From contig DATLTS010000035.1 of the NCBI GenBank assembly GCA_035533475.1, positions 18,507 through 82,506 of the forward strand: a stretch of DNA of 64,000 bases, given 5' to 3'. Below, piece after piece: positions 1 to 64,000 of the stretch. Within the stretch, counting starts at the first letter, position 1, and every line of letters starts with the position of its first letter. The notes under the pieces were generated by a model. It did not search any database, was not told the origin of the DNA, and saw only the letters and a program-made list of their open reading frames with translations. Both the position numbers and the translations under genes were made by a program. This DNA is from Mycobacteriales bacterium (lineage in GTDB: Bacteria; Actinomycetota; Actinomycetes; DATLTS01).

Positions 1-579
1 GAGCCCGTGCTCGGCAAGCGCCGCTTCGGTCGCCGGGGTCGTCAAGCCCGGTTCGAGCACCGCTAGACAGGACGTCCGGTCGACCTCGACCACCCGGTCC
101 AGCCGTCGCAGGTCTAGGGCGATGACCGCCGGGAACCGGCCGGCGAAGGCTTCGACGCCACCGACCACGCTGGTCCCGCCGCCGAACGGCACCACGGCGA
201 CGCCGGCCTCGGCGCAGGCCGCGAGCACGCTCTCGACCTCGTCCCCGGTCGCGGGCGTGACGACGGCGTCCGGCACTGCCGCCGGACTCCCGGAACGGCG
301 ACGGACCAGGTCGAGGTAGCTCAACCCGCCGCTGTGTCGAAGCCTGGTCTCGGGGTCGGTCAGCAGCGCCGTGGCGCCGACCAACTCCTCCAGCCGGGAT
401 CGGAACACCGCGGAAAGCCGGGCGGGTGGAACGGGAACGGCGTGCAGGGCGGCGCTCGGTCGGGAGCCGGGGTCAACGGGACCGAGTTCCGCGCGGAGAA
501 AGGACCACGCGTCCCGGGACAGCTGCGGCCGGTGCGTCCCCCAAGCCGCCCAATCCGGTAGCGGGGCGACTGGCTGCAT
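1..579 (-). CDS. FAD-linked oxidase, alkylglycerone-phosphate-synthase-like (N-terminal part)
   Basis: The frame stays open from an ATG at 579 to the window edge, giving the first 193 residues; the rest lies outside. The visible part holds the PP-loop FAD-binding motif VPFGGGTSVVGGV, typical of PCMH/FAD_binding_4 flavoproteins such as alkyldihydroxyacetonephosphate synthase and D-lactate dehydrogenases. It diverges from a TetR gene and glpD, with only 16 bp between its start and the TetR start. The same trio occurs in Mycobacterium as Rv2251, Rv2250c and Rv2249c. A role in glycerophosphate or ether-lipid metabolism is inferred from this context. A second gene of the same family lies at 6076-7665. 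The substrate cannot be told from the sequence. Confidence 0.85.
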   Translation of the reverse strand, partial: MQPVAPLPDWAAWGTHRPQLSRDAWSFLRAELGPVDPGSRPSAALHAVPVPPARLSAVFRSRLEELVGATALLTDPETRLRHSGGLSYLDLVRRRSGSPAAVPDAVVTPATGDEVESVLAACAEAGVAVVPFGGGTSVVGGVEAFAGRFPAVIALDLRRLDRVVEVDRTSCLAVLEPGLTTPATEAALAEHGL

Positions 580-595
580 TGGTACAGTGTGACAT

Positions 596-1201
596 ATGAC
601 GTCCATCAGTCACATCCCGGAGCCACTCCTCGATGCGGCGCGCGACTGCATGCTGGCGGTCGGGATCCGCCGGACGACGCTTACCGACATCGCCCGCCGG
701 GCGGGGGTGAGCCGCATGACCGTCTACCGGAAGGTCGATGACGTCGACACCCTGCTGCTCGCCGTGGTGACCCGCGAGTTCAGCGCCCTGGTGCTGGCGG
801 CGGAGGCGGCCGCTCGGGAGCTGCCAACGGCCCGGGAACGGTTGGTCGCCACCGCGGCCCGGGTCATCGCCCGGTTGCCGGCCGAGCCCCTGTTCCGCCG
901 GGTCGTGGACGTCGACCCGGAACTGTTCCTGCCCTACGTCACCGAGCGGTTCGGGTCGACGCAGCGGATCGCGCAGGGTCATGTCCGCCGGTTGCTGCAC
1001 GAGGGGTTGGTCGACGGCAGCGTCGCCGGCTGCGATCCCGAATCCCGGGCCTGGACCGTCGTTGTCGCGCTCACCGCCTTCGCACTCAGTCGGCCGCTAC
1101 TCGAGCGGGCGATGGGGGAGGCGGTCGTTGAAGAGGAAGTTCGTCAAATGCTCGATCGGTGGCTTTCCCCGGCGACGCCGGAGCGGCGGCCGCGCCGATG
1201 A
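596..1201 (+). CDS. TetR/AcrR family transcriptional regulator
   Basis: A 201-residue protein with an N-terminal TetR helix-turn-helix: TLTDIARRAGVSRMTVYRKV sits at about residues 28-47. The remaining ~145 residues form a helical ligand-binding domain whose ligand cannot be predicted. The ATG at 596 is 16 bp from the divergent flavoprotein start, so one operator in 580-595 could control both directions. The stop overlaps the glpD start in an ATGA, so the two are probably translationally coupled. The matching gene in Mycobacterium tuberculosis is Rv2250c. It probably senses an acyl or glycerophosphate-related ligand, but that rests on context only. Confidence 0.9.
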   Translation: MTSISHIPEPLLDAARDCMLAVGIRRTTLTDIARRAGVSRMTVYRKVDDVDTLLLAVVTREFSALVLAAEAAARELPTARERLVATAARVIARLPAEPLFRRVVDVDPELFLPYVTERFGSTQRIAQGHVRRLLHEGLVDGSVAGCDPESRAWTVVVALTAFALSRPLLERAMGEAVVEEEVRQMLDRWLSPATPERRPRR

Positions 1202-2748
1202 CCGCGACGCTCTCCGCCGCTACCCGGGCCCGCGACCTCGTCGATCTCGCGGAAGGTCCGGCGATCGACGTGCTGGTCATCGGCGGTGGAATCACGGGGG
1301 TCGGTGTCGCGCTCGATGCCGCCGCCCGCGGCCTGTCGGTGGTGCTCGTAGAGCGACGCGACCTGGCCTTCGGTACGAGCAGGTGGAGTTCGAAGCTGGT
1401 CCACGGTGGCCTGCGCTACCTGGCCTCCGGCCAGTTGGGCGTTGCCTACGAGTCGGCTCGGGAACGCCATGCCCTGATGACCGCGATCGCGCCGCATCTG
1501 GTCCGGCCGCTGGCGTTCGTCGTGCCGCTGAACGCCGACCTCGACCGGGTCGGCGGCGCGCTGGCCCGGGCCGGTCTCGTCGTCGGAGAAGGGCTGCGGG
1601 CCGCCGCACGCACCCCTACCTCGGTCCTGCCGCGATTCCGACGGATCAGCGACCGCGAGGCGCGCGCCCTAGTGCCGCGTCTCGGACCGACCCGGGGGGC
1701 CCTCGTGCACTGGGACGGCCAGCTGATCGACGACGCCCGGCTGGTGATCGCGGTCGCGAGGACCGCCGCGGCACACGGCGCGCGCATCCTCACCCGCACC
1801 CTCGCGGTCTCGGTCGACAGCCGCGGCGCGGACCTGCGCGACGAGATGACCGGGGAGTCGCTGCGGATCGGGGCGCGGCAGGTCGTCGTGGCCACCGGGG
1901 TTTTCGCCGGTGAACTCGTCGAGACGGTGAAGCTGCGGCCGAGTCGGGGGACCCATCTCGTGGTCCGGGCCAGCGCCCTGGGTGACCCGCAGGGGGCGCT
2001 CAATGTCATCGTCCCCGGAACGAACAACCGCTGGGTTTTCGCCCTGCCCCAGCCGGACCCATATCTCGCGGGGGCCGACACCGTGCTCGTCGGACTCACC
2101 GACGATCCGATTGACGGGCTACCCACCGAGATCCCCGAAGCTGGGCCGAACGACGAGACCTTCCTGCTTCGTGTGCTGTCTGCTGCGCTAGATCGGGAGG
2201 TGCGCCCGGACGATGTGGTCGGTCGATTCTCGGGACTGCGACCGCTCGTGGCGGGCGGATCGTCGGCCACCGCAGACCTGTCCCGACGGCACGCCTTGGT
2301 CCGCGACCCCGGCACCGATGCCCTCGCCCTGGTCGGGGGCAAGCTCACGACCTACCGGGCGATGGCGGAACAGGCGGTCGATGCGGTCGTCGCCCGGCTC
2401 GGCAGGGGTGGCCCGAGCCGAACCCGACATATCCCACTCGTTGGCGCCGCGCCCCGCGCCCGGCTGGCCACGATCCGGGCCCCGGAGCGCCTGGTTCGCC
2501 GCTATGGCGTCGAGGCGGAGGAACTCGTTCGGCTGGCCGATGGCCGCCCTGAACTCCTGTCCCCGGTCGCGCCAGGGCTGGCCGTGCTCGGCGTGGAGTT
2601 CGTGTTCGGAGTCCGGCACGAGGGGGCCATGCTCGTCGAGGATCTGCTCGAGCGCCGTACCCGGCTCGGGCTGGTCCGATCGGCTGCTGAGTCGGCGCGC
2701 GATGCGGCTGCCGAGGCGCTTGCCGAGCTGTCGACCACGCCCGCCTGA
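1198..2748 (+). CDS. glpD: Aerobic glycerol-3-phosphate dehydrogenase
   Basis: FAD-dependent enzyme oxidising sn-glycerol 3-phosphate to dihydroxyacetone phosphate and passing electrons to the respiratory quinone pool at the membrane. The 516-residue protein starts with the dinucleotide-binding motif VIGGGITGVG at about residues 27-36. The family signature SSKLVHGGLRYL is at about 64-75, and the late FAD-contacting block LALVGGKLTTYRAMAE is near residue 380. A C-terminal helical DAO_C domain follows. I chose the ATG at 1198 because it overlaps the TetR stop (ATGA) and gives a normal N-terminus just ahead of the FAD motif; an in-frame start at 1159 would run into the TetR gene. The product, dihydroxyacetone phosphate, is the precursor used by alkylglycerone-phosphate chemistry, which fits the divergent flavoprotein. 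Confidence 0.95.
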   Translation: MTATLSAATRARDLVDLAEGPAIDVLVIGGGITGVGVALDAAARGLSVVLVERRDLAFGTSRWSSKLVHGGLRYLASGQLGVAYESARERHALMTAIAPHLVRPLAFVVPLNADLDRVGGALARAGLVVGEGLRAAARTPTSVLPRFRRISDREARALVPRLGPTRGALVHWDGQLIDDARLVIAVARTAAAHGARILTRTLAVSVDSRGADLRDEMTGESLRIGARQVVVATGVFAGELVETVKLRPSRGTHLVVRASALGDPQGALNVIVPGTNNRWVFALPQPDPYLAGADTVLVGLTDDPIDGLPTEIPEAGPNDETFLLRVLSAALDREVRPDDVVGRFSGLRPLVAGGSSATADLSRRHALVRDPGTDALALVGGKLTTYRAMAEQAVDAVVARLGRGGPSRTRHIPLVGAAPRARLATIRAPERLVRRYGVEAEELVRLADGRPELLSPVAPGLAVLGVEFVFGVRHEGAMLVEDLLERRTRLGLVRSAAESARDAAAEALAELSTTPA

Positions 2749-2797
2749 CCAACGCCCTACGCCGGTCAGAGGGCGCTTGCGCAGACCGGGACAATAC

Positions 2798-2816
2798 GCG
2801 TTACCCTAGGTAACAC
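2798..2816. promoter_or_regulatory. Palindromic operator upstream of acyl-CoA dehydrogenase
   Basis: GTTACC at 2800-2805 and GGTAAC at 2809-2814 are perfect inverted arms around CTA. One further base on each side fits a loose extension (GCGTTACC / GGTAACAC, 7 of 8). It lies about 50 bp upstream of the acyl-CoA dehydrogenase start at 2867, in the only AT-richer patch of the intergenic region. Such short-spacer palindromes are typical TetR-family operators, and the gene after the dehydrogenase is a TetR regulator. The pairing of regulator and site is inference. Confidence 0.6.
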
Positions 2817-2866
2817 CATTGGACGCGACCCGGAGCGAAGTGCGGGTACCGACCCGAGGAGCCCAG

Positions 2867-4084
2867 ATGGCCGACTTCTCCCTCGCCCTCACCGACGATC
2901 AACGCACCGTGCAGGACTGGGTGCACGAATTCGCGGTCGACGTCATACGGCCGGCGGCTGCCGAGTGGGACGAGCGTGAGGAAACGCCCTGGCCGATCAT
3001 CCAGGAGGCGGCAAAGGTCGGGCTCTACTCCTTGGACTTCTTCGGTCAGCAGTGGTTCGACGAGAGCGGAATCTCGATCGCCTTGGTCATGGAGGAGTTG
3101 TTCTGGGGTGATGCCGGGATCGGCCTGTCCATCGTCGGCACCACCCTGGCCGCGGCGGGTGCACTGGCGAACGGGACCGAGGAGCAGGTCGGCGAGTGGG
3201 TGCCGCAGATGTTCGGCACGCCGGACGACGTCAAAGTCGCCGCGTTCTGTGTCTCTGAGCCCGATGCCGGCTCGGATGTGGGGTCGATGAAGACCCGGGC
3301 CGTCTACGACGAGGCACATGACGAGTGGGTCCTCAACGGCACCAAGACCTGGGCCACGAACGGTGGCATCGCCAACGTCCACGTCGTGGTCGCGGCGGTC
3401 GACCCCAGCCTCGGCTCGCGCGGTCAGGCGAGCTTCATCGTCCCGCCCGGCACGATCGGCCTCGCGCAGGGCCAGAAGTTCAGAAAGCATGGGATCCGCG
3501 CGTCGCACACGGCCGAGGTCGTGCTCACCGACTGCCGGGTGCCGGGGTCGTGCCTGCTCGGGGGCAAGGAGCAGCTCGACGCGCGGCTCGCCCGGGCGCG
3601 GGAGGGGACGAGCACCGGGCGCTCGCAGGCCGCGATGGCGACGTTCGAGGCGTCGCGGCCTGCGGTTGGCGCGCAAGCGGTCGGCGTGGCGCGAGCCGCC
3701 TACGAGTTCGCCCTGGACTACGCGAAGCTGCGCATCCAGTTCGGTCGCCCGATCATCGACAACCAGGGCGTGGCGTTCACCCTGGCGGACATGAAGACCC
3801 GGATCGATGCCGCCCGGCTACTCGTCTGGCGGGCCGCTTGGATGGGCCGGAACGGCAAGGAATTCACCAACGCCGAGGGCTCCATGTCGAAGCTGTTCGC
3901 CGGCGAGACCGCGGTTTGGGTGACCGAGCGGGCGATCCAGATCCTCGGCGGCAACGGCTACACCCGCGACTACCCGGTAGAGCGGATGGCGCGGGACGCC
4001 AAGATCTTTACGATCTTCGAGGGAACGTCGGAGATCCAGCGGTTGATCATCAGCCGGGCCATCTCCGGCTTGCCGATCCGCTGA
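2867..4084 (+). CDS. Acyl-CoA dehydrogenase
   Basis: FAD-dependent alpha,beta-dehydrogenation of an acyl-CoA, the first step of beta-oxidation. The 405 residues match the family length. An N-terminal helical domain is followed by the middle beta domain with [19 protein letters not shown] and then the C-terminal helical domain. The terminal block [14 protein letters not shown] carries the glutamate that is the usual catalytic base in medium-chain enzymes. [16 protein letters not shown], the conserved flavin-contact segment, is present. I chose the ATG at 2867 because a GAGGAG ribosome site precedes it; a longer in-frame start at 2819 would read through the operator region. A TetR gene follows after 17 bp and is probably its regulator. 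Chain-length preference is not visible. Confidence 0.95.
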
Positions 4085-4101
4085 CGTTCCGGCCTCCGCC
4101 G

Positions 4102-4752
4102 ATGTCTTCGACCGCGGGCCCCCAGGGGCTGGGTGTGCCCAGGCGGAACCCCGATCGCCGGCGGGCGCTGCTCGAGGCGGCTGACCGGGCGATCCTGCGC
4201 GACGGGCCGGACACGTCGATGAGCGTCATCGCCGCCGAGGCCGGTGTCACCAAACCCATCCTGTATCGGCACTTCGGGGACAAGGGCGGGCTGTATCGGG
4301 CGCTCGCCGAACGGCATACCGACGAGGTCTTGGCCGAGATCCGGGACGCGCTGGGCGCGCCCGGTGACCTGCGCCGGCGGGTGACGGCGGCCGTCGACCG
4401 GTACCTCGCCCTGATCGAAGCGCGTCCGACGCTGTACCGATTCCTGCTACAGCGGGCGACCGTCGAGGATCCCGGCGTCGCCAGCGATCTCGGCTTGTTC
4501 GTGCGCCGGCTCGGTGACGAACTCGGTAGCGCGATCGTCGCAGAACGCCGGCTCCGCGGTTCGGCCGCGGTCCGCGGCCGAACCTGGGGACACGCGATGG
4601 TCGGGATGGTCCAGGCGGCCGGCGACTGGTGGCTGGAGGAGCGACCCTGTGGACGGCGGGTCCTGGTCGGCAACGTCGTCGACCTGCTCTTCGGCGCGTT
4701 TCCCCCCGGACCGGGCCCGGCCGGGCGCGGGGCTTCCCCGCGGGCCGGCTAG
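4102..4752 (+). CDS. TetR/AcrR family transcriptional regulator
   Basis: A 216-residue TetR protein. The DNA-binding region includes SVIAAEAGVTKPILYRHFGDKGGL at about residues 36-59, and the C-terminal ligand domain ends with a proline- and glycine-rich tail. The start is the ATG at 4102, 17 bp after the acyl-CoA dehydrogenase stop, so the two are likely co-transcribed. The palindrome at 2798-2816 upstream of the dehydrogenase is its probable operator, and an acyl-CoA its probable effector; both are inferred from layout. Its last bases overlap the end of the convergent DUF3099 gene by 4 bp. Confidence 0.88.
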   Translation: MSSTAGPQGLGVPRRNPDRRRALLEAADRAILRDGPDTSMSVIAAEAGVTKPILYRHFGDKGGLYRALAERHTDEVLAEIRDALGAPGDLRRRVTAAVDRYLALIEARPTLYRFLLQRATVEDPGVASDLGLFVRRLGDELGSAIVAERRLRGSAAVRGRTWGHAMVGMVQAAGDWWLEERPCGRRVLVGNVVDLLFGAFPPGPGPAGRGASPRAG

Positions 4753-5105
4753 GCCAGATCCGGCGGCTCCCGTTCGGCTGTTGCGGGGGTCGAACCCCGG
4801 CCCGGTTCGAGTTCCGGGCGCGGCGTCGGCGTGAACGCCATCGGGGTCCCGCGCTTGCGCTGTGGTCCGGCGTTGGCCACGACAACGGCGACCCAAGGCA
4901 AGACCATGGCCAGCGCCGAGGAGAGCACGCGAACCCCGGTGGCGCCGGGCAGCACCTCGTAGAGCGCGATCGCGAGCACGAAGCAGACCACCCGCACCGC
5001 CATGGTCCACAGGTAGCGGCGCTGCCGTGCGGCGAGTTCGTCGCGTGGGCTTTCCGGGGCGGTCGTGACGAGGAACGCATCCCGGTCCCGGCTCCGTTGC
5101 GTCAC
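4749..5105 (-). CDS. DUF3099 family membrane protein
   Basis: A 118-residue protein of the actinobacterial DUF3099 family. The N-terminus is charged and about 30 residues long. Two hydrophobic helices follow, MAVRVVCFVLAIALYEVLP and the VLSSALAMVLPWVAVVVANAG region (roughly residues 33-75), and the tail is hydrophilic and proline-rich. The GTG at 5105 is preferred because GAGGAGG lies just upstream on this strand; longer in-frame starts would extend into a GC-rich repeat region. It is convergent with the TetR gene (4-bp overlap). The function of DUF3099 is unknown to me. Confidence 0.8.
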   Translation of the reverse strand: MTQRSRDRDAFLVTTAPESPRDELAARQRRYLWTMAVRVVCFVLAIALYEVLPGATGVRVLSSALAMVLPWVAVVVANAGPQRKRGTPMAFTPTPRPELEPGRGSTPATAEREPPDLA

Positions 5106-5227
5106 AGCAGCCTCCTCGGGGCCCGGCCCCCAGCATCCTCCGCCGACCCACGGCCCGGCGGCCGGGTTCGACCCCGGGTGGCCGCTGGGGGCCGGTCGGG
5201 GGCCGGTCGGGGTTGGCCGCTGGGCGC

Positions 5228-5296
5228 CGAGTGTGCAATTTCCGACACGGGCCCACGCTTGACCGCCGGCAAGAGGCGTCGGAAATTGCACACTCG
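5228..5296. repeat. Perfect 19-bp inverted repeat, intergenic
   Basis: Bases 5228-5246 (CGAGTGTGCAATTTCCGAC) and 5278-5296 are exact reverse complements, separated by 31 bp. The arms are much more AT-rich than their surroundings. The site lies between the DUF3099 gene (leftward) and the CBS-domain gene (rightward). It has no run of T after it and is not at a gene end, so an operator, a small dispersed repeat or a MITE remnant fits better than a terminator. Confidence 0.75.
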
Positions 5297-5371
5297 CGGC
5301 TGGTCACGCCGTATCGAGGGGTTCGCGGCGGGCGTTAGGCTGTGCGGAGCCCCGCGCAAAGGAGCCTTCCG

Positions 5372-5830
5372 GTGTACATCGCCGAAATCATGACGAAGGC
5401 CAGCGTGTCCGAATCACCCTCGGACTCGCTCAAGGCCGCCGCCGCTCGGATGTGGTCGCAGCAGACCGGATCCCTGCTCGTCATGGACGGTGACGATCTG
5501 GTCGGCATCATCACGGAGCGGGACATCATGAAAGCAGTCGCCCAAGGGACCGACGTCGACTCCACCCCGGTCAGCTCGATCATGACGACCGGGGTGCTCA
5601 CGGTCGCGCCGGACAGCTCGCTGCACGAGGCGGCCCGGCTGATGGCGCTGCGCTGGATCCGGCACCTGCCGGTCCTCGACAACGGAGCCGTGGTCGGCAT
5701 GGTGAGCCAGCGCGACCTCGTCGGGGTCTTCGCCGCCCTGAGCAAGGACCCCGAGGCCGCCGGCCTGGCGACCGACGAGCTAGTCCGTGAGCGTCGGTTG
5801 GCCCGGATCGAGCACGGTGACCTCGACTGA
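5372..5830 (+). CDS. CBS-domain protein (tandem CBS pair)
   Basis: A 152-residue stand-alone Bateman module. CBS1 covers about residues 3-60 (IAEIMTKASVSESP ... DDLVGIITERDIMKAV) and CBS2 about 68-125 (VSSIMTTGVLTVAPD ... GAVVGMVSQRDLVGVF). Such proteins bind adenine nucleotides and act as energy or redox-state sensors on partner proteins. The GTG at 5372 is chosen because AAAGGAG at 5358-5364 sits at proper distance. The next gene starts inside its 3' end, suggesting co-expression. The partner is unknown. Confidence 0.9.
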   Translation: MYIAEIMTKASVSESPSDSLKAAAARMWSQQTGSLLVMDGDDLVGIITERDIMKAVAQGTDVDSTPVSSIMTTGVLTVAPDSSLHEAARLMALRWIRHLPVLDNGAVVGMVSQRDLVGVFAALSKDPEAAGLATDELVRERRLARIEHGDLD

Positions 5831-6038
5831 GCTGACGCCGACGCCGACACCCACGCCCACGCCCACGCCGGCACCTACGCCTACGCCCACGCCGACACCC
5901 ACGCCCAGGTCGGCCCCGGAGCCCCCGGTCCTGCCGGTCGGCGCCGCCGAGGACAGCGACGAGTCCTGGGGCGATCGGCCGGACGACGAGGTGACCCGGC
6001 TCACCGCGGACCGTCCGCCGCACCACGACAGACCTTGA
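5787..6038 (+). CDS. Small Thr-Pro repeat protein with conserved-looking acidic tail
   Basis: A frame of up to 83 residues starts at a GTG at 5787 inside the CBS gene; a second GTG at 5817 would give about 73 residues. It contains 12 six-base units read as Thr-Pro repeats (about residues 17-40). The tail, EDSDESWGDRPDDEVTRL followed by DRPPHH, resembles C-termini of short actinobacterial proteins that end in a D-x-x-x-RPPHH pattern. That tail is the main reason to believe the frame is real. No signal peptide or membrane helix is visible. The antisense reading is a Gly-Val repeat and is not credible. Function unknown. Confidence 0.5.
   Translation: MSVGWPGSSTVTSTELTPTPTPTPTPTPAPTPTPTPTPTPRSAPEPPVLPVGAAEDSDESWGDRPDDEVTRLTADRPPHHDRP
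5835..5906. repeat. Degenerate hexanucleotide tandem repeat (ACGCCS)n
   Basis: Twelve consecutive 6-bp units of the type ACGCCC, ACGCCG or ACACCC, with one variant GCACCT. Within it an 18-bp block at 5841-5858 recurs exactly at 5889-5906. In the plus frame the units encode Thr-Pro pairs of the small protein at 5787-6038. The array can change length by slippage in whole codon pairs without breaking the frame. Confidence 0.85.
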
Positions 6039-6075
6039 CCCGTAGCGCGACGACCGGAAGGAGCCGAGGGGTGCG

Positions 6076-7665
6076 CTACTGGGAGGGCTTCGCCGCCCCG
6101 AGCCCGAGAACGCCCGGGTTGCACACGCCGGCCGGGTCGAGCACGCCTTTCGCCGCGAGAAGCGCGGCCGCGAACGGTTCCGGGCGCTGCCGGGCGTAGT
6201 GGGAGGCGTGGTCGCGGCCGACCGCGTGGTGGTGGGTGATCGTGCCGCCGCCGCGGAGGATCGCTTCGCTGGCGGCGGATTTGATCTCGGCCCACTGGGC
6301 TAGTTCCGAACCGGGCCGGGTGGGAGCCAGCACGGTGAAGTACGGAGCCGCGCCGTCCGGGTAGACGTGCGTGAGCCGAGTCGTCACCGTGCCGCCACCG
6401 CAGACGCGGGCCAGTGCCTGCCGGGTCTCCTCGAGCACTCCGGCGACGAGAGCGTCGAACCCGGACCAGGGGACCGCAGTCTCGAACGTTTCCGCCAGCG
6501 CCCCAAGTTGGACCAGTTGCTCTCGCAGGTACGGTGCGCGCAGGAACGCCGCCCGCCAATTCGTGCCGGCCGTTCCGCGGGAGCCGGACTCCAGGCAGCG
6601 CAAGCCGTGCGTGCCGAGCAGCTCGCCGGCCTCCGCGGCGGCCGCGTCGACGGTGACCGCGATCGCCTCGAAACCCAGCACGAGCGCCGCTTCCCCGGTG
6701 GTCAAAGCCCCGGTGATCGCGGCCTCCGTCGGGTCGAGCAGGCGGCAGGTCGCGGGCATCAGCCCGGCCTGGACCAGCTCACGGACCGCGCGCGCACCAG
6801 TCGACAGGTCCGGGGCGGCATAGGTCGCCGACCAGCGGTGCGCAGGTCGGGGCTGGACCCGCAGCCAGACCTCGGTGATGACGCCGAGGCTGCCCTCGCT
6901 GCCGAGCAGCCAACGGTCCGGGCTTGGGCCCGCTCCGGATGCCGGCAGCCGGCGGGACTCCCACCAGCCTGCCGGGGTCACCGCCCGCACCGACTCGACG
7001 AGGTCGTCGATGTGGGTGAGCCGGGTGGAGAAATGACCAGCCGCGCGGGTAGCGACCCAGCCGCCGACGGTGGACCGCTCGAAGGACTGCGGGTAGAAGC
7101 GCGCGGTTAGTCCGGCCCGGCCGAGCGCGGCCTCGAGATCCGGCCCGCGCGTGCCGGCTGCGACCCGGGCCGCACGCGACACCGGGTCGATTTCCCGGAC
7201 GCCGGCGAGCCGGGACAGGTCGAGGCTGACTACTCCGGTGAAGCCGTCGCCGACCACCGGCTCCACCCCGCCGACCACGCTCGTGCCGCCCCCGAACGGA
7301 ACGCAGGCGACGCGCTCGGCCGAACACCAGTCGAGGGCTGCCTCGACCTCCGCCTCGTTCGCCGGGTAGAGCACCGCGTCCGGAACCGCGTCGAACTGGC
7401 CGCGCCACCCGCGCACGACATCGCGATATGAACGCCCGATCCCATGCCGGGCCCGATCCTCATCTTCAACGCCAACCGCCCCCAGCCCACGTGCCAGCCG
7501 AGCGCTGACCCGGTCGGGCGGCAACCGGGGCATCGGGGCCGGGGGTTCCGGGTCGCGCAGGGCGAACCCGAGATGTGCCTCGAGGGCCGGCCGGGCCGCG
7601 GTCAGATCCGCGAGGGTGGCGGCGTCGGCGGGTTCTCCCCAGCCCCAGACGCGGTAGCTGGTCAT
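6076..7665 (-). CDS. FAD-binding oxidase, alkylglycerone-phosphate-synthase-like
   Basis: A 529-residue flavoprotein of the AGPS/FAD_binding_4 type. The PP-loop VPFGGGTSVVGGV sits around residue 122-134. Further FAD-contact blocks follow (PQSFERSTVGGWVATRAAG and LLGSEGSLGVITEV). The C-terminal region has TITHHHAVGRDH; in alkylglycerone-phosphate synthase the matching His-rich loop is part of the active site. The family exchanges an acyl for an alkyl group on acyl-DHAP in ether-lipid synthesis, but in actinobacteria the real substrate is mostly unproven. Its start overlaps the stop of the SAF gene (7662-7665). It is the second member of the family here, with 1-579. Confidence 0.9.
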   Translation of the reverse strand: MTSYRVWGWGEPADAATLADLTAARPALEAHLGFALRDPEPPAPMPRLPPDRVSARLARGLGAVGVEDEDRARHGIGRSYRDVVRGWRGQFDAVPDAVLYPANEAEVEAALDWCSAERVACVPFGGGTSVVGGVEPVVGDGFTGVVSLDLSRLAGVREIDPVSRAARVAAGTRGPDLEAALGRAGLTARFYPQSFERSTVGGWVATRAAGHFSTRLTHIDDLVESVRAVTPAGWWESRRLPASGAGPSPDRWLLGSEGSLGVITEVWLRVQPRPAHRWSATYAAPDLSTGARAVRELVQAGLMPATCRLLDPTEAAITGALTTGEAALVLGFEAIAVTVDAAAAEAGELLGTHGLRCLESGSRGTAGTNWRAAFLRAPYLREQLVQLGALAETFETAVPWSGFDALVAGVLEETRQALARVCGGGTVTTRLTHVYPDGAAPYFTVLAPTRPGSELAQWAEIKSAASEAILRGGGTITHHHAVGRDHASHYARQRPEPFAAALLAAKGVLDPAGVCNPGVLGLGAAKPSQ

Positions 7666-8246
7666 TCCAGGACCGCCGAGATCTGGTCCACGGCGGCGGC
7701 GGCGGCGATGGTCAACGCTTCGGCGGGCGTGACGGCGACGACCAGGATCCCGTTCGCCGGGAGCAGGAGGACCGGCACCTGGGCACCTACGACCCGGGCC
7801 GCGGAGCCGTCCGCCCGCGCGGCGATGAGGTCGACCACGTCGCCGACCGTCAGCACCGACGCGTCACCGTCGGCCGATAGGTGGACGGTGGCCGCGACCC
7901 GGCCGGCCGGAACGATGGCCGGCCCGACGAGCGTTTCCCCGGTGATCGGCAGACCGCGCGGGGCGCTCGCGGCCAAGGTGCGGCCGAACAGCGCGGCGCC
8001 CGGGCCGGCCGCACCGTCGGGCACGTCGGCGGCCGGGAGTTGCTCGGCGCGCAGATCGCCGGGGGTGAGCACCGTGCCGGCGGGGAGCTCGCGGGCGGCG
8101 ACGAGAACGGTGACCCCGCCGGGTGGTTGCGCGCGTAGCGCGGAGATGGTCGCCGCCACCGCAAGGGCGGCGAACGCCCCGGCCAAAGGCCGCCGGTGGC
8201 GGAGCAGGAGCCGGCGCACCCGCGGGTCGACCTGCGGGCCGGTCAC
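7662..8246 (-). CDS. SAF-domain protein (CpaB/RcpC-like)
   Basis: A 194-residue protein. A basic N-terminus is followed by one membrane helix at about residues 18-36 (LAGAFAALAVAATISALRA). Next comes an SAF domain, VTVLVAARELPAGTVLTPGDL at about 42-62, and a beta-rich C-terminal part. SAF domains occur in CpaB/RcpC of Flp pili and FlgA, but no other pilus gene is nearby. The GTG at 8246 is preferred because it overlaps the mtnP stop in a GTGA; its own stop overlaps the flavoprotein start. It is therefore the middle gene of a coupled three-gene unit. Its role is unknown. Confidence 0.82.
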   Translation of the reverse strand: MTGPQVDPRVRRLLLRHRRPLAGAFAALAVAATISALRAQPPGGVTVLVAARELPAGTVLTPGDLRAEQLPAADVPDGAAGPGAALFGRTLAASAPRGLPITGETLVGPAIVPAGRVAATVHLSADGDASVLTVGDVVDLIAARADGSAARVVGAQVPVLLLPANGILVVAVTPAEALTIAAAAAVDQISAVLE

Positions 8247-9052
8247 GGTAGCCGGATCGGCAGGCTGAGCCCGTCGAGGGAGTCGCCGCACCGGCAGGCC
8301 CGCACCTCCGGCAGGGCGGCGACGCAATCGACGAGCAGGGAGCGGAGCCGGGCGACGTTGGCCTCGAACACGCGGAAGACCTCGGCGTGGCTTACGCCCT
8401 CGCCCGGGTCGATCCCCGCGTCGAGGTCGGTGACGAGGCAGACCGCCGTGTAGCAGAGGGCAAGCTCCCGGGCGAGCACCGCCTCCGGGTGGCCGGTCAT
8501 GCCCACGAGCGTCCATCCCGCGGAGGCGAACCAGCGGGACTCGGCCCGGGTGGAGAACCTGGGGCCGTCCACGACGACGAGCGCCCCCGCGTCGGTCACC
8601 GGCCAGCCGGCCGCCCGGGCCGCGCCGATCGCCGCCGACCGGCCCGCGGGACAGTAGGGGTCGGCGAAGGACACGTGAACGGCGCCGTCGTCGTAGAAGG
8701 TCTGCGTCCGGCCGCCGGTGCGGTCGACCAGCTGGTCGGGAACGACGAGCGCGCCGGGGCCCAGTGCCGTTGTCAGGGATCCGACGGCGCACGGGGCGAG
8801 GACCTGCCGGACGCCCAGCTCGCGCAGCGCCCAGATGTTCGCCCGGTACGGGATCCGGTGCGGTGGGTATCGGTGGTCACGACCGTGGCGGGGGAGGAAG
8901 GCGACCCGTCGGTCCGCGACCTCGGCGAGCACGACGGGGTCGCTCGGCGCCCCCCAGGGTGTCGAAGGGTGCACTTCCTCGACGCCGTCGAGGAAGGCGT
9001 AGAACCCCGAGCCGCCGATGACCGCGATGTCGGCGCGACTGCCGTCCGGCAT
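8243..9052 (-). CDS. mtnP: S-methyl-5'-thioadenosine phosphorylase
   Basis: Phosphorolysis of methylthioadenosine to adenine and methylthioribose 1-phosphate, cytosolic, in the methionine salvage route. The 269 residues match the PNP/MTAP family. IAVIGGSGFYAFLDGVEE is at the N-terminus, with RHGRDHRYPPHRIPYRANIWAL at about 55-76. The purine-binding block GPRFSTRAESRWFASAGWTLVGMTGHPEA lies near 165-193. The TGHPEA segment replaces the 'TxxPE' of classical MTAP, so a related 5'-deoxynucleoside could be the substrate. The next gene downstream starts within its stop. The cluster of MTAP, SAF and FmdB-type genes fits a conserved actinobacterial neighbourhood. Confidence 0.9.
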   Translation of the reverse strand: MPDGSRADIAVIGGSGFYAFLDGVEEVHPSTPWGAPSDPVVLAEVADRRVAFLPRHGRDHRYPPHRIPYRANIWALRELGVRQVLAPCAVGSLTTALGPGALVVPDQLVDRTGGRTQTFYDDGAVHVSFADPYCPAGRSAAIGAARAAGWPVTDAGALVVVDGPRFSTRAESRWFASAGWTLVGMTGHPEAVLARELALCYTAVCLVTDLDAGIDPGEGVSHAEVFRVFEANVARLRSLLVDCVAALPEVRACRCGDSLDGLSLPIRLP

Positions 9053-9111
9053 CCGCCGACCTTAGCCGGGCCGGAGCCTCGGCGGGGGTGCCGGCAGCTG
9101 GCTGTGGACGA

Positions 9112-9480
9112 CTACGCGACCTTGGAGGAGTCGCCGGCCTTCGCCGGGGCGGTGGTCCCGGCCGCACCTTTCGCCGGAGTGGCGTCCCCAGATTTGGCGT
9201 CCTTGGCCGCGGCGGGGGCAGCGGTCCCGTCCGGGGTCGTTCCGGTGGGCGTTCCGGCGGCGGGTTCGGCGTCCTTCTTCTTCTCCGTGCCCGCCTTCGC
9301 CGCGGCGCGAGAATCGTTCTTGTAGAAGCCGGAGCCTTTGAAGACGACGCCGACCGAGGAGAACACCTTGCGCAATCGACCCTGGCAGGCCGGGCATTCG
9401 GTGAGCGGGTCATCGGAAAATGCCTGGACCGCCTCGAGGTGCTCGCCGCACTCGGTGCACGCGTACTGGTAGGTCGGCAC
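9112..9480 (-). CDS. ruc: FmdB/Ruc-type zinc-ribbon protein with disordered tail
   Basis: A 122-residue protein. The N-terminal zinc ribbon carries CTEC (about residues 8-11) and CPAC (about 29-32), followed by KVFSSVGVVFKGSGFY. The second half is a low-complexity Ala/Thr/Pro/Lys tail without fold. This architecture, and the neighbourhood shared with Rv0991c, matches Ruc, reported in M. tuberculosis as a redox-regulated chaperone working with DnaK. The GTG at 9480 has GGAGG just upstream. A CIRCE element lies 10 bp upstream of the start, so heat-shock control by HrcA is likely. The older annotation 'FmdB regulatory protein' is less informative. Confidence 0.88.
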   Translation of the reverse strand: MPTYQYACTECGEHLEAVQAFSDDPLTECPACQGRLRKVFSSVGVVFKGSGFYKNDSRAAAKAGTEKKKDAEPAAGTPTGTTPDGTAAPAAAKDAKSGDATPAKGAAGTTAPAKAGDSSKVA

Positions 9481-9490
9481 TGGCCCTCCG

Positions 9491-9517
9491 TTAGCACTCT
9501 TTAGCCTTGACTGCTAA
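9491..9517. promoter_or_regulatory. CIRCE element (HrcA operator)
   Basis: TTAGCACTC at 9491-9499, a 9-bp spacer, then GACTGCTAA at 9509-9517. The CIRCE consensus is TTAGCACTC-N9-GAGTGCTAA; the left arm is exact and the right arm has one mismatch. It sits directly upstream of the Ruc/FmdB start (9480, minus strand), where HrcA would block the promoter or its leader. The NRAMP gene on the left ends at 9635, so no other start is served. Confidence 0.9.
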
Positions 9518-9634
9518 TTGTGCGACATCGCGGTCGCCGACGTCCAGCGCCGCGCGGGCAGACTGGGGCCGACGCCCCGGCGATCGTCGGTGTCGCCTGG
9601 ACCTGCCGGAGGCTCGACCGTCGCGTGGCCCGGC

Positions 9635-11278
9635 TCAGTGGCCGATTCGGATCGCCTTGATCAGCAGGAGCGCGGCCGCGAGGACCAGGTAGCCGCGCAA
9701 CGCGCCCATCCCCAGTTTCAGCCCCGGGGACCAGCTCACCGGCTTCAGCAGGGCCAGCTGCGGCATCCGCCAGGTCGCGCGTTGGCTGCGATCCACCGCC
9801 GGCGGGACCACCCCGCGCCGGCGTTGCGCGATCCGGACCCCCGCCGCGGCGGCGCCGCCACCGAGGACGAGGGCCGCCCCCAGGTATTCGGTGAGCCGGG
9901 TCACGTCCAGCTTCGGGAACAGCGTGGTCGCCATCAGAGTCCCGGACAGCACGAGCAGGACCCCGACGATCAGCGCGGCCAGCAGGTTGAGCCAACGCGG
10001 GTTCACCCACGGTCCGAGAACCTCACGGTCGTTGCACAGCAGCAGCAGGAACACGCTCGCCGAGGGCAGCAACAAGCCGGCCAGCGCCTGCACGCTGGTC
10101 GTGATCAGGCCGAGCGGCGCCCGCGGGATCAGCACGACCCCGGCGGCCACCGCAACGAGCGCGGTGTAGCTGGCGTAGAACGCCTTCGCGTCCCGGAAGT
10201 TCCGGTGCAGGGAATGGCGCATGTTGAACACGTCGCCGAACGCGTAGGAGGTCGCGAGCGTGACCGCTGCGGCGCCGACGATGCTTGCGTCGAGGAGCAC
10301 GACGGCGAACATCACCCCGAGCGGATGTCCGAGTCGGCCCAGCGCGTGAGCCACCCCCGCCGCGTCGGTGAAATGCCCGGCCAGTGACGAACCGCGGAAA
10401 GCGTAATCCGCGATGATCATCAGCGCGGCGGCGCCGACCACGACGATGACGCTGCCGAACACGGTGTCTACGCGCTCGTAGTTGATGAAGCGCGGGGTGA
10501 TCCGCTTGTCGATGATGTTCGACTGCTGGAAGAACAGTTGCCACGGCGCGACGGTCGTGCCGACGATGGCGATGACGAGGAGCACCGCGTCGGAGCTGAT
10601 CCCGCCCTGGATCCCGGGGACGACGAAGTCGTGAGCCAGCGTGCCCCACCGCGGGTGGGACATCAGCGCCAGCGGGACGAAGATGATGCTGATCGCGATG
10701 AAGAGGAACATGGCTCGTTCCCACCGGCGGAAGCTGCCACTCGCGGTGATCGCGACCAGGACTCCAGCGGCAACCGGCACGGCGACGTACTTGCTCACCC
10801 CCAGGTAGCTGAACGCCAGATCGACGCCGATGAACTCGGTGACGATGGTGAGGAAGTTGAGCAGGAACAGGTCGCCAACCGAAAACCAGCCCCAGAATCG
10901 GCCGAAACGTTCGTTGATCAGCCGGGCATGGCCCACGCCGGTTACCGCCCCGAGCCGGACCACCATCTCCTGGTTGACGACGAGAACGGGGACGAGCAGG
11001 AGAAGGACCCACAGCAGCGAGTACCCGTAGTTCTGTCCGGCCTGGGCGTAGGTGGATACCCCCCCGGCGTCGTTGTCGCCGACCATGACGATGAGGCCGG
11101 GTCCGACGATGGCGAGCAGGGTGAGCAGGCGGACCTTGAAGGAGCGACCTTCGCGGCCGTCGTCGGCCCTGATGCTGCCGAGGGCGCCCTGGATATCGCC
11201 CTGGTGGGCTTCGTCGAGAACCGCGCTTGGCGCCGCCAGCCGAGCGCGCTGCCCCTCGGCCGGGGTGCCGAGGCTCAT
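9635..11278 (-). CDS. NRAMP-family divalent metal transporter, possibly magnesium-type
   Basis: A 547-residue polytopic membrane protein with about 11 predicted helices after a ~50-residue hydrophilic N-terminus. The overall pattern is SLC11/NRAMP: GPGLIVMVGDNDAGGVSTYAQ in helix 1 and VGTTVAPWQLFFQQSNIID in helix 6. Canonical helix 1 is DPGN and helix 6 carries MPHN; here they read DAGG and APWQ. The metal-binding methionine and asparagine are therefore missing. Loss of that methionine is a feature described for NRAMP-related magnesium transporters, so Mg2+ is a reasonable guess over Mn2+/Fe2+. The gene is coupled by a 4-bp overlap to an MgtE_N/CBS protein, which supports Mg2+. Confidence 0.87.
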   Translation of the reverse strand: MSLGTPAEGQRARLAAPSAVLDEAHQGDIQGALGSIRADDGREGRSFKVRLLTLLAIVGPGLIVMVGDNDAGGVSTYAQAGQNYGYSLLWVLLLLVPVLVVNQEMVVRLGAVTGVGHARLINERFGRFWGWFSVGDLFLLNFLTIVTEFIGVDLAFSYLGVSKYVAVPVAAGVLVAITASGSFRRWERAMFLFIAISIIFVPLALMSHPRWGTLAHDFVVPGIQGGISSDAVLLVIAIVGTTVAPWQLFFQQSNIIDKRITPRFINYERVDTVFGSVIVVVGAAALMIIADYAFRGSSLAGHFTDAAGVAHALGRLGHPLGVMFAVVLLDASIVGAAAVTLATSYAFGDVFNMRHSLHRNFRDAKAFYASYTALVAVAAGVVLIPRAPLGLITTSVQALAGLLLPSASVFLLLLCNDREVLGPWVNPRWLNLLAALIVGVLLVLSGTLMATTLFPKLDVTRLTEYLGAALVLGGGAAAAGVRIAQRRRGVVPPAVDRSQRATWRMPQLALLKPVSWSPGLKLGMGALRGYLVLAAALLLIKAIRIGH

Positions 11279-12576
11279 CCGACCGGACTCTCCGGACTCG
11301 TCGCCGGCTCTTCGGTACTCAGCTCGGCGGGTGCGGGTTCGGGATGGGGGGCGGGTTCTCGACGGCGCCAGTCCTCCGGAATGGTCGCTTCGAGCACATC
11401 GTCGACCGTGATGACCCCGACAACGTGATGCTCGTCGTCGGCGACGGGGATCGTCACGAGGTTGTAATCGCTCATCAGCAGCGCCACGTCGATAACGTCC
11501 GAGTCGGCGTGGACATGAACCGGGTCGGACTCGCCGATCTCGGCGAGCCGAACGTCCGGAGCGGACTGGACGAGCGTCGTCAGCCGGACGAAGCCGGCCA
11601 GCTGGCCGAACTCATCGTGGGTGTAGATCCCGGTGAGCGCCTCCGGTTGGACCGCGGTCGCCACCCGGACCGCGTGCAGCGCCGCCGCGACGTCGGCGGT
11701 CGCCGGTACCGAGACGAAGTCGACCCCCATCAGGCCACCGGCGCTGCCCGGGTTGAACCCGAGCAGGGTCAGGACCCGGGTGCGCTGGCCCGCGGGAAGC
11801 AGGTCGAGGACCGGCTGCCGGCGGCTCTGCGGCAGCTCCGCGACGGCGTCTGCGGCATCGTCAGCCCGCATGTGGGCGAGCACGTCGGCGACCTGATCGT
11901 TGGTCCGCGCGCCGAACAGGCGGCTCTGTAGGTCCGGGTCGATCTCCTCGAACACATCCGCCTCGAGTTCGGGGTCGCTGTGCACCACGTCGAGGATCTC
12001 GGTGCCCTCCTCTTTCGACGCGTCCTCGAGGAGATCCGCGATCTGGGCGGGCTTGAGCCGTTTGACCCGGCCGAAGGGGCCGCGCAGGGTAGCGCTGGCC
12101 GCGTGTCCGATCAGGGGCTCCAGCGCCTTCCAGTCCTCCTTGCCCTGGGCCATCGCTCCAGAGCCCCTCCGGAACAACCGGGACGGTCGGTGGGTGTCGA
12201 CGGCACAGACCGACCAGCCCTCCGGCCCGTGGACCAGCTCGACGTCCCAGGCGCGGACCAGCCGTGCGTCGGCCACGTCGATGAGCCTGTGCCGCAGGAC
12301 GTCCGCGCGCAGCAGCACCTCCCCCTCACGGCGCTCGAACCGGCGGACGTCGACGGTCTGCCGGGCGAGCTGGAGCGGAGCCTGCGACAGCTCGCCAATC
12401 CCGCCGGCGGGGACGAACACCTCGCGCCGCGCAACCTTGGCGGCGATCCCGATGACCAGCGGGTAGGCGTCACCCTGGAGCCGGACCACCACATCGGAGA
12501 GCCGGCCTACCGCCTCGCCACGCCGATCGACGATTGACCTGCCGAGCAGCTGGGAGAGGTGCACGCTGTCGGTCAC
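11275..12576 (-). CDS. PRC-barrel / MgtE_N / CBS-domain protein (no membrane part)
   Basis: A 433-residue soluble protein. PRC-barrel-like segments cover about residues 1-150 (LLGRSIVDRRGEAVGRLSDV). An MgtE_N superhelix covers about 160-270 (LKPAQIADLLEDAS ... MRADDAADAVAELPQSRR). Two CBS domains follow at about 275-400, and the tail is acidic and proline-rich. In MgtE channels the N and CBS domains sense Mg2+ and gate the pore; this protein has no transmembrane segment. Its stop overlaps the start of the NRAMP-type transporter (ATGA), so it is probably a detached Mg2+ sensor for that transporter. That partnership is inference from coupling. Confidence 0.88.
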   Translation of the reverse strand: MTDSVHLSQLLGRSIVDRRGEAVGRLSDVVVRLQGDAYPLVIGIAAKVARREVFVPAGGIGELSQAPLQLARQTVDVRRFERREGEVLLRADVLRHRLIDVADARLVRAWDVELVHGPEGWSVCAVDTHRPSRLFRRGSGAMAQGKEDWKALEPLIGHAASATLRGPFGRVKRLKPAQIADLLEDASKEEGTEILDVVHSDPELEADVFEEIDPDLQSRLFGARTNDQVADVLAHMRADDAADAVAELPQSRRQPVLDLLPAGQRTRVLTLLGFNPGSAGGLMGVDFVSVPATADVAAALHAVRVATAVQPEALTGIYTHDEFGQLAGFVRLTTLVQSAPDVRLAEIGESDPVHVHADSDVIDVALLMSDYNLVTIPVADDEHHVVGVITVDDVLEATIPEDWRRREPAPHPEPAPAELSTEEPATSPESPVG

Positions 12577-12609
12577 AGGGTCACCCTAAAGGTCCCAGGT
12601 TCGGCCCGG

Positions 12610-13083
12610 CTATCGGTATTCCGGCCACGGGGTAGGGGCCGCACCGGCCAACTGGCGGCTGAATTCGCCGAGAAACCAACGGCGGAACCGGACTTGATCG
12701 GGCGCGGTGGCGAGGGTCAGCAGATGCCGGCCGGCCCGGCAGTACTCGTCGGCCTCGTCGAGGATCTCCGCCAGGTGCATCACGGCGGGACCGACCTCGG
12801 CCGGCACGTGGTAGGTGAGATCGGGGATCGTCGTCTCCCCGTCAGCCACGGCGTCCGCGAGACGCTCTTCCTGTTCGGCGGCGAGGCCGCCGTAGCTCGC
12901 ATTCAGCTCCCCGATCAGATCGATCAGCCGGAGCGGGAGCGCCGTCTCGCTTCGCTGCCGCAGCTGCTCGGCGATCAGCGAGAGCTCCCGCCGGAGCGCT
13001 TCGCTGTGCTCTTGCGTGCTGGCGTACAGGCCCACCGGCAATTCCAGCAGGTGGACCTCGTGCAACTCCGCGATCACGGTCAC
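12610..13083 (-). CDS. Unrecognised partner protein of the GHKL-ATPase module, copy A
   Basis: A 157-residue, mostly helical protein I do not recognise. It is clearly related to the 177-residue product at 14111-14644. Both share a LTY-x-VP segment, an EAD-x-YCR segment, LLTLA and the near-terminal FR-x-WFL-x-EF-x-RQLAG followed by P-x-x-W. The N-terminal half is a coiled-coil-prone helix. The GTG at 13083 overlaps the ATPase stop (GTGA), so the ATPase is translated first and the two are coupled. The invariant charged and Cys/Trp positions suggest a specific binding surface. A role as target or co-regulator of the ATPase is inference. Confidence 0.75.
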   Translation of the reverse strand: MTVIAELHEVHLLELPVGLYASTQEHSEALRRELSLIAEQLRQRSETALPLRLIDLIGELNASYGGLAAEQEERLADAVADGETTIPDLTYHVPAEVGPAVMHLAEILDEADEYCRAGRHLLTLATAPDQVRFRRWFLGEFSRQLAGAAPTPWPEYR

Positions 13084-13556
13084 GCGGCGGATGCCCGGGG
13101 TCCGCCCGGAGCCGGCCGGCCGCCGTCTTCGAATGCGGCGAGCAGGGTTTCGACGTCGGCGACCTCGACGTCGTCGGTCGCCACGTCGTGGCTCACCAGC
13201 TCGGACCAGACCACCTTGCCGCCGGCGTCCCGATGCGTTCCCCAGGCCCGACTAACGTCCCGGACCAGGGCGAGTCCCCGGCCGGTCGTGGCGTCCGGAC
13301 CGTAGTTCCGGACGCCGGGTCGGCGGGACGAGCCGTCCCGAACCTCCAGCCGGAGCGAACCGTCGGACAGGATGAGGGTGACCGTGAAGGGGGTGCTCGC
13401 GTGCAGGACGGCGTTGGTGGCCAGCTCGCTGAGCACCAGCCCGGCGACCCACTCGAAGTCCGTGGCTGACCAGCTGGCGAGAACCTCCGCGGAGAATCTG
13501 CGCGCGCTGCGGACGCTGCTCGCATCCGGGGGGAAGACACGCTCCGCCTGCCGCAC
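13080..13556 (-). CDS. GHKL-type ATP-binding protein (anti-sigma-kinase-like), copy A
   Basis: A 158-residue HATPase_c_2 protein of the RsbW/SpoIIAB type common in actinobacteria. The N box is LSELATNAVLHAS at about residues 41-53. A VRDGSSRRP segment follows, then GPDATTGRGLALVRDVSRAWG with the G box. These proteins usually bind and may phosphorylate anti-sigma-factor antagonists. I chose the GTG at 13556 because it opens the typical compact fold; the frame stays open far upstream but would overlap the divergent copy B. The downstream partner is coupled by GTGA. Copy B at 13653 is its mirror image. Confidence 0.85.
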   Translation of the reverse strand: MRQAERVFPPDASSVRSARRFSAEVLASWSATDFEWVAGLVLSELATNAVLHASTPFTVTLILSDGSLRLEVRDGSSRRPGVRNYGPDATTGRGLALVRDVSRAWGTHRDAGGKVVWSELVSHDVATDDVEVADVETLLAAFEDGGRPAPGGPRASAA

Positions 13557-13602
13557 CTCGGCATCGTAGCCAGGCGCCCACGGGACCCTGGGTCTCGCCC
13601 GA

Positions 13603-13613
13603 CACAATAGGAG
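13603..13613 (+). promoter_or_regulatory. CACAATAGGAG motif, possible promoter -10 element
   Basis: The 11-mer CACAATAGGAG lies in the 96-bp gap between the two divergent GHKL genes, 40 bp before the rightward start. The same 11-mer recurs at 15627-15637, 39 bp before the L,D-transpeptidase start. CACAAT resembles an actinobacterial -10 hexamer. No convincing -35 box is visible at either copy. The identical position relative to both starts supports a shared promoter type. Confidence 0.35.
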
Positions 13614-13652
13614 GATCGGGCTGGGGCGGACTTGGGCCTTCGGAGGTTGCGC

Positions 13653-14114
13653 GTGGCGATGCGCGGCGACAGCGCCCGCTGGCCGCTCGCTGCCGAGGCG
13701 ATCTCGTTGCCGCCGAGTCCGGGGTCGGTGCGCCTTGCCCGTGACTACGTTCGGGTGCTGCTCCGGCGGTTGGGATGCGAGCCGCTCGTCGAGGCCGCCG
13801 CGGTGGGAGTGACCGAGCTGGTGACCAACGTGGTGTTGCACGCCCGGACCCCCATGACCGTGGGAGTCCGGCTGTCCGGCCGCGGGGAGGTCCGGATCGA
13901 GGTCGCCGACGGGTCCGCCGTCCCCCCGCAGCCACGGGCCTACGGGCCGACCTCTGGGACCGGGCGGGGCCTGCTGCTTCTCGGGTCGGCGTCGACCGCC
14001 TGGGGAGTCGAGCGCGCCGGTCCGGACGACGGCAAGGTGGTCTGGTTCCTTCCGGCGAGCGATCTGGCAGCTGGCGACTCCGGCCGCTCCGGGTCGGGGG
14101 GCACGCGGAAGTGA
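13653..14114 (+). CDS. GHKL-type ATP-binding protein (anti-sigma-kinase-like), copy B
   Basis: A 153-residue HATPase_c_2 protein. The N box is VTELVTNVVLHAR at about residues 55-67. VADGSAVPPQPRAYGP and SGTGRGLLLLGSASTAWG follow, matching copy A block by block. The GTG at 13653 follows GGAGG at 13642-13646 with six bases between; an ATG at 13659 is the alternative. The stop overlaps the GTG of the partner gene exactly as in copy A. The two ATPases start head to head with 96 bp between, so both modules probably share a control region. Confidence 0.85.
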   Translation: MAMRGDSARWPLAAEAISLPPSPGSVRLARDYVRVLLRRLGCEPLVEAAAVGVTELVTNVVLHARTPMTVGVRLSGRGEVRIEVADGSAVPPQPRAYGPTSGTGRGLLLLGSASTAWGVERAGPDDGKVVWFLPASDLAAGDSGRSGSGGTRK

Positions 14115-14644
14115 CGGCGGGCGACGATTCGGCGGCGGTTCTCGGCCGGTACACGGCCGGCGCTCCCCCCGGCGAGGAGAGCGTTTCCGTGGAACTGCTC
14201 AACTTCCCGCTTCAGCTGTTCGCCGCGGCCCGGGAGCGCCACGACGAGTTGATGCGTGAGTTCGCACTGCTCGCGCTCGCGCCCGACCTCGAAGCCGACC
14301 GCCGCGCGCTTCCGGCCCGGCTCGCCCAGCTGGTCGAGCTGCTCGGCCGGCGCTACGCGGCGGCCGGGGTGCGCATCGACTCGAGCCGGGACGCGGCGGT
14401 CGCCCGAGGCGAGCTGGCGATGGATCTCACCTACCAGGTGCCTCGGTCGGCCGGCGCGGAGATGGCGAGCCTGCATGACCTGATCGTGGAGGCTGACGCC
14501 TACTGTCGGGACGAGCAGCTGCTGACCCTCGCACCCGACGCCGAGCAGAAGAGCTTCCGGGACTGGTTCCTCCAGGAGTTCGTTCGCCAGCTCGCCGGTG
14601 AGCCACCGCGCCGGTGGGACGGACCCATGACCGCGAGCGGTTGA
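14111..14644 (+). CDS. Unrecognised partner protein of the GHKL-ATPase module, copy B
   Basis: A 177-residue homologue of the product at 12610-13083, about 20 residues longer at the N-terminus (a low-complexity Gly/Ala/Pro stretch). The shared signatures are MDLTYQVP, VEADAYCRDEQLLTLA and FRDWFLQEFVRQLAGEPP followed by RRW. The GTG at 14111 overlaps the ATPase stop. No signal peptide, membrane helix or known catalytic motif is visible. It begins 3' of its ATPase in the same order as copy A, so ATPase and partner likely act together. Confidence 0.75.
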   Translation: MTAGDDSAAVLGRYTAGAPPGEESVSVELLNFPLQLFAAARERHDELMREFALLALAPDLEADRRALPARLAQLVELLGRRYAAAGVRIDSSRDAAVARGELAMDLTYQVPRSAGAEMASLHDLIVEADAYCRDEQLLTLAPDAEQKSFRDWFLQEFVRQLAGEPPRRWDGPMTASG

Positions 14645-14661
14645 CCGATGGCAGCGCTTCG

Positions 14662-15558
14662 ATGAGCGGTCACGGGCGTCCGGCCGATCTGCGCCGGCTC
14701 ACCGCAGCCCTCGCCCTGGTCGGCGGATTCACCGTGATCGAGGTCGTCGCCGGGGTGTGGTCGGGGTCCCTCGCACTGCTCGCGGATGGCGGCCACCTGC
14801 TCGTCGACGCGGTGTCACTCGCGGCGGCGATCCTCGCCGCCCGGCTGGCCTCGAGACCGGCCCGCGGCTCGTGGACGTTCGGCTTCCAGCGGGCCGAGAT
14901 CCTTTCCGCGGCGGGGAACGGGGTCACGTTGCTGGTCGCCGCGGCACTGGTCACCGTCGAGGCGATCCGGAGGCTGCTGCACCCGTCAGCGGTCGGCGGC
15001 CGGACGATGGTCGCCGTCGCCGCGGCCGGGATCGTGCTCAACCTCGCGGTGGCGTGGGTGCTGCTCCGGGCCGACCGGTCCAACCTCAACGTCGAAGGCA
15101 GCCTGCGCCACGTCCTTGCCGACCTCGGGGCTTTTCTAGCCACCCTCGTCGCGGGGGTCGTCGTCCTCGCGACGGGATCCCGGCAGGCGGACTCGGTTGC
15201 CTCGCTGCTCGTCGCGTTGCTGATGGTCGACGGAGGTCGGCGGCTGCTCGCGAAGTCCGGGCGGGTGCTACTCGAGGCAGCGCCCAAGTCGGTCGACCTG
15301 GCCACGGTTCGGGCGCACCTGCTCGAGACCCCCCACGTGCGCGACGTACACGACCTGCACGTCTGGACGGTGACCAGTGACCTGCCCGCCTTGTCCGCGC
15401 ACGTGGTCGTCGCCGACTGTTGTTTCCGAGAGAACCACGCGCCGCGGATTCTCGACGATCTCCAGGGTTGCCTCGTCGGTCATTTCGACGTCGATCACTC
15501 GACGTTCCAGCTGGAGGCCGCGGACCACGCGGCGCACGAGGCCGGGCTACACGACTGA
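14662..15558 (+). CDS. Cation diffusion facilitator (zinc-type) efflux transporter
   Basis: A 298-residue CDF protein with six membrane helices. The metal site is HLLVD in helix 2 (LLADGGHLLVDAVSLAAA at about residues 39-56) and HVLAD in helix 5. This HD/HD pair is the usual signature of Zn2+ transporters of the CzcD/ZitB group. A C-terminal cytoplasmic domain of about 90 residues contains VHDLHVWTVTSDLPALSAHV. CDF proteins export Zn2+ (sometimes Co2+ or Cd2+) in exchange for protons. The start at ATG 14662 is only 17 bp after the partner B gene, so read-through is possible, though a functional link is not obvious. Confidence 0.92.
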   Translation: MSGHGRPADLRRLTAALALVGGFTVIEVVAGVWSGSLALLADGGHLLVDAVSLAAAILAARLASRPARGSWTFGFQRAEILSAAGNGVTLLVAAALVTVEAIRRLLHPSAVGGRTMVAVAAAGIVLNLAVAWVLLRADRSNLNVEGSLRHVLADLGAFLATLVAGVVVLATGSRQADSVASLLVALLMVDGGRRLLAKSGRVLLEAAPKSVDLATVRAHLLETPHVRDVHDLHVWTVTSDLPALSAHVVVADCCFRENHAPRILDDLQGCLVGHFDVDHSTFQLEAADHAAHEAGLHD

Positions 15559-15676
15559 GCAACCCTCCACCGGGTTACGGCGTCATCTAAATGGGGATGC
15601 CGGATGCGCGGAACCCGGCACCCGGGCACAATAGGAGTCCCGCGGATACGCTGGACCCGGCGCGGGGGCCGAAAGG

Positions 15677-16888
15677 GTGGACGACACGATGAGGGTCAGG
15701 TTCGGACGCTACATCGTGCCGCCCATGATCGCCGGCGCCGTGCTCGTGGCCGGAGGCGTCGCCGCAGCTGTCGTCGTCGGGTCCTCGCACGGCTCGGCGG
15801 CGGCTGCCCCAACCGCGACCAAGGCGCCGCCGCCGCCGGTCGGAGTGTCGGTGGTCGGGCTGCGGGCCGGCGTGGTTCCCTGGAGCCACCCGCTCACCGT
15901 CTCGGTCACCAACGGGCGGCTGGTCGCGGTCGTGGCCACCGACCCGTCGGGCGGCGTCGTAAACGGCAGCTTCGATCCGAGCCAGAGCGTGTGGCGGGGC
16001 GCGACGACACTGATTCCGCTGACCCATTACTCGTTGACGATCGCCTACGCCAACCTGGCGCACCAGCTCGCCCGGGAAACCGCGACGGTCACCGCCAGTG
16101 ACTCCGGAGAGCACCTCGATGGCACGCTGACCCCGGGCGACGGGGACGTCGTCGGCGTCGGGCAGCCCGTGGCGCTCTACCTGGACCGATGGGTTCCCGA
16201 GGCCGAGCGTGCGGCGGTACAGGCCCGGCTGCGGGTTAGCACCTCGCCATCGGTCGTGGGGGCCTGGTCGTGGATCGACGGCCAGGAGGTGCACTGGCGG
16301 CCGCAGCACTACTGGGCCCCGGGAACGGCCGTTCACGTCTCCGAGAACTTCGCCGATCTCTACCTCGGGAACGGCGTCTGGGGGCGTGGCATCCACTCGG
16401 TGTCGTTCAGGATCGGCGATTCGCACGTAAGCATCGCCGACATCAACCAGCACATCATGACGGTGTACGACAACGGCAGGGTCGTGAACGTGTTCAAGAT
16501 CAGTGCCGGCCGGGACAAGTACCCGACCAAGCAGGGAGTGCACATCGCCCTCGAGAAGGAGCCCTCCGTGCAGATGATCTCCTCGACGGTCGGAATCCCG
16601 GTCAATTCACCGGACGGATACGACGAGACGGTCTACTGGGACGTTCGGATCTCCGATGGCGGCGAGTTCGTGCACGCGGCCCCGTGGTCGGTGGCCCAGC
16701 AGGGCCACGTGAACGTTTCGCATGGGTGCATCAACCTCGCGCCGGCCAACGCCCAGTGGTTCTACTACTTCTCCCAGCGCGGCGATGTCGTCGACGTTAT
16801 CGACGGCGGGGCGCCGACCGACACCGGCGACCCGGGAATGGCCGACTGGAACATGTCCTGGTCCAGCTGGCTGGCCGGCTCGGCCTGA
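15677..16888 (+). CDS. L,D-transpeptidase with Ig-like domains
   Basis: Cell-wall enzyme forming 3-3 cross-links in peptidoglycan, acting outside the membrane. The 403-residue protein has an N-terminal signal anchor (about residues 13-38) and two Ig-like regions up to about residue 250. The YkuD domain follows (SIADINQHIMTVYDNG ... ). The catalytic block is HAAPWSVAQQGHVNVSHGCINL, with the nucleophile cysteine at about residue 351. The layout matches LdtMt2-type enzymes. There is no lipobox cysteine. Either the GTG at 15677 or the ATG at 15689 could start it. An upstream CACAATAGGAG motif may be its promoter. Confidence 0.93.
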   Translation: MDDTMRVRFGRYIVPPMIAGAVLVAGGVAAAVVVGSSHGSAAAAPTATKAPPPPVGVSVVGLRAGVVPWSHPLTVSVTNGRLVAVVATDPSGGVVNGSFDPSQSVWRGATTLIPLTHYSLTIAYANLAHQLARETATVTASDSGEHLDGTLTPGDGDVVGVGQPVALYLDRWVPEAERAAVQARLRVSTSPSVVGAWSWIDGQEVHWRPQHYWAPGTAVHVSENFADLYLGNGVWGRGIHSVSFRIGDSHVSIADINQHIMTVYDNGRVVNVFKISAGRDKYPTKQGVHIALEKEPSVQMISSTVGIPVNSPDGYDETVYWDVRISDGGEFVHAAPWSVAQQGHVNVSHGCINLAPANAQWFYYFSQRGDVVDVIDGGAPTDTGDPGMADWNMSWSSWLAGSA

Positions 16889-16895
16889 TCCAGGC

Positions 16896-17468
16896 CTAGC
16901 CGAACCGCTCCGTTCCAGCCGGCCGGAGCACCCCGTCGACCGGCTGATCGGCGGCCCCGCCGGGCACCCGGTCGAGCAGTTCGCCGTCGTACACCACCGC
17001 AAAGACCAGGCGTGGTCGTCCACCGGACAGGGCGCGGTCGATGTACCCACCGCCGCGGCCCAGCCGACGTCCACTCCGGTCGACGCCGAGCGCCGGGACG
17101 AAGGCCAGCCCCACCTTCGCCAGTGCCTCCGGTCCAAAGCGTTCCCCGACCGGTTCGGGCAGGCCGAACCGGCCCGGGACGAGCGGCTCGCCCGGGTAGT
17201 AGCGGATCCAGTCGAGTGCGCCGTCGCTGCGCACCGCCGGCAGCAGGACCTGCCGGCCGGCCCTGGCCAGAGCCGCGAGCAGCGGCCCGGTCGGCGGCTC
17301 CGGGGCAACCGACGCATAGCCCGCGACGAGCTGCGCGCCGACGCCGACCGCCAGGGCTACGCCGGCGCGGCCGATCGCCTCCCCGGCGACCGCCTGCTCG
17401 GCCGCGGTGAGCGCCGCCCGCGCGCCGGCCAGCCGGCGGCGAACCACCGGTTTCGACTCGATAATCAC
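16896..17468 (-). CDS. 5-formyltetrahydrofolate cyclo-ligase
   Basis: ATP-dependent conversion of 5-formyl-THF to 5,10-methenyl-THF, a folate salvage and repair enzyme. The 190 residues are the normal size. The N-terminal ESKPVVRRRLAGARAAL segment carries the ATP-contacting basic residues. The C-terminal signature LGRGGGYIDRALSG is at about 139-152. The GTG at 17468 gives the standard N-terminus. In M. tuberculosis the counterpart Rv0992c is divergent from galU; here a diguanylate cyclase gene sits between them. The gene is convergent with the L,D-transpeptidase, seven bases apart. Confidence 0.9.
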   Translation of the reverse strand: MIIESKPVVRRRLAGARAALTAAEQAVAGEAIGRAGVALAVGVGAQLVAGYASVAPEPPTGPLLAALARAGRQVLLPAVRSDGALDWIRYYPGEPLVPGRFGLPEPVGERFGPEALAKVGLAFVPALGVDRSGRRLGRGGGYIDRALSGGRPRLVFAVVYDGELLDRVPGGAADQPVDGVLRPAGTERFG

Positions 17469-17560
17469 GTTCGTGCCGCCGATCGTATGGACGGGCCGCT
17501 GCCCGATGCTGCGCGTGCGAGCATCGCACCGGACACGGGAACAGGTGCGGGAGGTGCCCG

Positions 17561-19447
17561 GTGACCTTGCGGGTGCGCCTCTCCGTGGTGTTCGCGTTCG
17601 TCGTGCTCGCGCCGCTTGTCGTGGCCGCGATCCTCGTCGGCACGATCGTGCCTCGAACGCTGGACAACGAGGTGATGACCCGGCTGGTCGCCACCCGGGC
17701 GGCGGCCGTGGACGCAATCACCGCCGCATGCACCCAGGCCCGGTTGGCCGCGGAGGTGCTCGGCCGCGAGGCCACGGGTGCCGGGTCGCCGGCGGCAGCG
17801 GTGGTCGACGTTGTCCGTCGCGGCCTGGGCGCCTACGCGGTGGTCGCCGACCCCCGTGGCCGCACTGAGGCGCACGCCGGTTCCCTTCCGGGCACGGCGA
17901 GCGCGCCGTCCGTAGCGGGGCTGGGCAGCTGCGGCGCTGGTCGCCCCCAACCGGAGCCGGGCGTCGTCAGCGACGCGGTCGCGGTCCGCGACCCGGCCGG
18001 GCGGATCCTTGGCCAGGCCGCGGTCGGGTTGCCGATCGCCGCCACGCTCACCCGGTTGGCCGCGGGGTCGCACGTCGACGTCACCCTCGTCGCGGGCGGT
18101 CGGTCGGTCGCGAGCACGCTGCCCGCCGCCGCCGCCCGCTCGATCGCGGCGGTCGCCGCCCGGGCCGTCACCGATCCCCATCCGCTCAACATCCCGAGCG
18201 GGATCGCTCTCGGCGCGCCGGCCAATGGCGCGGTCGTGGTCGTCAGCACCTCCGATCCGTCGCTCGCCGGGTTGGAAGCTGTGCTTTGGATCGTCGTCGT
18301 CGCCGGCGTGGCACTGGCCGGCGTGATCGGATGGCAGTTGGCGCGGCTGACCGTGCGCCCGCTCGCCGAGCTCTCCGACGCGGCCGCCCGGATCGCCGGC
18401 GGGGACCTGGACACGCGGATCGTTGTGAGCTCGCGGGACGAGGTCGGCCGGCTGGCGCGGGCCTTCAACGCCATGACCGACGATCTGCGCGGCTACATCG
18501 GGCAGATCGAGTCGAGTCACGGTGCGCTGCGCCAGACCCTCGACCGGCTCGGGGAGACCCTGTCCGGAACGCTGGATCTGGACCACATCCTCTCCGCCGT
18601 CCTCGACGGCGCCATGACGATGACCGGTGCCGCCAGCGCGGCCATCTACCTGCCCCGGACGTCGGGGGAGGCCTGGCTTGCGCATCGGCGTGGGTTGCCC
18701 GGGCGGGATGTGCCACCCATGCTGCCGATCCCGGTGGTGGATCGGGGCGGGGAGGGGGAGATTGTCGTTGAGCTGAGAAGCAGTGGGGCCGTGCGCGGGA
18801 TCCTCCTGCTATTCGCGTCACCCGGCACCGGTTTCGACCAGCGGGCCGACTTCGCGGTGCGCGGGTTCGCCGCCCAGGCCGCCGTTGCGATCGACAACGT
18901 CCGGCTGCACGAGGAGGCCCGGCGGTTGTCGGCTACCGACGAGCTCACCGGTCTGGCCAACTTCCGGGCCTTCCAGTCGACCTTGCGCCACGAGGTCGAC
19001 CGGGCCAGCCGGTTCGACCGGCCGGTCGCCTTGCTCATGCTCGACCTGGACAATTTCAAGGCGGTCAACGACACCTTCGGCCACCTGCCCGGGGATGCCG
19101 TCCTCGCCGAGGTGGCCCGTCGGATCTCCGGCTGCGTCCGGGAGGTGGACTCTGTGGCCCGCTACGGCGGTGAGGAGTTCGCGGTCATCCTCCCCGAGAC
19201 CGAGGCGGAGGGGGCGGCGGTCACCGCTGCGCGGATCTGCGCCGCCGTCCGGGACCGTCCGATCGCCGAGGAGGTCGCCGTACCGATATCGGTGACGATT
19301 TCGATCGGGGTAGCCGCGGTACCGTCCGACGCCGCGACCGCCGAAGCGCTGATCGGTGCCGCCGACCGTGCCCTTTACGAGGCCAAGCACGCCGGCCGGG
19401 ATCAGTGGTGGCTCGCCACCGGCCACAGCGGTGCCGCTCCACCCTGA
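17561..19447 (+). CDS. Membrane diguanylate cyclase (sensor-HAMP-GAF-GGDEF)
   Basis: Synthesises c-di-GMP from GTP at the membrane. The 628 residues hold helix 1 (about 8-30), an extracellular sensor region to about 245, helix 2 (about 245-265) and a HAMP domain (VRPLAELSDAAARIAGGDLDTR). A GAF-like segment (about 330-450) and a GGDEF domain follow. The catalytic loop is RYGGEEFAVIL. The RxxD inhibitory site, REVD, precedes it at the right distance, so product inhibition is likely. DLDNFKAVNDTFGHLPGD is intact. The GTG at 17561 has a GGGAGG site. It interrupts the usual cyclo-ligase/galU neighbourhood. Confidence 0.93.
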   Translation: MTLRVRLSVVFAFVVLAPLVVAAILVGTIVPRTLDNEVMTRLVATRAAAVDAITAACTQARLAAEVLGREATGAGSPAAAVVDVVRRGLGAYAVVADPRGRTEAHAGSLPGTASAPSVAGLGSCGAGRPQPEPGVVSDAVAVRDPAGRILGQAAVGLPIAATLTRLAAGSHVDVTLVAGGRSVASTLPAAAARSIAAVAARAVTDPHPLNIPSGIALGAPANGAVVVVSTSDPSLAGLEAVLWIVVVAGVALAGVIGWQLARLTVRPLAELSDAAARIAGGDLDTRIVVSSRDEVGRLARAFNAMTDDLRGYIGQIESSHGALRQTLDRLGETLSGTLDLDHILSAVLDGAMTMTGAASAAIYLPRTSGEAWLAHRRGLPGRDVPPMLPIPVVDRGGEGEIVVELRSSGAVRGILLLFASPGTGFDQRADFAVRGFAAQAAVAIDNVRLHEEARRLSATDELTGLANFRAFQSTLRHEVDRASRFDRPVALLMLDLDNFKAVNDTFGHLPGDAVLAEVARRISGCVREVDSVARYGGEEFAVILPETEAEGAAVTAARICAAVRDRPIAEEVAVPISVTISIGVAAVPSDAATAEALIGAADRALYEAKHAGRDQWWLATGHSGAAPP

Positions 19448-19478
19448 CCGCCTGGGGGGCGCTGGGTAGGGTCGCGGC

Positions 19479-20405
19479 ATGCACCGGCGCGTACGAAAGG
19501 CCGTCATCCCGGCTGCCGGGCTGGGGACCCGCTTCCTGCCGGCGACGAAAGCCACGCCCAAGGAAATGCTTCCCGTCGTCGACAAGCCGGCGATCCAGTA
19601 TGTCGTTGAAGAGGCTGTCAGCGCTGGACTCGATGACGTGCTGATGGTGACCGGCCGGAACAAGAGTCCGCTCGAGGATCACTTCGACCGTAACGCCGAG
19701 CTCGAGGCCAGCCTCGAACGCGATCCCTCCAAGCGGCACCTACTCGACCTGGTTCGCGTGTCGAGCGAGCTGGCCACGGTGCACTACGTGCGGCAGGGGG
19801 AGCCGCGCGGGCTGGGGCACGCGGTGCTGTGCGCCGCGCGGCACGTCGGCGATGAGCCGTTCGCCGTGCTGCTCGGCGACGACCTCATCGACGAACGCGA
19901 CCCGTTGCTTCCGCGCATGATCGACATTCAGGAACGGCACGGCGGGTGCGTCGTCGCGCTGCTCGAGGTGCCCGCCGAGTCGATCAGCCTCTACGGTGCC
20001 GCGGCGGTGGAGGCGACCGACGACGCGGATGTGGTGCGTATCCGGGGGCTGGTCGAGAAGCCAGCCGTCGGTGAGGCCCCCAGCAACCTGGCCATCATCG
20101 GTCGCTACGTGCTGGCCCCCGAGATCTTCGGGGTGCTGGAGAAGACCGATGTCGGGCGCGGCGGGGAGATCCAGCTCACCGACGCCCTGGAGACCTTGAC
20201 CGGCCGAGACAGCGGTGGGGGGCCGGTGCACGGCGTGATCTTCCGCGGGCGGCGCTACGACACCGGCGATCGGGCCGACTACCTTCGGGCGATCGTGCAA
20301 CTAGCGTGCGATCGAGCCGATCTAGGCCCGGATTTCCTCCGCTGGCTCCGGGAGTTTCTCGCGGGCCGCCCGGGCGACCAGTCGGTCGAGCCGCTCACGC
20401 CATGA
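19479..20405 (+). CDS. galU: UTP-glucose-1-phosphate uridylyltransferase
   Basis: Makes UDP-glucose from UTP and glucose 1-phosphate for cell-wall and glycan synthesis. The 308 residues carry AVIPAAGLGTRFLPATKATPKEMLPVVDKPAIQYVVEEA at about 6-44, the nucleotide-binding signature of the family. LVEKP and the GRGGEIQLTDAL motif follow further on. It starts 31 bp after the diguanylate cyclase, and its stop overlaps the moeA start (ATGA). The galU-moeA-rimJ-sepX order is conserved in actinobacteria (compare Rv0993-Rv0996). Confidence 0.96.
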   Translation: MHRRVRKAVIPAAGLGTRFLPATKATPKEMLPVVDKPAIQYVVEEAVSAGLDDVLMVTGRNKSPLEDHFDRNAELEASLERDPSKRHLLDLVRVSSELATVHYVRQGEPRGLGHAVLCAARHVGDEPFAVLLGDDLIDERDPLLPRMIDIQERHGGCVVALLEVPAESISLYGAAAVEATDDADVVRIRGLVEKPAVGEAPSNLAIIGRYVLAPEIFGVLEKTDVGRGGEIQLTDALETLTGRDSGGGPVHGVIFRGRRYDTGDRADYLRAIVQLACDRADLGPDFLRWLREFLAGRPGDQSVEPLTP

Positions 20406-21634
20406 CGGACGAGCTGGTCGCGGTCGATGATCACCTCGGGGTTGTCCTGGACGCGGTCCGTCCGCTCGGCGAGTTCGATGTCACCCTGCTCGACGCCCAC
20501 GGCTGCGTGCTCGCCGAGGACGTCTCGTCGCCGATCCCGTTACCTCCCTTCGACAGCGCGGCGGCCGACGGGTACGCAGTGCGGCTGGCCGATGTCGCCG
20601 CTGCGACGCAAGGCGTGCCAGCGGTCCTGCCGGTCGTCGGCGAGGTGACGGCGGGCTCTACCGATCCGTACACGGTCCAGCCCGGGCTCTGCCTTCGGAT
20701 CGCGGCCGGAGCGCCAGTGCCACCCGGTGCCGAGGCGGTCGTCCCGGTGGAGTGGACCGACGGCGGCTCGGTCCAGGTGGCCATCCACCGTTCCCCGCCG
20801 GACGGGGCGAACATCCACCGGACCGGCGAGGACGTCACGGCCGGTTCGCCGCTCCTGACGGCGGGGGTGCACCTCGGAGCGGCGCAGGTGGGTCTGCTGG
20901 CGGCGAGCGGGCTGGACCGGCTCCGGGTGCGACCACGCCCGCGGGTCGTCGTGCTGTCCACCGGCCGGGACCTGCTCGACCCCGGTCAGCCGGCGACGGC
21001 CGGTCGCCGATACGACTCCAATAGCTTCCTGCTCACCGGGGCGGTCCGCGAGACCGGCGCGATCGCCTATCGGGTGGGGATCCTCCCGGAGGACCTGGCA
21101 ACGCTGCGGGACACCCTCGAAGATCAGCTGATCCGGGCGGACGCCGTCGTCAGTTCGGGCGGCCTGAGCCGCGGCTCGGGGGACGCGATGACCGAGGTTC
21201 TCAGCCGGATGGGGTCGGTCCGGTTCAGCCGGGTCGCCCTGGCGGCCGGCGAACGGCAGGGCTTCGGCACGATCGGCCCGGACGCAGTGCCATTCTTCGC
21301 CCTTCCCGGCAGCCCGGTGAGCGCGTTCGTCTCCTTCGAAGTCTTCGTCCGCCCTGCGCTGCGCCGGATGCTCGGGGTAGAGCCGATCCAGCGTCCCCAG
21401 GTGCGGGCCACCGCGACCGCGGCGATGCGCTCCCCATCCGGGCTGCGCTCGTACCTGCGCGGCCGGCTTGCTGTCCGCGACGGTGCCTACGCCGTCGAGC
21501 CGCTCAGCAGCCGGGACCATTCGCTCGCCGGTCTGGCTGAGGCGAACGCCCTGATCGTCATCCCCGAGGACGTCACGGACGTGCCCCCGGGCGATCCGGT
21601 GGCGGTCATGATGCTGGAACGCCGGCACGGGTGA
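20402..21634 (+). CDS. moeA: MoeA/Glp (gephyrin-like) molybdopterin molybdotransferase family protein
   Basis: A 410-residue MoeA-fold protein. The N-terminal part has PPFDSAAADGYAVR (about 45-58), the usual PxFDxSAMDGYA motif with altered residues. Next are an NIHRTGEDV segment and the MoCF_biosynth domain with STGRDLLDPGQPA and SSGGLSRGSGDAM. FFALPGSPVSAFVSFEVFVRP follows. Canonical MoeA inserts molybdate into adenylated molybdopterin. In Corynebacteriales the paralogue Glp, encoded beside the membrane protein GlpR, binds FtsZ instead. Since sepX/glpR lies two genes on, this may be Glp. The ATG at 20402 is coupled to galU. Confidence 0.9.
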   Translation: MTDELVAVDDHLGVVLDAVRPLGEFDVTLLDAHGCVLAEDVSSPIPLPPFDSAAADGYAVRLADVAAATQGVPAVLPVVGEVTAGSTDPYTVQPGLCLRIAAGAPVPPGAEAVVPVEWTDGGSVQVAIHRSPPDGANIHRTGEDVTAGSPLLTAGVHLGAAQVGLLAASGLDRLRVRPRPRVVVLSTGRDLLDPGQPATAGRRYDSNSFLLTGAVRETGAIAYRVGILPEDLATLRDTLEDQLIRADAVVSSGGLSRGSGDAMTEVLSRMGSVRFSRVALAAGERQGFGTIGPDAVPFFALPGSPVSAFVSFEVFVRPALRRMLGVEPIQRPQVRATATAAMRSPSGLRSYLRGRLAVRDGAYAVEPLSSRDHSLAGLAEANALIVIPEDVTDVPPGDPVAVMMLERRHG

Positions 21635-21720
21635 GGTGACAGACCGGTGGCTCGGTCGACACGATCGTCGGTACCGACCCGGTGTTCGGCCGGGTCGTGA
21701 GCGCGCACGGAAGGCAGCGC

Positions 21721-22353
21721 ATGCGCACCCGGGGCTGGCCGAGGAGTCTGCAAGAGGGCTCGGTGGGCGTGCGCCCGCTGCGACTTCGAGACGGTGTCGT
21801 GTGGGCGGAGGTTCGTCGGCGTAACGCCGAATGGCTCGGACCGTGGGAGGCCACCCCGCCGGGGGGTGATCTCGCCTACCGCGATTCGGTGGCGACCTTC
21901 ACGACCATGACCCGCGCCCTGCGCCGTCAGGCGCGGCAGGGAACGGCTTTCCCCTTCGTCGTCACTCTCGACGGAGGGCTGGTTGGCCAGCTGACCATCG
22001 GCAACATCGTGCGCGGATCGCTCAACTCCGGCTACGCCGGCTATTGGGTCGACGGACGGGTGGCCGGCCGCGGCATCATGCCGACGGCCCTCGCCCTCGC
22101 CGTCGACCACTGCTTCGCCGTGGGGCTCCACCGGGTCGAGGCGAACATCAGGCCGGAGAACACCGCAAGTCGCCGGGTGGTCGAAAAGCTGGGGTTCCGG
22201 GAGGAGGGGGCTCGCCGCCGATATCTGCACATCGCCGGCGCCTATCGGGATCATCTCTGCTTCGCGATTACGCCCGAAGACGTGCCGGAAGGGCTGCTGG
22301 TTCGCTGGCGAAGTGTTTTGGCGACTTCGCGACACACCGACGGCGGTGCGTGA
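21721..22353 (+). CDS. rimJ: GNAT acetyltransferase, RimJ-like
   Basis: A 210-residue GNAT protein related to ribosomal-protein alanine N-acetyltransferases. The N-terminal segment GWPRSLQEGSVGVRPLRLRD is typical of the family. The acetyl-CoA-binding region is GYWVDGRVAGRGIMPTALAL at about 106-125. NIRPENTASRRVVEKLGFREEG closes the fold. I chose the ATG at 21721 because GGAAGG precedes it by eight bases; in-frame starts at 21682 and nearby would add up to 13 residues without family similarity. It corresponds in position to Rv0995 and lies between moeA and sepX. Confidence 0.9.
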   Translation: MRTRGWPRSLQEGSVGVRPLRLRDGVVWAEVRRRNAEWLGPWEATPPGGDLAYRDSVATFTTMTRALRRQARQGTAFPFVVTLDGGLVGQLTIGNIVRGSLNSGYAGYWVDGRVAGRGIMPTALALAVDHCFAVGLHRVEANIRPENTASRRVVEKLGFREEGARRRYLHIAGAYRDHLCFAITPEDVPEGLLVRWRSVLATSRHTDGGA

Positions 22354-22419
22354 AGACTGGCGGAGGCATAGCTAGCGTCGGAGACGAGCGAATTCCGAGA
22401 CCGGTCCGGGGAGGATCCG

Positions 22420-23241
22420 CTGAGCAACGGGGTGATCTACGCAGCCATCGTCGTGATCTGGGCGGTCGTGCTCGTCCCGATGTGGCTGCGCCGCCACGAC
22501 TCGGCGACCGAGTCCAGGTCGGTCGACAAGTTCGCCGCCGCGATGCGCACGCTGTCCCGTCGCACCTCTTCCACCCCGGACAAGAGGTATGTAGTCATGC
22601 CCCGTCGCCTGCCCGACTCGGTCAGTTGGCACGTCTCCGGTTCCCCCACGCCGGCTTCCCCCCGCGCCGGCCGCTCGACCACCGCGGCGGCTCCGCAGGA
22701 GGATCCTGCCCGGGTGCTGCGTCCCGTCACTGCACGGTCCCGCCTGCTCGCGCGCCGTCGCCGGCTAGCCGCCGGCCTCGGCGGGGGGGTCGTGCTGACG
22801 GCTCTGCTGGTCGTCGTCGGAGCGTTCCCATGGCCGCTGCAGCTTCTCCTCGATCTTGCCCTCGCCGGGTACGCCGTGCATCTGCGCGGCGAGGCGAGGC
22901 GGGCCGCGGCCGTGTCCCGCCACCGTCGCCGGGCCACCGCCGTGCCGCGGGAGTACCGGGGTGACGTCGTGGCCGACGAGGCGGATCAGGTTCTGCTGAC
23001 CGAGCCGTTGGTCGGACAGGAACTCGACCCGGCCGTCGGCTACGGGGACAGCTGGGATCCGGTTCCGGTGCCGCCGCCCACCTACGTAACCAAGTCACAA
23101 GCCGGATCACCGGAGGCCCCGCAAACGATCGTGGACCTGACCCAGGCCGGGACCGGGCTGATCGACGACCTCGGGCTGTGGGAGGACGACGAGGACGAGC
23201 TCGACGTCATCGTCGAGCGGCGCCGCGCAGTCGGAGACTGA
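22420..23241 (+). CDS. sepX: SepX/GlpR-type membrane protein
   Basis: A ~273-residue protein with an N-terminal helix (VIYAAIVVIWAVVLVPMWLRRHD) and two closely spaced helices at about residues 120-155 (GLGGGVVLTALLVVVGAFPWPLQLLLDLALAGYA). The C-terminal region is long, cytosolic and acidic. The position after rimJ and this layout match Rv0996/GlpR of mycobacteria and corynebacteria and SepX of Streptomyces, which are membrane partners of the FtsZ divisome. The likely start is a CTG at 22420, five bases after GGAGG; the GTG at 22432 would leave 17 bases to the ribosome site. With the moeA/glp gene it could form a division module. Confidence 0.82.
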   Translation: MSNGVIYAAIVVIWAVVLVPMWLRRHDSATESRSVDKFAAAMRTLSRRTSSTPDKRYVVMPRRLPDSVSWHVSGSPTPASPRAGRSTTAAAPQEDPARVLRPVTARSRLLARRRRLAAGLGGGVVLTALLVVVGAFPWPLQLLLDLALAGYAVHLRGEARRAAAVSRHRRRATAVPREYRGDVVADEADQVLLTEPLVGQELDPAVGYGDSWDPVPVPPPTYVTKSQAGSPEAPQTIVDLTQAGTGLIDDLGLWEDDEDELDVIVERRRAVGD

Positions 23242-23325
23242 GGCCTCGGTTCCCCGCCCGGGCCACCGCCGCCGGTGGATCTTGGAGTTCGCCAGCCGGC
23301 ACGAATGGTAGGTTCGGGATCTTCT

Positions 23326-23399
<74 letters not shown>

Positions 23400-23578
23400 A
23401 AGGACGTCTTCACCGAAGTCGCCTGTTCATGTTCACCGAAGGGTGTGACATTTTCGGGCGGGGCGCTGGCGTGGGGCTGGACGGGCTGTGTTTTGGCCTG
23501 GGAGTGGCCGGGCGGGATGTTTGGGCCGCGCGCGACCGGCCGGCTGGCTTTCGGTGGAGCGGGGTGGGTCGTTGCCGG

Positions 23579-25081
23579 CTAGGGCGGGGTGGCGGCGGTG
23601 ACGAGGTCGGCGAGGGTGCGCCGCCGCCGACGGCGGGTCCTCGGTGGGAGTCCGGCCGTGAGTCGTCGGGTGTTGTCGGCTTGCCGGTTGTCGTAGGCGG
23701 TGAGGATCCGCTCGTTGCGCACGACGAATAGGCAGGCTGCGAACACGGTGATGGCGGTGAGTCCCATCAGTCGGCACCAGCCCCGGTTGATGTCGTTGCT
23801 GGCTGGGTCTTTGGCGGTGGCGAAGGTCCGTTCGGCGGCACTGCGACGCGCGTAGGACGCCCGGTGGGCGCGGGAGGGGTAGTCGTGTTTCTGTGCGGTT
23901 TTCGCGGTCACTTCCGGTGGCACGGTGATCGTGCGCTGGGTGCAGCAGACCGGGGCGGGTTCGGGTGGGGTGAGCACTTCGGGACGCTGGTAGCCGAGGG
24001 TCATCGATTCGCCTCGGCGGGGGCAGCGGAGTTTGCCGGTGGTGGCCGGGCAGGTGACCCGGTGGTAGCCGTCGGCGTCGTGGTTGGTGATCCGGCCGAG
24101 TTTGTAGTGGGAGAGCTCGGTGGTGGACCGGTCGTGGTCGGCGGTTTGCTGTTCGCTGGCGCCGCGGGCGAGCGGGCCTAGTTCGAGGAGGGCTCGCGGG
24201 GTGGCCGGGCAGTACAGGTTGCCGTTGGAGATGACCGCGCCGGCGTGGGTGCCTTTGGGCCCGCGGTCGTGCGGGTGCAGGTCGGTGACCAGTGCCGCGC
24301 CGAGCTGGCGCAGGGGCAGGGCCCAGGCTTCGGCGTCGCGGTGGGCGTAGCCGGAGTCGGCGAGTACGTCGCCGAGAGCTACGCCGGTGGCCGTCAGGTT
24401 CGCCAGGACGGGGAGGAAGGCGCGGACCGGGTCGTGGTCGCAGGCGGTGAGTGAGATACGGCGGGCGAGTTCGGGCACGGGGGGTCCGGTCTCCTCGTTG
24501 ACCATGGTGGCGGCTTGCAGGTAGTAGCCGTAGAACAGTTCGTGTTTCTGCCCCGGGGCACCGCCGCGGCGGTGTCCCCAGGCGGCTTCGTCGTCCGCGC
24601 ACGGGCCGCCTTTCTCGGCGGGCGGGTTGGAGAAGGTCTCGTGGTCGCTCCAGTCGATGGCTAGCGCGCTACTCGCCGTCTTGTGCTCCTCGGGCACGCT
24701 GGCCTCCAGCAGCGCGTCGACGAGTTGGGAGAGCGCTGCGCTGGGCGTGCCGTTGGGGAGGTCTTTGGCTAGCGCGCGCACCACGAGGCGGTAGGTGCGT
24801 TCGACCTGCCGGTAGGTGAGCTGGTGCGGGCCGGCGGCCCAGTCGAGCAGGACCTGTAGCCGGCGTTGGTCGGCCTCGGGTAGCGCGACTAGCGCGTGGT
24901 GGACTCGGGTCAGGTGCGCGGGGCGGCCATCGGCTAGTGCCAGCAGGATGCCGAGCAGCAGGGTGCGGACCGGTAGCTGGCGGGGCCGGCCACCGATCGG
25001 GAGCGCCAACTCGACGCGGATGGCCACCGCGGCGCGGTCCACGACGGCTTCCAGCCGGGCCAGGGTCCTCGGTTCGCTCAC
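23579..25081 (-). CDS. DDE-type transposase-like protein
   Basis: A 500-residue protein with an RNase-H-like DDE pattern: AIDWSDHETF (about residue 143), GDVLADSGYAHRDAEA (about 240) and RSAAERTFATAKD (about 420), matching the Asp/Asp/Glu spacing of IS4/IS1182-like transposases. A cysteine pair near 340-350 (VTCPATTGKLRCP) may bind zinc. The C-terminus is strongly basic. The GTG/ATG start at 25081 overlaps the stop of the recombinase-like gene. The assignment rests on motif spacing, not on a family match I can verify; some databases would call such a protein hypothetical. Confidence 0.7.
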   Translation of the reverse strand: MSEPRTLARLEAVVDRAAVAIRVELALPIGGRPRQLPVRTLLLGILLALADGRPAHLTRVHHALVALPEADQRRLQVLLDWAAGPHQLTYRQVERTYRLVVRALAKDLPNGTPSAALSQLVDALLEASVPEEHKTASSALAIDWSDHETFSNPPAEKGGPCADDEAAWGHRRGGAPGQKHELFYGYYLQAATMVNEETGPPVPELARRISLTACDHDPVRAFLPVLANLTATGVALGDVLADSGYAHRDAEAWALPLRQLGAALVTDLHPHDRGPKGTHAGAVISNGNLYCPATPRALLELGPLARGASEQQTADHDRSTTELSHYKLGRITNHDADGYHRVTCPATTGKLRCPRRGESMTLGYQRPEVLTPPEPAPVCCTQRTITVPPEVTAKTAQKHDYPSRAHRASYARRSAAERTFATAKDPASNDINRGWCRLMGLTAITVFAACLFVVRNERILTAYDNRQADNTRRLTAGLPPRTRRRRRRTLADLVTAATPP

Positions 25082-25992
25082 CGCCGGGTGCCGCCGAGGA
25101 GGACGACCGCGCTCGCCTCGTCAACCGGGGGGAGGGTGGCGAGCAGGTCGCCGAGGCGCTGTGAGCACACGATCCCGGCGGCGGTCATGAACGCAGAAAG
25201 ACCCAGTCCGGCGGCAGCGTCGGTCAGCCAGGTGGCCCGCAGTCGGCCCGCGTGCAGCCGCGGCAGGTCCAGCCCACCCGATAGCGAGGACACCAGCGGA
25301 GTGGTCAGGTTACGGCGGGTTTCGTTCACCCCGCCGATCAGCGAGGCGGTGCCGGCGAAGGCGGCTGCCGCCAGCAGCCGATCGTGGTAGTTGGCGCGCA
25401 CCGGCACGGCCCGCGGGCGCCGGCCGCGCACGTCGACGACGACCCCGCCCGAGCGCGGGTGCACGTCGGCGCCGGTGATCCCACGCAGGTCGGCGCCGAT
25501 CAACCCGGCTCCGGCACCCAGGCAGATCAACGCGGACAGCCGCATCCGCCGAGCCAGGGTGGGCTGCGCATCGGCCAAGCCCAGATAACCGGCGATGTCG
25601 GCACTGGTGTAAGGAACTTGGGCTTTCTCCCGGGGCAGTCGTGCCGGCGGCGGAGCCGACGGCGGCCCGACCCGGGACGCGACGAACCGTAGATTCGTCC
25701 GCCATGTGCGCCGCGCCGCCGGGGACGCCGTGGCGCAACCGGCGACGGCGAACCGTTCGATCACCGACGGGTGCAGGAGCACCTCAGGCTCGCAGCACAG
25801 CCCGACCGACACGCCGAACGCGGCCAGTTTCCCCGTCGCCCACAACAGGTTGCGGGCCCGCTCCGCGCTGGGTGGCCCGGCTGCGGCTACCACCGAGCGG
25901 GCGAACGTGATGGCCGGCTCCGGCAGCGACCATGGCCGCCACCGGTCGATCGCCGCGGCCACCGTCGGATCAAGGACCGGCAACCCGTTCAC
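25078..25992 (-). CDS. Tyrosine-recombinase-like protein, catalytic residues incomplete
   Basis: A 304-residue protein resembling a phage-integrase fold. An N-terminal helical domain covers about 1-140, then LICLGAGAGLIGADLRGITGADV (where integrases have the first catalytic Arg after a Gly). VDVRGRRPRAVPVRANYHDRLL follows, and LHAGRLRATWLTDAAAGLGLSAFM takes the place of the HxxR block. I see no obvious nucleophilic tyrosine near the C-terminus. It is probably a DNA-binding partner rather than an independent recombinase. Its stop overlaps the transposase start (4 bp), so both are made together. It diverges from the DUF6788 gene. Confidence 0.6.
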   Translation of the reverse strand: MNGLPVLDPTVAAAIDRWRPWSLPEPAITFARSVVAAAGPPSAERARNLLWATGKLAAFGVSVGLCCEPEVLLHPSVIERFAVAGCATASPAARRTWRTNLRFVASRVGPPSAPPPARLPREKAQVPYTSADIAGYLGLADAQPTLARRMRLSALICLGAGAGLIGADLRGITGADVHPRSGGVVVDVRGRRPRAVPVRANYHDRLLAAAAFAGTASLIGGVNETRRNLTTPLVSSLSGGLDLPRLHAGRLRATWLTDAAAGLGLSAFMTAAGIVCSQRLGDLLATLPPVDEASAVVLLGGTRR

Positions 25993-25993
25993 A

Positions 25994-26007
25994 CGGTCTA
26001 TATACCG
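25994..26007. promoter_or_regulatory. Inverted repeat CGGT-N6-ACCG in divergent promoter
   Basis: CGGT at 25994-25997 and ACCG at 26004-26007 flank a TA-rich centre (CTATAT). The site is immediately upstream of the recombinase-like gene (start 25992) and 29 bp upstream of the DUF6788 start. It could be the shared operator or -10 region of the two divergent units. The arms are short, so chance is possible. Confidence 0.35.
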
Positions 26008-26035
26008 TAAGATACCCTGGAAGGGGTGGATCTCG

Positions 26036-26407
26036 ATGCCGTGTCAAGGTAGAACCATGCGTCCCGACCCGGTCGCGCGAGCCGAAGCCCGGCGCATCAC
26101 CGCCGAACTCGCCGCGATCGCACGCACCGGGCAGCTCCTGCCCGGCTCGATCGGCTCCCGGCTCACCCGCTGCGGGCACCCCACCTGCCGCTGCCGCCAA
26201 GACCCCCCGCAACGCCACGGCCCGTACTGGCAATGGACCCGCAAGATAGCCGCCAAAACCGTCGGCCGATGGCTCAGCCAAGACCAAGCCGCGGACTACC
26301 AACCCTGGGTCGACAACCACCGGCGAGTCCGCGAGCTACTCACCCAACTCGAGGCGCTCGGCATCGCCACCCTTGAAAACGACCCCCGCACCGGCAAACG
26401 GCATTAG
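26036..26407 (+). CDS. DUF6788 family protein
   Basis: A 123-residue protein with the DUF6788 pattern: PGSIGSRLTRCGHPTCRCR (about residues 46-64) with closely spaced cysteines, then RHGPYWQWTRKIAAKTVGRWL and QAADYQPWVDNHRRVRELL. The Cys/His pattern suggests a small zinc-binding motif. Such genes accompany transposase-like genes in actinobacteria, often divergently as here. The ATG at 26036 follows AAGGGG; an internal ATG at 26057 would remove seven residues. Role in the element unknown, perhaps DNA binding. Confidence 0.72.
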   Translation: MPCQGRTMRPDPVARAEARRITAELAAIARTGQLLPGSIGSRLTRCGHPTCRCRQDPPQRHGPYWQWTRKIAAKTVGRWLSQDQAADYQPWVDNHRRVRELLTQLEALGIATLENDPRTGKRH

Positions 26408-26615
26408 CCCGCCAGCCCGGCCGGTGTGGATGATCACTTGTTAACCCGTGCACCGCCCCCCGACAACCCAACGAAATCCCAGGTCAAACCCTTACGTGAA
26501 GACCTCACCAACCAAATCGAGTGATCGCGGCGCTATTCGAACTGTGAGTCGCGAGCTGGACGAACTGTTGTTCGACGGAGTGTGGTGAGAGACGCGTTGC
26601 TCTCCGACAACTACG

Positions 26616-27174
26616 TCACTCGACGAACCGGCCGAGCTGCAAGCGGTGGGAGAAGTCGCTGGGATCGAACGCCTTGGGGTCGAAGGCGCCGCCCGCCCAT
26701 TCGAGCATCGAGTCGTGCTCGGGATGTGTCGGGTCGCTGATGGCGGTGAGGAAGTCGGCATAGCCCCACACGCCTCCGCAGTCCTCGGGAGGACAGGCTC
26801 GGCGTCCTGCGACGCAGGCCGGGTAGGTCGTACCCGGCGCGGCAGTGACGATCTTCTCCACCACGAGCCTGTGCTGCCAATTGTCGCCGAAGTCGTAGAC
26901 GTATTCGAAGGTCGTTCCTTCCTCGATCTACGCCCCCCAGCCGAGTCCGGCGTTCGCTCCTCGGCGGGGGACCCCAGCCCTCTCCGTCGTCGGTGCCGGA
27001 GCGGACACCGTCGATCTCGAACTCGTGCAGGTGGGAATCCCACCAGCCGAAGGCCGCTTGCAACACCTCGTGGAGCCGAAGGAGCGTGGCTGCCTCCGGT
27101 ACGAGAACCCGACGCCATACCGGCGGCTTGGTGCCAACGATCGTGGCTTTCAGTTGGTAGATCCGTCCTGGCAC
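26616..27174 (-). pseudogene. Frameshifted plasmid pRiA4b ORF-3-like gene
   Basis: The N-terminal part, from 27174, reads IYQLKATIVGTKPPVWRRVLV ... LHEVLQAAFGWWDSHLHEFEIDGV, typical of the PRiA4_ORF3 family. Near 26930 the family-like sequence moves to another frame, continuing as YVYDFGDNWQHRLVVEKIV and CVAGRRACPPEDCGGVWGYADFL to a stop at 26616. A TAG precedes the continuation in its own frame. One single-base indel explains this. The normal length would be about 186 residues. It is either a recent pseudogene or a sequencing error. Function of the family is unknown. Confidence 0.75.
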
Positions 27175-27181
27175 CGGCCCG

Positions 27182-27586
27182 TTACACCTTGAGGACGTGG
27201 AGTGCTCGGTGCGCTCTCGCCATCTGGTCGTAGTCGTCGTCCTGGGTCACCACCGGCAAGCCGAGGTCGATCGCAGTCGCGGCGATCAGCGCGTCGATGA
27301 GCTTGACCGTCCGCTGGATACCGGCGGTACGGCAATCGACCACGAGCCGAGCCCACGCCCCCATGATTGACTCGCTGATCGGGACAGGCTCCGCCGTCTT
27401 GGCGAGCGCCAGGGTGTCACCCCGGCGAGCCCGGGAGGCCGCATCGACGGCGCTTAGCACTCCTAGTTCGAGCTCGCCAATGGTGACCACAGAGACCGTC
27501 ACCCGGGCCGGCAGCTCGCCGAGTGGTCGCTCGACCTCTCGGGCGATGAACACCGAGGTGTCGAGGAGGCCGGCCGGCTCGCTCAA
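27182..27586 (-). CDS. vapC: PIN-domain toxin, VapC family
   Basis: A 134-residue PIN ribonuclease, Mg2+ dependent, expected to cleave tRNA or rRNA when free of antitoxin. The acidic residues are visible: LLDTSVFIARE (about 7-17), TIGELELGVL (about 36-45), KLIDALIAATA and VVTQDDDYDQM near the end. The start at 27586 overlaps the antitoxin stop in an ATGA. It ends six bases beyond the pRiA4b-like pseudogene start. Confidence 0.88.
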   Translation of the reverse strand: MSEPAGLLDTSVFIAREVERPLGELPARVTVSVVTIGELELGVLSAVDAASRARRGDTLALAKTAEPVPISESIMGAWARLVVDCRTAGIQRTVKLIDALIAATAIDLGLPVVTQDDDYDQMARAHRALHVLKV

Positions 27587-27825
27587 AGCTCGTCCAGGGT
27601 CTGTCCGGCGAGGCTGTCGAGATCGTCACGAAGCGCCGGGTCGGCTGCCCGTTCGGCGAGTTCCCGCCACAGATGATCACCGGGCAGCCAGCGAGCCCGC
27701 TGACCGTGGGGCACGATGTCGGCGACCGCCTCGCCGTGCACGGTGAGGACCACCCGCTCGCCAGCCCGCACGGCATCGATGACCTGACTCGTCTGATTGC
27801 GGAGTTCACGCACGCCGACCTTCAT
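27583..27825 (-). CDS. vapB: Phd/YefM-type antitoxin
   Basis: An 80-residue antitoxin. The N-terminal DNA-binding fold MKVGVRELRNQTSQVIDAV and RAGERVVLTVHGEAVADIVP are typical of the prevent-host-death family. The acidic C-terminus would wrap the PIN toxin. The gene precedes and is coupled to the toxin, the normal order for autoregulated pairs. An inverted repeat overlaps its start codon (27824-27844). Confidence 0.88.
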   Translation of the reverse strand: MKVGVRELRNQTSQVIDAVRAGERVVLTVHGEAVADIVPHGQRARWLPGDHLWRELAERAADPALRDDLDSLAGQTLDEL

Positions 27826-27844
27826 GTGCGATAGCGTAGCACAT
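27824..27844. promoter_or_regulatory. Operator-like inverted repeat at antitoxin start
   Basis: ATGTGC at 27824-27829 and GCACAT at 27839-27844 are perfect complements around nine bases. On the minus strand the right arm ends in the ATG of the antitoxin, so repressor binding would cover both promoter and ribosome site. Autoregulation by the toxin-antitoxin complex is the usual scheme for such pairs. Confidence 0.55.
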
Positions 27845-27906
27845 CGGTTCGTTCTCCCACGTCAGGATCGTGGCAGGACCGGCTGTGTCGTGGGGCGAGT
27901 CGGTGC

Positions 27907-28163
27907 CTAGGACGATCTCCAAGCCAGTGCATCGGGGCGTTCCCGCAGCTCAGCCGGGTTTGAATAGAGATCATCTTCTCCACCAGATCGCCGTATTCGA
28001 ACTCGCTCGAAGAAAAGGCTCATCCGGGAAAGTCCGTGGGTTTGAGGGTAAAGCTGCAACCCGCCGAGGTGGAAGTAGATGGCGGTCTTGAAGTGCTCCC
28101 GATTGCGGTGGCCCCGGGCGGAAACGCGGATCGCCTGGATGCGGGAGTTGAGGCCTTTCGCGC
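27907..28163 (-). pseudogene. Transposase C-terminal remnant (ISL3-like)
   Basis: On the minus strand the segment GLNSRIQAIRVSARGHRNREHF followed by YFHLGGLQLYPQTH matches the end of ISL3-type transposases, where 'G-N-x-KIQ-x-I ... NREHF ... LYP' is conserved. The upstream sequence on the minus strand contains a stop and no transposase domain, so only the last ~60 residues remain; the ~35 residues after LYPQTH are read-through. It marks an old insertion in this accessory region. Confidence 0.6.
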
Positions 28164-28302
28164 CGGCGGTGCCAGCTTCCCCCCATTGCCGCTCAGGTGG
28201 CAACGCTCCAGGAGGTGATGGGGGATCACCGCGGTGGTCTAGATGCTGCGGCCATGTCGCTATACGGGCGTGGGGCGCGACGTTCGGCCTCGGGATGCCT
28301 GG

Positions 28303-28500
28303 ATGGGTTTCGTGCCGATTCTGATCTTCGGAGCAGCTGGTGCGATCGGCTCGCGTATCCCGGGTTGGCTGGGTTGGCCTGGCTGGCTCAACCTTCTCAT
28401 CGGCCTCGTAGGATCAGTTGCAGGTTACTTCGCATCGCGCCAGGTAATGCGCTGGTACTGGAATCGCGGGCCAGCGGAAAACGCCACGGTCGGCGCGTGA
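28303..28500 (+). CDS. Small hypothetical membrane protein
   Basis: A 65-residue frame from the ATG at 28303, with two hydrophobic stretches (FVPILIFGAAGAIGSRI and LNLLIGLVGSVAGYFAS) and a basic end. A longer start at 28243 is possible. No ribosome site of good quality is visible, and I know no family for it. The base composition is less GC-rich than the housekeeping genes nearby. It could be chance, so confidence is low. Confidence 0.3.
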   Translation: MGFVPILIFGAAGAIGSRIPGWLGWPGWLNLLIGLVGSVAGYFASRQVMRWYWNRGPAENATVGA

Positions 28501-28556
28501 CCGGCATCTGCGTACCCGCACCGCAGCGCGGGGTGCCGATTCCTCACACCGTTCCT

Positions 28557-30339
28557 TTACGAGGTAGCACTTGGGACAGTGCTCCTCGGGGCGCCGCGAG
28601 CGGTCTTCGGCGTCCTGGTCGCCCGGGGAGGTGGTTCGGCCGGTCGGGTCCTCTGCCGCTGGTGCGGCTGCCCCCGGGCCTCGCTGTTTCCGGGTTCCCT
28701 GTTTCGCTGCTCGCGCAGGCCGGGCGATGCCGGCGTGGGCCGCACGGCGGAGTCGGTAGCTCTCTGTTGCCGATCCTCTGGTCGGGTCGAGTCACACCTT
28801 TCCCGTCGCCGTGCTCGCTGTGCGAGCCCGCGTCTGCCGATCACCAGGGCCGCCGCATGGTGGCCGCTCGCGTCGGGCGAGATATCGTGCAGGGCGCCGA
28901 GCCAGTGCTCGACGCCCCAACGTGATGTGTAGGCCGGGTCGACGGCGATGACGCTCAGCCCGGCGTTGGTGGCCATCTGGGTGAGCCGGTTCCGGAACTT
29001 CGCAGTCGGGATGCCCCCAACCAGGCGCCGGAAGGCCCGTCCCCGCCGGCCCCGGCCGGGGCGGCGCCCGGAGTGCTCGCGTCCCTCGGCCCGAGCCTCG
29101 GCGAAGTCGAGGTCCTCGACCACGACCGCACGGCAGCCGTTGGCCCGAGCCATGCCCACCAGTTCGGAGATGGCGGCGCGCAGGCGCCCGTCTCTGGTCG
29201 GCGCCGGCAACCCGGCCAGGTCCAGGGGGACCGTGGCCGGCGCACCCACCGGGTTGCCCGAGGCGTCGACGACAACGACAGCCAGGTGCCCGGCGTTCAA
29301 GTCGACCGCCAGGACACGATCACGGCGCACGTCGTCGAGCACCACGATGGCGGGGTCGGTCTTCCACGACGCGTCCAGGTACCAGCGGGCCCTGTCGGGG
29401 TCATAGGAGATGTCGTAGCGGACCGCCCCCGTGGCCGCCTGGGCGGCCACGTCGTCATTGCGGTAGGGGAAGCTCACCGGTGTCGACACTCGATAGCGGC
29501 CATGGGGAGCGTTGGCCAGATGGGACAGTTGTGCTGGCAGCTTCACCTCCAGCCAATGCTGGTCGGGGTGCCAGCGGATGGTCTCGTTGCCCCACGTCTT
29601 TCCCGCCTCGCCGTCCGCGGTGATGAACCACCGCGACGACTCCCACCGGCGCCGCCACCGGTGCTCGCTCAGGCCGGCTTGGTCGAGGTGGTGGCGGGTA
29701 GCGGCCAAGCGCTTCCCGCCCCGGCAGATCGACACCCGACCCGCTTCGAGACCGGAGCTGACCTCGCCGAGACGGAAACTGGAGTGCCTGGAGCCGGCGG
29801 CCCTTCTCGAAGCGCTCGGCGGTGGTCGCATATCCGCGGGTCTTACCTCGCCGCTCGCCCACCGCGACGCCAAGGCGGGCTCGGATACGCCCGATCCTGG
29901 CCCGAAGGCTGCGGGCCTCGGCGGCCAGGTTGCGCTCGGCCAGGCACCAGGCGTCCTCGGAAGTCCGGGTGATCGCACCCGCCCAACGCGACGAGCACGA
30001 TGAGGTCAGGGCGGCCTTGCGTTCCCGGCGCGACACCGCAGCACCCTTGGCGTCCAAACGGCCCTCAGCGCAGCGTCGGGCTAGGTCAGCTCCGGCCAGC
30101 GATCCCAGATGCTCCCCGAGTGCGCACAGCACCTCGGCGTCGACGTCGTCCGCCATCAAACGGGTGCGCACCCTCGCCCCGGCCGGCGGCGCCACTACGA
30201 AGGGGGCGGCGACAGTCCGCAAACGGCGGCGACGGCCCATCAGCGCAGCGCCTTCAGCACCGGCGGCAGCACGGAGAGCACGCGCCTCGCTTCGCCCAGA
30301 CAGGCCGTGGTAGTCATGGCGCGATCTTCCCACCGGCAT
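28557..30339 (-). pseudogene. tnpB: TnpB (IS607 RuvC-like nuclease) with frameshift
   Basis: TnpB is an RNA-guided nuclease ancestral to Cas12. The N-terminal part is read from 30339 to about 29780 (SLRARIGRIRARLGVAVGER ... ERFEKGRRLQAL). At the run AAA at 29776-29778 the coding frame shifts by one base and continues as FRLGEVSSGLEAGRVSICRG. The RuvC parts follow: VLAVDLNAGHLAV (Asp) and AVVVEDLDFAEA (Glu), then DPAYTSRWGVEHW and SGHHAAALVIGRR. A one-base insertion in the homopolymer explains the break. The C-terminal tail is long and low-complexity. A sequencing error cannot be excluded. Confidence 0.78.
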
Positions 30340-30937
30340 GTGACAGTGCCATCGGTCCTACGTCGTGCCCGGCGCAACGCAGCGCCTTTTCCGCCCTGTT
30401 CCTGGCCGAACGCCGCCCGTACAGGCGGGCACAGAAGCTGGTGAGCACCTCGGTCATGTCCCGGACCAGATCGTCGTCGACCTCGCCCGCGTCGAGCACC
30501 AACACGCTGCGACCCTGGGCCGACAATGCCGCCTCGACCAACTCGATGTTCATCCTCCCCAGACGATCCCGATGCTCGACGACCACCGTGGTCACCTTCG
30601 GGTCAGCGAGCAACCGGCGCGCCTTGCTGCGAGCCCCGCTCATCCCCGAGCCCACCTCCGCCTCGACGCGCTCGACTCGCCTTCCCGCCTTAGCCGCCCA
30701 TTCGCTCAGCCGGGCCACCTGCCGGTCAAGATCGGCACGCTGATCGGGAGAAGACACCCGGGCGTACAGCCCGACGCCGCCCCCACCCTTAGCCCGCGCC
30801 GCCATACCTGGGTCGTCGACCAAGATCACCCTGGCGTTGACCTGGCGAGCCGGCACCGGCAACGTCCCCGCCCGCCACCACCGATACGCAGTCTTCGGGT
30901 GCACGCCGTTCGCCCGAGCCCAATCGGCCAACTTCAC
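30314..30937 (-). CDS. tnpA: IS607 serine recombinase TnpA
   Basis: A 207-residue serine resolvase/invertase of IS607. An N-terminal MerR-like helix-turn-helix (KLADWARANGVHPKTAYRWW) precedes the catalytic domain. GLYARVSSPDQRADLDRQV contains the nucleophilic serine near residue 63. VVVEHRDRLGRMNIELVEAAL carries the conserved Arg residues. It ends 26 bp inside the tnpB start. The protein is complete, so the element might still move even if tnpB is broken. Confidence 0.9.
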   Translation of the reverse strand: MKLADWARANGVHPKTAYRWWRAGTLPVPARQVNARVILVDDPGMAARAKGGGGVGLYARVSSPDQRADLDRQVARLSEWAAKAGRRVERVEAEVGSGMSGARSKARRLLADPKVTTVVVEHRDRLGRMNIELVEAALSAQGRSVLVLDAGEVDDDLVRDMTEVLTSFCARLYGRRSARNRAEKALRCAGHDVGPMALSHAGGKIAP

Positions 30938-30979
30938 ACGATCACCCTACTACCACGAACGCCCATGAGTTACTAACTA

Positions 30980-32935
30980 CTACCATCTAGGTGAGCAGTT
31001 CTCTACCCCGCAGGGCTGGTCTTCCACGTGGGTGATCCAGGCTCGGTACATCTGCGCGTAACGGCCGCCAGCATCGACGAGTTCGGCGTGCGAGCCGGAC
31101 TCGACGATCGCCCCGTCGTCCACGACGACGATCCGGTCGGCCTTCATCGCGGTAGTGAGCCGGTGCGCGATGAGGATCGCGGTCCGGCCGTCGAGGAGAA
31201 GGTCGAGCGCCGCTTCGATCCGGGCTTCGGACCGAAGGTCGAGGTTCGAGGTGGCTTCGTCGAGGACAAGCACCCGCGGCCGGGCCAGGAACGCTCGGGC
31301 CAGGGCGATCAGCTGCCGCTCCCCGGAAGACAGCGACTGCCCCCGCTCGTGAACGACGGTGTCGACGCCGTCCGGCATCCCGGAGATCAGTTCGCTCAGC
31401 CCGACCGCGCCGACGGCGTGCTCGACCTCGTCGTCGGTGGCGCCGGGCCGGGCGAAGGCGATGTTCTCCCGCAGCGTCCCGGCGAACAGGAACGGCTCCT
31501 GGGGCACCACCCCGACCTGCTTGCGTAACGACTGAAGCGTCACCTGGCGCAGGTCGTGGCCATCGATGAGCAGACGGCCCTCGGTCGGGTCGTAGAAGCG
31601 GGATACGAGCTTGGCGAGGGTCGACTTGCCGGCTCCCGTCGGCCCGACGAAAGCCACGGTCTCGCCCGGCTCGATCAGCAGCGACACCTGCGAGATGACC
31701 GGCGTGGCCGGGTCGTAGCCGAAGGTCACGTCCTCGAACTCGATCCGACCCTCGATCGGCGGCAGGGGGGCGGCGTCCGGCAGCTCTGCGACGCTCGGCG
31801 TCGTGGCGAGCAGGGTCCGCAGCTTGACCATCGAAGCTTGGCTCTGCTGATAGGTGTTGTACTGCTGAACAAGGAGTTGGATCGGCGCGAAGAATCGGTT
31901 CAGGTAGAGGAAGAAAGCGACGAGCTCTCCGATGCTCAACGAGTGGTGCAGGACCATCTCGCCACCGACCGCGAGCAGAACCGCCTGACCCAGGTAGCCC
32001 AGGGCCTGGGTACCCGGGCCGTAGATCGCGGCGATCTGCGCCGTGTACATGTTGGCGTCCCGGTAGGCGCCGACAACGTTGCGGTGATGGATCACGTTGT
32101 GCCGTTGCCGATTGTGCGCGGTGACCACCCGCACGCCGTGGAGGCTTTCCGACAAGTCGGCTAGCACGTTTGCGATGCCGTCGCGGACCCGTTGGTAGCC
32201 ACGCTCCGACCGCGAGCGGAACCACAGGGACATCCCCGTCAGGGCGGGCACGATTAGAACCAGCGTTATCGCCGCTAGCCTGACGTTCATCGAGAACAGC
32301 AGGCCGGCGATGACCAGCATGGTCAGCACCTGCACGGCGATCTGCGCCAGCCCGTCCTGGAGTAGCTGTTGGAGATTCTCGATGTCCGAGGTCATGCGGG
32401 TCATGACGACGCCGGCCTTTTCACCGGTGTAGAAGTCGAGGCCGAGCCGCTGTAGGTGGCTGAACACGCGCACCCGCAGGTCGTTCATCACCCAGGCCGC
32501 CAGCCGCCCGGTGACCCGGGCCAGGGACCGCTGGGCCAGCGCGGTAACCACGGTCGCGAGCAGGTAGATGACCGCGACCACGACGATGGTGGCGAAGCTG
32601 TGATGGCGCAGCATGCCGTCGTCGATTCCGATGTCCACCAGCTTGGGACCGGCCTGGTTGGTGACGCTCACCAGCGCAACGAGGGCCACCGCCACGACCC
32701 CCGAACGCCAGTGCGCGAACAGGAGCCGGCGCAGGGTCAGTCCGGCTCGCTCCCTCGCGGGCTCGGAGTAGCTGAACTGCGCGGCCGGCTCCCCGTGTTC
32801 GGGTTCGCCCGCGAGCAGGGCGTCCACGCCAGGCTGCATCTCCGATGGCACCCCGGCGAACGGCAGGCCCCCGCCGGGGTTGGCCCCCGCACGCGGTCCA
32901 CCGCCGAATCCCGCGCCACCCACGTCCCAAGCCAC
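30980..32935 (-). CDS. ABC exporter subunit 2 (permease-ATPase fusion, consensus Walker B)
   Basis: A 651-residue half-transporter. A hydrophilic Gly-rich N-terminus (about 80 residues) is followed by six membrane helices and the ATPase domain. Walker A is VGPTGAGKST, the signature is LSSGERQ and Walker B is VLVLDEATSNLD with the catalytic Glu. The signature differs from consensus LSGGQ. It follows its partner by only four bases. In heterodimeric exporters the composite site made of the partner's Walker motifs and this LSSGE would be non-hydrolysing. Substrate unknown; drug or lipid export is typical of the family. Confidence 0.92.
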   Translation of the reverse strand: MAWDVGGAGFGGGPRAGANPGGGLPFAGVPSEMQPGVDALLAGEPEHGEPAAQFSYSEPARERAGLTLRRLLFAHWRSGVVAVALVALVSVTNQAGPKLVDIGIDDGMLRHHSFATIVVVAVIYLLATVVTALAQRSLARVTGRLAAWVMNDLRVRVFSHLQRLGLDFYTGEKAGVVMTRMTSDIENLQQLLQDGLAQIAVQVLTMLVIAGLLFSMNVRLAAITLVLIVPALTGMSLWFRSRSERGYQRVRDGIANVLADLSESLHGVRVVTAHNRQRHNVIHHRNVVGAYRDANMYTAQIAAIYGPGTQALGYLGQAVLLAVGGEMVLHHSLSIGELVAFFLYLNRFFAPIQLLVQQYNTYQQSQASMVKLRTLLATTPSVAELPDAAPLPPIEGRIEFEDVTFGYDPATPVISQVSLLIEPGETVAFVGPTGAGKSTLAKLVSRFYDPTEGRLLIDGHDLRQVTLQSLRKQVGVVPQEPFLFAGTLRENIAFARPGATDDEVEHAVGAVGLSELISGMPDGVDTVVHERGQSLSSGERQLIALARAFLARPRVLVLDEATSNLDLRSEARIEAALDLLLDGRTAILIAHRLTTAMKADRIVVVDDGAIVESGSHAELVDAGGRYAQMYRAWITHVEDQPCGVENCSPRW

Positions 32936-32939
32936 GCGG

Positions 32940-34796
32940 TCAGCCGTCCGGGTCCGGGTCGGCGTCGGCCTGCGCCAGCACCTGCACGTACAGGGGCACG
33001 CTGGCCATCAGCTCTGCGTGGGTGCCGTCGGCGACGATCCGACCCTCATCGAGGAGGAGCACCCGGTCGGCCAGACTGATCGTGGACAGTCGATGCGCGA
33101 TGATCAATGTCGTCCGACCTCGCATGAGCACGCGCAGTGCGTCGTGGATCCGCTGCTCGACCTCGACGTCGATCGAGCTCGTGGCGTCGTCGAGCACCAG
33201 GATCGGTGGGTTGACGAGCAGGGTGCGGGCCAACGCGATCCGCTGCCGCTGACCGCCGGACAGGGTGTAGCCGCGTTCACCGACGACCGTGTCATAGCCG
33301 TGGGGCAGCTCCTGGATGAACTCCTCCGCCCCCGCGGCCCGGGCCGCCGCCTCCACCTCGGCGAGCGTCGCCGCGGGCCGGCCGTAGGCGATGTTGTCGC
33401 GGATCGACACCGAGAACAGGAACGGCTCGTCGAGCACGATGCCGACGTTCGCCCGCAGGCTCGTCAGCGTCAGGTCCCGCACGTCCAACCCGTCTATGCG
33501 AACCGCCCCGGCGTCGACGTCGTAGAAGCGGGTGAGCAGCCGCGCCACCGTCGACTTGCCGGACCCGGTCCGGCCCACCAGGGCGACCGTCTCCCCAGGA
33601 GCCAAGCCGACGTCGAAGCCGAGCAACACGGCCGACCGATCCGGCCCGTAGCTGAAGTCGACCGCATCGAAGCGGACCTCGCCCGCGGCCCCGACGAGAT
33701 CCACCGCGCCCGGACGGTCCACGACCGTTGGCATCTCGTCGAGGATCTCGTAGATCCGCCCCGCGGAGGCCGCCGCCCGCTGCCCCATCATGACGAGCAT
33801 GCCGAGCATTTGAAACGGCGCCTGCAACATGACGATGTAGGCGCTGAACGCGAGGATCGCTCCCACCCCGAGCTGCCCGTGCAGCACCTGATACCCGCCG
33901 AAGAGCAGCACCAGGGCCAGTCCGACCTGCGGCAGGTTCTGCACCAGCGGTGCGAAACGGGCCCGCAGGTCGGCGTCCTTCACGTAAGCCCACTGCAACT
34001 TGTCGGCCGCTCGCGCCAACGCCCGCAACTGCTGCGGCTCGGCGGCGAACGCCTTCACCACCCGAACCCCGCTGATGTTCTCATCGACGATCGTGGCTAC
34101 GTCGGCGAGCCGACTCTGGATCAGCCAGGACACCGGGAACATCCAGTTGCGCATCCGGACCCCGAGCAAGAACACGAGCGGAGTCGTGGCCATGGCCACG
34201 AACGCCAGCGGCACGTCGATGGACAGCATGAAGCCGAACGCGACCACGGCGATCGCACACTGCACGAGGATGAACGGCGCGAACGTCAGGTACATCTGGA
34301 CCGAACGGATGTCGGAGTTCGCCCGGGAGATGAGCTGCCCGGACTGCACCCGGTCGTAGAACCCGAACGACATGCGACTGAGGTGCTCGTAGAGCAGGTT
34401 GCGCAAATCGAACTCGAGGCCGTACGCGGTCCTCATCAGCAGCAGCCGCGCCAGGTAGCCACTGACCGCGGCCAGCGCCGCTAGCACCAGCACCCATCGG
34501 ACATAGTGCGCGAGCGGGGTCACATGCGAGGCGATCGAGCGGGTAATAGCCTCGTTGAGCAGGTTCGGGATCTCCACCGTCATCACGAGACCCGCGAAGG
34601 ACAGCACGAGCGCGGAAACGAAGGCCCGCCGGTGCGCGAGCACGAGCGGCATCGCCCTGCGCAGCCAAGAGTGCGTCCGCACCGGGTCGATTCCAGAACG
34701 CGGGGCCCGGTACCTCGGTTGCACCGCCACCGGGACGAAAGTGGACGTGCCCGCGACGTCCGGGGCCGAATGCGCGGTCGGCACGCTCACGGCCAT
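32940..34796 (-). CDS. ABC exporter subunit 1 (permease-ATPase fusion, degenerate Walker B)
   Basis: A 618-residue half-transporter with six membrane helices (about 45-330) and an ATPase domain. Walker A is VGRTGSGKST, the signature LSGGQRQ is perfect and Walker B is ILVLDDATSSID, with Asp in place of the catalytic Glu. That change, together with LSSGE in the partner, puts both defects in one of the two composite ATP sites, as in TM287/288-type heterodimers. The start lies 10 bp inside the small upstream gene, so translation may be coupled. Confidence 0.92.
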   Translation of the reverse strand: MAVSVPTAHSAPDVAGTSTFVPVAVQPRYRAPRSGIDPVRTHSWLRRAMPLVLAHRRAFVSALVLSFAGLVMTVEIPNLLNEAITRSIASHVTPLAHYVRWVLVLAALAAVSGYLARLLLMRTAYGLEFDLRNLLYEHLSRMSFGFYDRVQSGQLISRANSDIRSVQMYLTFAPFILVQCAIAVVAFGFMLSIDVPLAFVAMATTPLVFLLGVRMRNWMFPVSWLIQSRLADVATIVDENISGVRVVKAFAAEPQQLRALARAADKLQWAYVKDADLRARFAPLVQNLPQVGLALVLLFGGYQVLHGQLGVGAILAFSAYIVMLQAPFQMLGMLVMMGQRAAASAGRIYEILDEMPTVVDRPGAVDLVGAAGEVRFDAVDFSYGPDRSAVLLGFDVGLAPGETVALVGRTGSGKSTVARLLTRFYDVDAGAVRIDGLDVRDLTLTSLRANVGIVLDEPFLFSVSIRDNIAYGRPAATLAEVEAAARAAGAEEFIQELPHGYDTVVGERGYTLSGGQRQRIALARTLLVNPPILVLDDATSSIDVEVEQRIHDALRVLMRGRTTLIIAHRLSTISLADRVLLLDEGRIVADGTHAELMASVPLYVQVLAQADADPDPDG

Positions 34797-35011
34797 AAGA
34801 CCCCAGAGTCCACGGCCCGCTCCCCTTCAGCTTCCCGCCGTACCGCGATCTTGGCTGCTCGGTGACGTTGCAGTGCGGCACGCCACCGACCCGAGTCGTC
34901 GAGGGCCGCCACCCGATCCTCGCTCCCCTCGAGGTGAGCGAGGATGGCCGTCAAACGCTCGTCCACCGCCGCGTCAGCGGCAGCCAGCGTCGGAATGTTC
35001 GACCCACACAT
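34787..35011 (-). CDS. Small hypothetical protein upstream of the ABC exporter
   Basis: A 74-residue frame with no family I recognise, helical and charged (AVDERLTAILAHLEG ... WRAALQRHRAAKIAVRREA). It overlaps the first ABC gene by 10 bp. A TATTCT-like hexamer lies just ahead of the ATG on this strand, so a leaderless transcript is possible. It may be a small regulator or only a leader peptide of the operon. Confidence 0.5.
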   Translation of the reverse strand: MCGSNIPTLAAADAAVDERLTAILAHLEGSEDRVAALDDSGRWRAALQRHRAAKIAVRREAEGERAVDSGVLWP

Positions 35012-35207
35012 CGTTAGAATATCGAACGGGTGCGGCGCGGCAGGAGTGACGACTCGTCGGGCCCGTGATCAGGGAGTTCGGGTCGTGTTGACTGGCTGAG
35101 TGACCGCCGCGGGCACGACCAGAGCCGGGCTCCCCCGGGTCGGGCAGCCGTCCGCGCCGCATGTTCGGCACCCACCGGTTGCGAAAGTCGCATCGGGTCG
35201 AGCGGGC

Positions 35208-36050
35208 TCAGCCCAGCGGCAGTATGTAGTAGTCCTCCGTCGTCACGGTGGCGAACCCGATGGCCGAATACAGCCCGAGTGCGCGTTCGTTGTCCACCGC
35301 CACCTCCAGGCAGATGCGCTGAGCCCCCTCCCGGCGAAGCTGCTGACAGACCCGCCGCAGCACGTCGCGTCCAACGCCGCGCCCCTGCCAAGCCGGGTCG
35401 ACGACAAACCCATAGATCCCAGCGTCCTCGCCCCGGCGCGTCAGGCGCAGGGAGCCGACCGGGGAGCCGGCCATCTCGATCAGCAGAGTCTGCTCCCCCT
35501 CGGCGGCAAGCTGCTCAGCGAGCCCTACCGCCGGGTGCCCGAAGCCGGCTTCCAGCAGGCGGGAGACCTGGGCGGCGTCCGCGGGCCCCGCACGGCGCAG
35601 CGTCATCGCGGTGTCACGGGGCACGCCCGCCGGCTCAGCGAGGAGAACGAGCGCATGCTCGGAATGGTCCAGGGTCGCGCCGCGACCCAGCGCCAGTGAG
35701 CGGCCGGCCTCGGACGGGCGGGGGACGACGAGCAGCGCCCGCCGATGACCACGCACACGGGCCAGCGGCAGCGCGGCATCCAGCAGGGCGGCGCCGATAC
35801 CGCGTCGACGTGCAGCCGGCGCGACCATCCCGGCCAATTCCAGCGCAGAGCCGAACGCGTACATGCCGAGGAACCCCAGCAGATGCTCGTCATCCCACCA
35901 CAGCAGGTCTTCGACTTGCTCGCCGGTGCGAGCCTGCAACGTGCCCCACTCCAGTTTCAGGCGACCACCGTCGGCCTCTACAACGCGCCGCTCGAGGTCG
36001 GCGATCGCCCGAAGGTCACGCGGCGAAAGACCGCGAGCAACGTGCAACAC
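35208..36050 (-). CDS. Tandem GNAT acetyltransferase
   Basis: A 280-residue protein with two GNAT folds. The first has MVAPAARRRGIGAALLDAALP at about 74-94; the second has FVVDPAWQGRGVGRDVLRRV at about 215-234, followed by VDNERALGLYSAIGFATV. The double-domain size resembles mycothiol synthase MshD, but the typical MshD N-terminal segments are not convincing. The substrate is unknown. It lies 96 bp downstream of the BrxD-like operon on the same strand and may or may not belong to it. Confidence 0.8.
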   Translation of the reverse strand: MLHVARGLSPRDLRAIADLERRVVEADGGRLKLEWGTLQARTGEQVEDLLWWDDEHLLGFLGMYAFGSALELAGMVAPAARRRGIGAALLDAALPLARVRGHRRALLVVPRPSEAGRSLALGRGATLDHSEHALVLLAEPAGVPRDTAMTLRRAGPADAAQVSRLLEAGFGHPAVGLAEQLAAEGEQTLLIEMAGSPVGSLRLTRRGEDAGIYGFVVDPAWQGRGVGRDVLRRVCQQLRREGAQRICLEVAVDNERALGLYSAIGFATVTTEDYYILPLG

Positions 36051-36146
36051 CAGAACATTTCACCACCGCGGTCAACGGATTTGCCCCCTCATCGTCGCCG
36101 ACTGGGTGCCTCAGCCGGGCATCCGGCGCCGATCCCAGATACCCGA

Positions 36147-37436
36147 CTAGCCAGGCTCGTCGTGGTCGTCCCCCGAGGCGCTGCCGCCGAGCGCCTCGTC
36201 CTCCCGATAGTCGCTGGCGATCTGGATGGCTTCGCTCTGCGGCTGGTACCCGGGGTCGAGCCGGATCAGATCCCATTCGTTGATCCAGGCCCGGACGTAC
36301 TGTCGCATCCGTGTTGCGCCGAGTCTTTCCAAACCCGAGACGTCCGGCGGTGACCAGCCGAACGCGGCAGCGTGCAGCTGTTTGATCGTCGAGTACGCTC
36401 GATCAAGCTCGCCACGGTCGGGTGGGCTGAGCAACAGCATGTCTCGATCGATGTGGCGCATGCCCGCCTCGGCGAGAGTCGCCGTCTCGTCCCACTCCGG
36501 GGTCTCCCTCCCCCGCAGCTTCGCGGGCACCTGCCCGCGATCGTCCTTGCCGGACAGCACGGCCGCCTCGAAGTCGTCCGTCATGGCCAGCACACCGACG
36601 AGCGGCGCCCGCTGCGCTGCGTCGCCGTCGAGCCAACGGGCCACCTCCGCGTACGACCGGCCGCGCTGAAGCAGGGTGTACCGCCCGATCAGCTCGACCT
36701 CGTCAAAGAGAATCACCCAGCCGGCGTGCCCCGCGGCTCGCAGCAGCCGGGCGATGAAGCGGAACCGCTGCCTGGCCAGGTCACGGGCGGAGATCGGGGA
36801 GAAGGTGTACATCCCGCCGGCGCCGACCGCCCGCAAGGCACGGCGCAGGTCGGACACTCGCAACGGGTCACCCGCCCAGAATCGGACGAGGGCGTCGACG
36901 GTTTCGTCGCTGCCCGGCACCTCCCCACCCCGCAACCGCTCATGGCAGAGCAGTGTCGCCGCGAAGCGCTCGTCCGGGGCACCGGATTGCGCGTTCAGCC
37001 AGCGGCTGAGCTCGGCGTAACGCGGGGAATCGGCGTCGAGTGACGCCGCGGCGTCCGACACGACCCCGTGGGTGCGGCCGGGGCCGACAGCGCCGTGGAC
37101 CGCTGCCCGAAAGGTCTTCACCGGGTCGTGCAGTGGTGTTTCCTTGCTGATCACCACAGTGCTGACCACGAAGCCGGCGGACAACGCGAGATGGGCCAGA
37201 TGCGTCAGGAGGTGGGACTTGCCGGATCCGAAGCCACCTCCGACCAGCAGCGCCGTCGAAGCGCCGGAAGCGGGTATCGAACCGTCCAGCGCGGAGAGCA
37301 ACGCAGTGAACCGGTCCTCGGCCTCGGGCTGACCCGAACCCAGGGCGGCGACCGCGTCCCAGCTCGGCACACCCGAGCGCAGCGCCTCCACGGCGCGGCG
37401 GCGACTGACCTGTTCGGCGCTCATGCGGTTGCTCAC
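36147..37436 (-). CDS. BrxD/DUF2791-like P-loop ATPase
   Basis: A 429-residue AAA-like ATPase. Walker A is GGGFGSGKSHLLTHL at about residues 66-80. Walker B is GWVILFDEVELIGR at about 240-253. The late block TRMRQYVRAWINEWDLIRLDP fits the BrxC/BrxD P-loop family (DUF2791). Those proteins act in phage defence by BREX and related systems, loaded on DNA with helicase partners. It is the last gene of a three-gene coupled operon, with its start inside the stop of the degenerate paralogue. No BREX methyltransferase, helicase or PglZ is encoded here. Confidence 0.8.
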   Translation of the reverse strand: MSNRMSAEQVSRRRAVEALRSGVPSWDAVAALGSGQPEAEDRFTALLSALDGSIPASGASTALLVGGGFGSGKSHLLTHLAHLALSAGFVVSTVVISKETPLHDPVKTFRAAVHGAVGPGRTHGVVSDAAASLDADSPRYAELSRWLNAQSGAPDERFAATLLCHERLRGGEVPGSDETVDALVRFWAGDPLRVSDLRRALRAVGAGGMYTFSPISARDLARQRFRFIARLLRAAGHAGWVILFDEVELIGRYTLLQRGRSYAEVARWLDGDAAQRAPLVGVLAMTDDFEAAVLSGKDDRGQVPAKLRGRETPEWDETATLAEAGMRHIDRDMLLLSPPDRGELDRAYSTIKQLHAAAFGWSPPDVSGLERLGATRMRQYVRAWINEWDLIRLDPGYQPQSEAIQIASDYREDEALGGSASGDDHDEPG

Positions 37437-38455
37437 GGAACCGCCTCCAAGCGCACGTCCAGGCGGACCAGAGCGGCGAACGGGTTCGCCCGCCGACGGT
37501 CGCGAACCTCATCGGCGACGCGCAGCTGCAATGCGGTGTACGCGGGCAACCCGCGCGTCTCGTCGGTCACCAGCTCTGGCGGCATGACAGCGATCACAAG
37601 CGCGCCGCGGAACTCGTCCGTCGCGTCGATGAACTGGCGGAGCACCTCGTATGCGTCGAGCGCGGCGGCCTTCGCGTAGTAGAAGCCGGAACGGGAATCG
37701 ATCGGCGGCCGACGCGCCTCCGCCACGCGGGTGTAGTCGAGATACAGCACCAGCCCGGCGTGACCTGCGGACAACATCAGGGCGGCCGTCGAGGTGAGCA
37801 TCGCTCGTGCGTTATGCCGGCCGATCCGCTGGTAGATGAGCGACCCCCGCAACGCGGTGATCGAGCGCAATTCGCCTCGGAGCCAGCCGAGCACCGCCTC
37901 GCGTTCTGCCGGGTCGACGTCACCTGCCCCGAGCCGACTCTGGGCGAGCCGCAGGATCGCGCGGCGCATCTCGGGGGCCAGCGCCTGGTCGGCCAGCAGG
38001 CGTCGCTCCAGCACCCGGCGGACGCTGCGGTAGAGCTCACGGGAGTCGACGTCGTGGAGCCGCGCGACGGCCTCGAGGATCAGCCCGTCACCGGGCGGAA
38101 CCGGGAAGCCGGCGGCGTCATAGGCCGCCCGGACATGCGCCCCGGCCAGGTCGTCCCAGTCAAGGGACCTGGAGACGGCAAAGAAGATCTGGTCCACCAT
38201 ATGCAGTCGGGTCGACTCCGCGGACACCGCCAGGTGCAGGCAGCCGACACGCGCGGCAGCAGCGGCGAGCGTCGCCTCGAACCGGTCGGCCGCGCCGGCG
38301 TCGCCGACGACCGCGACTTTGACCGCACCCCCGCCGGCCGGCAGATAGCACGTCAGGTACTCGTCGGCCAGGAAGGCCGCATAGTCGTCGACCTTGAGGA
38401 CGCCGCCGCCGAGGACACCGCTCGGCGGCACGGCGGCCGGCCCGGGCGCGGTCAT
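37433..38455 (-). CDS. Degenerate BrxD-like paralogue
   Basis: A 340-residue protein of the same fold as the next gene. The region AGHAGLVLYLDYTRVAEARRP (about 231-250) aligns with AGHAGWVILFDEVELIGRY of the ATPase, but the Glu of Walker B is a Tyr. No Walker A is left; VAVVGDAGAADRF lies at the expected place. It probably does not hydrolyse ATP and may be a structural or regulatory subunit in a mixed ring. Both ends overlap its neighbours by 4 bp (ATGA), which suggests fixed stoichiometry. Confidence 0.68.
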   Translation of the reverse strand: MTAPGPAAVPPSGVLGGGVLKVDDYAAFLADEYLTCYLPAGGGAVKVAVVGDAGAADRFEATLAAAAARVGCLHLAVSAESTRLHMVDQIFFAVSRSLDWDDLAGAHVRAAYDAAGFPVPPGDGLILEAVARLHDVDSRELYRSVRRVLERRLLADQALAPEMRRAILRLAQSRLGAGDVDPAEREAVLGWLRGELRSITALRGSLIYQRIGRHNARAMLTSTAALMLSAGHAGLVLYLDYTRVAEARRPPIDSRSGFYYAKAAALDAYEVLRQFIDATDEFRGALVIAVMPPELVTDETRGLPAYTALQLRVADEVRDRRRANPFAALVRLDVRLEAVP

Positions 38456-39234
38456 CGGGCGTTTGGCGCGGTGAACGACACTCCCCAGTATCGCTGCTGC
38501 TGGCCGGTCTGGGCGACGGTGGTGAGCACGCCTGCGTTGCGGGTGCCGCTGCTCGCGTGCCAGCGCAACGTCCGGCCGCCTTTGGTCGTCAGGGTGCCCG
38601 TCTGGTCAAGCAGGTACAGGTCGCGGGCGAACTCGGGCCGGGTGTAATCCCTCGCCTGGCCGGGCAGCAAGGTCAGGACGGCCCAGACGTCGGTCAGCCG
38701 AACGACTGCATCCGGCTTCTTGCCCGTCCGAGCGACGGCCAGCTCATAGCCTGAGGCGAGGCTTTCGAGGAACTGATCGGCCCGGAACTTCGGCGGACGC
38801 TGCTGGAGCACCGCCAGCAGCTCGACCACGACCGATGGCCGTAAGCGCCGCTCCCGACGCCGGTCGATCTCGATTGCCGAGTCGCTCGGCACGACCCGGA
38901 CCAGGGACGGGTAGCACAGCAGCCGCTCGTCCTCCTCGAACATCGCTATCCGGCGTTCCGCGGCCACCGACAGCAGCTCCTTGGAGTACTCACCCGACGC
39001 CAGGTACGCGGTCTCGTCGAAGTCGAACGCGGCGCGGCCCTCACCCGCCGCGGCCGCCAACTCCGTTGCCAGCCCCGCCGCCACCTCCAGGGCGCGCCGC
39101 AGTTCGCGTACCTGACCGGCGGCGGCCGCCGTCCGCGCCTTGCGAAGCTCGCGAGTGACCCCGTTGGCCACCTTCAACGTAGCCTCCGCCCGCGCCTGCG
39201 CGGCCCCGAGCGCGCCTTCCAAGCCAATCGACAT
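38452..39234 (-). CDS. Unrecognised protein, first gene of the BrxD-like operon
   Basis: A 260-residue protein I do not recognise. A long helical, coiled-coil-prone N-terminus (about residues 5-65) is followed by a globular part with [20 protein letters not shown] and [15 protein letters not shown] near the end. The ATG at 39234 is preferred over one at 39264 because GGAGGGGAG precedes it. No signal peptide or membrane helix is visible. The C-terminus is beta-rich and may be a winged-helix or nucleic-acid-binding fold, a guess only. It is coupled to the degenerate paralogue. Confidence 0.65.
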
Positions 39235-39367
39235 CGCCGACTCCCCTCCGGACCACGGACCCAACGAAGGACGCTACCCGTCCAGCTCGGACATCTCGGG
39301 AGTACTCCACCCGAAGCCAACCGGCCCCGAGCCGAAGCGCTCGGCGCAACCCGTAGACTCGGGAGTC

Positions 39368-41236
39368 GTGCCCACCCGCGCCGACCTCCGCAACGTCGCA
39401 ATCATCGCGCACGTCGATCACGGCAAGACCACCCTCGTGGATGCCATGCTCTGGCAGTCCGGTGCCTTCTCCGCGCATCAGGCGGAGAACGACTCGGTCC
39501 GTGACCGGGTAATGGACTCGATGGATCTCGAGCGCGAGAAGGGCATCACCATTCTCGCGAAGAACACCGCGGTCCGTTGCGGCGACGTCACCATCAACAT
39601 CGTCGACACGCCCGGGCACGCCGATTTCGGCGGCGAGGTGGAGCGCGGGCTGGCCATGGTCGACGGCGTCCTGCTCCTGGTAGACGCCAGCGAGGGACCG
39701 CTCCCGCAGACCCGCTTCGTATTGCGCAAGGCCCTGGAGAGCCGGTTGCCGGTCGTGCTGGTCGTCAACAAGGTCGACCGCCCGGACGCCCGGATCGCGG
39801 AGGTCGTCGACGAGGTGTACGAACTGTTCCTCGACCTCGACGCCGACGAGCAGCAGATCGATTTCCCGATCCTGTACTGCTCGGCCCGTTCCGGCCGGGC
39901 TTCGATCGAGCGCCCGAAGGACGGCGACCAACCCGACAGTCCGGACCTGCGCCCGCTGTTCGACGTCCTGCTGACCACGGTCCCCGCGCCCAGCTACGAC
40001 GAGGCCGTGCCGCTGCAAGCGATGGTGACCAACCTCGACGCGTCGCCCTACCTCGGCCGGCTGGCGATCTGCCGGATCCACAACGGGGTGATCCGCCGCG
40101 GCCAGCTGGTCGCGTGGTGCCGACTCGACGGCGGGATCGAGAAGGTGCGGCTCTCCGAGCTCCTGATCACCGACGCGCTGGAGCGCCGCCCGGCCGAGCA
40201 GGCCGGCCCCGGCGACATCGTCGCCCTCGCTGGGATCCCGGAGATCACGGTGGGCGAGACGGTCGCCGATCCCGACGATCCCCGGCCGCTGCCGGCGCTT
40301 CGGGTGGACGAGCCGAGCATCTCGATGACCATCGGCGTCAACACCGCCCCGCTCGCGGGCGGCAGCGGGACCAAGCTCACCGCCCGGCTGATCCAGAACC
40401 GGCTGGCCACCGAGCTGGTCGGGAACGTCTCGCTGCGGATCGCGACCACCGAACGACCGGACACCTGGGAGATCCAGGGCCGCGGGGAGCTCCAGCTCGC
40501 CGTCCTGGTGGAGTTGATGCGCCGGGAGGGCTTCGAGCTCACCGTCGGCAAGCCCCAGGTGGTCACCCGCCACGTCGACGGCAAGCTGCACGAACCGGTA
40601 GAGCGGCTCACCGTGGACGTTCCCGAGCAGTTCGTCGGCGTCGTGACCCAGCTGCTCGGCATGCGCCGGGGCCGGCTCGAGCAGATGGTCAACCACGGCA
40701 CCGGGTGGGTCCGGATGGAGTACCTGGTGCCCGCCCGCGGGCTGATCGGTTTCCGCACCGAGTTCCTGACCGAGACCCGCGGCACCGGGCTGATCCACCA
40801 TGTCTTCGAACGGTACGAGCCCTGGCACGGTGAGCTGCGGACCCGGCCCACCGGCTCGCTGGTGGCCGACCGGTCGGGGGTGACGACGGCCTATGCGCTG
40901 TTCGCGCTACAGGATCGCGGGCAGCTTTTCCTCGGCCCGGGCACCGAGGTCTACGAAGGCATGATCATCGGCGAGAACGCCCGCGCCGACGACATGGATG
41001 TCAATCCCACCAAGGAACGCAAGCTCACCAACATGCGCTCGTCAACGGCCGAGGAGCTCGAGCGGCTGGTGCCACCGAGGCCGCTCGGCCTCGAACAGGC
41101 CCTCGAGTTCTGCCGGGAAGACGAGTGCATCGAGGTGGCGCCGGCGATGGTCCGGCTGCGCAAGGTCACGCTGTCCGCAGCCGCGCGGGGCCGCAGCCGG
41201 GGTCGGCGCGCGGCGGCCGACGCCGCAGCGGATTAG
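39368..41236 (+). CDS. typA: Translational GTPase TypA/BipA
   Basis: Ribosome-binding GTPase involved in stress and low-temperature growth and 50S assembly. The 622 residues are normal. The G1 motif is [10 protein letters not shown] at about 15-24, with GITIL as switch [17 protein letters not shown] as G3 and NKVDRPDA as G4. The elongation-factor-like domains and the C-terminal TypA domain follow. The GTG at 39368 gives the standard N-terminus; upstream in-frame starts overlap the divergent operon. TAGACT at 39353 could be its -10. Confidence 0.96.
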
Positions 41237-41281
41237 GCGCAGGGCGGCGGATCGGCCAACCCCGTAGGCGAGGATGGCCTG

Positions 41282-42301
41282 GTGAGGACCGTCCCCCGCC
41301 GGCGCGCCCGCTGGCTCGTGCCGATCCTGGCGGCCGCACTAGTGGCACTCGCCACGGCAATCCCGGACCTCGCCGCGGGCAGCCCGGCGCCACGACTGCC
41401 GGGCGTGACCCCGTTGCAGCTGCTCGGTGCGCTCGGTCACGTCGACTTCCCCGGCGTGGTCGGGGAGGCGGAGCTGACCGTCAACCTCGGGCTACCCGAC
41501 CTCCCGGACGGCGCCCTGGGCAGCTCTCCGTTGCTGGGGCTGCTCGGGAGCCATCCGGTCCAGGTCTGGATCGCCGCGGACGGTCGTTTCCGCTTGGCCG
41601 TCCTGGGCCGCCTCCAGGAGCAGGACATCGTCGACGACGGCCACCTGGTGTGGATCTACAACTCGGTCGACAACTCGGTGATCCGGATCCCGCTGTTCGC
41701 GGCGAGATCGCCGGCGCGGGCAAACCGTTCGGGTCGGCCCGGCATCGGCATCGGCGTGCTACTGGCCGCAGCCGCCGCAGACACGGCGAGCGGCGTCGGG
41801 CCACCGGTCCGGATCGCCGGCCGCCCTTGCTACCAGCTGGTCCTCGCGCCACGCAGCCCGGACACCCTGCTGCGCTCGCTCCGGCTGGCGATCGACCCGC
41901 AGAGCGACCTCCCGCTGCGCCTCCAGTTGTTCGGCAGGTCGAGCACACCCGCGGTCGAACTGACCTTCACCTCGATCCGGGTCGCGGCGCCACCGGTTGC
42001 CCTGCTGAGCTTCACCCCACCACCGGGTGTCGGGACCGGCCAGCTGCTCACCACCGCCCGCTCCGGAACGCCGACGAGCACGCAGATCAGGCTCGGGGAT
42101 GGATGGGACGCGGTCGCCGTCCTGGACCATTTTCCCCTCAACGGCGGCTCCGCCGCCCTCATCACCGAACTCGGCAGTAGAACCCAGACGGGTGTGCTGC
42201 TCACCACCAGCCTGCTCTCCGTGCTGCTCACCCGGTCGGGACGGCTGATCGCCGGGCCGGTCCCGCCCGACCGACTCGCCAACGTTGCCGGCAGTCCATG
42301 A
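41282..42301 (+). CDS. Secreted LolA-like/lipoprotein-sorting-fold protein
   Basis: A 339-residue protein with a signal peptide (PRRRARWLVPILAAALVALA at about 5-24) and a long beta-rich body resembling LolA/RseB-N (QVWIAADGRFRLAVLG; DGHLVWIYNSVDNSVIR). The fold binds hydrophobic ligands in other bacteria. No lipobox Cys is seen. Its stop overlaps the start of an ABC ATPase (ATGA), a common actinobacterial pairing, so it may sense or deliver the exported lipid. The GTG at 41282 starts it. Confidence 0.78.
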   Translation: MRTVPRRRARWLVPILAAALVALATAIPDLAAGSPAPRLPGVTPLQLLGALGHVDFPGVVGEAELTVNLGLPDLPDGALGSSPLLGLLGSHPVQVWIAADGRFRLAVLGRLQEQDIVDDGHLVWIYNSVDNSVIRIPLFAARSPARANRSGRPGIGIGVLLAAAAADTASGVGPPVRIAGRPCYQLVLAPRSPDTLLRSLRLAIDPQSDLPLRLQLFGRSSTPAVELTFTSIRVAAPPVALLSFTPPPGVGTGQLLTTARSGTPTSTQIRLGDGWDAVAVLDHFPLNGGSAALITELGSRTQTGVLLTTSLLSVLLTRSGRLIAGPVPPDRLANVAGSP

Positions 42302-43248
42302 CCGCGGCGATCGCGACCGACGGGCTCACCAAACACTTCCGGGGGGCACCCAGTGCGGCGGTCGACCACCTGGCGCTCGACGTGCCGGTCGGCGCGGTCT
42401 ACGGGTTCCTCGGTCCGAACGGCTCGGGCAAAACCACCACGATCCGGATGCTGCTCGGCCTGATCTCCCCAACCGAGGGGTCGGTCGAGCTGTTCGGCCA
42501 GCCGATCCCCGGCGCGTCGGCCCGACTCCTCCCCCGGGTCGGTGCGCTGGTCGAGGGGCCCGCCTTTCATCCTTACCTGTCCGGCCGGGCGAACCTGCGC
42601 CGGCTGGACGCGGTGGACGCGACCGTGGACCCCGGGACCTCGCCGGCCCGGGTCGACTCGGCACTCGACCGGGTCGGCCTGCTCGCCGCGGCCGAAAAGC
42701 GCTACCGGGTGTACTCGCTGGGCATGCGGCAGCGGCTCGGGCTGGCGGCGGCGCTGCTCCGACCGCGTGACCTGTTGGTGCTCGACGAGCCGACCAATGG
42801 CCTGGACCCGCAGGGCACCCGCGAGGTGCGGACGCTGATCCGCGACGTCGCCGCCGACGGGCTCACCGTCTTCGTCTCCTCGCACCTGCTGGCCGAGGTC
42901 GAGCAGACCTGTAGCCATGTGGGGATCATGGGCGCCGGGCGGCTCGCATACCAGGGTTCGCTCCGGGACCTGCACGCCCAGGGCGTCCGGCGGGCCCAGG
43001 TCACCACCCCCGACCCGGGCCTGGCCCGGGACATCCTGGCCGGCCTGCCGACCGTCGACGTGGCGACCACCGCCGACGGCCCCGAGGGCGCGCTGCTGAG
43101 CGTCGCGCTGGGCTCCGCCGCGGCGGAAGACGTGGTCGCCGCGCTGGTTCGAGCTGGCGTGCGGATCCGGGGTTTCACGGTGGAACGGGCCACGCTCGAA
43201 GACGTCTTCGTCGCGTTGACCGGTGAGGGTTTCGATGTCGCCCGCTGA
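42298..43248 (+). CDS. ABC transporter ATP-binding protein
   Basis: A 316-residue ATPase. Walker A is GPNGSGKTT at about residues 41-49. The signature reads YSLGMRQRLGLAAAL, and Walker B is LLVLDEPTNGLDP. A C-terminal extension of about 100 residues is typical of bacitracin- or multidrug-type exporters (CcmA/BcrA-like). It is coupled upstream to the LolA-like gene and overlaps the permease start. Substrate unknown. Confidence 0.93.
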   Translation: MTAAIATDGLTKHFRGAPSAAVDHLALDVPVGAVYGFLGPNGSGKTTTIRMLLGLISPTEGSVELFGQPIPGASARLLPRVGALVEGPAFHPYLSGRANLRRLDAVDATVDPGTSPARVDSALDRVGLLAAAEKRYRVYSLGMRQRLGLAAALLRPRDLLVLDEPTNGLDPQGTREVRTLIRDVAADGLTVFVSSHLLAEVEQTCSHVGIMGAGRLAYQGSLRDLHAQGVRRAQVTTPDPGLARDILAGLPTVDVATTADGPEGALLSVALGSAAAEDVVAALVRAGVRIRGFTVERATLEDVFVALTGEGFDVAR

Positions 43249-44077
43249 GCCGCCGGCCCACCCCGGGGCGTTTCGGCGGGCACTGGGCAGCGAGCTGCGG
43301 CTCGTCTACGGACGCCGGCGCAACCAGGTTCTGCTCGTCGTCCTGGGGGCCGGCGCGATGCTGCTCGGGATCGCGGTGAAGGCGTCCAGCCCGCACACCG
43401 GGCAGGGGCCCCAGTTCCTCGACCGGGTCGCCGGCAACGGCATGTTCCTCGTCTTCGGCGCCCTCGTGGTCATGCTTCCGGTCTTCCTCCCGCTGGTGGT
43501 AGCCGTCGTCGCCGGTGACAGCCTGTCCGGCGAGGCGAGCAGCGGAACGCTGCGCTACCTGCTCACGGTGCCGGTGGGGCGGACCAGGCTGCTCGTCATG
43601 AAATGGCTGGCCGCACTGCTGTTCGCGACCAGCGCCGTGTTCACCATCGCCATCGTCGCCCTGATCACCGGCGCCGTTCTCTTCCCGTTCGGCCGGGTCA
43701 CCCTGCTGTCCGGGAGCACGGTCAGCCTGGCCGACGGGCTGCTCCGCTCGGCCGGCATCGCCGGGTACGTCGCGATCTCGCTGGTCGGACTGGTCACCAT
43801 CGGACTGGCCTTCTCGACCCTGACCGAGGTGCCCGTCGCGGCGATGGCCCTGACGCTCGGCTTCGTCATCGTCGCCGCCGTGCTCGACACGGTGCCGCAG
43901 GTCGCCTGGTTGCACCCCTACCTGCTCGACGAGCATTGGCTCGACTTCGGGGAACTGCTCCGGGCCGCCCCCCGGGCCGGGCCGCTGCTCGCCGGGATAT
44001 GGGTGCAGGTGTCGTACACGGTCGTCGCCGGCGCGGTCGCCTGGGCCAGGTTCGGCTCAGCCGACATCACCGTTTGA
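43235..44077 (+). CDS. ABC transporter permease
   Basis: A 280-residue ABC-2 type permease with six hydrophobic segments (for example LLVVLGAGAMLLGIAV, GMFLVFGALVVMLPVFLPLVVAVVAG). GEASSGTLRYLLTVPVGRTRLLVMKW is the conserved cytoplasmic loop. The ATG at 43235 lies inside the ATPase 3' end; a GTG at 43223 is possible. It works with the ATPase at 42298. It overlaps the convergent YihY gene by 21 bp. Confidence 0.9.
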   Translation: MSPAEPPAHPGAFRRALGSELRLVYGRRRNQVLLVVLGAGAMLLGIAVKASSPHTGQGPQFLDRVAGNGMFLVFGALVVMLPVFLPLVVAVVAGDSLSGEASSGTLRYLLTVPVGRTRLLVMKWLAALLFATSAVFTIAIVALITGAVLFPFGRVTLLSGSTVSLADGLLRSAGIAGYVAISLVGLVTIGLAFSTLTEVPVAAMALTLGFVIVAAVLDTVPQVAWLHPYLLDEHWLDFGELLRAAPRAGPLLAGIWVQVSYTVVAGAVAWARFGSADITV

Positions 44078-45046
44078 GCCGCGCTGGAGCCAGCTCTGCC
44101 GCGCCCCGATGTCGGCGTTCGCGCGGCCAGCGGAACGGGCGGCGGCGGTCACCGGGGTGGGCCATAGCTTGTCGATCTCGGCGTTGAGCTCGGCACCGAC
44201 GAGCACCGCCAGCGCAGTGATGTAGAGCCAGATCAGCACGGCGACGACGGCACCGAGCTGGCCGTAGGCCGACGTGCCGGTCACCTGGGTGGACAGGTAC
44301 AGCCGGAGCAGGTAGCTGCCGAGCAGCCACAGCGCGAGCGCCACGGCCGCGCCCGGCAGGGTCCGTCGCCACGGCACCCGGACCGGCACGGCGACGTGGT
44401 AGAGCGTCGCCAGCAGCGCGGTGCTCACCACCGCGACGACCGGCCAGTACAGGATCCCGACCACCGTCGAGGACAGTGCCCGGGAGACCAGCTTCGGCCC
44501 GGCGACGAGCAGCGGAAGCACGGCGATCCCGACGACGACCCCCGCGAGGTAGATGGCGAAGCTCACCAGACGGCTGCGGATGATCCCGCGGATGCCGTGC
44601 AGCTCGTAGGCGATCGTGATCGCATCCACGTAGACGTTCATCGCCCGCGAGCCCGAGTACAGGGAGATCAGGAAGCCGATCGACACCACCCCGGCCCGCC
44701 CGGAGGTGAGGACGTTGTTCAGGATCGGTTGCACGACCGTGGTCACGGTGTGCGGGGCGAGCACGGCCTGCGCGGCCTTGAGCACCTCCAGCCGGATGTC
44801 GTTGATCGTGTCGGCGCCGAGGACCCCATGCAGGTATCCGAGGGTGCCGAGCACCCCGAGCGCGAGCGGCGGCAGGGACAGCAGCGCCCAGAAGGCCGCC
44901 TCCGCGGCGAGGCCGGTGACCCGGTCCCGGAACAGCTCGACGACGGTGCCCCGGACCAGCGTCCAGGCGGCCGGCAGCCCGTGCGGCCGGGCCGGTACGG
45001 GCAGGGCCCCGCCCTCGCCAGGCTGCGTCTCGACGGCGGATGCCAC
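44057..45046 (-). CDS. YihY/BrkB family inner-membrane protein
   Basis: A 329-residue membrane protein with about six helices. The family features SGRAGVVSIGFLISLYSGSRAMNVYVDAI and PGAAVALALWLLGSYLLRLYL are present. The old name ribonuclease BN for this family is not supported by later work; the actual function is unknown. It diverges from the TetR gene at 45105, with a palindromic operator between them, so it may also be under that regulator. Confidence 0.9.
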   Translation of the reverse strand: MASAVETQPGEGGALPVPARPHGLPAAWTLVRGTVVELFRDRVTGLAAEAAFWALLSLPPLALGVLGTLGYLHGVLGADTINDIRLEVLKAAQAVLAPHTVTTVVQPILNNVLTSGRAGVVSIGFLISLYSGSRAMNVYVDAITIAYELHGIRGIIRSRLVSFAIYLAGVVVGIAVLPLLVAGPKLVSRALSSTVVGILYWPVVAVVSTALLATLYHVAVPVRVPWRRTLPGAAVALALWLLGSYLLRLYLSTQVTGTSAYGQLGAVVAVLIWLYITALAVLVGAELNAEIDKLWPTPVTAAARSAGRANADIGARQSWLQRGSNGDVG

Positions 45047-45082
45047 TCAACCACGGTAGGGGTGGGGCACTCCACACCGGAC

Positions 45083-45096
45083 TGAACCATGGTTCA
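45083..45096. promoter_or_regulatory. Perfect 14-bp palindrome, TetR operator
   Basis: TGAACCATGGTTCA at 45083-45096 is an exact palindrome. It lies eight bases upstream of the TetR start (45105) and 36 bp upstream of the divergent YihY start. Position and symmetry are what one expects of an autoregulatory TetR-family operator that also controls the coupled acyl-CoA dehydrogenase gene. Confidence 0.75.
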
Positions 45097-45104
45097 CTCT
45101 TTAG

Positions 45105-45746
45105 ATGGCCTACCGGCGCACCGCCTCCGTCGAAGCCCGGCTCGCCGGAACCCGACGCCGGCTGCTCGACGCGGGCGTCGATCTGCTCGCGCAGGACGGG
45201 TACAACGGGCTGACCGTCGATGCGCTGGCCCGGGCGGCCGGGGTCGCCACCGGCACCGTCTACCGGCACTTCAGCGGCAAGCCGGCGCTCGTCACCGAGC
45301 TGTTCCGGGAGCTGGCGGCCACCGAGCTCGCGGCGGTGCGGCGGGCCGCCGCCGGTCCCCGGCCGGCCCCCGACCGGCTCGCGGCCGCGGTCGCCACCTT
45401 CGCCGCGCGCGCGCTCGCGGCGCCACGGGTCGCGTTCGCCTTGCTCGCCGAACCCGCCGATCCCGCCATCGACGTCGCCCGGCTGGCCTTCCGCCGGGCC
45501 TACGCCGAGCTGTTCGCCGGGCTGATCGCCGAGGCGGTCGACGCCGGCGAGCTCCCGCCCCAAGATCCCGCGGTCAGCGCGGCCGCCCTGGTCGGCGCGA
45601 TCGGCGAAGCCCTGATCGTGCCCCTCGCCGCCCCCCCGCGGGTCCCCGCCGGCTCGGCCGACCGGCTGATCGCCGAGCTGATCGGCTTCTGCCTGCGCGG
45701 CGCCGGCGGGTCCGGTCCGCACCGAGAATCGAGGCTGCCCGCATGA
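45105..45746 (+). CDS. TetR/AcrR family transcriptional regulator
   Basis: A 213-residue TetR protein. The helix-turn-helix includes LTVDALARAAGVATGTVYRHF at about residues 36-56. The C-terminal ligand domain is Ala-rich. The stop overlaps the start of the acyl-CoA dehydrogenase (ATGA), and a perfect palindrome lies upstream. It probably represses its own operon and responds to an acyl-CoA, as FadR/PsrA-like TetR regulators do; the ligand is inferred. Confidence 0.92.
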   Translation: MAYRRTASVEARLAGTRRRLLDAGVDLLAQDGYNGLTVDALARAAGVATGTVYRHFSGKPALVTELFRELAATELAAVRRAAAGPRPAPDRLAAAVATFAARALAAPRVAFALLAEPADPAIDVARLAFRRAYAELFAGLIAEAVDAGELPPQDPAVSAAALVGAIGEALIVPLAAPPRVPAGSADRLIAELIGFCLRGAGGSGPHRESRLPA

Positions 45747-47386
45747 GTCGCACCCACGAAGTCACCAACCAGGTCCCGCCACTCGTCGACTACGACGTCG
45801 CCGGCGCCGACCACGCCCTGGTCGAGGGCGTCGAGCGGCACGCCGACTGGGCCGTCGAAGGGCTCGCGGAACTTGGCCGACTGGCCGGCTCCGAACCAGC
45901 CCAGCGCTGGGGCCGCGAGGCCAACGAGTTCCCGCCCCGGTTGCTGACCCACGACCGGTACGGCAACCGGATCGACGAGGTGGAGTTCCACCCGTCCTGG
46001 CACCGGCTGATGGAGGTGGCGGTCGGCGCCGGGTTGCACGCCGCACCCTGGCAGCACCCGACCCCGGGCGCGCACGTCGACCGGGCGGCGCGCTTCTACA
46101 CCTGGTCCCAGGTGGAGGGCGGACACGGGTGCCCCATCTCGATGACGTATGCGGCGGTACCGGCGTTAAAGATGGAACCGGCGGTCGCGGCGACCTGGGT
46201 GCCCCGGCTGACCGCGCCCACCTACGACTTCGGGCTGCGTTCCCCCGGCGCGAAGCTCGGCTGCCTGGCCGGCATGGGGATGACCGAGAAGCAGGGCGGC
46301 TCCGACGTCCGGGCCAACACCACCCGGGCGGTGCCCACCGGCGCCGACGGCGAGTATCTGCTCACCGGGCACAAGTGGTTCTGCTCGGCGCCGATGTGCG
46401 ACATGTTCCTCGTGCTCGCGCAGGCTCCCGGTGGCCTCACCTGCTTCCTGGTGCCGCGGGTGCTCGAGGACGGCACCCGCAACCCGTTCCGGCTACAGCG
46501 GCTCAAGGACAAGCTGGGCAACCGGTCCAACGCGTCGAGCGAGGTGGAGTTCGAGGACACCTGGTCGGTCCGGATCGGCCCCGAGGGGCGGGGTGTCCCC
46601 ACGATCATCGAGATGGTGACCCTCACCCGACTCGACTGCGTCACGGGCTCGGCGGCGTTGATCCGCCAGTCGGTCGCCCAGGCCTGCCACCATGCCCGGC
46701 ACCGGCGAGCCTTCGGTGACTACCTCGTCGACAAGCCACTGATGAACGCGGTCCTGGCCGACCTTGCGGTCGAATCGGAGGCTGCGACAACGCTCATGCT
46801 GCGCCTCGCCGCCGCGGTCGACGCCGCGGATGACCCTGTCGAGGCCGCGTTCGCCCGGCTCGCCCTGGCGGCCGGGAAATACTGGGTGTGCAAGCGCGGC
46901 GCAGCGGTCACCGCGGAGGCCCTGGAGTGCCTCGGGGGCAACGGTTTCGTCGAGGAGAGCGGGATGCCCCGGCTCTACCGGGAGGCCCCGCTCAACTCGA
47001 TCTGGGAGGGCTCCGGCAACGTCAACGCGCTCGACGTGCTCCGGGCGCTCGGCAAGGAACCGGAGAGCGTCGTGGCGTTCGAGGCCGAGCTCGCCCACGC
47101 CCGCGGCGGTGATCGGCGCCTCGACGCCGAGGCGGATGCGCTGCGCGGGGACCTGGCCGAAGCCGCGGCCGATCCGGTCGGAGCACAACGCACCGCCCGG
47201 CGGCTCGTCGAGCGCATCGCCCTTGTCCTTCAGGGGACGTTGCTCGTGCGGTTCGCCCCGCCGGCGGTGGCCGACGCCTTCTGCGCCAGCCGGTTGGGCG
47301 GCGACTGGGGACACGCGTTCGGCACCCTGCCGCGGGGAACCGACACGGCGTCCATCGTCGAGCGCGCCACTCCGAAGCCGGGCTGA
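45743..47386 (+). CDS. AidB-like acyl-CoA dehydrogenase
   Basis: A 547-residue flavoprotein, longer than ordinary acyl-CoA dehydrogenases, matching the AidB group. SQVEGGHGCPISMTYAAVPAL and GMTEKQGGSDVRANTTRA mark the N-terminal and middle domains. RLYREAPLNSIWEGSGNVNALDVLRAL is the AidB-type active-site block, in which EGSGN replaces the EGTSE of classical enzymes. E. coli AidB is part of the Ada alkylation response and binds DNA. No Ada gene is here, and regulation by the coupled TetR is more likely. It may act on an acyl-CoA. Confidence 0.92.
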   Translation: MSRTHEVTNQVPPLVDYDVAGADHALVEGVERHADWAVEGLAELGRLAGSEPAQRWGREANEFPPRLLTHDRYGNRIDEVEFHPSWHRLMEVAVGAGLHAAPWQHPTPGAHVDRAARFYTWSQVEGGHGCPISMTYAAVPALKMEPAVAATWVPRLTAPTYDFGLRSPGAKLGCLAGMGMTEKQGGSDVRANTTRAVPTGADGEYLLTGHKWFCSAPMCDMFLVLAQAPGGLTCFLVPRVLEDGTRNPFRLQRLKDKLGNRSNASSEVEFEDTWSVRIGPEGRGVPTIIEMVTLTRLDCVTGSAALIRQSVAQACHHARHRRAFGDYLVDKPLMNAVLADLAVESEAATTLMLRLAAAVDAADDPVEAAFARLALAAGKYWVCKRGAAVTAEALECLGGNGFVEESGMPRLYREAPLNSIWEGSGNVNALDVLRALGKEPESVVAFEAELAHARGGDRRLDAEADALRGDLAEAAADPVGAQRTARRLVERIALVLQGTLLVRFAPPAVADAFCASRLGGDWGHAFGTLPRGTDTASIVERATPKPG

Positions 47387-47453
47387 GCGCCGGCCCCCCG
47401 GTAGCCTGCCTTCGGATGGTGAACGTCGGGGGCCACGGGCCGAACGGAGGCGG

Positions 47454-49571
47454 ATGAGGATCTGGCCAGGGGCGCCGTACCCGCTCGGCGCAACGTTCGA
47501 CGGCACCGGAACGAACTTCGCCCTGTTCTCCGAAGCCGCGCAGCGCGTGGACCTGTGCCTGTTCGAGCCCGACGGCACCGAGACCCGGGTCACGATGCCG
47601 GAGCGCGACGCGCTGGTCTGGCACGCGTACCTCCCGGACGTCGGGCCGGGGCAGCGGTACGGCTTCCGGGTGCACGGCCCGTACGAACCCGCGACCGGCA
47701 TGCGCTGCAACCCGGCGAAGCTGCTGCTCGACCCCTACGCGAAGGCGATCGACGGGCAGGTCGACTGGAAGCCGCCGGTCTTCTCCTACGACTTCGGCGA
47801 CGAGGACAGCCTCAACACCGAGGACTCCGCCGCACACACGATGAAATGCGTGGTGGTCAGCCCGTACTTCGACTGGGACAACGACCGGCCGCCGCGCCGC
47901 GCCTACAACGAAACGGTCATCTACGAGGCGCACGTCCGCGGGCTCACCATCAACCATCCCGGGATCCCGACCGAACTGCGCGGCACCTACGCCGGGTTGG
48001 CGCACCCGGCGATGATCGAGTACTTCACCCGGCTCGGGATCACGGCCGTCGAGTTGATGCCCGTGCACCAGTTCGTGCACGACTCCCGGCTGGTCGAGCG
48101 CGGGCTGTCCAACTATTGGGGTTACAACACGATCGGGTTCTTCGCCCCTTACTCCGGCTACTCCTCGGTCGGCCTCGAGCGCAGCGTCCAGGAGTTCAAG
48201 GGGATGGTGAAGTCCCTGCACGAGGCGGGGATCGAGGTCATCCTCGACGTGGTCTACAACCACACGGCCGAGGGGAACCACCTGGGGCCGACCCTGTCGT
48301 TCCGCGGGATCGACAACCCGGCGTACTACCGGCTCGTCGAGGACGAGCCGCGCTACTACATGGACTACACCGGGACCGGAAACTCGCTCAACGTTCGGCA
48401 CCCCCACGCCCTACAGGTCATCATGGACTCGCTGCGGTACTGGGTGATCGACATGCACGTCGACGGTTTCCGGTTCGACCTTGCGTCCGCCCTGGCCCGC
48501 GAGTTCTACGACGTCGACCGGCTCTCGACGTTCTTCGACCTCGTCCAGCAAGACCCGGTGGTGAGCCAGGTCAAGCTGATCGCGGAGCCCTGGGACGTCG
48601 GCGAGGGCGGCTATCAGGTCGGCGGCTTCCCGCCGCTCTGGTCGGAGTGGAACGGGAAGTACCGCGATTGCGTCCGCGACTTCTGGCGGGGCGAGCCGGC
48701 GACCCTCGCCGAGTTCGCCTCCCGTTTCACCGGCTCCAGTGACCTGTACGCGTCGAGTAGCCGCCGCCCCTACGCGTCGGTGAACTTCGTCACGGCGCAC
48801 GACGGCTTCACGCTGCACGACCTGGTCTCCTACAACGACAAGCACAACGGCGACAACGGCGAGGACAACCGGGACGGCGAGAGCCACAACCGGTCCTGGA
48901 ACTGCGGGGCGGAAGGGCCCACCGACGACCTCGAGATCGTGGCCCGGCGGGAGCAGCAGAAACGCAACTTCCTCACCACGCTGATGCTTTCTCAGGGCGT
49001 GCCGATGTTGCTGCACGGTGACGAGCTCGGGCGGACCCAGCGCGGGAACAACAACACCTACTGCCAGGACAACGAGATCGCGTGGGTGGACTGGTCTGCC
49101 GCGCGGGAGAACGACCTGCTCACCGAGTTCACAGCGAAGCTCATCCACCTGCGCCGGGATCACCCGGTGTTCCGGCGCCGGCGCTACTTCGACGGCCTGC
49201 CCTTCCGCGGCTCCGCGGGCCTCGACGACATCGCGTGGCTCACCCCGTCGGGGACCCCCATGTCCGACGACGACTGGGCGACCGGCTTCGCCAAGTCCAT
49301 CCAGATCTTCCTCAATGGTGGCGGGATCCACGAGATGGATGCCCGCGGCGAGCAGGTCGTGGACGACTCGTTCCTCCTGCTCTTGAACGCCCACCACGAG
49401 TCACTCGAGTTCACCATCCCCGACGAGAGCTACGGCGCGACCTGGGAACTCGTGATCGACACCGCGGCGCCGCTGGTCGACGTGGAGCTCGACCCCGACG
49501 GAGGCGCCAAACCGGGGGCCGTCCGGACCGTCGACGCCCGATCCATGCTCGTCTTCCAGCGTGCCTTCTGA
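47454..49571 (+). CDS. treX: Glycogen debranching enzyme TreX/GlgX
   Basis: GH13 isoamylase that removes alpha-1,6 branches from glycogen to give maltodextrins. The 705 residues have an N-terminal CBM48 (YPLGATFDGTGTNFALFS). The catalytic barrel has VILDVVYNHTAEG (region I) and DGFRFDLASAL with the nucleophile Asp (region II). LIAEPWDVG carries the acid Glu (region III) and FVTAHDGFTLHDLVSYN is region IV. The ATG at 47454 follows GGAGG. It is the first gene of treX-treY-treZ, and the treY start overlaps its end by 11 bp, so the operon turns glycogen into trehalose. Confidence 0.94.
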   Translation: MRIWPGAPYPLGATFDGTGTNFALFSEAAQRVDLCLFEPDGTETRVTMPERDALVWHAYLPDVGPGQRYGFRVHGPYEPATGMRCNPAKLLLDPYAKAIDGQVDWKPPVFSYDFGDEDSLNTEDSAAHTMKCVVVSPYFDWDNDRPPRRAYNETVIYEAHVRGLTINHPGIPTELRGTYAGLAHPAMIEYFTRLGITAVELMPVHQFVHDSRLVERGLSNYWGYNTIGFFAPYSGYSSVGLERSVQEFKGMVKSLHEAGIEVILDVVYNHTAEGNHLGPTLSFRGIDNPAYYRLVEDEPRYYMDYTGTGNSLNVRHPHALQVIMDSLRYWVIDMHVDGFRFDLASALAREFYDVDRLSTFFDLVQQDPVVSQVKLIAEPWDVGEGGYQVGGFPPLWSEWNGKYRDCVRDFWRGEPATLAEFASRFTGSSDLYASSSRRPYASVNFVTAHDGFTLHDLVSYNDKHNGDNGEDNRDGESHNRSWNCGAEGPTDDLEIVARREQQKRNFLTTLMLSQGVPMLLHGDELGRTQRGNNNTYCQDNEIAWVDWSAARENDLLTEFTAKLIHLRRDHPVFRRRRYFDGLPFRGSAGLDDIAWLTPSGTPMSDDDWATGFAKSIQIFLNGGGIHEMDARGEQVVDDSFLLLLNAHHESLEFTIPDESYGATWELVIDTAAPLVDVELDPDGGAKPGAVRTVDARSMLVFQRAF

Positions 49572-51891
49572 CCGGACGCCGACGGCCACCTACCGGATCC
49601 AGCTCCAGCCCGGATTCGGTTTCGCCGCCGCCGCTGCCGCCGTGCCGTACCTGGCTCGGCTCGGCGTCAGCCATCTCTACCTCTCCCCCATCCTGCAGGC
49701 CGTACCGGGTTCCACCCACGGCTACGACGTCGTCGACCACGGCCGGCTCTCCGCCGAGCTCGGCGGGGAGCCGGGCTGGCGGCGGCTGGTCGACGCAACC
49801 CGAAGCGCCGGGCTCGGCATCGTCGTCGACCTGGTCCCCAACCACATGGCGATCCCCGCCCCCGAGTGGCTCAACCCGGTCATCTGGGACGTGCTCCGCG
49901 ACGGCCGCGGCGCCACCCACGCCGGCTGGCTGGACGTGGACTGGTCGGCCGGACATGACCGGCTGGTGTTGCCGCTGCTCGCCGACCCCGCGGACACCCC
50001 GGTGCTGGATCCCCGCGGCGGCCCGGGCGACACCCCGGTGCTGCGCTACCGCGAACACGCCTTCCCGCTGGCCCCGGGCACCGAGCGGCTCGGGCCGCAG
50101 GCCCAGCTCGACGCTCAGCACTACCGGCTCGCGCACTGGCGCGAGGACCCCAACTACCGTCGCTTCTTCAACGTCAACTCGCTGATCGCGATCCGGGTGG
50201 AGGAGCCGGCGGTCTTCGACTCGACGCACCGCCTGCTTCTCGACAAGCTGGCCAGCGGCGACGTCACGGGACTGCGGGTCGACCATCCGGACGGGCTGGC
50301 CGACCCGGACGGCTACCTGTCCCGGCTCCGCGCGCGCGCCCCTGAGGCGTGGATCGTGGTCGAGAAGATCCTCGAACCCGGCGAGCCGCTGCGCGCCGCG
50401 TGGCCGGTCGCCGGCACGACCGGCTACGACGCGCTGGACGCGGTCAGCAACGCCTTCGTCGACCCCTCGGCCGCCCCCCGGCTGACCGAGATCTACCGGC
50501 GGCGGACCGGGATCCGACAACACTTCGCGGCGCTGGCGGTGGATACGAAGCGGGCTACCGCGTTGCGCCTGCTCCGGGCCGAAACGAACCGGCTGGCACG
50601 CGCCGCCGGCCGGCCGCTGGCGATCGAGCCGATGGCCGAACTGCTCGCCGCATGGCCGGTGTACCGGACGTACGTGCCGGCCGGCGGCCCGGCGGACGAC
50701 TCCGATGCCCGGGTGGTCGCCGAGGCGGCCGCCGTCGCCGGGGCGAACCGGCCGGCTGACATCCCGCTGTTCGCCGAGTGGACTCACCGGATCCTCGCCG
50801 GGGACGGTGAGCTGAGCCGCCGCTTCCAGCAGACGACCGGAATGGTCACGGCCAAGGGCGTGGAGGACACCGCCTTCTACCGCTACCACCGGCTTTCCGC
50901 GCTGTGCGAGGTGGGCGGGAACCCGGGCCGGGTGGGCGCCCCGACCGCCGCCTTCCACGCATTCGCCGGCCGGCTGGCCCGGGACTGGCCGTGCACCATG
51001 ACCACACTGTCCACGCACGACACCAAGCGGGCGGAGGACGTGCGGGCCCGGCAGCTCGTCGTCGCCGAGATCCCCGGCGAGTGGGATGACGCGGTCGAAC
51101 GCTGGCACCAGCGGGCAACGGCACCCGACCCGAACATCGAGTACCTGTTCTGGCAGACCCTGGTCGGCGCGTGGCCGCTGTCGCCCGAGCGGGCGGCGGG
51201 CTACCTCGAGAAGGCCGCCCGGGAAGCCAAGGAGCACACCAGCTGGACCGACCCGGAACCGCTCCATGAGGACGCCCTCCGGCGATTCTGCGATGCCGTG
51301 TTCGCCGACGCCGCGCTGCTCGACGACCTCGCCGGTTTCGTCGCCCGCATCGACTCGGCGGCCGCCGCGGTCAGCCTCGGAAGCAAGCTCGCCCAGCTCA
51401 CGATGCCCGGGATCCCGGACGTCTACCGGGGAGCTGAGACGGTCAGCCGGGCCCTCGTCGACCCGGACAACCGGGCGCCGATGGATCTCGAGGACCTGAC
51501 CGGAAGGCTCGACCGGCTGGCCGATCTCACCGGGCCGCCACCGCCGTCCGAGCTGGCCGAGGCGAAGCTGTGGCTGACCACCCGGACCCTGCGGCTGCGC
51601 CGGGAGCACCCGGAATGGTTCGACGCGGCAGCCGGCTACACCCCGGTCACCGCCGAGGGGCCGGCCGCCGGACACCTGCTCGGCTTCCGCCGCGGCGGGC
51701 CGGTCACGGTGCTCACCCGGCTCCCGGTCGGGCTGGCCGGAGCCGGCGGTTGGCGGGACACCGCGTTGGACCTGGCCCCCGGCGGCGCGACCGACGCGTT
51801 GACCGGGCGGCGGCACCCCGGCGGCCGGTGCCGGGTGGCCGATCTGCTCGAGATCTGGCCGGTCGCTTTGCTCGTGCCCGGGGCAGGGTAG
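49561..51891 (+). CDS. treY: Maltooligosyltrehalose synthase
   Basis: Isomerises the reducing end of maltodextrins to a trehalosyl unit. The 776 residues are GH13 with YRIQLQPGFGF at the N-terminus and VVDLVPNHMAI (region I) at about residue 85. TGLRVDHPDGLADPDGYL contains the nucleophile Asp (region II), IVVEKILEPGE the acid Glu (region III) and MTTLSTHDTKRAEDVRAR region IV. The GTG at 49561 lies inside the treX end. In mycobacteria the counterpart is Rv1563c. Confidence 0.96.
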   Translation: MPSDRTPTATYRIQLQPGFGFAAAAAAVPYLARLGVSHLYLSPILQAVPGSTHGYDVVDHGRLSAELGGEPGWRRLVDATRSAGLGIVVDLVPNHMAIPAPEWLNPVIWDVLRDGRGATHAGWLDVDWSAGHDRLVLPLLADPADTPVLDPRGGPGDTPVLRYREHAFPLAPGTERLGPQAQLDAQHYRLAHWREDPNYRRFFNVNSLIAIRVEEPAVFDSTHRLLLDKLASGDVTGLRVDHPDGLADPDGYLSRLRARAPEAWIVVEKILEPGEPLRAAWPVAGTTGYDALDAVSNAFVDPSAAPRLTEIYRRRTGIRQHFAALAVDTKRATALRLLRAETNRLARAAGRPLAIEPMAELLAAWPVYRTYVPAGGPADDSDARVVAEAAAVAGANRPADIPLFAEWTHRILAGDGELSRRFQQTTGMVTAKGVEDTAFYRYHRLSALCEVGGNPGRVGAPTAAFHAFAGRLARDWPCTMTTLSTHDTKRAEDVRARQLVVAEIPGEWDDAVERWHQRATAPDPNIEYLFWQTLVGAWPLSPERAAGYLEKAAREAKEHTSWTDPEPLHEDALRRFCDAVFADAALLDDLAGFVARIDSAAAAVSLGSKLAQLTMPGIPDVYRGAETVSRALVDPDNRAPMDLEDLTGRLDRLADLTGPPPPSELAEAKLWLTTRTLRLRREHPEWFDAAAGYTPVTAEGPAAGHLLGFRRGGPVTVLTRLPVGLAGAGGWRDTALDLAPGGATDALTGRRHPGGRCRVADLLEIWPVALLVPGAG

Positions 51892-51901
51892 GCCCAGCGG
51901 G

Positions 51902-53686
51902 GTGGCAACGTTGCGGGTTTGGGCGCCGGCCGCCGGCCGGGTCGACGCTGCGCTCGGCGCGGACCGGCGGGAGATGCGCCTCGAGGGCGGCGGCTGGTGG
52001 TCGGTGGTGGCGCCCGACCTCGGCGCCGGCGACGACTACTCCTTCGCGATCGACGGCGGGGACGGGCTACCGGATCCGCGTTCGGCCTGGCAGCCACAGG
52101 GCGTTCTCGGCCCGTCGCGCCTGGTGGACCACGGCAGCTTCGCCTGGCACGACGACAACTGGCGGGGGGTCCCGGTAGCCGGCCGGGTCCTCTACGAGCT
52201 GCACATCGGCACCTTCACCCCGGAAGGGACATTCGACGCGGCGGCGCTGCGCCTGCCCGATCTGGTCGAGTTCGGCATCGACGTCATCGAGCTCATGCCG
52301 GTGGCGGCGTTCGACGGGGACCGCGGCTGGGGGTACGACGGGGTCGCGCTCTACGCCGTGCACGAACCCTACGGCGGCCCGGAAGGCCTCAAGCGCTTCG
52401 TCGACGCGGCCCACCGGCTCGGCCTGGGTGTGGCACTCGACGTCGTCTACAACCACCTGGGCCCGTCGGGAAACGTGCTCGGCCGGTACGGCCCGTACTT
52501 CACCGGGGAGCACCAGACGCCCTGGGGGTCCGCGGTCAACCTGGACGGGCCGGGGTCGGACGAGGTTCGGGCGTTCCTCATCGACAACGCGCTCGCCTGG
52601 CTGCGCGACTACCACGTCGACGGGCTGCGGCTCGACGCCGTCCACGCCCTCGCCGACGACCGGGCCACCCATGTGCTCGAGGAGCTGGCCATCGAGGTGC
52701 AGTCGCTCGGCGCGCGGCTCGGTCGCGCGGTCTTCCTGATCGCCGAGTACGACCGCAACGACCCCCGGCTGATCACCTCGCGGGAGGCCGGTGGCTACGG
52801 CCTCGACGCGCAATGGTGCGACGACGTCCACCACGCCATTCACGCGACCCTCACCGGCGAGCGGCAGGGCTACTACTGCGACTTCGGATCCCTCGCCACG
52901 CTCGGCAAGGCGCTGAGCGGTGGATTCGTCCATGACGGGACGTACTCCGCTTTCCGGGAACGGGGGCACGGCCGGCCGTTCGACCGGTCCCGGGTCCCCG
53001 GCCACCGGTTGGTCGCCTACGCCCAGACCCACGACCAGGTCGGGAATCGGGCGACCGGCGAGCGGATCTCGTCGCTGATCCCGGTCGAGCGGCTGCACAT
53101 CGCCGCAGCGCTCGTTCTCACCAGCGCGTTCACGCCGATGATCTTCATGGGCGAGGAGTGGGGCGCGTCGACCCCTTGGCAGTACTTCGCCTCCTTCGCG
53201 GACCCCCAGCTGTCCCGGGCGGTCACCGAAGGTCGCCGCGCCGAATTCGCCGACCACGGTTGGGATACGACCGAGGTCCCGGACCCGGTCGATCCGGCGA
53301 CCGCCCAGCGCTCGATCCTCGACTGGGCCGAGCGGGAGGCGGCCGAGCATGCCGAGCTCCTCGACTGGCACCGCCGGCTGATCCGGCTGCGCCGGGAGAT
53401 GCCCGACCTCGCGGACGGCCGACTCGACCGGGTCGTGTGCAGCTACGACGAGGCGGCCGGCTGGTTCGTCATGCGCCGCGGCGGTCTCGCCGTCGTCGTC
53501 AACCTGGCCCCGGCTCGGCAGCCGATCCCGGTCGGCGCCACCCCCACCGGCGTGCTGCTCGCGTCAGCCGGGGGCTTCGTCTACCGGGACGGCGAGGTCG
53601 AGATCGACGCCGACTCGGTGGCGATCGTCGCGGTCGCGGACCGGCCCGTCGCCGGGCCGCACGCCGAGAGCCCACCGGCGAGTTAG
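51902..53686 (+). CDS. treZ: Malto-oligosyltrehalose trehalohydrolase
   Basis: Releases free trehalose from the product of TreY. The 594-residue GH13 enzyme has an N-terminal domain (TLRVWAPAAGRVDAAL), GVALDVVYNHLGPSGN (region I) and VDGLRLDAVHALAD (region II nucleophile). FLIAEYDRNDPRLI carries the acid Glu (region III), and AYAQTHDQVGNRATGER is region IV. The GTG at 51902 is 11 bp past treY. The three genes form one operon ending here. Trehalose would serve as osmoprotectant or cell-wall glycolipid precursor. Confidence 0.96.
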   Translation: MATLRVWAPAAGRVDAALGADRREMRLEGGGWWSVVAPDLGAGDDYSFAIDGGDGLPDPRSAWQPQGVLGPSRLVDHGSFAWHDDNWRGVPVAGRVLYELHIGTFTPEGTFDAAALRLPDLVEFGIDVIELMPVAAFDGDRGWGYDGVALYAVHEPYGGPEGLKRFVDAAHRLGLGVALDVVYNHLGPSGNVLGRYGPYFTGEHQTPWGSAVNLDGPGSDEVRAFLIDNALAWLRDYHVDGLRLDAVHALADDRATHVLEELAIEVQSLGARLGRAVFLIAEYDRNDPRLITSREAGGYGLDAQWCDDVHHAIHATLTGERQGYYCDFGSLATLGKALSGGFVHDGTYSAFRERGHGRPFDRSRVPGHRLVAYAQTHDQVGNRATGERISSLIPVERLHIAAALVLTSAFTPMIFMGEEWGASTPWQYFASFADPQLSRAVTEGRRAEFADHGWDTTEVPDPVDPATAQRSILDWAEREAAEHAELLDWHRRLIRLRREMPDLADGRLDRVVCSYDEAAGWFVMRRGGLAVVVNLAPARQPIPVGATPTGVLLASAGGFVYRDGEVEIDADSVAIVAVADRPVAGPHAESPPAS

Positions 53687-53716
53687 CCGCCCCGCCCGCC
53701 CGTGATTCACTGCGGC

Positions 53717-54445
53717 ATGCGTCGCCTGTACCCGGAGCCGGCGGACCCGGTGGACCTCGCCGAGATGTACGCGGTGAGCGGCGAGCGCCACGTGCGGGCG
53801 AACATGGTGGCCACCGTCGACGGGGCGATCTCCGTGGACGGGCGGTCGGGGGGTGTGTCCGGGCCGGCCGACCACGAGCTCTTCCTCCTGCTCCGCGGCC
53901 TAGCCGACGTCATCCTGGTCGGGGCCGGCACGGTGACGGCGGAAAGCTACGGACCGGCCCGCCCCACGGCCGCGATCCGGGAGCAGCGCCGGGCCCGCGG
54001 GCTGGCCGAGGTCCCCCCGGTGGCCGTGGTCACGTCCCGGCTCTCCCTCGACCTCGGGCTGCGCTTTTTCACCGAGGCCGTCGTCCGACCGCTGGTCCTC
54101 ACCACGGCGCGCGCCCCGGCGGGGCGGCGGTCGGCCGCCGCGGAACTGGCCGACGTCGTCGTCGTCGGCGACGACTCGGTCGATCTGCCGGGCGCGCTGG
54201 CGGAGCTGGCCGACCGGGGGTTGGGCCGGGTGCTCTGCGAGGGCGGTCCGACGCTGCTGGCACAGCTGGTCGCCGCCGGCGTCCTCGACGAGCTCTGCCT
54301 CACCATCAGCCCGCTGCTGGTCGGCGGCGACGCGCCTCGGATCCTGAAAGGCGGACCGGTGGGCCCGCGCCCGGCCCGGCTGATCCATCTCCTCGAAGCC
54401 GACGGCGAGCTGTTCGCCCGGTACGCCCTCGGGTCACCGGGCTAG
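53717..54445 (+). CDS. RibD C-terminal-like pyrimidine reductase family protein
   Basis: A 242-residue dihydrofolate-reductase-fold protein. VRANMVATVDGAISVDGRSGG is the NADPH-side signature at about residues 28-48. LADVILVGAGTVTAESYGPARP and VLCEGGPTLLAQLVAAGVLDELCLTISPLLVGG follow. It resembles the reductase half of RibD in riboflavin synthesis; stand-alone copies are common in actinobacteria (for example Rv2671). The ATG at 53717 is chosen; a GTG at 53702 adds five residues. The gene ends inside an 11-bp repeat array. Confidence 0.88.
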   Translation: MRRLYPEPADPVDLAEMYAVSGERHVRANMVATVDGAISVDGRSGGVSGPADHELFLLLRGLADVILVGAGTVTAESYGPARPTAAIREQRRARGLAEVPPVAVVTSRLSLDLGLRFFTEAVVRPLVLTTARAPAGRRSAAAELADVVVVGDDSVDLPGALAELADRGLGRVLCEGGPTLLAQLVAAGVLDELCLTISPLLVGGDAPRILKGGPVGPRPARLIHLLEADGELFARYALGSPG

Positions 54446-54484
54446 CTTCGGGCTAGCTCTGGGCTAGCTTCGGGCTAGCTCCCC
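54441..54484. repeat. Four 11-bp tandem units with GCTAGC palindromes
   Basis: GCTAGC begins at 54441, 54452, 54463 and 54474, exactly 11 bp apart. The units are GCTAGCTTCGG, GCTAGCTCTGG, GCTAGCTTCGG and GCTAGCTCCCC. The stop codon of the RibD-like gene is inside the first unit. Because GCTAGC is self-complementary, neighbouring units can form stems with a TTCG loop. This may act as a terminator, though no T run follows. Confidence 0.7.
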
Positions 54485-54519
54485 CCCGCGGCGGCGTCTG
54501 CGCTTCGACCGCGCAGCTG

Positions 54520-54544
54520 CCCGTCATGCCGCCGGTCGCTCCGA
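54520..54544. repeat. Left 25-bp direct repeat of the island
   Basis: Identical to 56359-56383. It is preceded by CAGCT, giving the codons Q-L-P-V-M-P-P-V-A-P in one frame, which resemble the N-terminus of LigC. It is followed by unrelated sequence, so it looks like a displaced ligC 5' fragment. Confidence 0.8.
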
Positions 54545-54589
54545 ATGATCAACGCTGTCGTCGACCGATCCTCTTACCTGTTCGGCTGG

Positions 54590-55087
54590 TCAGCCATGCA
54601 GCGCCGTGCGGGCAGTTTCGACCTTCATGACCAAGCGCCCAGTACCCGTCACGGGTTGGAAACCGTGGTGGCGATAGAACCCGTGGGCCGCATCGTCGAT
54701 GGCATCGACAAGGATCAGCCGTCCGCCAGCGGCGCCGGCCGCGGCCACGATGACCTCTAGGGCGTCAAGCAGGAGTTGAGTTCCCTGACCTCGACCGTGC
54801 AGGCTTCGGTCCAACGCGAGGCGGGCCAGCAGATAGGTCGGAAGCACGCTGAACCCAGCGGAGAACGACCGCGGCACGTCAGCCCGCGACACCTGAGCCG
54901 GGGTGACTGAGTAGTAGGCGACGACGCGCACACCAGCCGGTTCAGCCCAGACATAGGTGCGGGCCGTGCCCGCACGCTGGGCGCGCAGCGCGCTGTCGTT
55001 CAACCAGGTGGTGAGCTCGGCGACGCCGGAGTCGAAGGAAGCCAGATCGTGCTCCTCGGCCAGTAGCGCCGAACGCCATTGGCTCAC
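54590..55087 (-). CDS. tacT: GNAT toxin, TacT-like
   Basis: A 165-residue GNAT of the type II toxin group that acetylates charged tRNA and stops translation. PTYLLARLALDRSLHGRGQG (about 82-101) holds the acetyl-CoA loop. AAHGFYRHHGFQPV near residue 140 carries the Tyr that is catalytic in TacT. It starts inside the stop of the DUF1778 antitoxin (4-bp overlap), the usual order. It is the last gene before the left direct repeat. Confidence 0.9.
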   Translation of the reverse strand: MSQWRSALLAEEHDLASFDSGVAELTTWLNDSALRAQRAGTARTYVWAEPAGVRVVAYYSVTPAQVSRADVPRSFSAGFSVLPTYLLARLALDRSLHGRGQGTQLLLDALEVIVAAAGAAGGRLILVDAIDDAAHGFYRHHGFQPVTGTGRLVMKVETARTALHG

Positions 55088-55350
55088 CTCCGAGAGTAGC
55101 CACGGCGGCGGGCGGCGGCCTTAGCCAGCACGGGAGCGGGATCGGCCTGCTCCAGGGAGTCGATCAGCGCGTCGAACTGCTCGGCGGGCATCACCGTGCT
55201 GTCAGAACGGGCCAAGACCCGATCGGCCTCAGCCAAGGCGCTGCGCAACACGAACGCGGACAGTGACTCCTGCCCCAGCGCGGCGGCGGCAGCCATGCGC
55301 TCCCGGCTGGCCTGGTCGGCGCGTAGCTCGACGCGGGCAGACTTCGCCAT
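55084..55350 (-). CDS. tacA: DUF1778 antitoxin, TacA-like
   Basis: An 88-residue ribbon-helix-helix antitoxin. The N-terminal segment ARVELRADQASRERMAAAAALG and LSAFVLRSALAEADRVL are typical of DUF1778. The C-terminal part (PAEQFDALIDSLEQADPAP) would cover the toxin active site. A row of GTAC motifs lies upstream as probable operator. It is co-expressed with tacT. Confidence 0.9.
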   Translation of the reverse strand: MAKSARVELRADQASRERMAAAAALGQESLSAFVLRSALAEADRVLARSDSTVMPAEQFDALIDSLEQADPAPVLAKAAARRRGYSRR

Positions 55351-55375
55351 CGTCGTTCACCTCCCTGGCGGAAAT

Positions 55376-55390
55376 GTACGGTACTTGTAC
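55376..55390. promoter_or_regulatory. GTAC repeats upstream of tacA
   Basis: GTAC, itself palindromic, occurs at 55376-55379, 55381-55384 and 55387-55390, 26 bp ahead of the tacA start on the minus strand. Closely spaced short palindromes are what a ribbon-helix-helix autorepressor would bind. The assignment is inferred from position. Confidence 0.4.
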
Positions 55391-55503
55391 GGCGTCGTCC
55401 AGCGGTCTACCCCCCGGGGGATGACAGGGCCCCGGAGAGGTGCTTCCTCGTCGTAGCCAACGAATCCTCCGTCACCGACAGCTTCGGCACGTGACATGGC
55501 CGA

Positions 55504-55938
55504 TCAATCAGGACCAGCGTGGATCGAGCCGGAGGGCAGCACCCATTGCGTTGGTTGACCAGTGTGTTCGCCGATCAGGTCGAAGTCAGCGTCGTAGTGC
55601 AACACGCTGACCCGGTGACGCTCTGCGACGGCAGCGATCAGCAGGTCGGGCAGGGTCACCCCGCGATGCTGACCTGAGCGCGCCAGCGACTCTTGCACAT
55701 CGATGGCACGGCGGAAGTCAGTGTCCTCAGTGTTCAGCCACTCGTAGAGCCCGTCTAGGTCGGCACGGGTGCGGAGGTAATCGGCGACGTTGCGCGCGCT
55801 GTAAAGCAATTCGAGGTGACTGACCCCGCAGAGCGCGAGCAGCCCAGCATCGAGCAGTGGAGTGAGCACGTTGCTAACGCGGGGCAGGTGAGCGCGGGCG
55901 AGGGCGCTCTTGTCGAGCAGGTAGGTCGCTATCGCCAC
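55504..55938 (-). CDS. vapC: PIN-domain toxin, VapC family
   Basis: A 144-residue PIN ribonuclease. TYLLDKSALARAHLP carries the first Asp (about residue 8) and GVSHLELLYSARN the Glu (about 38). TLPDLLIAAVAERHRVSVLHYDADFDLI gives the two late Asp. The order antitoxin then toxin, with a 10-bp overlap, is typical. It is not closely similar to the VapC at 27182, so the two modules probably have separate origins. Confidence 0.9.
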   Translation of the reverse strand: MAIATYLLDKSALARAHLPRVSNVLTPLLDAGLLALCGVSHLELLYSARNVADYLRTRADLDGLYEWLNTEDTDFRRAIDVQESLARSGQHRGVTLPDLLIAAVAERHRVSVLHYDADFDLIGEHTGQPTQWVLPSGSIHAGPD

Positions 55939-56135
55939 GCTTCGCCCATCACCTCGGGATCGAGCAGGTCCGACAGTGCGCCACCGCGGATGAAGTCGAC
56001 ATGGCGCGCAGCCGCCCTACGACGCAAAACGTCGCGCAGGGCCGAGTTGATGGTGTCCTTCTTGGTCCTGGTACCCAACTCCGTCGCCACTTGCGCGAGT
56101 AACTCGTCATCGACATCCACGAGTGTCTTAGCCAT
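55929..56135 (-). CDS. vapB: VapB-type antitoxin
   Basis: A 68-residue antitoxin. MAKTLVDVDDELLAQVATELG and TKKDTINSALRDVLRRRAA give the ribbon-helix-helix DNA-binding domain, and the C-terminal LLDPEVMGEAWR would bind the toxin. The ATG at 56135 is chosen over 56141 because GGAGTGG precedes it. The upstream segment has partly symmetrical ATATCTCC / GGATAT elements that may be its operator. Confidence 0.88.
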   Translation of the reverse strand: MAKTLVDVDDELLAQVATELGTRTKKDTINSALRDVLRRRAAARHVDFIRGGALSDLLDPEVMGEAWR

Positions 56136-56349
56136 CACCACTCCATATATCTCCTGGTTGCCATGAGGATATCCGGCGGCCCTGGGGAGTGTCCAACACC
56201 TTCCTGCCCAACCTGATCAACACCGCACCGGTCCGACCGTTGACGTTGGTGGAAGTGCAGATGAAAATTCGACAGCCACCGAGCCCCGTCGAGGCGCGCC
56301 ACCCGCGTGACCCGCGCGCCGTGTCCCACTGGTCCGCCAAGATGGTCGG
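56136..56349. other. Intergenic DNA between vapB and ligC
   Basis: About 210 bp without a credible gene. It holds the vapB promoter region on the left. A 7-bp stem hairpin, GGCGCGC at 56293-56299 and GCGCGCC at 56314-56320, lies close to the right direct repeat. This sequence is island DNA and must now supply the ligC promoter if the insertion model is right. Confidence 0.5.
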
Positions 56350-57426
56350 GTGGACCTCCCCGTCATGCCGCCGGTCGCTCCGATGCTGGCCAAGTCCGTC
56401 CCGACCATCCCCGGGCCGGGAGAGTTCACCGGCGGGGTCCTCTACGAGCCGAAATGGGACGGCTTCCGGTCGATCGTGTTCCGGGACGGCGACGAGGTCG
56501 TAATCGGCAGCCGCAACGAGCGCCCGCTGACCCGATACTTCCCCGAGGTGGTCGACGCGGCCCGACGGGAACTGCCGCCGCGGTGCGTCGTCGACGGTGA
56601 GATCGTCATCGCGACCGGGAGCGGTCTGGATTTCGAGGCCCTGCTCCAGCGGATCCATCCGGCCGACTCGCGGGTCCGGCTGCTCGCGGCACGGACCCCC
56701 GCATCATTCGTCGCCTTCGACCTCCTCGCGGTGGGCGATGAGGACCTCACGGGCGCCCGGTTCGGGGAGCGCCGGACCCGCCTCGTCGGGGAGCTCGCCG
56801 GGGCGGGGCCGCCGGTACACGTGACCCCGGCCACAGACGACCTCGCGATCGCCAGCGAATGGTTCGAGATGTTCGAAGGGGCCGGCCTGGACGGCGTCGT
56901 CGCGAAGCCGCTGGACGTCCGTTACCGCCAGAACGAGCGGGCGATGTTCAAGATCAAGCATGCCCGCACAGCGGATTGCGTGGTCGGCGGGTTCCGGTGG
57001 CACAAGTCCGGGCCCGTGGTCGGCTCGCTGCTGCTCGGCTTGTATGACGACGCCGGTCGACTTCACCACGTGGGCGTGGCGGCCTCATTCCCGATGACCC
57101 GCCGGCGCGAGTTGCTCGACGAGCTGGAGCCCTACCGGGTGGAGGCCCTGGACGGGCACCCGTGGCAGTCCTGGGCCGAAGCGGAGGGGTCGGCTCGGCT
57201 ACCCGGCGCCCAGTCCCGCTGGAATGCCGGCAAGGACTTGTCGTGGGAGCCGGTGCGCGCCGATCTGGTCTGCGAGGTGGCCTACGACCACATGCAGGGC
57301 GAGCGATTCCGGCACGCTACCCGGTTCCTGCGCTGGCGGCCCGATCGCCAACCCGCGTCGTGCACCTACGCCCAATTGGAACGGCCGACGCGCTTCAACC
57401 TGTCCGAGGTGCTCGGGGGGAGCTGA
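56350..57426 (+). CDS. ligC: ATP-dependent DNA ligase LigC
   Basis: Seals nicks in DNA repair, using ATP. The 358 residues match LigC (Rv3731). The adenylated Lys is in YEPKWDGFRSIVFRDGD at about residue 36. RCVVDGEIVIATGSGLDFEAL and LDGVVAKPLDVRY (motif IV) follow, then FKIKHARTADCVVGG (motif V). The OB-fold domain closes the protein. The GTG at 56350 gives the normal N-terminal PVMPPVAPMLAKSV. The start codons lie at the right border of the toxin-antitoxin island, so its transcription may have changed. It overlaps the convergent DUF3817 gene by 32 bp. Confidence 0.94.
   Translation: MDLPVMPPVAPMLAKSVPTIPGPGEFTGGVLYEPKWDGFRSIVFRDGDEVVIGSRNERPLTRYFPEVVDAARRELPPRCVVDGEIVIATGSGLDFEALLQRIHPADSRVRLLAARTPASFVAFDLLAVGDEDLTGARFGERRTRLVGELAGAGPPVHVTPATDDLAIASEWFEMFEGAGLDGVVAKPLDVRYRQNERAMFKIKHARTADCVVGGFRWHKSGPVVGSLLLGLYDDAGRLHHVGVAASFPMTRRRELLDELEPYRVEALDGHPWQSWAEAEGSARLPGAQSRWNAGKDLSWEPVRADLVCEVAYDHMQGERFRHATRFLRWRPDRQPASCTYAQLERPTRFNLSEVLGGS
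56359..56383. repeat. Right 25-bp direct repeat of the island, inside ligC
   Basis: Identical to 54520-54544. It covers codons 4-12 of ligC. Beyond the repeat, two of the bases on the left side (CT) are also shared, so the homology extends to 28 bp with one mismatch. Right of it the two copies diverge immediately. Confidence 0.8.
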
Positions 57427-57733
57427 CGCCGGCGGCGAGACGAGCCCGGACATCGCGGGTAACGACCCGCTCGGCGAGAAACGAGCAGAACGGCACGGTG
57501 CCGGCGGCCATGACGAGCAGGGCCCGGACCGGGTGCCAACGACACCTGATGGCCAGGTCGATGGCGGCGAGCAGGTAGGCGATGAACAGGAACCCGTGCA
57601 GCGGTCCGACGATCTCGACCACGATCTTGTTGCCACCGGCGTACCTCAGCGGCACGCCGACGCAGACCAGGATCACCAGGCCGGTGCCGACTACGTAGGC
57701 GAGCACGCGATATCGGGTGAGCGCGGCGGACAA
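57395..57733 (-). CDS. DUF3817 family membrane protein
   Basis: A 112-residue protein with three hydrophobic helices. ALTRYRVLAYVVGTGLVILVC (about 3-23), GPLHGFLFIAYLLAAIDLAI and ALLVMAAGTVPFCSFLAERVV are characteristic of DUF3817, as is the GPLHG motif. The TTG at 57733 is chosen since it begins the family's usual N-terminus; earlier starts lie inside the upstream gene. It starts three bases after that gene's stop, so both are one unit. Function unknown. Confidence 0.85.
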   Translation of the reverse strand: MSAALTRYRVLAYVVGTGLVILVCVGVPLRYAGGNKIVVEIVGPLHGFLFIAYLLAAIDLAIRCRWHPVRALLVMAAGTVPFCSFLAERVVTRDVRARLAAGVSSPRAPRTG

Positions 57734-57735
57734 CG

Positions 57736-58116
57736 CTATGCCCGGGTGCTCGCGTGCAACCGGGCGAGGTAACGGTTGTACGCCGCGAGCTCGGCGTCCT
57801 CCTCGGCATCGGCCGGCGGTACCGGCCGCCGGTTCGCCACGACGAGGGTGCGCGGCAGCGACGGCTCGCCGACCTTCCCGTCCGGCCCGGGCCGCGCCCG
57901 CGGTCGGGCGACTTCGCGGACCGCCCGCCCCCAGCCGTAGAGGACGACCGCGGCGAAGGTCCACCACTGCAGGCCGTAACCCAGGTTCACCAGGTCGCCC
58001 GAGCCGTAGAGGGCCTTGTCCCACTGCCACCGGCCGAGCAGCGCGCAGGCCGAGATGCCGGCGATCACGAGCAGCGTCAAACCCCACCACTTCGGCGACT
58101 TCAGCACCCGGCCCAC
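57736..58116 (-). CDS. Small conserved-type membrane protein, SURF1-like N-terminus
   Basis: A 126-residue protein. Two helices, WWGLTLLVIAGISACALLGRWQWDKAL (about 10-36) and LQWWTFAAVVLYGWG (about 48-62), are followed by a charged tail. The helix 1 pattern with LGRWQWDKA resembles the first helix of SURF1-type proteins, but the large SURF1 domain is missing. It is encoded directly upstream of DUF3817. Function unknown. Confidence 0.72.
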   Translation of the reverse strand: MGRVLKSPKWWGLTLLVIAGISACALLGRWQWDKALYGSGDLVNLGYGLQWWTFAAVVLYGWGRAVREVARPRARPGPDGKVGEPSLPRTLVVANRRPVPPADAEEDAELAAYNRYLARLHASTRA

Positions 58117-58252
58117 GCGGTCGAGGTTACCCGCTGCCGTCGCTGGCTTCCGGCCTGCCCGGCCCGCGGTCTCCGGGCCGCTCCGCTGCCCCGATCACGC
58201 TGGGTGACTGATCCGATCTGACTAGGGACAGTCACGCAGAGCAGCCGTTACG

Positions 58253-61174
58253 GTGCGTACAGTTATCGATCGGTTCCGGCGGTTGCGGGGTCACTCAGTG
58301 TTCAGGTCGTCCGCTCCCAGGCGCGACACGCAGGGGCCGCGGGCAGCCCTGTCGCCCGCTGCGCGGACCGATGTGGCGATGTCGTTGCTCCGCGCCGGGG
58401 CGGTGATCGTGTCCCTGCTCGCCACCCGGACCGTCGGCCGGGCGGGGTCGGAGCACTTCGAGCTGAGCCGGCCGGTGGTCGCGCACCTGCTCCTCCTGGC
58501 GACGGTGCCGGTCACGCTGGCGCTGGCTCTCCGGCTGCGCCGGGACCGCCAGGTTCGCGTCCTCGGCGCGCTGGCGACCCTCGCCGATATCGCGTTCTAC
58601 GCCGGCTTCCAAGCGGCCTTCCACGGGATACCCGGCATCGGGACGGCCGTCGTTCTGGTGATTCTCATCGAGGGTCCGGTCCGTTACGGGTTGATCGGGT
58701 CGCTCGCCACCGCTGTGCCGGTCTGCCTGATCACGGTGATCTGGCCTCAGCTCGACACGACCCGCCACCGGTTGGGTTCGACGACGGCGATCCTCATCGT
58801 GCTCGGCATCACGGTCCTGTCGACGCTGGCCCACCGGATGGTGCGCCGCAACAGCGCGGCCGTGCGGGACGCGCAGGAGCGGTTCGAGGTCGCGTTTCAG
58901 CACACCACCGCAGGGATCGCGGTCCTCGACGGCGACGGGGTCGTGACCGAGGTCAACCCGGCCCTGCTGCGTCTGCTCGGCCGTCCCGACGGCCTACCGC
59001 CCGGAACCCGCTTCACCGAGTTGGCCCCGGAGCCCACCCGGACGGTGGTGGCGGACGCCATCGGCCACGTCCTGTCCGAGCGTGCGCCGGGAGCCCGGCT
59101 GAAGATCCGGCTGGCCGGGTCGGACGGCGACCGGTGGGCATTCCTCTCGGTCGCCCGGCTCGGGCCGGCGGACGGCCGCTCGCGGCTGCTGGTTCAACTC
59201 GAGGACATAACCGAACGCGAGATCATCGAGCATCGCCTGTCCGCCCAGGCGCGGTGCGACGCCCTCACCGGGTTGGGCAACCGTTTGCTGCTGATGGACG
59301 TCGTCGACCATGACCTGCGCGGCGGGTCCGGGCTGCCCTCCGGGCTGCTTTTCGTCGATCTCGACCGGTTCAAGCAAGTCAACGACGCACTCGGGCATGC
59401 CAGCGGGGACGAGCTGCTCATCGCCGTCGCCGACCGGATCCGGCGACTCGTGCGACCGGCGGATGTCGTCACCCGGATCGGCGGTGACGAGTTCGTCGTC
59501 CTCTGCCGTGCCCTGACCGCGCCGGATGAGGCCGTCTTCGTCGCCCGCAGAATCGTGGAGGCGCTACGCGAACCGGTATCGGTCAGCCGTGGTGAGGTGA
59601 TCTCCTACGCCAGCATCGGGGTCGCGCTTTCAGACGGTGGCGACACGTCCGCCGACTCGTTGCTAGCAGATGCGGACACCGCGATGTACCGGGCCAAGCA
59701 GGCCGGCGGGAACCGGGTCGAGGTGTTCAGCCTGCCGATGCGGCAAGCGGTGCGCCGCCACCACGCGCTGGAGACCAAGTTGCGACAGGACCTGGTGGCC
59801 GAGCGCCTCGAACTGCACTACCAGCCGATGGTGGACCTTCGCACCGGTTCCTTCAGCGGGGTGGAGGCGCTGCTGCGGTGGCCGGGCGACGCCGACATCG
59901 ACGTTGGTGACGCGATCAGCGTCGCAGAGGAGAGCGACCTCATCGTCCAGGTCGGCGAATGGGTTCTGGCGACGGCACTCGCCGGTGGCCCCCGGTGGCG
60001 GGCCCCGGCCGGAGCCCCCGCAGCGGCGCAACTCGCGATCAACGTGTCCACCCGGCAGCTGGTCCGACCGGGCTTCATCGAATCGGTGCTGTCGCTGCTC
60101 GAAGCCACCGACACCTACCCGGCCCAGGTGTGCCTGGAAGTCACCGAGACGGCGCTCGTCGAGAACGTCGAACCGGTCGTCGCAGTGCTCGAGGAACTGC
60201 GCGGGCACGGGTTCCGGCTCGCGATCGACGACTTCGGCACGGGCCACGCGTCGTTGACCTACCTGGCCCGGTTCCCGGTGGACGCGGTCAAAGTGGACCG
60301 TTCCTTCGTCGCCGGGCTCGGCAACGACCCGGCCAGCGAGGTCATCGTGCGCAGTGTCGTGGCCATGGCGCATGCGCTCAAGATGAGCGTGGTCGCCGAG
60401 GGCGTCGAGACGCTGACCCAGCTCGAGATCCTGCTCGACGCCGGGTGCGACACGGCTCAAGGCTTCCTGTTCGCCCGCCCGCTGCCCCGCGCGGCCTGCG
60501 CGGAGGCCCTGGCCAACTCGGTGCCCTGGCCGGTCGCCCTGGCCGATCGTCGGAGCGGTCCCGACCGTGGCTACCCGGTCCCGGACATCGAGCCGGCCCG
60601 CCGCTACCGCCTGCTTCTGGACCTCGCTCGCGACGTCACCGCCCGGCTCGATCTCAACGAGGTCCTGACCTCCACCTTCGTGGCCCTGCGCCAGCTCGTG
60701 GCCTTCACCGGGGGCTCGATCCAGCTGGTGCGGGACGGCCACATTCAACTTTCCGCCGGCGACCCGGAGCCGGACGCCAGGGCCTGGGCGGCCCGCATCC
60801 CGCTCGGCTCCGGCGTCGGCGGGAAGATCGCGGCCAGCGGCGAGCCGCGCTACATCCCGGACGTCCTGGCCGACCCCGACGTCTCGCCCAACGTTCTGCG
60901 CAACAGCGCGTCAGGCGGCGTGCGCAGCTACTACGGCGTGCCACTGATCGCCGAGGGCGCGGTGATCGGCGTGCTCCAGATCGACTCGACCCGATGCGAG
61001 GCGTTCAGCGAGGACGACCGGTTCACCGTGCTGGCCTTCACCCCGATCGTCGCCGCAGCCATCCAGAACGCCCGGCTGTTCGAGCGGGAGGCCAGTAGCG
61101 CCTTCCTCACCCTCCCCTACGCCGACCGTCCGTCGGCCCGGCGGGTCGGTCGACGCGTGCCCACCGAGAGCTGA
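58253..61174 (+). CDS. c-di-GMP protein: membrane-PAS-GGDEF-EAL-GAF
   Basis: A 973-residue protein. Six or so helices occupy about residues 40-200, then a PAS domain ([25 protein letters not shown]). The GGDEF domain has [16 protein letters not shown] and [11 protein letters not shown]. The EAL domain has [32 protein letters not shown] and [16 protein letters not shown] domain ends the protein (about 790-955). Both enzyme motifs are intact, so it could make or degrade c-di-GMP. A GAF after the EAL is an uncommon order and may sense a small ligand. Confidence 0.92.
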
Positions 61175-61188
61175 ACCTGGAGGCCGTC

Positions 61189-62664
61189 GTGCATCCCAGA
61201 CGAATCGCCATTCCGTCCGTCCTCCTGCTGGCCAGCGTCGGCCTGGCGCCCTCCGCGGCCACCGCGGACACAACTTCGGCGCTGGCCTTCCAGAAGGGCC
61301 TCCAGCTCAGCGCGCCGTTCCCCTACGGGCTCGCGCAGGGCGAACCGACCATCAGGGTGGACAACACCGGTCTGATGTACGTGATGGCACCGGGCAGCAC
61401 CCCGATCGGCTGCGAGCTGTGGACCTTGCCGCCGGGTGCGCAGTCCGACGCCTTCCGCGGAGCGCCCGACGACGGTGCCGGCGGCGGGGACTGCGACGTC
61501 GCGATCAGCCCCACCACGGCGGCCGGCCAGAGCAATCCGACGATGGCGTACTCCAGCCTGAGCCTGCCGAACATCACCGTCGGGAACACGACGGACGGCG
61601 GGGCCAGCTTCTCGACGCCCAATCTCGCGGCCTCCCAGGTCCCCGGCGATGACCGCCAGTGGATGGCCTGGGGCGACGCCAACACGGTGTACCTGGACAG
61701 CCACCTGTTGGCGACCGACAACATCGGGGTCTCCGCATCCACCGACGGCGGGCTGACGTACGCCTTCCGCGGGTTCGCGATCGATGCGGCGCACATCGCG
61801 CAGGCCGCGTACAACAACGAGCTCGGGCCACTGGTCGTTGACACCGTGAGCACGGCGTCCCCGCAGCCGCTGTACACGATCTTCACCGCGCCCGCCACGG
61901 CCCTCGAGAACCTGAACTCCGCGGCCGGGGAGACCGCGGACAACAACAACGCTGTGTACCTGGCGTCCTCGACCGACGGCGGGTACACCTGGACGGACAC
62001 CCCGATCTGGGTCGGCCCGACGACCGAGACCTACGACCACATCTTCCCGGCGCTCGCGATCGATGCCAGCGGCAACCTGTGGGCAGCCTGGGCCAGCGCC
62101 GAGCACATATACGTGTCGCATGCCCCCACTCGAGGCGGCGACCTCGACGACCCGACGAGCACCGACCTGTCGGTGCAACTTCTGCCCGACCCCACGATCG
62201 ACCTGAGTACCCAGCCGGCCGGGACGCTCGCCTGGTCCACACCGATCCAAATCGACCAGACGGGAGCGACGGCCAACCTCTACCCCTGGATCGCCGGGGG
62301 CGGCAACGGCCGTGCCGACCTGGTCTGGTACGCGGGCACCGGGGTAAGTAACTCCGACCCGACCAACCAGTGGGTTGTTCGCTTCGCCCAGTTGCACGCC
62401 ACCAACCAGGGCCTCGCGGTGGACCAGACGGTGGCAAGCGACCATGTGATCCATTACGGGGAGATCTGTACCACCGGGGTCACCTGCGGGGTGACCGGCA
62501 ACCGCAACCTGCTCGACTTCTTCACCGATGCGATCACCCCGGACGGCCGGGCCGTCATCGCCTGGGCGGACGATGCGACTTCGACGGGCGCCCAGATCTA
62601 TGTCACCGAGCAGTGTTCCGGGGTGAACGCGCGCAGCGGCCAGCAACTGCCGGCGGTGTGCTGA
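61189..62664 (+). CDS. Secreted sialidase-fold (BNR-like) protein
   Basis: A 491-residue exported protein. The signal peptide (PSVLLLASVGLAPSAATADT) is clear. The body has repeated beta-propeller segments of the type STDGGLTYAFRGF, STDGGYTWTDTPIW and TTDGGASFSTPN, the Asp-box (S-x-DGG-x-x-W/F) of sialidase-like propellers. The classical Arg triad of sialidases is not evident. It may bind or cleave a glycan; the substrate is unknown. The GTG at 61189 is 14 bp after the c-di-GMP gene and both may be co-transcribed. Confidence 0.82.
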   Translation: MHPRRIAIPSVLLLASVGLAPSAATADTTSALAFQKGLQLSAPFPYGLAQGEPTIRVDNTGLMYVMAPGSTPIGCELWTLPPGAQSDAFRGAPDDGAGGGDCDVAISPTTAAGQSNPTMAYSSLSLPNITVGNTTDGGASFSTPNLAASQVPGDDRQWMAWGDANTVYLDSHLLATDNIGVSASTDGGLTYAFRGFAIDAAHIAQAAYNNELGPLVVDTVSTASPQPLYTIFTAPATALENLNSAAGETADNNNAVYLASSTDGGYTWTDTPIWVGPTTETYDHIFPALAIDASGNLWAAWASAEHIYVSHAPTRGGDLDDPTSTDLSVQLLPDPTIDLSTQPAGTLAWSTPIQIDQTGATANLYPWIAGGGNGRADLVWYAGTGVSNSDPTNQWVVRFAQLHATNQGLAVDQTVASDHVIHYGEICTTGVTCGVTGNRNLLDFFTDAITPDGRAVIAWADDATSTGAQIYVTEQCSGVNARSGQQLPAVC

Positions 62665-62671
62665 CCCCGGC

Positions 62672-64000
62672 CTACTCGAAGGCCAGGGTCTGCACGCCAC
62701 CCGCCGACCGCGGCCTGGGCAACGCGCACCAGGCGACCGCGGCGTCGAGCGGCGCCGGCCGCATCCAGAAATAGCCCTGCCCCAGATCGCAGCCGAGGCC
62801 GTCGAGGACCTCGAGCTGAGCGGGGTCCTCGATGCCTTCGGCCACCACCTGAACCCCGAGCGCATGCGCCATGTCGATGACGCCGCGGACGACGGACTCG
62901 TCCTCCCGGCTGTTCCTGATGTCCCGCACGAACGAGCGATCGATCTTGAGGAAGTCGACCGGGAACCGGCGCAGATAGCTCAATGGCGAGTATCCGGTCC
63001 CGAAGTCGTCCAGGGCGACGTTCACCCCTAGTCGTTTCAACTCGGTGAGCTTCGCGATGGTTGTCTCGGTCTCGGCCTCGCTCATGGCCGCGGTCTCGGT
63101 GATCTCCAGGATCAGCCGCTGCGGCAGGAGCCCGGAACGGGCCAGCGCATCGGCGACGTCCCCGACGACCAGGGGGTGTCGGAGCTGGCGGGCCGACACG
63201 TTGACACTCATCTGCGCCGTGGGACCGAACCGGGCTGCCTCCCGGCAGGCCGTGGCCAGGACCCAGGCCCCGATCCCGACGATCTGGCCGCTGTCCTCGA
63301 CGTAGTCCATGAAGTCACCCGGCACGAGAAGCCCGCGCTCCCCGTGCTCCCAACGGATCAGGGCCTCGACTCCCACCCGCCCCCCGCTGCGCAGGTCGAG
63401 GATCGGCTGGTAGTGCAGCCGGAACTCGTCGCCGATCAACGCCCGGTCGAGCTCGGTTCGCAGCCGGGAGCGCGTCTCGGTCGCCGCCTGCATCGCCGGC
63501 ACGAACAGGTCGAAGCAGTGCTTACCGCGCGCCTTCGCCGCATACATCGCCGCATCCGCGTGGGCCAGCAACTGGTCGGGATTCGCCGTCGGATCCTCGG
63601 CATGCGCAATCCCGATGCTGGTATGGACGACCACCTGGGTGTTCGCCAGCGCCACCGGCACCGCCGTCACATCGAGGATGCGCTCGATGATCGCGACCGC
63701 GGTCGCTAGCTCGGTGTTCTCCAGGAGGATGGCGAACTCGTCGCCGCCGAAGCGGGCCACCGTGTCGGCGGGACGGACACATCTGACCAGCCGGTCGGCC
63801 ATCGCCCGCAGCAGTTCGTCGCCGACCCCGTGCCCGAACGTGTCGTTGACCGCCTTGAAGTCGTCGAGGTCGAGGAACGCGACGACGATAGGCATCGGCT
63901 GCCGCCGGCCGCGGTCGAGGGCCTGGCGGGCCCGGTCGAGGAACAACGCCCGGTTCGGCAGCCCGGTCAGGGTGTCGTGCAGGGCCCGTTCACGCAGCTC
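62672..64000 (-). CDS. GGDEF-EAL protein (C-terminal part)
   Basis: The frame is open to the right window edge, so the N-terminus lies outside. Visible are a GGDEF domain with LTGLPNRALFLDRARQAL, FLDLDDFKAVNDTFGH and RFGGDEFAILL, then an EAL domain with GVEALIRWEHGERG, NVSARQL, LDDFGTGYSPLSYL and VVAEGIEDPAQL. Both sites are intact. It is convergent with the secreted protein gene, seven bases apart. With 58253-61174, two GGDEF-EAL proteins flank one exported protein. Confidence 0.93.
   Translation of the reverse strand, partial: ELRERALHDTLTGLPNRALFLDRARQALDRGRRQPMPIVVAFLDLDDFKAVNDTFGHGVGDELLRAMADRLVRCVRPADTVARFGGDEFAILLENTELATAVAIIERILDVTAVPVALANTQVVVHTSIGIAHAEDPTANPDQLLAHADAAMYAAKARGKHCFDLFVPAMQAATETRSRLRTELDRALIGDEFRLHYQPILDLRSGGRVGVEALIRWEHGERGLLVPGDFMDYVEDSGQIVGIGAWVLATACREAARFGPTAQMSVNVSARQLRHPLVVGDVADALARSGLLPQRLILEITETAAMSEAETETTIAKLTELKRLGVNVALDDFGTGYSPLSYLRRFPVDFLKIDRSFVRDIRNSREDESVVRGVIDMAHALGVQVVAEGIEDPAQLEVLDGLGCDLGQGYFWMRPAPLDAAVAWCALPRPRSAGGVQTLAFE

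Follow-up and report, generated by a model that had tools for sequence, protein, structure and literature searches.

What would three coupled genes, encoding a BrxD-like ATPase, a degenerate paralogue of it and a protein without a known family, do outside a BREX locus? The question is posed by an operon in a 64-kb stretch of Mycobacteriales DNA; the whole stretch, as analyzed, is here called the window. An initial annotation suggested that the operon could be a compact system, complete in itself, that serves defense or DNA maintenance.

Organization and Conservation of the Operon

The genes lie on the minus strand in the order A, B, C. Gene A (38452–39234, ATG start, 260 aa) has no known family, gene B (37433–38455, ATG start, 340 aa) encodes a BrxD-like pseudo-ATPase, and gene C (36147–37436, GTG start, 429 aa) encodes a BrxD-like ATPase. 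The coupling by 4-bp overlaps described earlier is confirmed at both junctions, A/B at 38452..38455 and B/C at 37433..37436, both on the minus strand. ATGA/GTGA-compatible stop contexts are found at 33 of 45 A–B and 41 of 44 B–C junctions, with the window and broken copies counted.

Among 45 related loci, spread over several phyla, 42 have all three genes in the same order. These counts are based on profile searches; the simple gene caller miscalls some GC-rich genes. The loci were gathered with A as the query, so B–C pairs without A would escape.

An Intact ATPase and Its Motif-Less Paralogue

Both C and B are members of Pfam family PF10923 (BrxC_BrxD), with scores of 64 and 52 bits, respectively, against a curated cut-off of 22.2. 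The ATPase had been assigned to DUF2791, the former name of PF10923. The BrxD-like assignment holds, and no housekeeping family is a better match. Against the NCBIfam BrxD equivalog NF033438, C scores 59.5 and B 54.6 bits, below the cut-off of 350.

C has the intact Walker A (GGGFGSGKS, 37215..37241, minus strand) and Walker B (ILFDE, 36699..36713, minus strand) that were read in the window, and GxGKS and DE are invariant in 39/39 aligned rows (window included), from which seven loci are omitted as having the gene cut, broken or past the contig end (L023, L031, L040, L044, L046, L048 and L049). That is, the two motifs expected of the active subunit in an ORC/Cdc6-type arrangement are present in C in all 39 rows.

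In B, the P-loop has degenerated to VVGDAGAADR (38282..38311, minus strand), and GKS/T is absent from 43/43 aligned rows. The Walker B site reads YLDY in the window. Its Asp, D240 (37736..37738, minus strand), is invariant (43/43, window included), and the residue directly after it is acidic in 0/43 rows, the Glu being lost throughout. L031, L040 and L048, in which the gene is cut, broken or past the contig end, are omitted from these counts. The loss of Walker A and of the Walker B Glu, first noted for the middle gene of the window, is therefore constant. The contrast between C and B recurs in every aligned row, and the pattern of genes and motifs is beyond chance. B is under purifying selection, with dN/dS values of 0.06–0.25 (7 pairs) that are equally low as those of A and C; thus, B is no decaying gene.

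The C-terminus of B is shorter than that of C. An invariant basic region, R301–R322 (37490..37555, minus strand), lies at the usual place of an AAA+ arginine finger and may act as one. The same region of C is also basic, position 306 being K or R in 38/39 rows and position 308 R in 35/39, so B is not the sole possible arginine donor, and the proposal that the finger comes exclusively from B is weakened. B is predicted to have an ORC/Cdc6-type AAA+ domain. Archaeal ORC2 is its top structural row; by Foldseek alone, B had no row with E < 0.001.

Protein A

The predicted fold of A consists of a helical hairpin, an alpha/beta middle part and a C-terminal winged helix. In the predicted structure, residues 5–69 (39028..39222, minus strand) form an antiparallel helical hairpin, an arrangement like that of PspA or SMC proteins, and residues 150–258 (38461..38787, minus strand) form a winged-helix-like domain. 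The winged-helix similarity is modest and unspecific for ORC. We make no claim of fold novelty for the predicted structures of A and B.

The product of the first gene was originally left unrecognized, and it is still without a convincing family in Pfam or PADLOC. The window protein's best Pfam row has an E value of 0.14. Of the 53 members of the A family, at most 4 are hit by any one Pfam or PADLOC family, even with the limit relaxed to E 0.1, and one member matches DUF3375 (E 0.0078). Foldseek listed no row with E < 0.001 for A; a Wadjet JetABC chain is listed at E 1.4 and is a lead only.

Helicase Genes Beside the Trio

Outside the window's clade, an SF2 helicase gene is next or next but one after C in 16 of 16 testable loci. 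The helicase is XPB-like, SNF2-Mrr or SNF2, and the spacer, where present, is one small gene. Complete helicase-bearing operons are exemplified by L042 (Acidimicrobiaceae; f4-A-B-C-helicase) and L033 (A-B-C-f11-SNF2-Mrr). We therefore prefer to see in the trio the ATPase platform of a helicase system, with the motor gene not adjoining it in the window. The earlier reading of the three genes as a complete compact system is not borne out, and an orphan module is rejected outside the window's clade.

A kinship of the XPB-like helicase with PbeA is rejected: the match is limited to the helicase core, and A, B and C match no Pbe model; PbeB–D are, by description in the available parts of the sources, other proteins than A, B and C (PMC10853773, PMC6459918). 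Small HelZ matches (41–103 bits) inside C arose from a query that began within the C region, and they vanish with a trimmed query.

Within the window's clade, which is fully supported in a concatenated tree, an SNF2 helicase or a Shango locus adjoins the trio in 8 of 27 loci. The other 19, the window included, have no adjoining helicase by the queries used; several of these are on short contigs, and in 2 of the 19 the contig ends at a TerB gene. Ten partner queries had no match in the window or in the contig flanks of 18.5 kb and 19.5 kb. Since the trio is conserved at these 19 loci, the motor may be dispensable there. It could then be supposed that in this clade the trio alone is a DNA-bound ATP switch, a replication sensor or blocker, and that the helicases of relatives are add-ons. 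The motorless loci, the purifying selection on all three genes in motorless members and the full support for the clade are consistent with this. Nevertheless, we think it unlikely, given the helicase at every testable locus outside the clade, the three kinds of SF2 motors that again adjoin the trio in the 8 clade loci, and the short contigs at several motorless loci.

Distribution and a Possible Maintenance Role

The trio is patchy. It was found in 3 of 296 genomes of the phylum and in 2 of 60 relatives, the window's own genome counted in each, and in isolated lineages in Chloroflexi, Gemmatimonadetes and Deltaproteobacteria. Among its carriers are the cultured species Micromonospora sicca, Catenulispora pinisilvae, Actinoplanes subtropicus and Phytohabitans suffuscus. 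With A as the query, there was no match among 72,556 plasmids and 50,697 phage records, and none was confirmed in viral contigs; these searches give no support for mobility, and a mobile-element reading is dropped.

In L016 and L017 the gene pair after the trio is of the HelZ plus SWIM kind, joined in L016 by a candidate GTGA overlap, and a pair of this type is present in the window's genome away from the trio, on contig C52. Together with the absence of plasmid and phage matches to A and the ordinary neighbors of the trio in the window (typA, GNAT, ABC transporters), this pair argues for chromosome maintenance or repair, in which the trio would direct an SNF2 helicase of housekeeping type (HelZ/SWIM, for example) to DNA that is damaged or stalled and have no anti-invader role. 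The patchy spread is unlike that of a maintenance gene, however. In addition, the SNF2 motor of one lineage carries an Mrr nuclease and matches the ZorD and DpdE models, and another lineage adjoins a Shango locus. We regard a maintenance role as rather unlikely.

Relation to BREX and Shango

Genome-wide searches covered PglZ and PF10923. PglZ has no match in the window's genome; it is present in 18 of 46 trio genomes and on the trio's contig in none of the 46. By the PglZ search, the trio thus stands outside a BREX context, as the initial annotation had it, and the constant company of full BREX genes in relatives that was considered there is not seen. A BREX remnant is rejected on the same PglZ results. 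As for the suggested defense or DNA maintenance system, the conserved non-BREX trio is supported, but a system made up of the three genes alone is not.

The mark of Shango is a TerB protein (SngA) and a helicase (SngC) by the ATPase, and the window and its contig flanks show neither of them close to the trio. The SngB model matches B and C weakly, at 22.7 bits each. Elsewhere the two systems do meet: in four loci (L019, L022, L025 and L028) a Shango locus lies in divergent orientation to A, in L021 and L029 the contig breaks off in a TerB gene, and the window's genome has a Shango-type locus on contig C44, separate from the trio. These loci would suit a trio that is an accessory of Shango and modulates TerB-SngB-SngC, acting in cis in one clade group and, in the window's genome, in trans. 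Such a role is very unlikely in our judgment, as a strong SngB-type match is present in 0 of 19 trio genomes outside the clade (best E 9.8e-24), and 18 of 27 clade genomes have no strong PF10923 match free of adjoining PglZ.

Strong PF10923 matches are found in 13 of 27 trio genomes of the window's clade, versus 40 of 294 class genomes (Fisher 5.6e-5) and none of the 19 other trio genomes. The class control has n = 294 after removal of trio genomes G000 and G302, the latter being identical with G363 and counted once. Six of the 13 clade matches adjoin PglZ (G345, G346, G354, G362, G363 and G369) and look like the BrxD of type 2 BREX. The apparent excess is therefore unreadable as Shango, a partnership in trans is left without statistical support, and the claim of trans-Shango enrichment is dropped. 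A strong PF10923 match without adjoining PglZ is present in 9 of 27 clade genomes, five of them in cis or probably so; in trans, a strong match without PglZ beside it is present in 4 of 22 (G000, G349, G355 and G369).

A Proposed Mechanism

The model we prefer, to which we give not quite an even chance, is that A, B and C assemble on DNA into an ORC-like platform by which an SF2 helicase is loaded or switched on, with foreign DNA as the probable target. The steps would be as follows. C would bind and hydrolyze ATP. B would sit beside C and offer its invariant arginines to C rather than bind ATP itself. A would hold the complex on DNA, and ATP turnover by C would pass the DNA to the motor. Lineages would differ in their motor, which may be XPB-like, a fusion of SNF2 with an Mrr nuclease, SNF2 or SWIM-SNF2. 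In the window's lineage, the motor would have been lost from the operon, a loss that depends on the chosen root of the tree (the SNF2-Mrr group), and would be supplied from elsewhere. Candidate motors in trans, encoded in the window's genome, are the HelZ/SWIM pair and the Shango helicase. The target may be phage or other invading DNA; this is the weakest step of the model, and we infer the defense role from the partner genes.

A broader proposal, which we consider doubtful, is that these loci represent an undescribed defense family: a three-chain ORC-like clamp with a dead ATPase, into which SF2 motors or nucleases are plugged (XPB-like, SNF2-Mrr, SWIM-SNF2 or an entire Shango operon). The clamp of the window's lineage would have been freed from any operon motor and would command motors encoded elsewhere in the genome. 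The catalogues searched miss the platform: A has no convincing family, and B and C fall far under the NCBIfam BrxD cut-off. No description of the trio was found in the literature searched, the reach of which mostly did not extend to subscription papers.

Comparison with Known Systems

In archaeal and eukaryotic ORC/Cdc6, AAA+ subunits with winged helices, some of them active and others inactive, sit on DNA and load a helicase. The trio recalls them in its intact and motif-less ATPases, its predicted winged helix and the archaeal ORC2 top row of B, but it consists of three small proteins, and its partner helicases are SF2 rather than MCM. An intact and a degenerate Orc/CDC6 are also paired beside a KAP NTPase in predicted defense loci, where, in the available part of the source, the second copy has kept Walker A while its Walker B is disrupted (PMC10853773). 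In contrast, B has neither Walker A nor the Walker B Glu, and the partners differ.

Type 2 BREX and Shango resemble the helicase-bearing trio loci in that a PF10923 ATPase adjoins an SF2 helicase. For the BrxD-BrxHI dyad of type 2 BREX, helicase loading has been suggested (PMC12839542, available in part). Unlike the trio, this dyad has one full-length ATPase and BREX genes around it, and the accessible text mentions no pseudo-ATPase or A-like protein. BrxC of BREX is described there as one large polypeptide that itself carries wHTH domains (PMC12839542), whereas the ATPase, pseudo-ATPase and predicted winged helix of the trio are split over three chains. Shango (SngA TerB, SngB ATPase, SngC helicase), for which anti-phage activity is reported in the part of the paper available (PMC10250203), differs from the trio in having a TerB protein in place of A and a single ATPase; it is also a physical neighbor of the trio, in the four loci named above. 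In the literature searched, some of it available in part, we found no demonstration of helicase loading by ORC/Cdc6-like ATPases of defense systems such as BrxD-BrxHI and Shango.

The trio loci form a natural series: the ATPase platform and its dead paralogue are constant, while the motor is of at least three kinds by lineage and is absent in others. As a small, cloneable system, the trio lends itself to work on the loader idea and on the role of pseudo-ATPase subunits, and it bears on why ORC/Cdc6-like ATPases and SF2 helicases occur together in bacterial defense operons.

The ATPase Pair and Gene A

In the window, the trio occupies the minus strand, with gene A at 38452-39234, gene B at 37433-38455 and gene C at 36147-37436, linked by two 4-bp overlaps. 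C and B both match PF10923 (64 and 52 bits; cut-off 22.2) and the PADLOC BrxD model (56.4 and 52.7 bits), score weakly against SngB, and fall far under the cut-off of the NCBIfam BrxD equivalog. By these profile scores, B and C are classed as relatives of BrxD, not as BrxD proper. Gene A, a predicted helical hairpin plus winged helix, has no PADLOC match, and its best Pfam row reaches only E 0.14.

The initial annotation read the genes and motifs correctly: the overlaps, the motifs of C and the motif loss in B were all confirmed. C keeps GxGKS and DE in 39/39 aligned rows. In all 43 aligned rows of B, GKS/T is absent, the Walker B Asp is retained with no acidic residue after it, and R301, R312 and R322 are invariant (rows were left out where the gene was cut or broken: seven loci for C, three for B). 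B is ~90 residues shorter than C, and its alignment with SngB ends at B residue 315. dN/dS is 0.06-0.25 for B (7 pairs), 0.08-0.25 for A and 0.07-0.20 for C. The motif loss in every row, together with the low dN/dS, indicates that B is a maintained, predicted pseudo-ATPase. The pairing of intact C with degenerate B is real, and pairwise distances between loci are correlated among A, B and C (0.88-0.94; 39 loci).

Distribution

At E <=0.001, relatives number 1565 for A (of 7999 scored candidates) and 1507 for B (of 7997). Few whole genomes carry the trio, and its occurrence is patchy: it is present in 3/296 genomes of the phylum and 2/60 relatives, with the window's own genome counted in each; plasmids and phages, searched with A, gave no matches. 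A scan of species genomes with the A alignment yielded 43 loci, assigned by record titles to Actinobacteria (including Acidimicrobiia), Gemmatimonadetes, Chloroflexi and Deltaproteobacteria, and two loci from genomes G042 and G078 were added. By profile search, A, B and C are jointly present in constant order in 42 of these 45 loci, a collection that went through A and in which B-C pairs lacking A are therefore invisible. The other three are L031 and L040, which stop too early, and L048, a broken copy; the 42 include split frames (L049, L046) and a partial C at a contig end (L023, L044). The two broken copies, L048:9875-13003 and L049:9935-13718, have split frames that possibly reflect decay or assembly errors.

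Helicase Partners

A concatenated tree of 42 loci, which we chose to root on the SNF2-Mrr group, contains an Acidimicrobiia-type clade of 12 and a clade of 25 that includes the window, both fully supported; outside them lie four loci grouped with a support of 0.71, and L057. The proposal that the three genes make up the whole system was not borne out, as outside the window's clade an SF2 helicase lies beyond C in 16/16 loci with sequence there (L031, L040 and L044 end ahead of the helicase position). It is XPB-like in 11 loci (L034, L036-L039, L041-L043, L046, L047, L050), SNF2-Mrr in four (L030, L033, L035, L045), and SNF2 in L057, the types coming from Pfam on L038, L042, L033, L045 and L057 and from phmmer for the others. 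The helicase motifs are conserved, as is the D...QxK of Mrr in 3/4. With the same queries, the flanks of the 45 loci hold only two more helicase genes (L047, L057) besides the partners named here and below; thus, the helicase position beside the trio is not chance.

A conserved 162-196 aa protein separates C from SNF2-Mrr (L033:4425-4991, L030:12980-13570, L035:13594-14157, L045:12991-13479); the L033 copy has no family match, and the profile found no solved relative. In Acidimicrobiia-type operons, a ~590-aa unnamed protein is encoded upstream of A (L042:8211-9977, L038:7886-9439, L044:799-2574, and eight others), its gene sharing an overlap with A in L038, L042 and L044; a profile of this protein hits sigma-70 region 4 at a best E of 7.7e-6.

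The window's clade comprises 27 loci, the 25 of the tree plus L048 and L049, none with an XPB-like or SNF2-Mrr gene after C; an adjacent motor, i.e., an SF2 helicase partner, occurs in 8/27. HelZ and SWIM genes follow C in L016, with a candidate GTGA overlap, and in L017, with a candidate start 4 bp past C's stop. In L008 and L009, the gene divergent from A encodes an SNF2 helicase whose N terminus bears a SWIM-like CxC..CxH motif that Pfam SWIM does not match. Four loci (L019, L022, L025 and L028) carry, divergent from A, a Shango locus made up of a TerB_N/TerB_C protein, a full-length PF10923 ATPase and a DEAD helicase (Pfam on L025); in L021 and L029 a TerB gene runs off the contig end. Small gene pairs downstream of the trio (L009:12723-13360, L024:8689-9308, and in L014) are, by eye, candidate toxin-antitoxin pairs.

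Partner queries found no motor within the 64 kb of the window or in two adjoining contig stretches. Elsewhere in its genome, contig C52 carries a HelZ-type SNF2 helicase that contains DUF3670 and, after it, a SWIM zinc-finger protein (L061:6080-10182), the same kind of pair as in L016 and L017, and contig C44 carries a Shango-type locus (L055:5283-11468). The latter encodes a TerB_N/TerB/TerB_C protein, a full-length PF10923 ATPase (500 bits) and a DEAD helicase; nearby, on the opposite strand, is a gene with RNase_H_2 and an AAA helicase (L055:12084-15563).

Relation to BREX and Defence

The exclusion of BREX was right as judged by PglZ, which has no match in the window's genome and is on the trio's contig in 0/46 trio genomes, 18 of which have a match somewhere (14 above cut-off). 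Six strong PF10923 matches in trio genomes, all full-length genes on non-trio contigs, adjoin PglZ (G345 contig C46, G346 C24, G354 C355, G362 C50, G363 C274, G369 C361) and resemble ordinary type 2 BREX BrxD. An apparent Shango enrichment, drawn from strong PF10923 matches, was dropped since these six sit by PglZ.

Three observations favour a role in defence: the motor of one lineage carries an Mrr nuclease and is ZorD/DpdE-like, a second lineage has Shango as its neighbour, and the distribution is patchy. The counterarguments are the ordinary neighbours in the window (typA, GNAT, ABC transporters), the lack of plasmid or phage matches and the link to HelZ, which is possibly housekeeping.

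Proposed Mechanism

PMC12839542 places BrxD in the ORC/Cdc6 AAA+ ATPase class, describes its tight linkage with the helicase BrxHI and suggests that BrxD loads this helicase; PMC13326643 describes BrxC as a dimer that binds ATP where the subunits meet, each site receiving finger residues from the partner subunit. If the trio is like these, A, B and C would form a complex in which C supplies the ATPase activity and B, itself inactive, could offer arginines from the neighbouring position while leaving the ATP to C. A would anchor the complex on DNA and the SF2 helicase would be its cargo, with invading DNA as the presumed target. C keeps basic residues of its own in the finger region, which might also allow an interface between two C subunits.

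Most likely, the trio serves as a helicase system's platform and is not a complete system. The literature searched contains no description of it. It appears to belong with the ORC/Cdc6-ATPase-plus-SF2-helicase kind, to which it adds a conserved predicted pseudo-ATPase and an unnamed third subunit.
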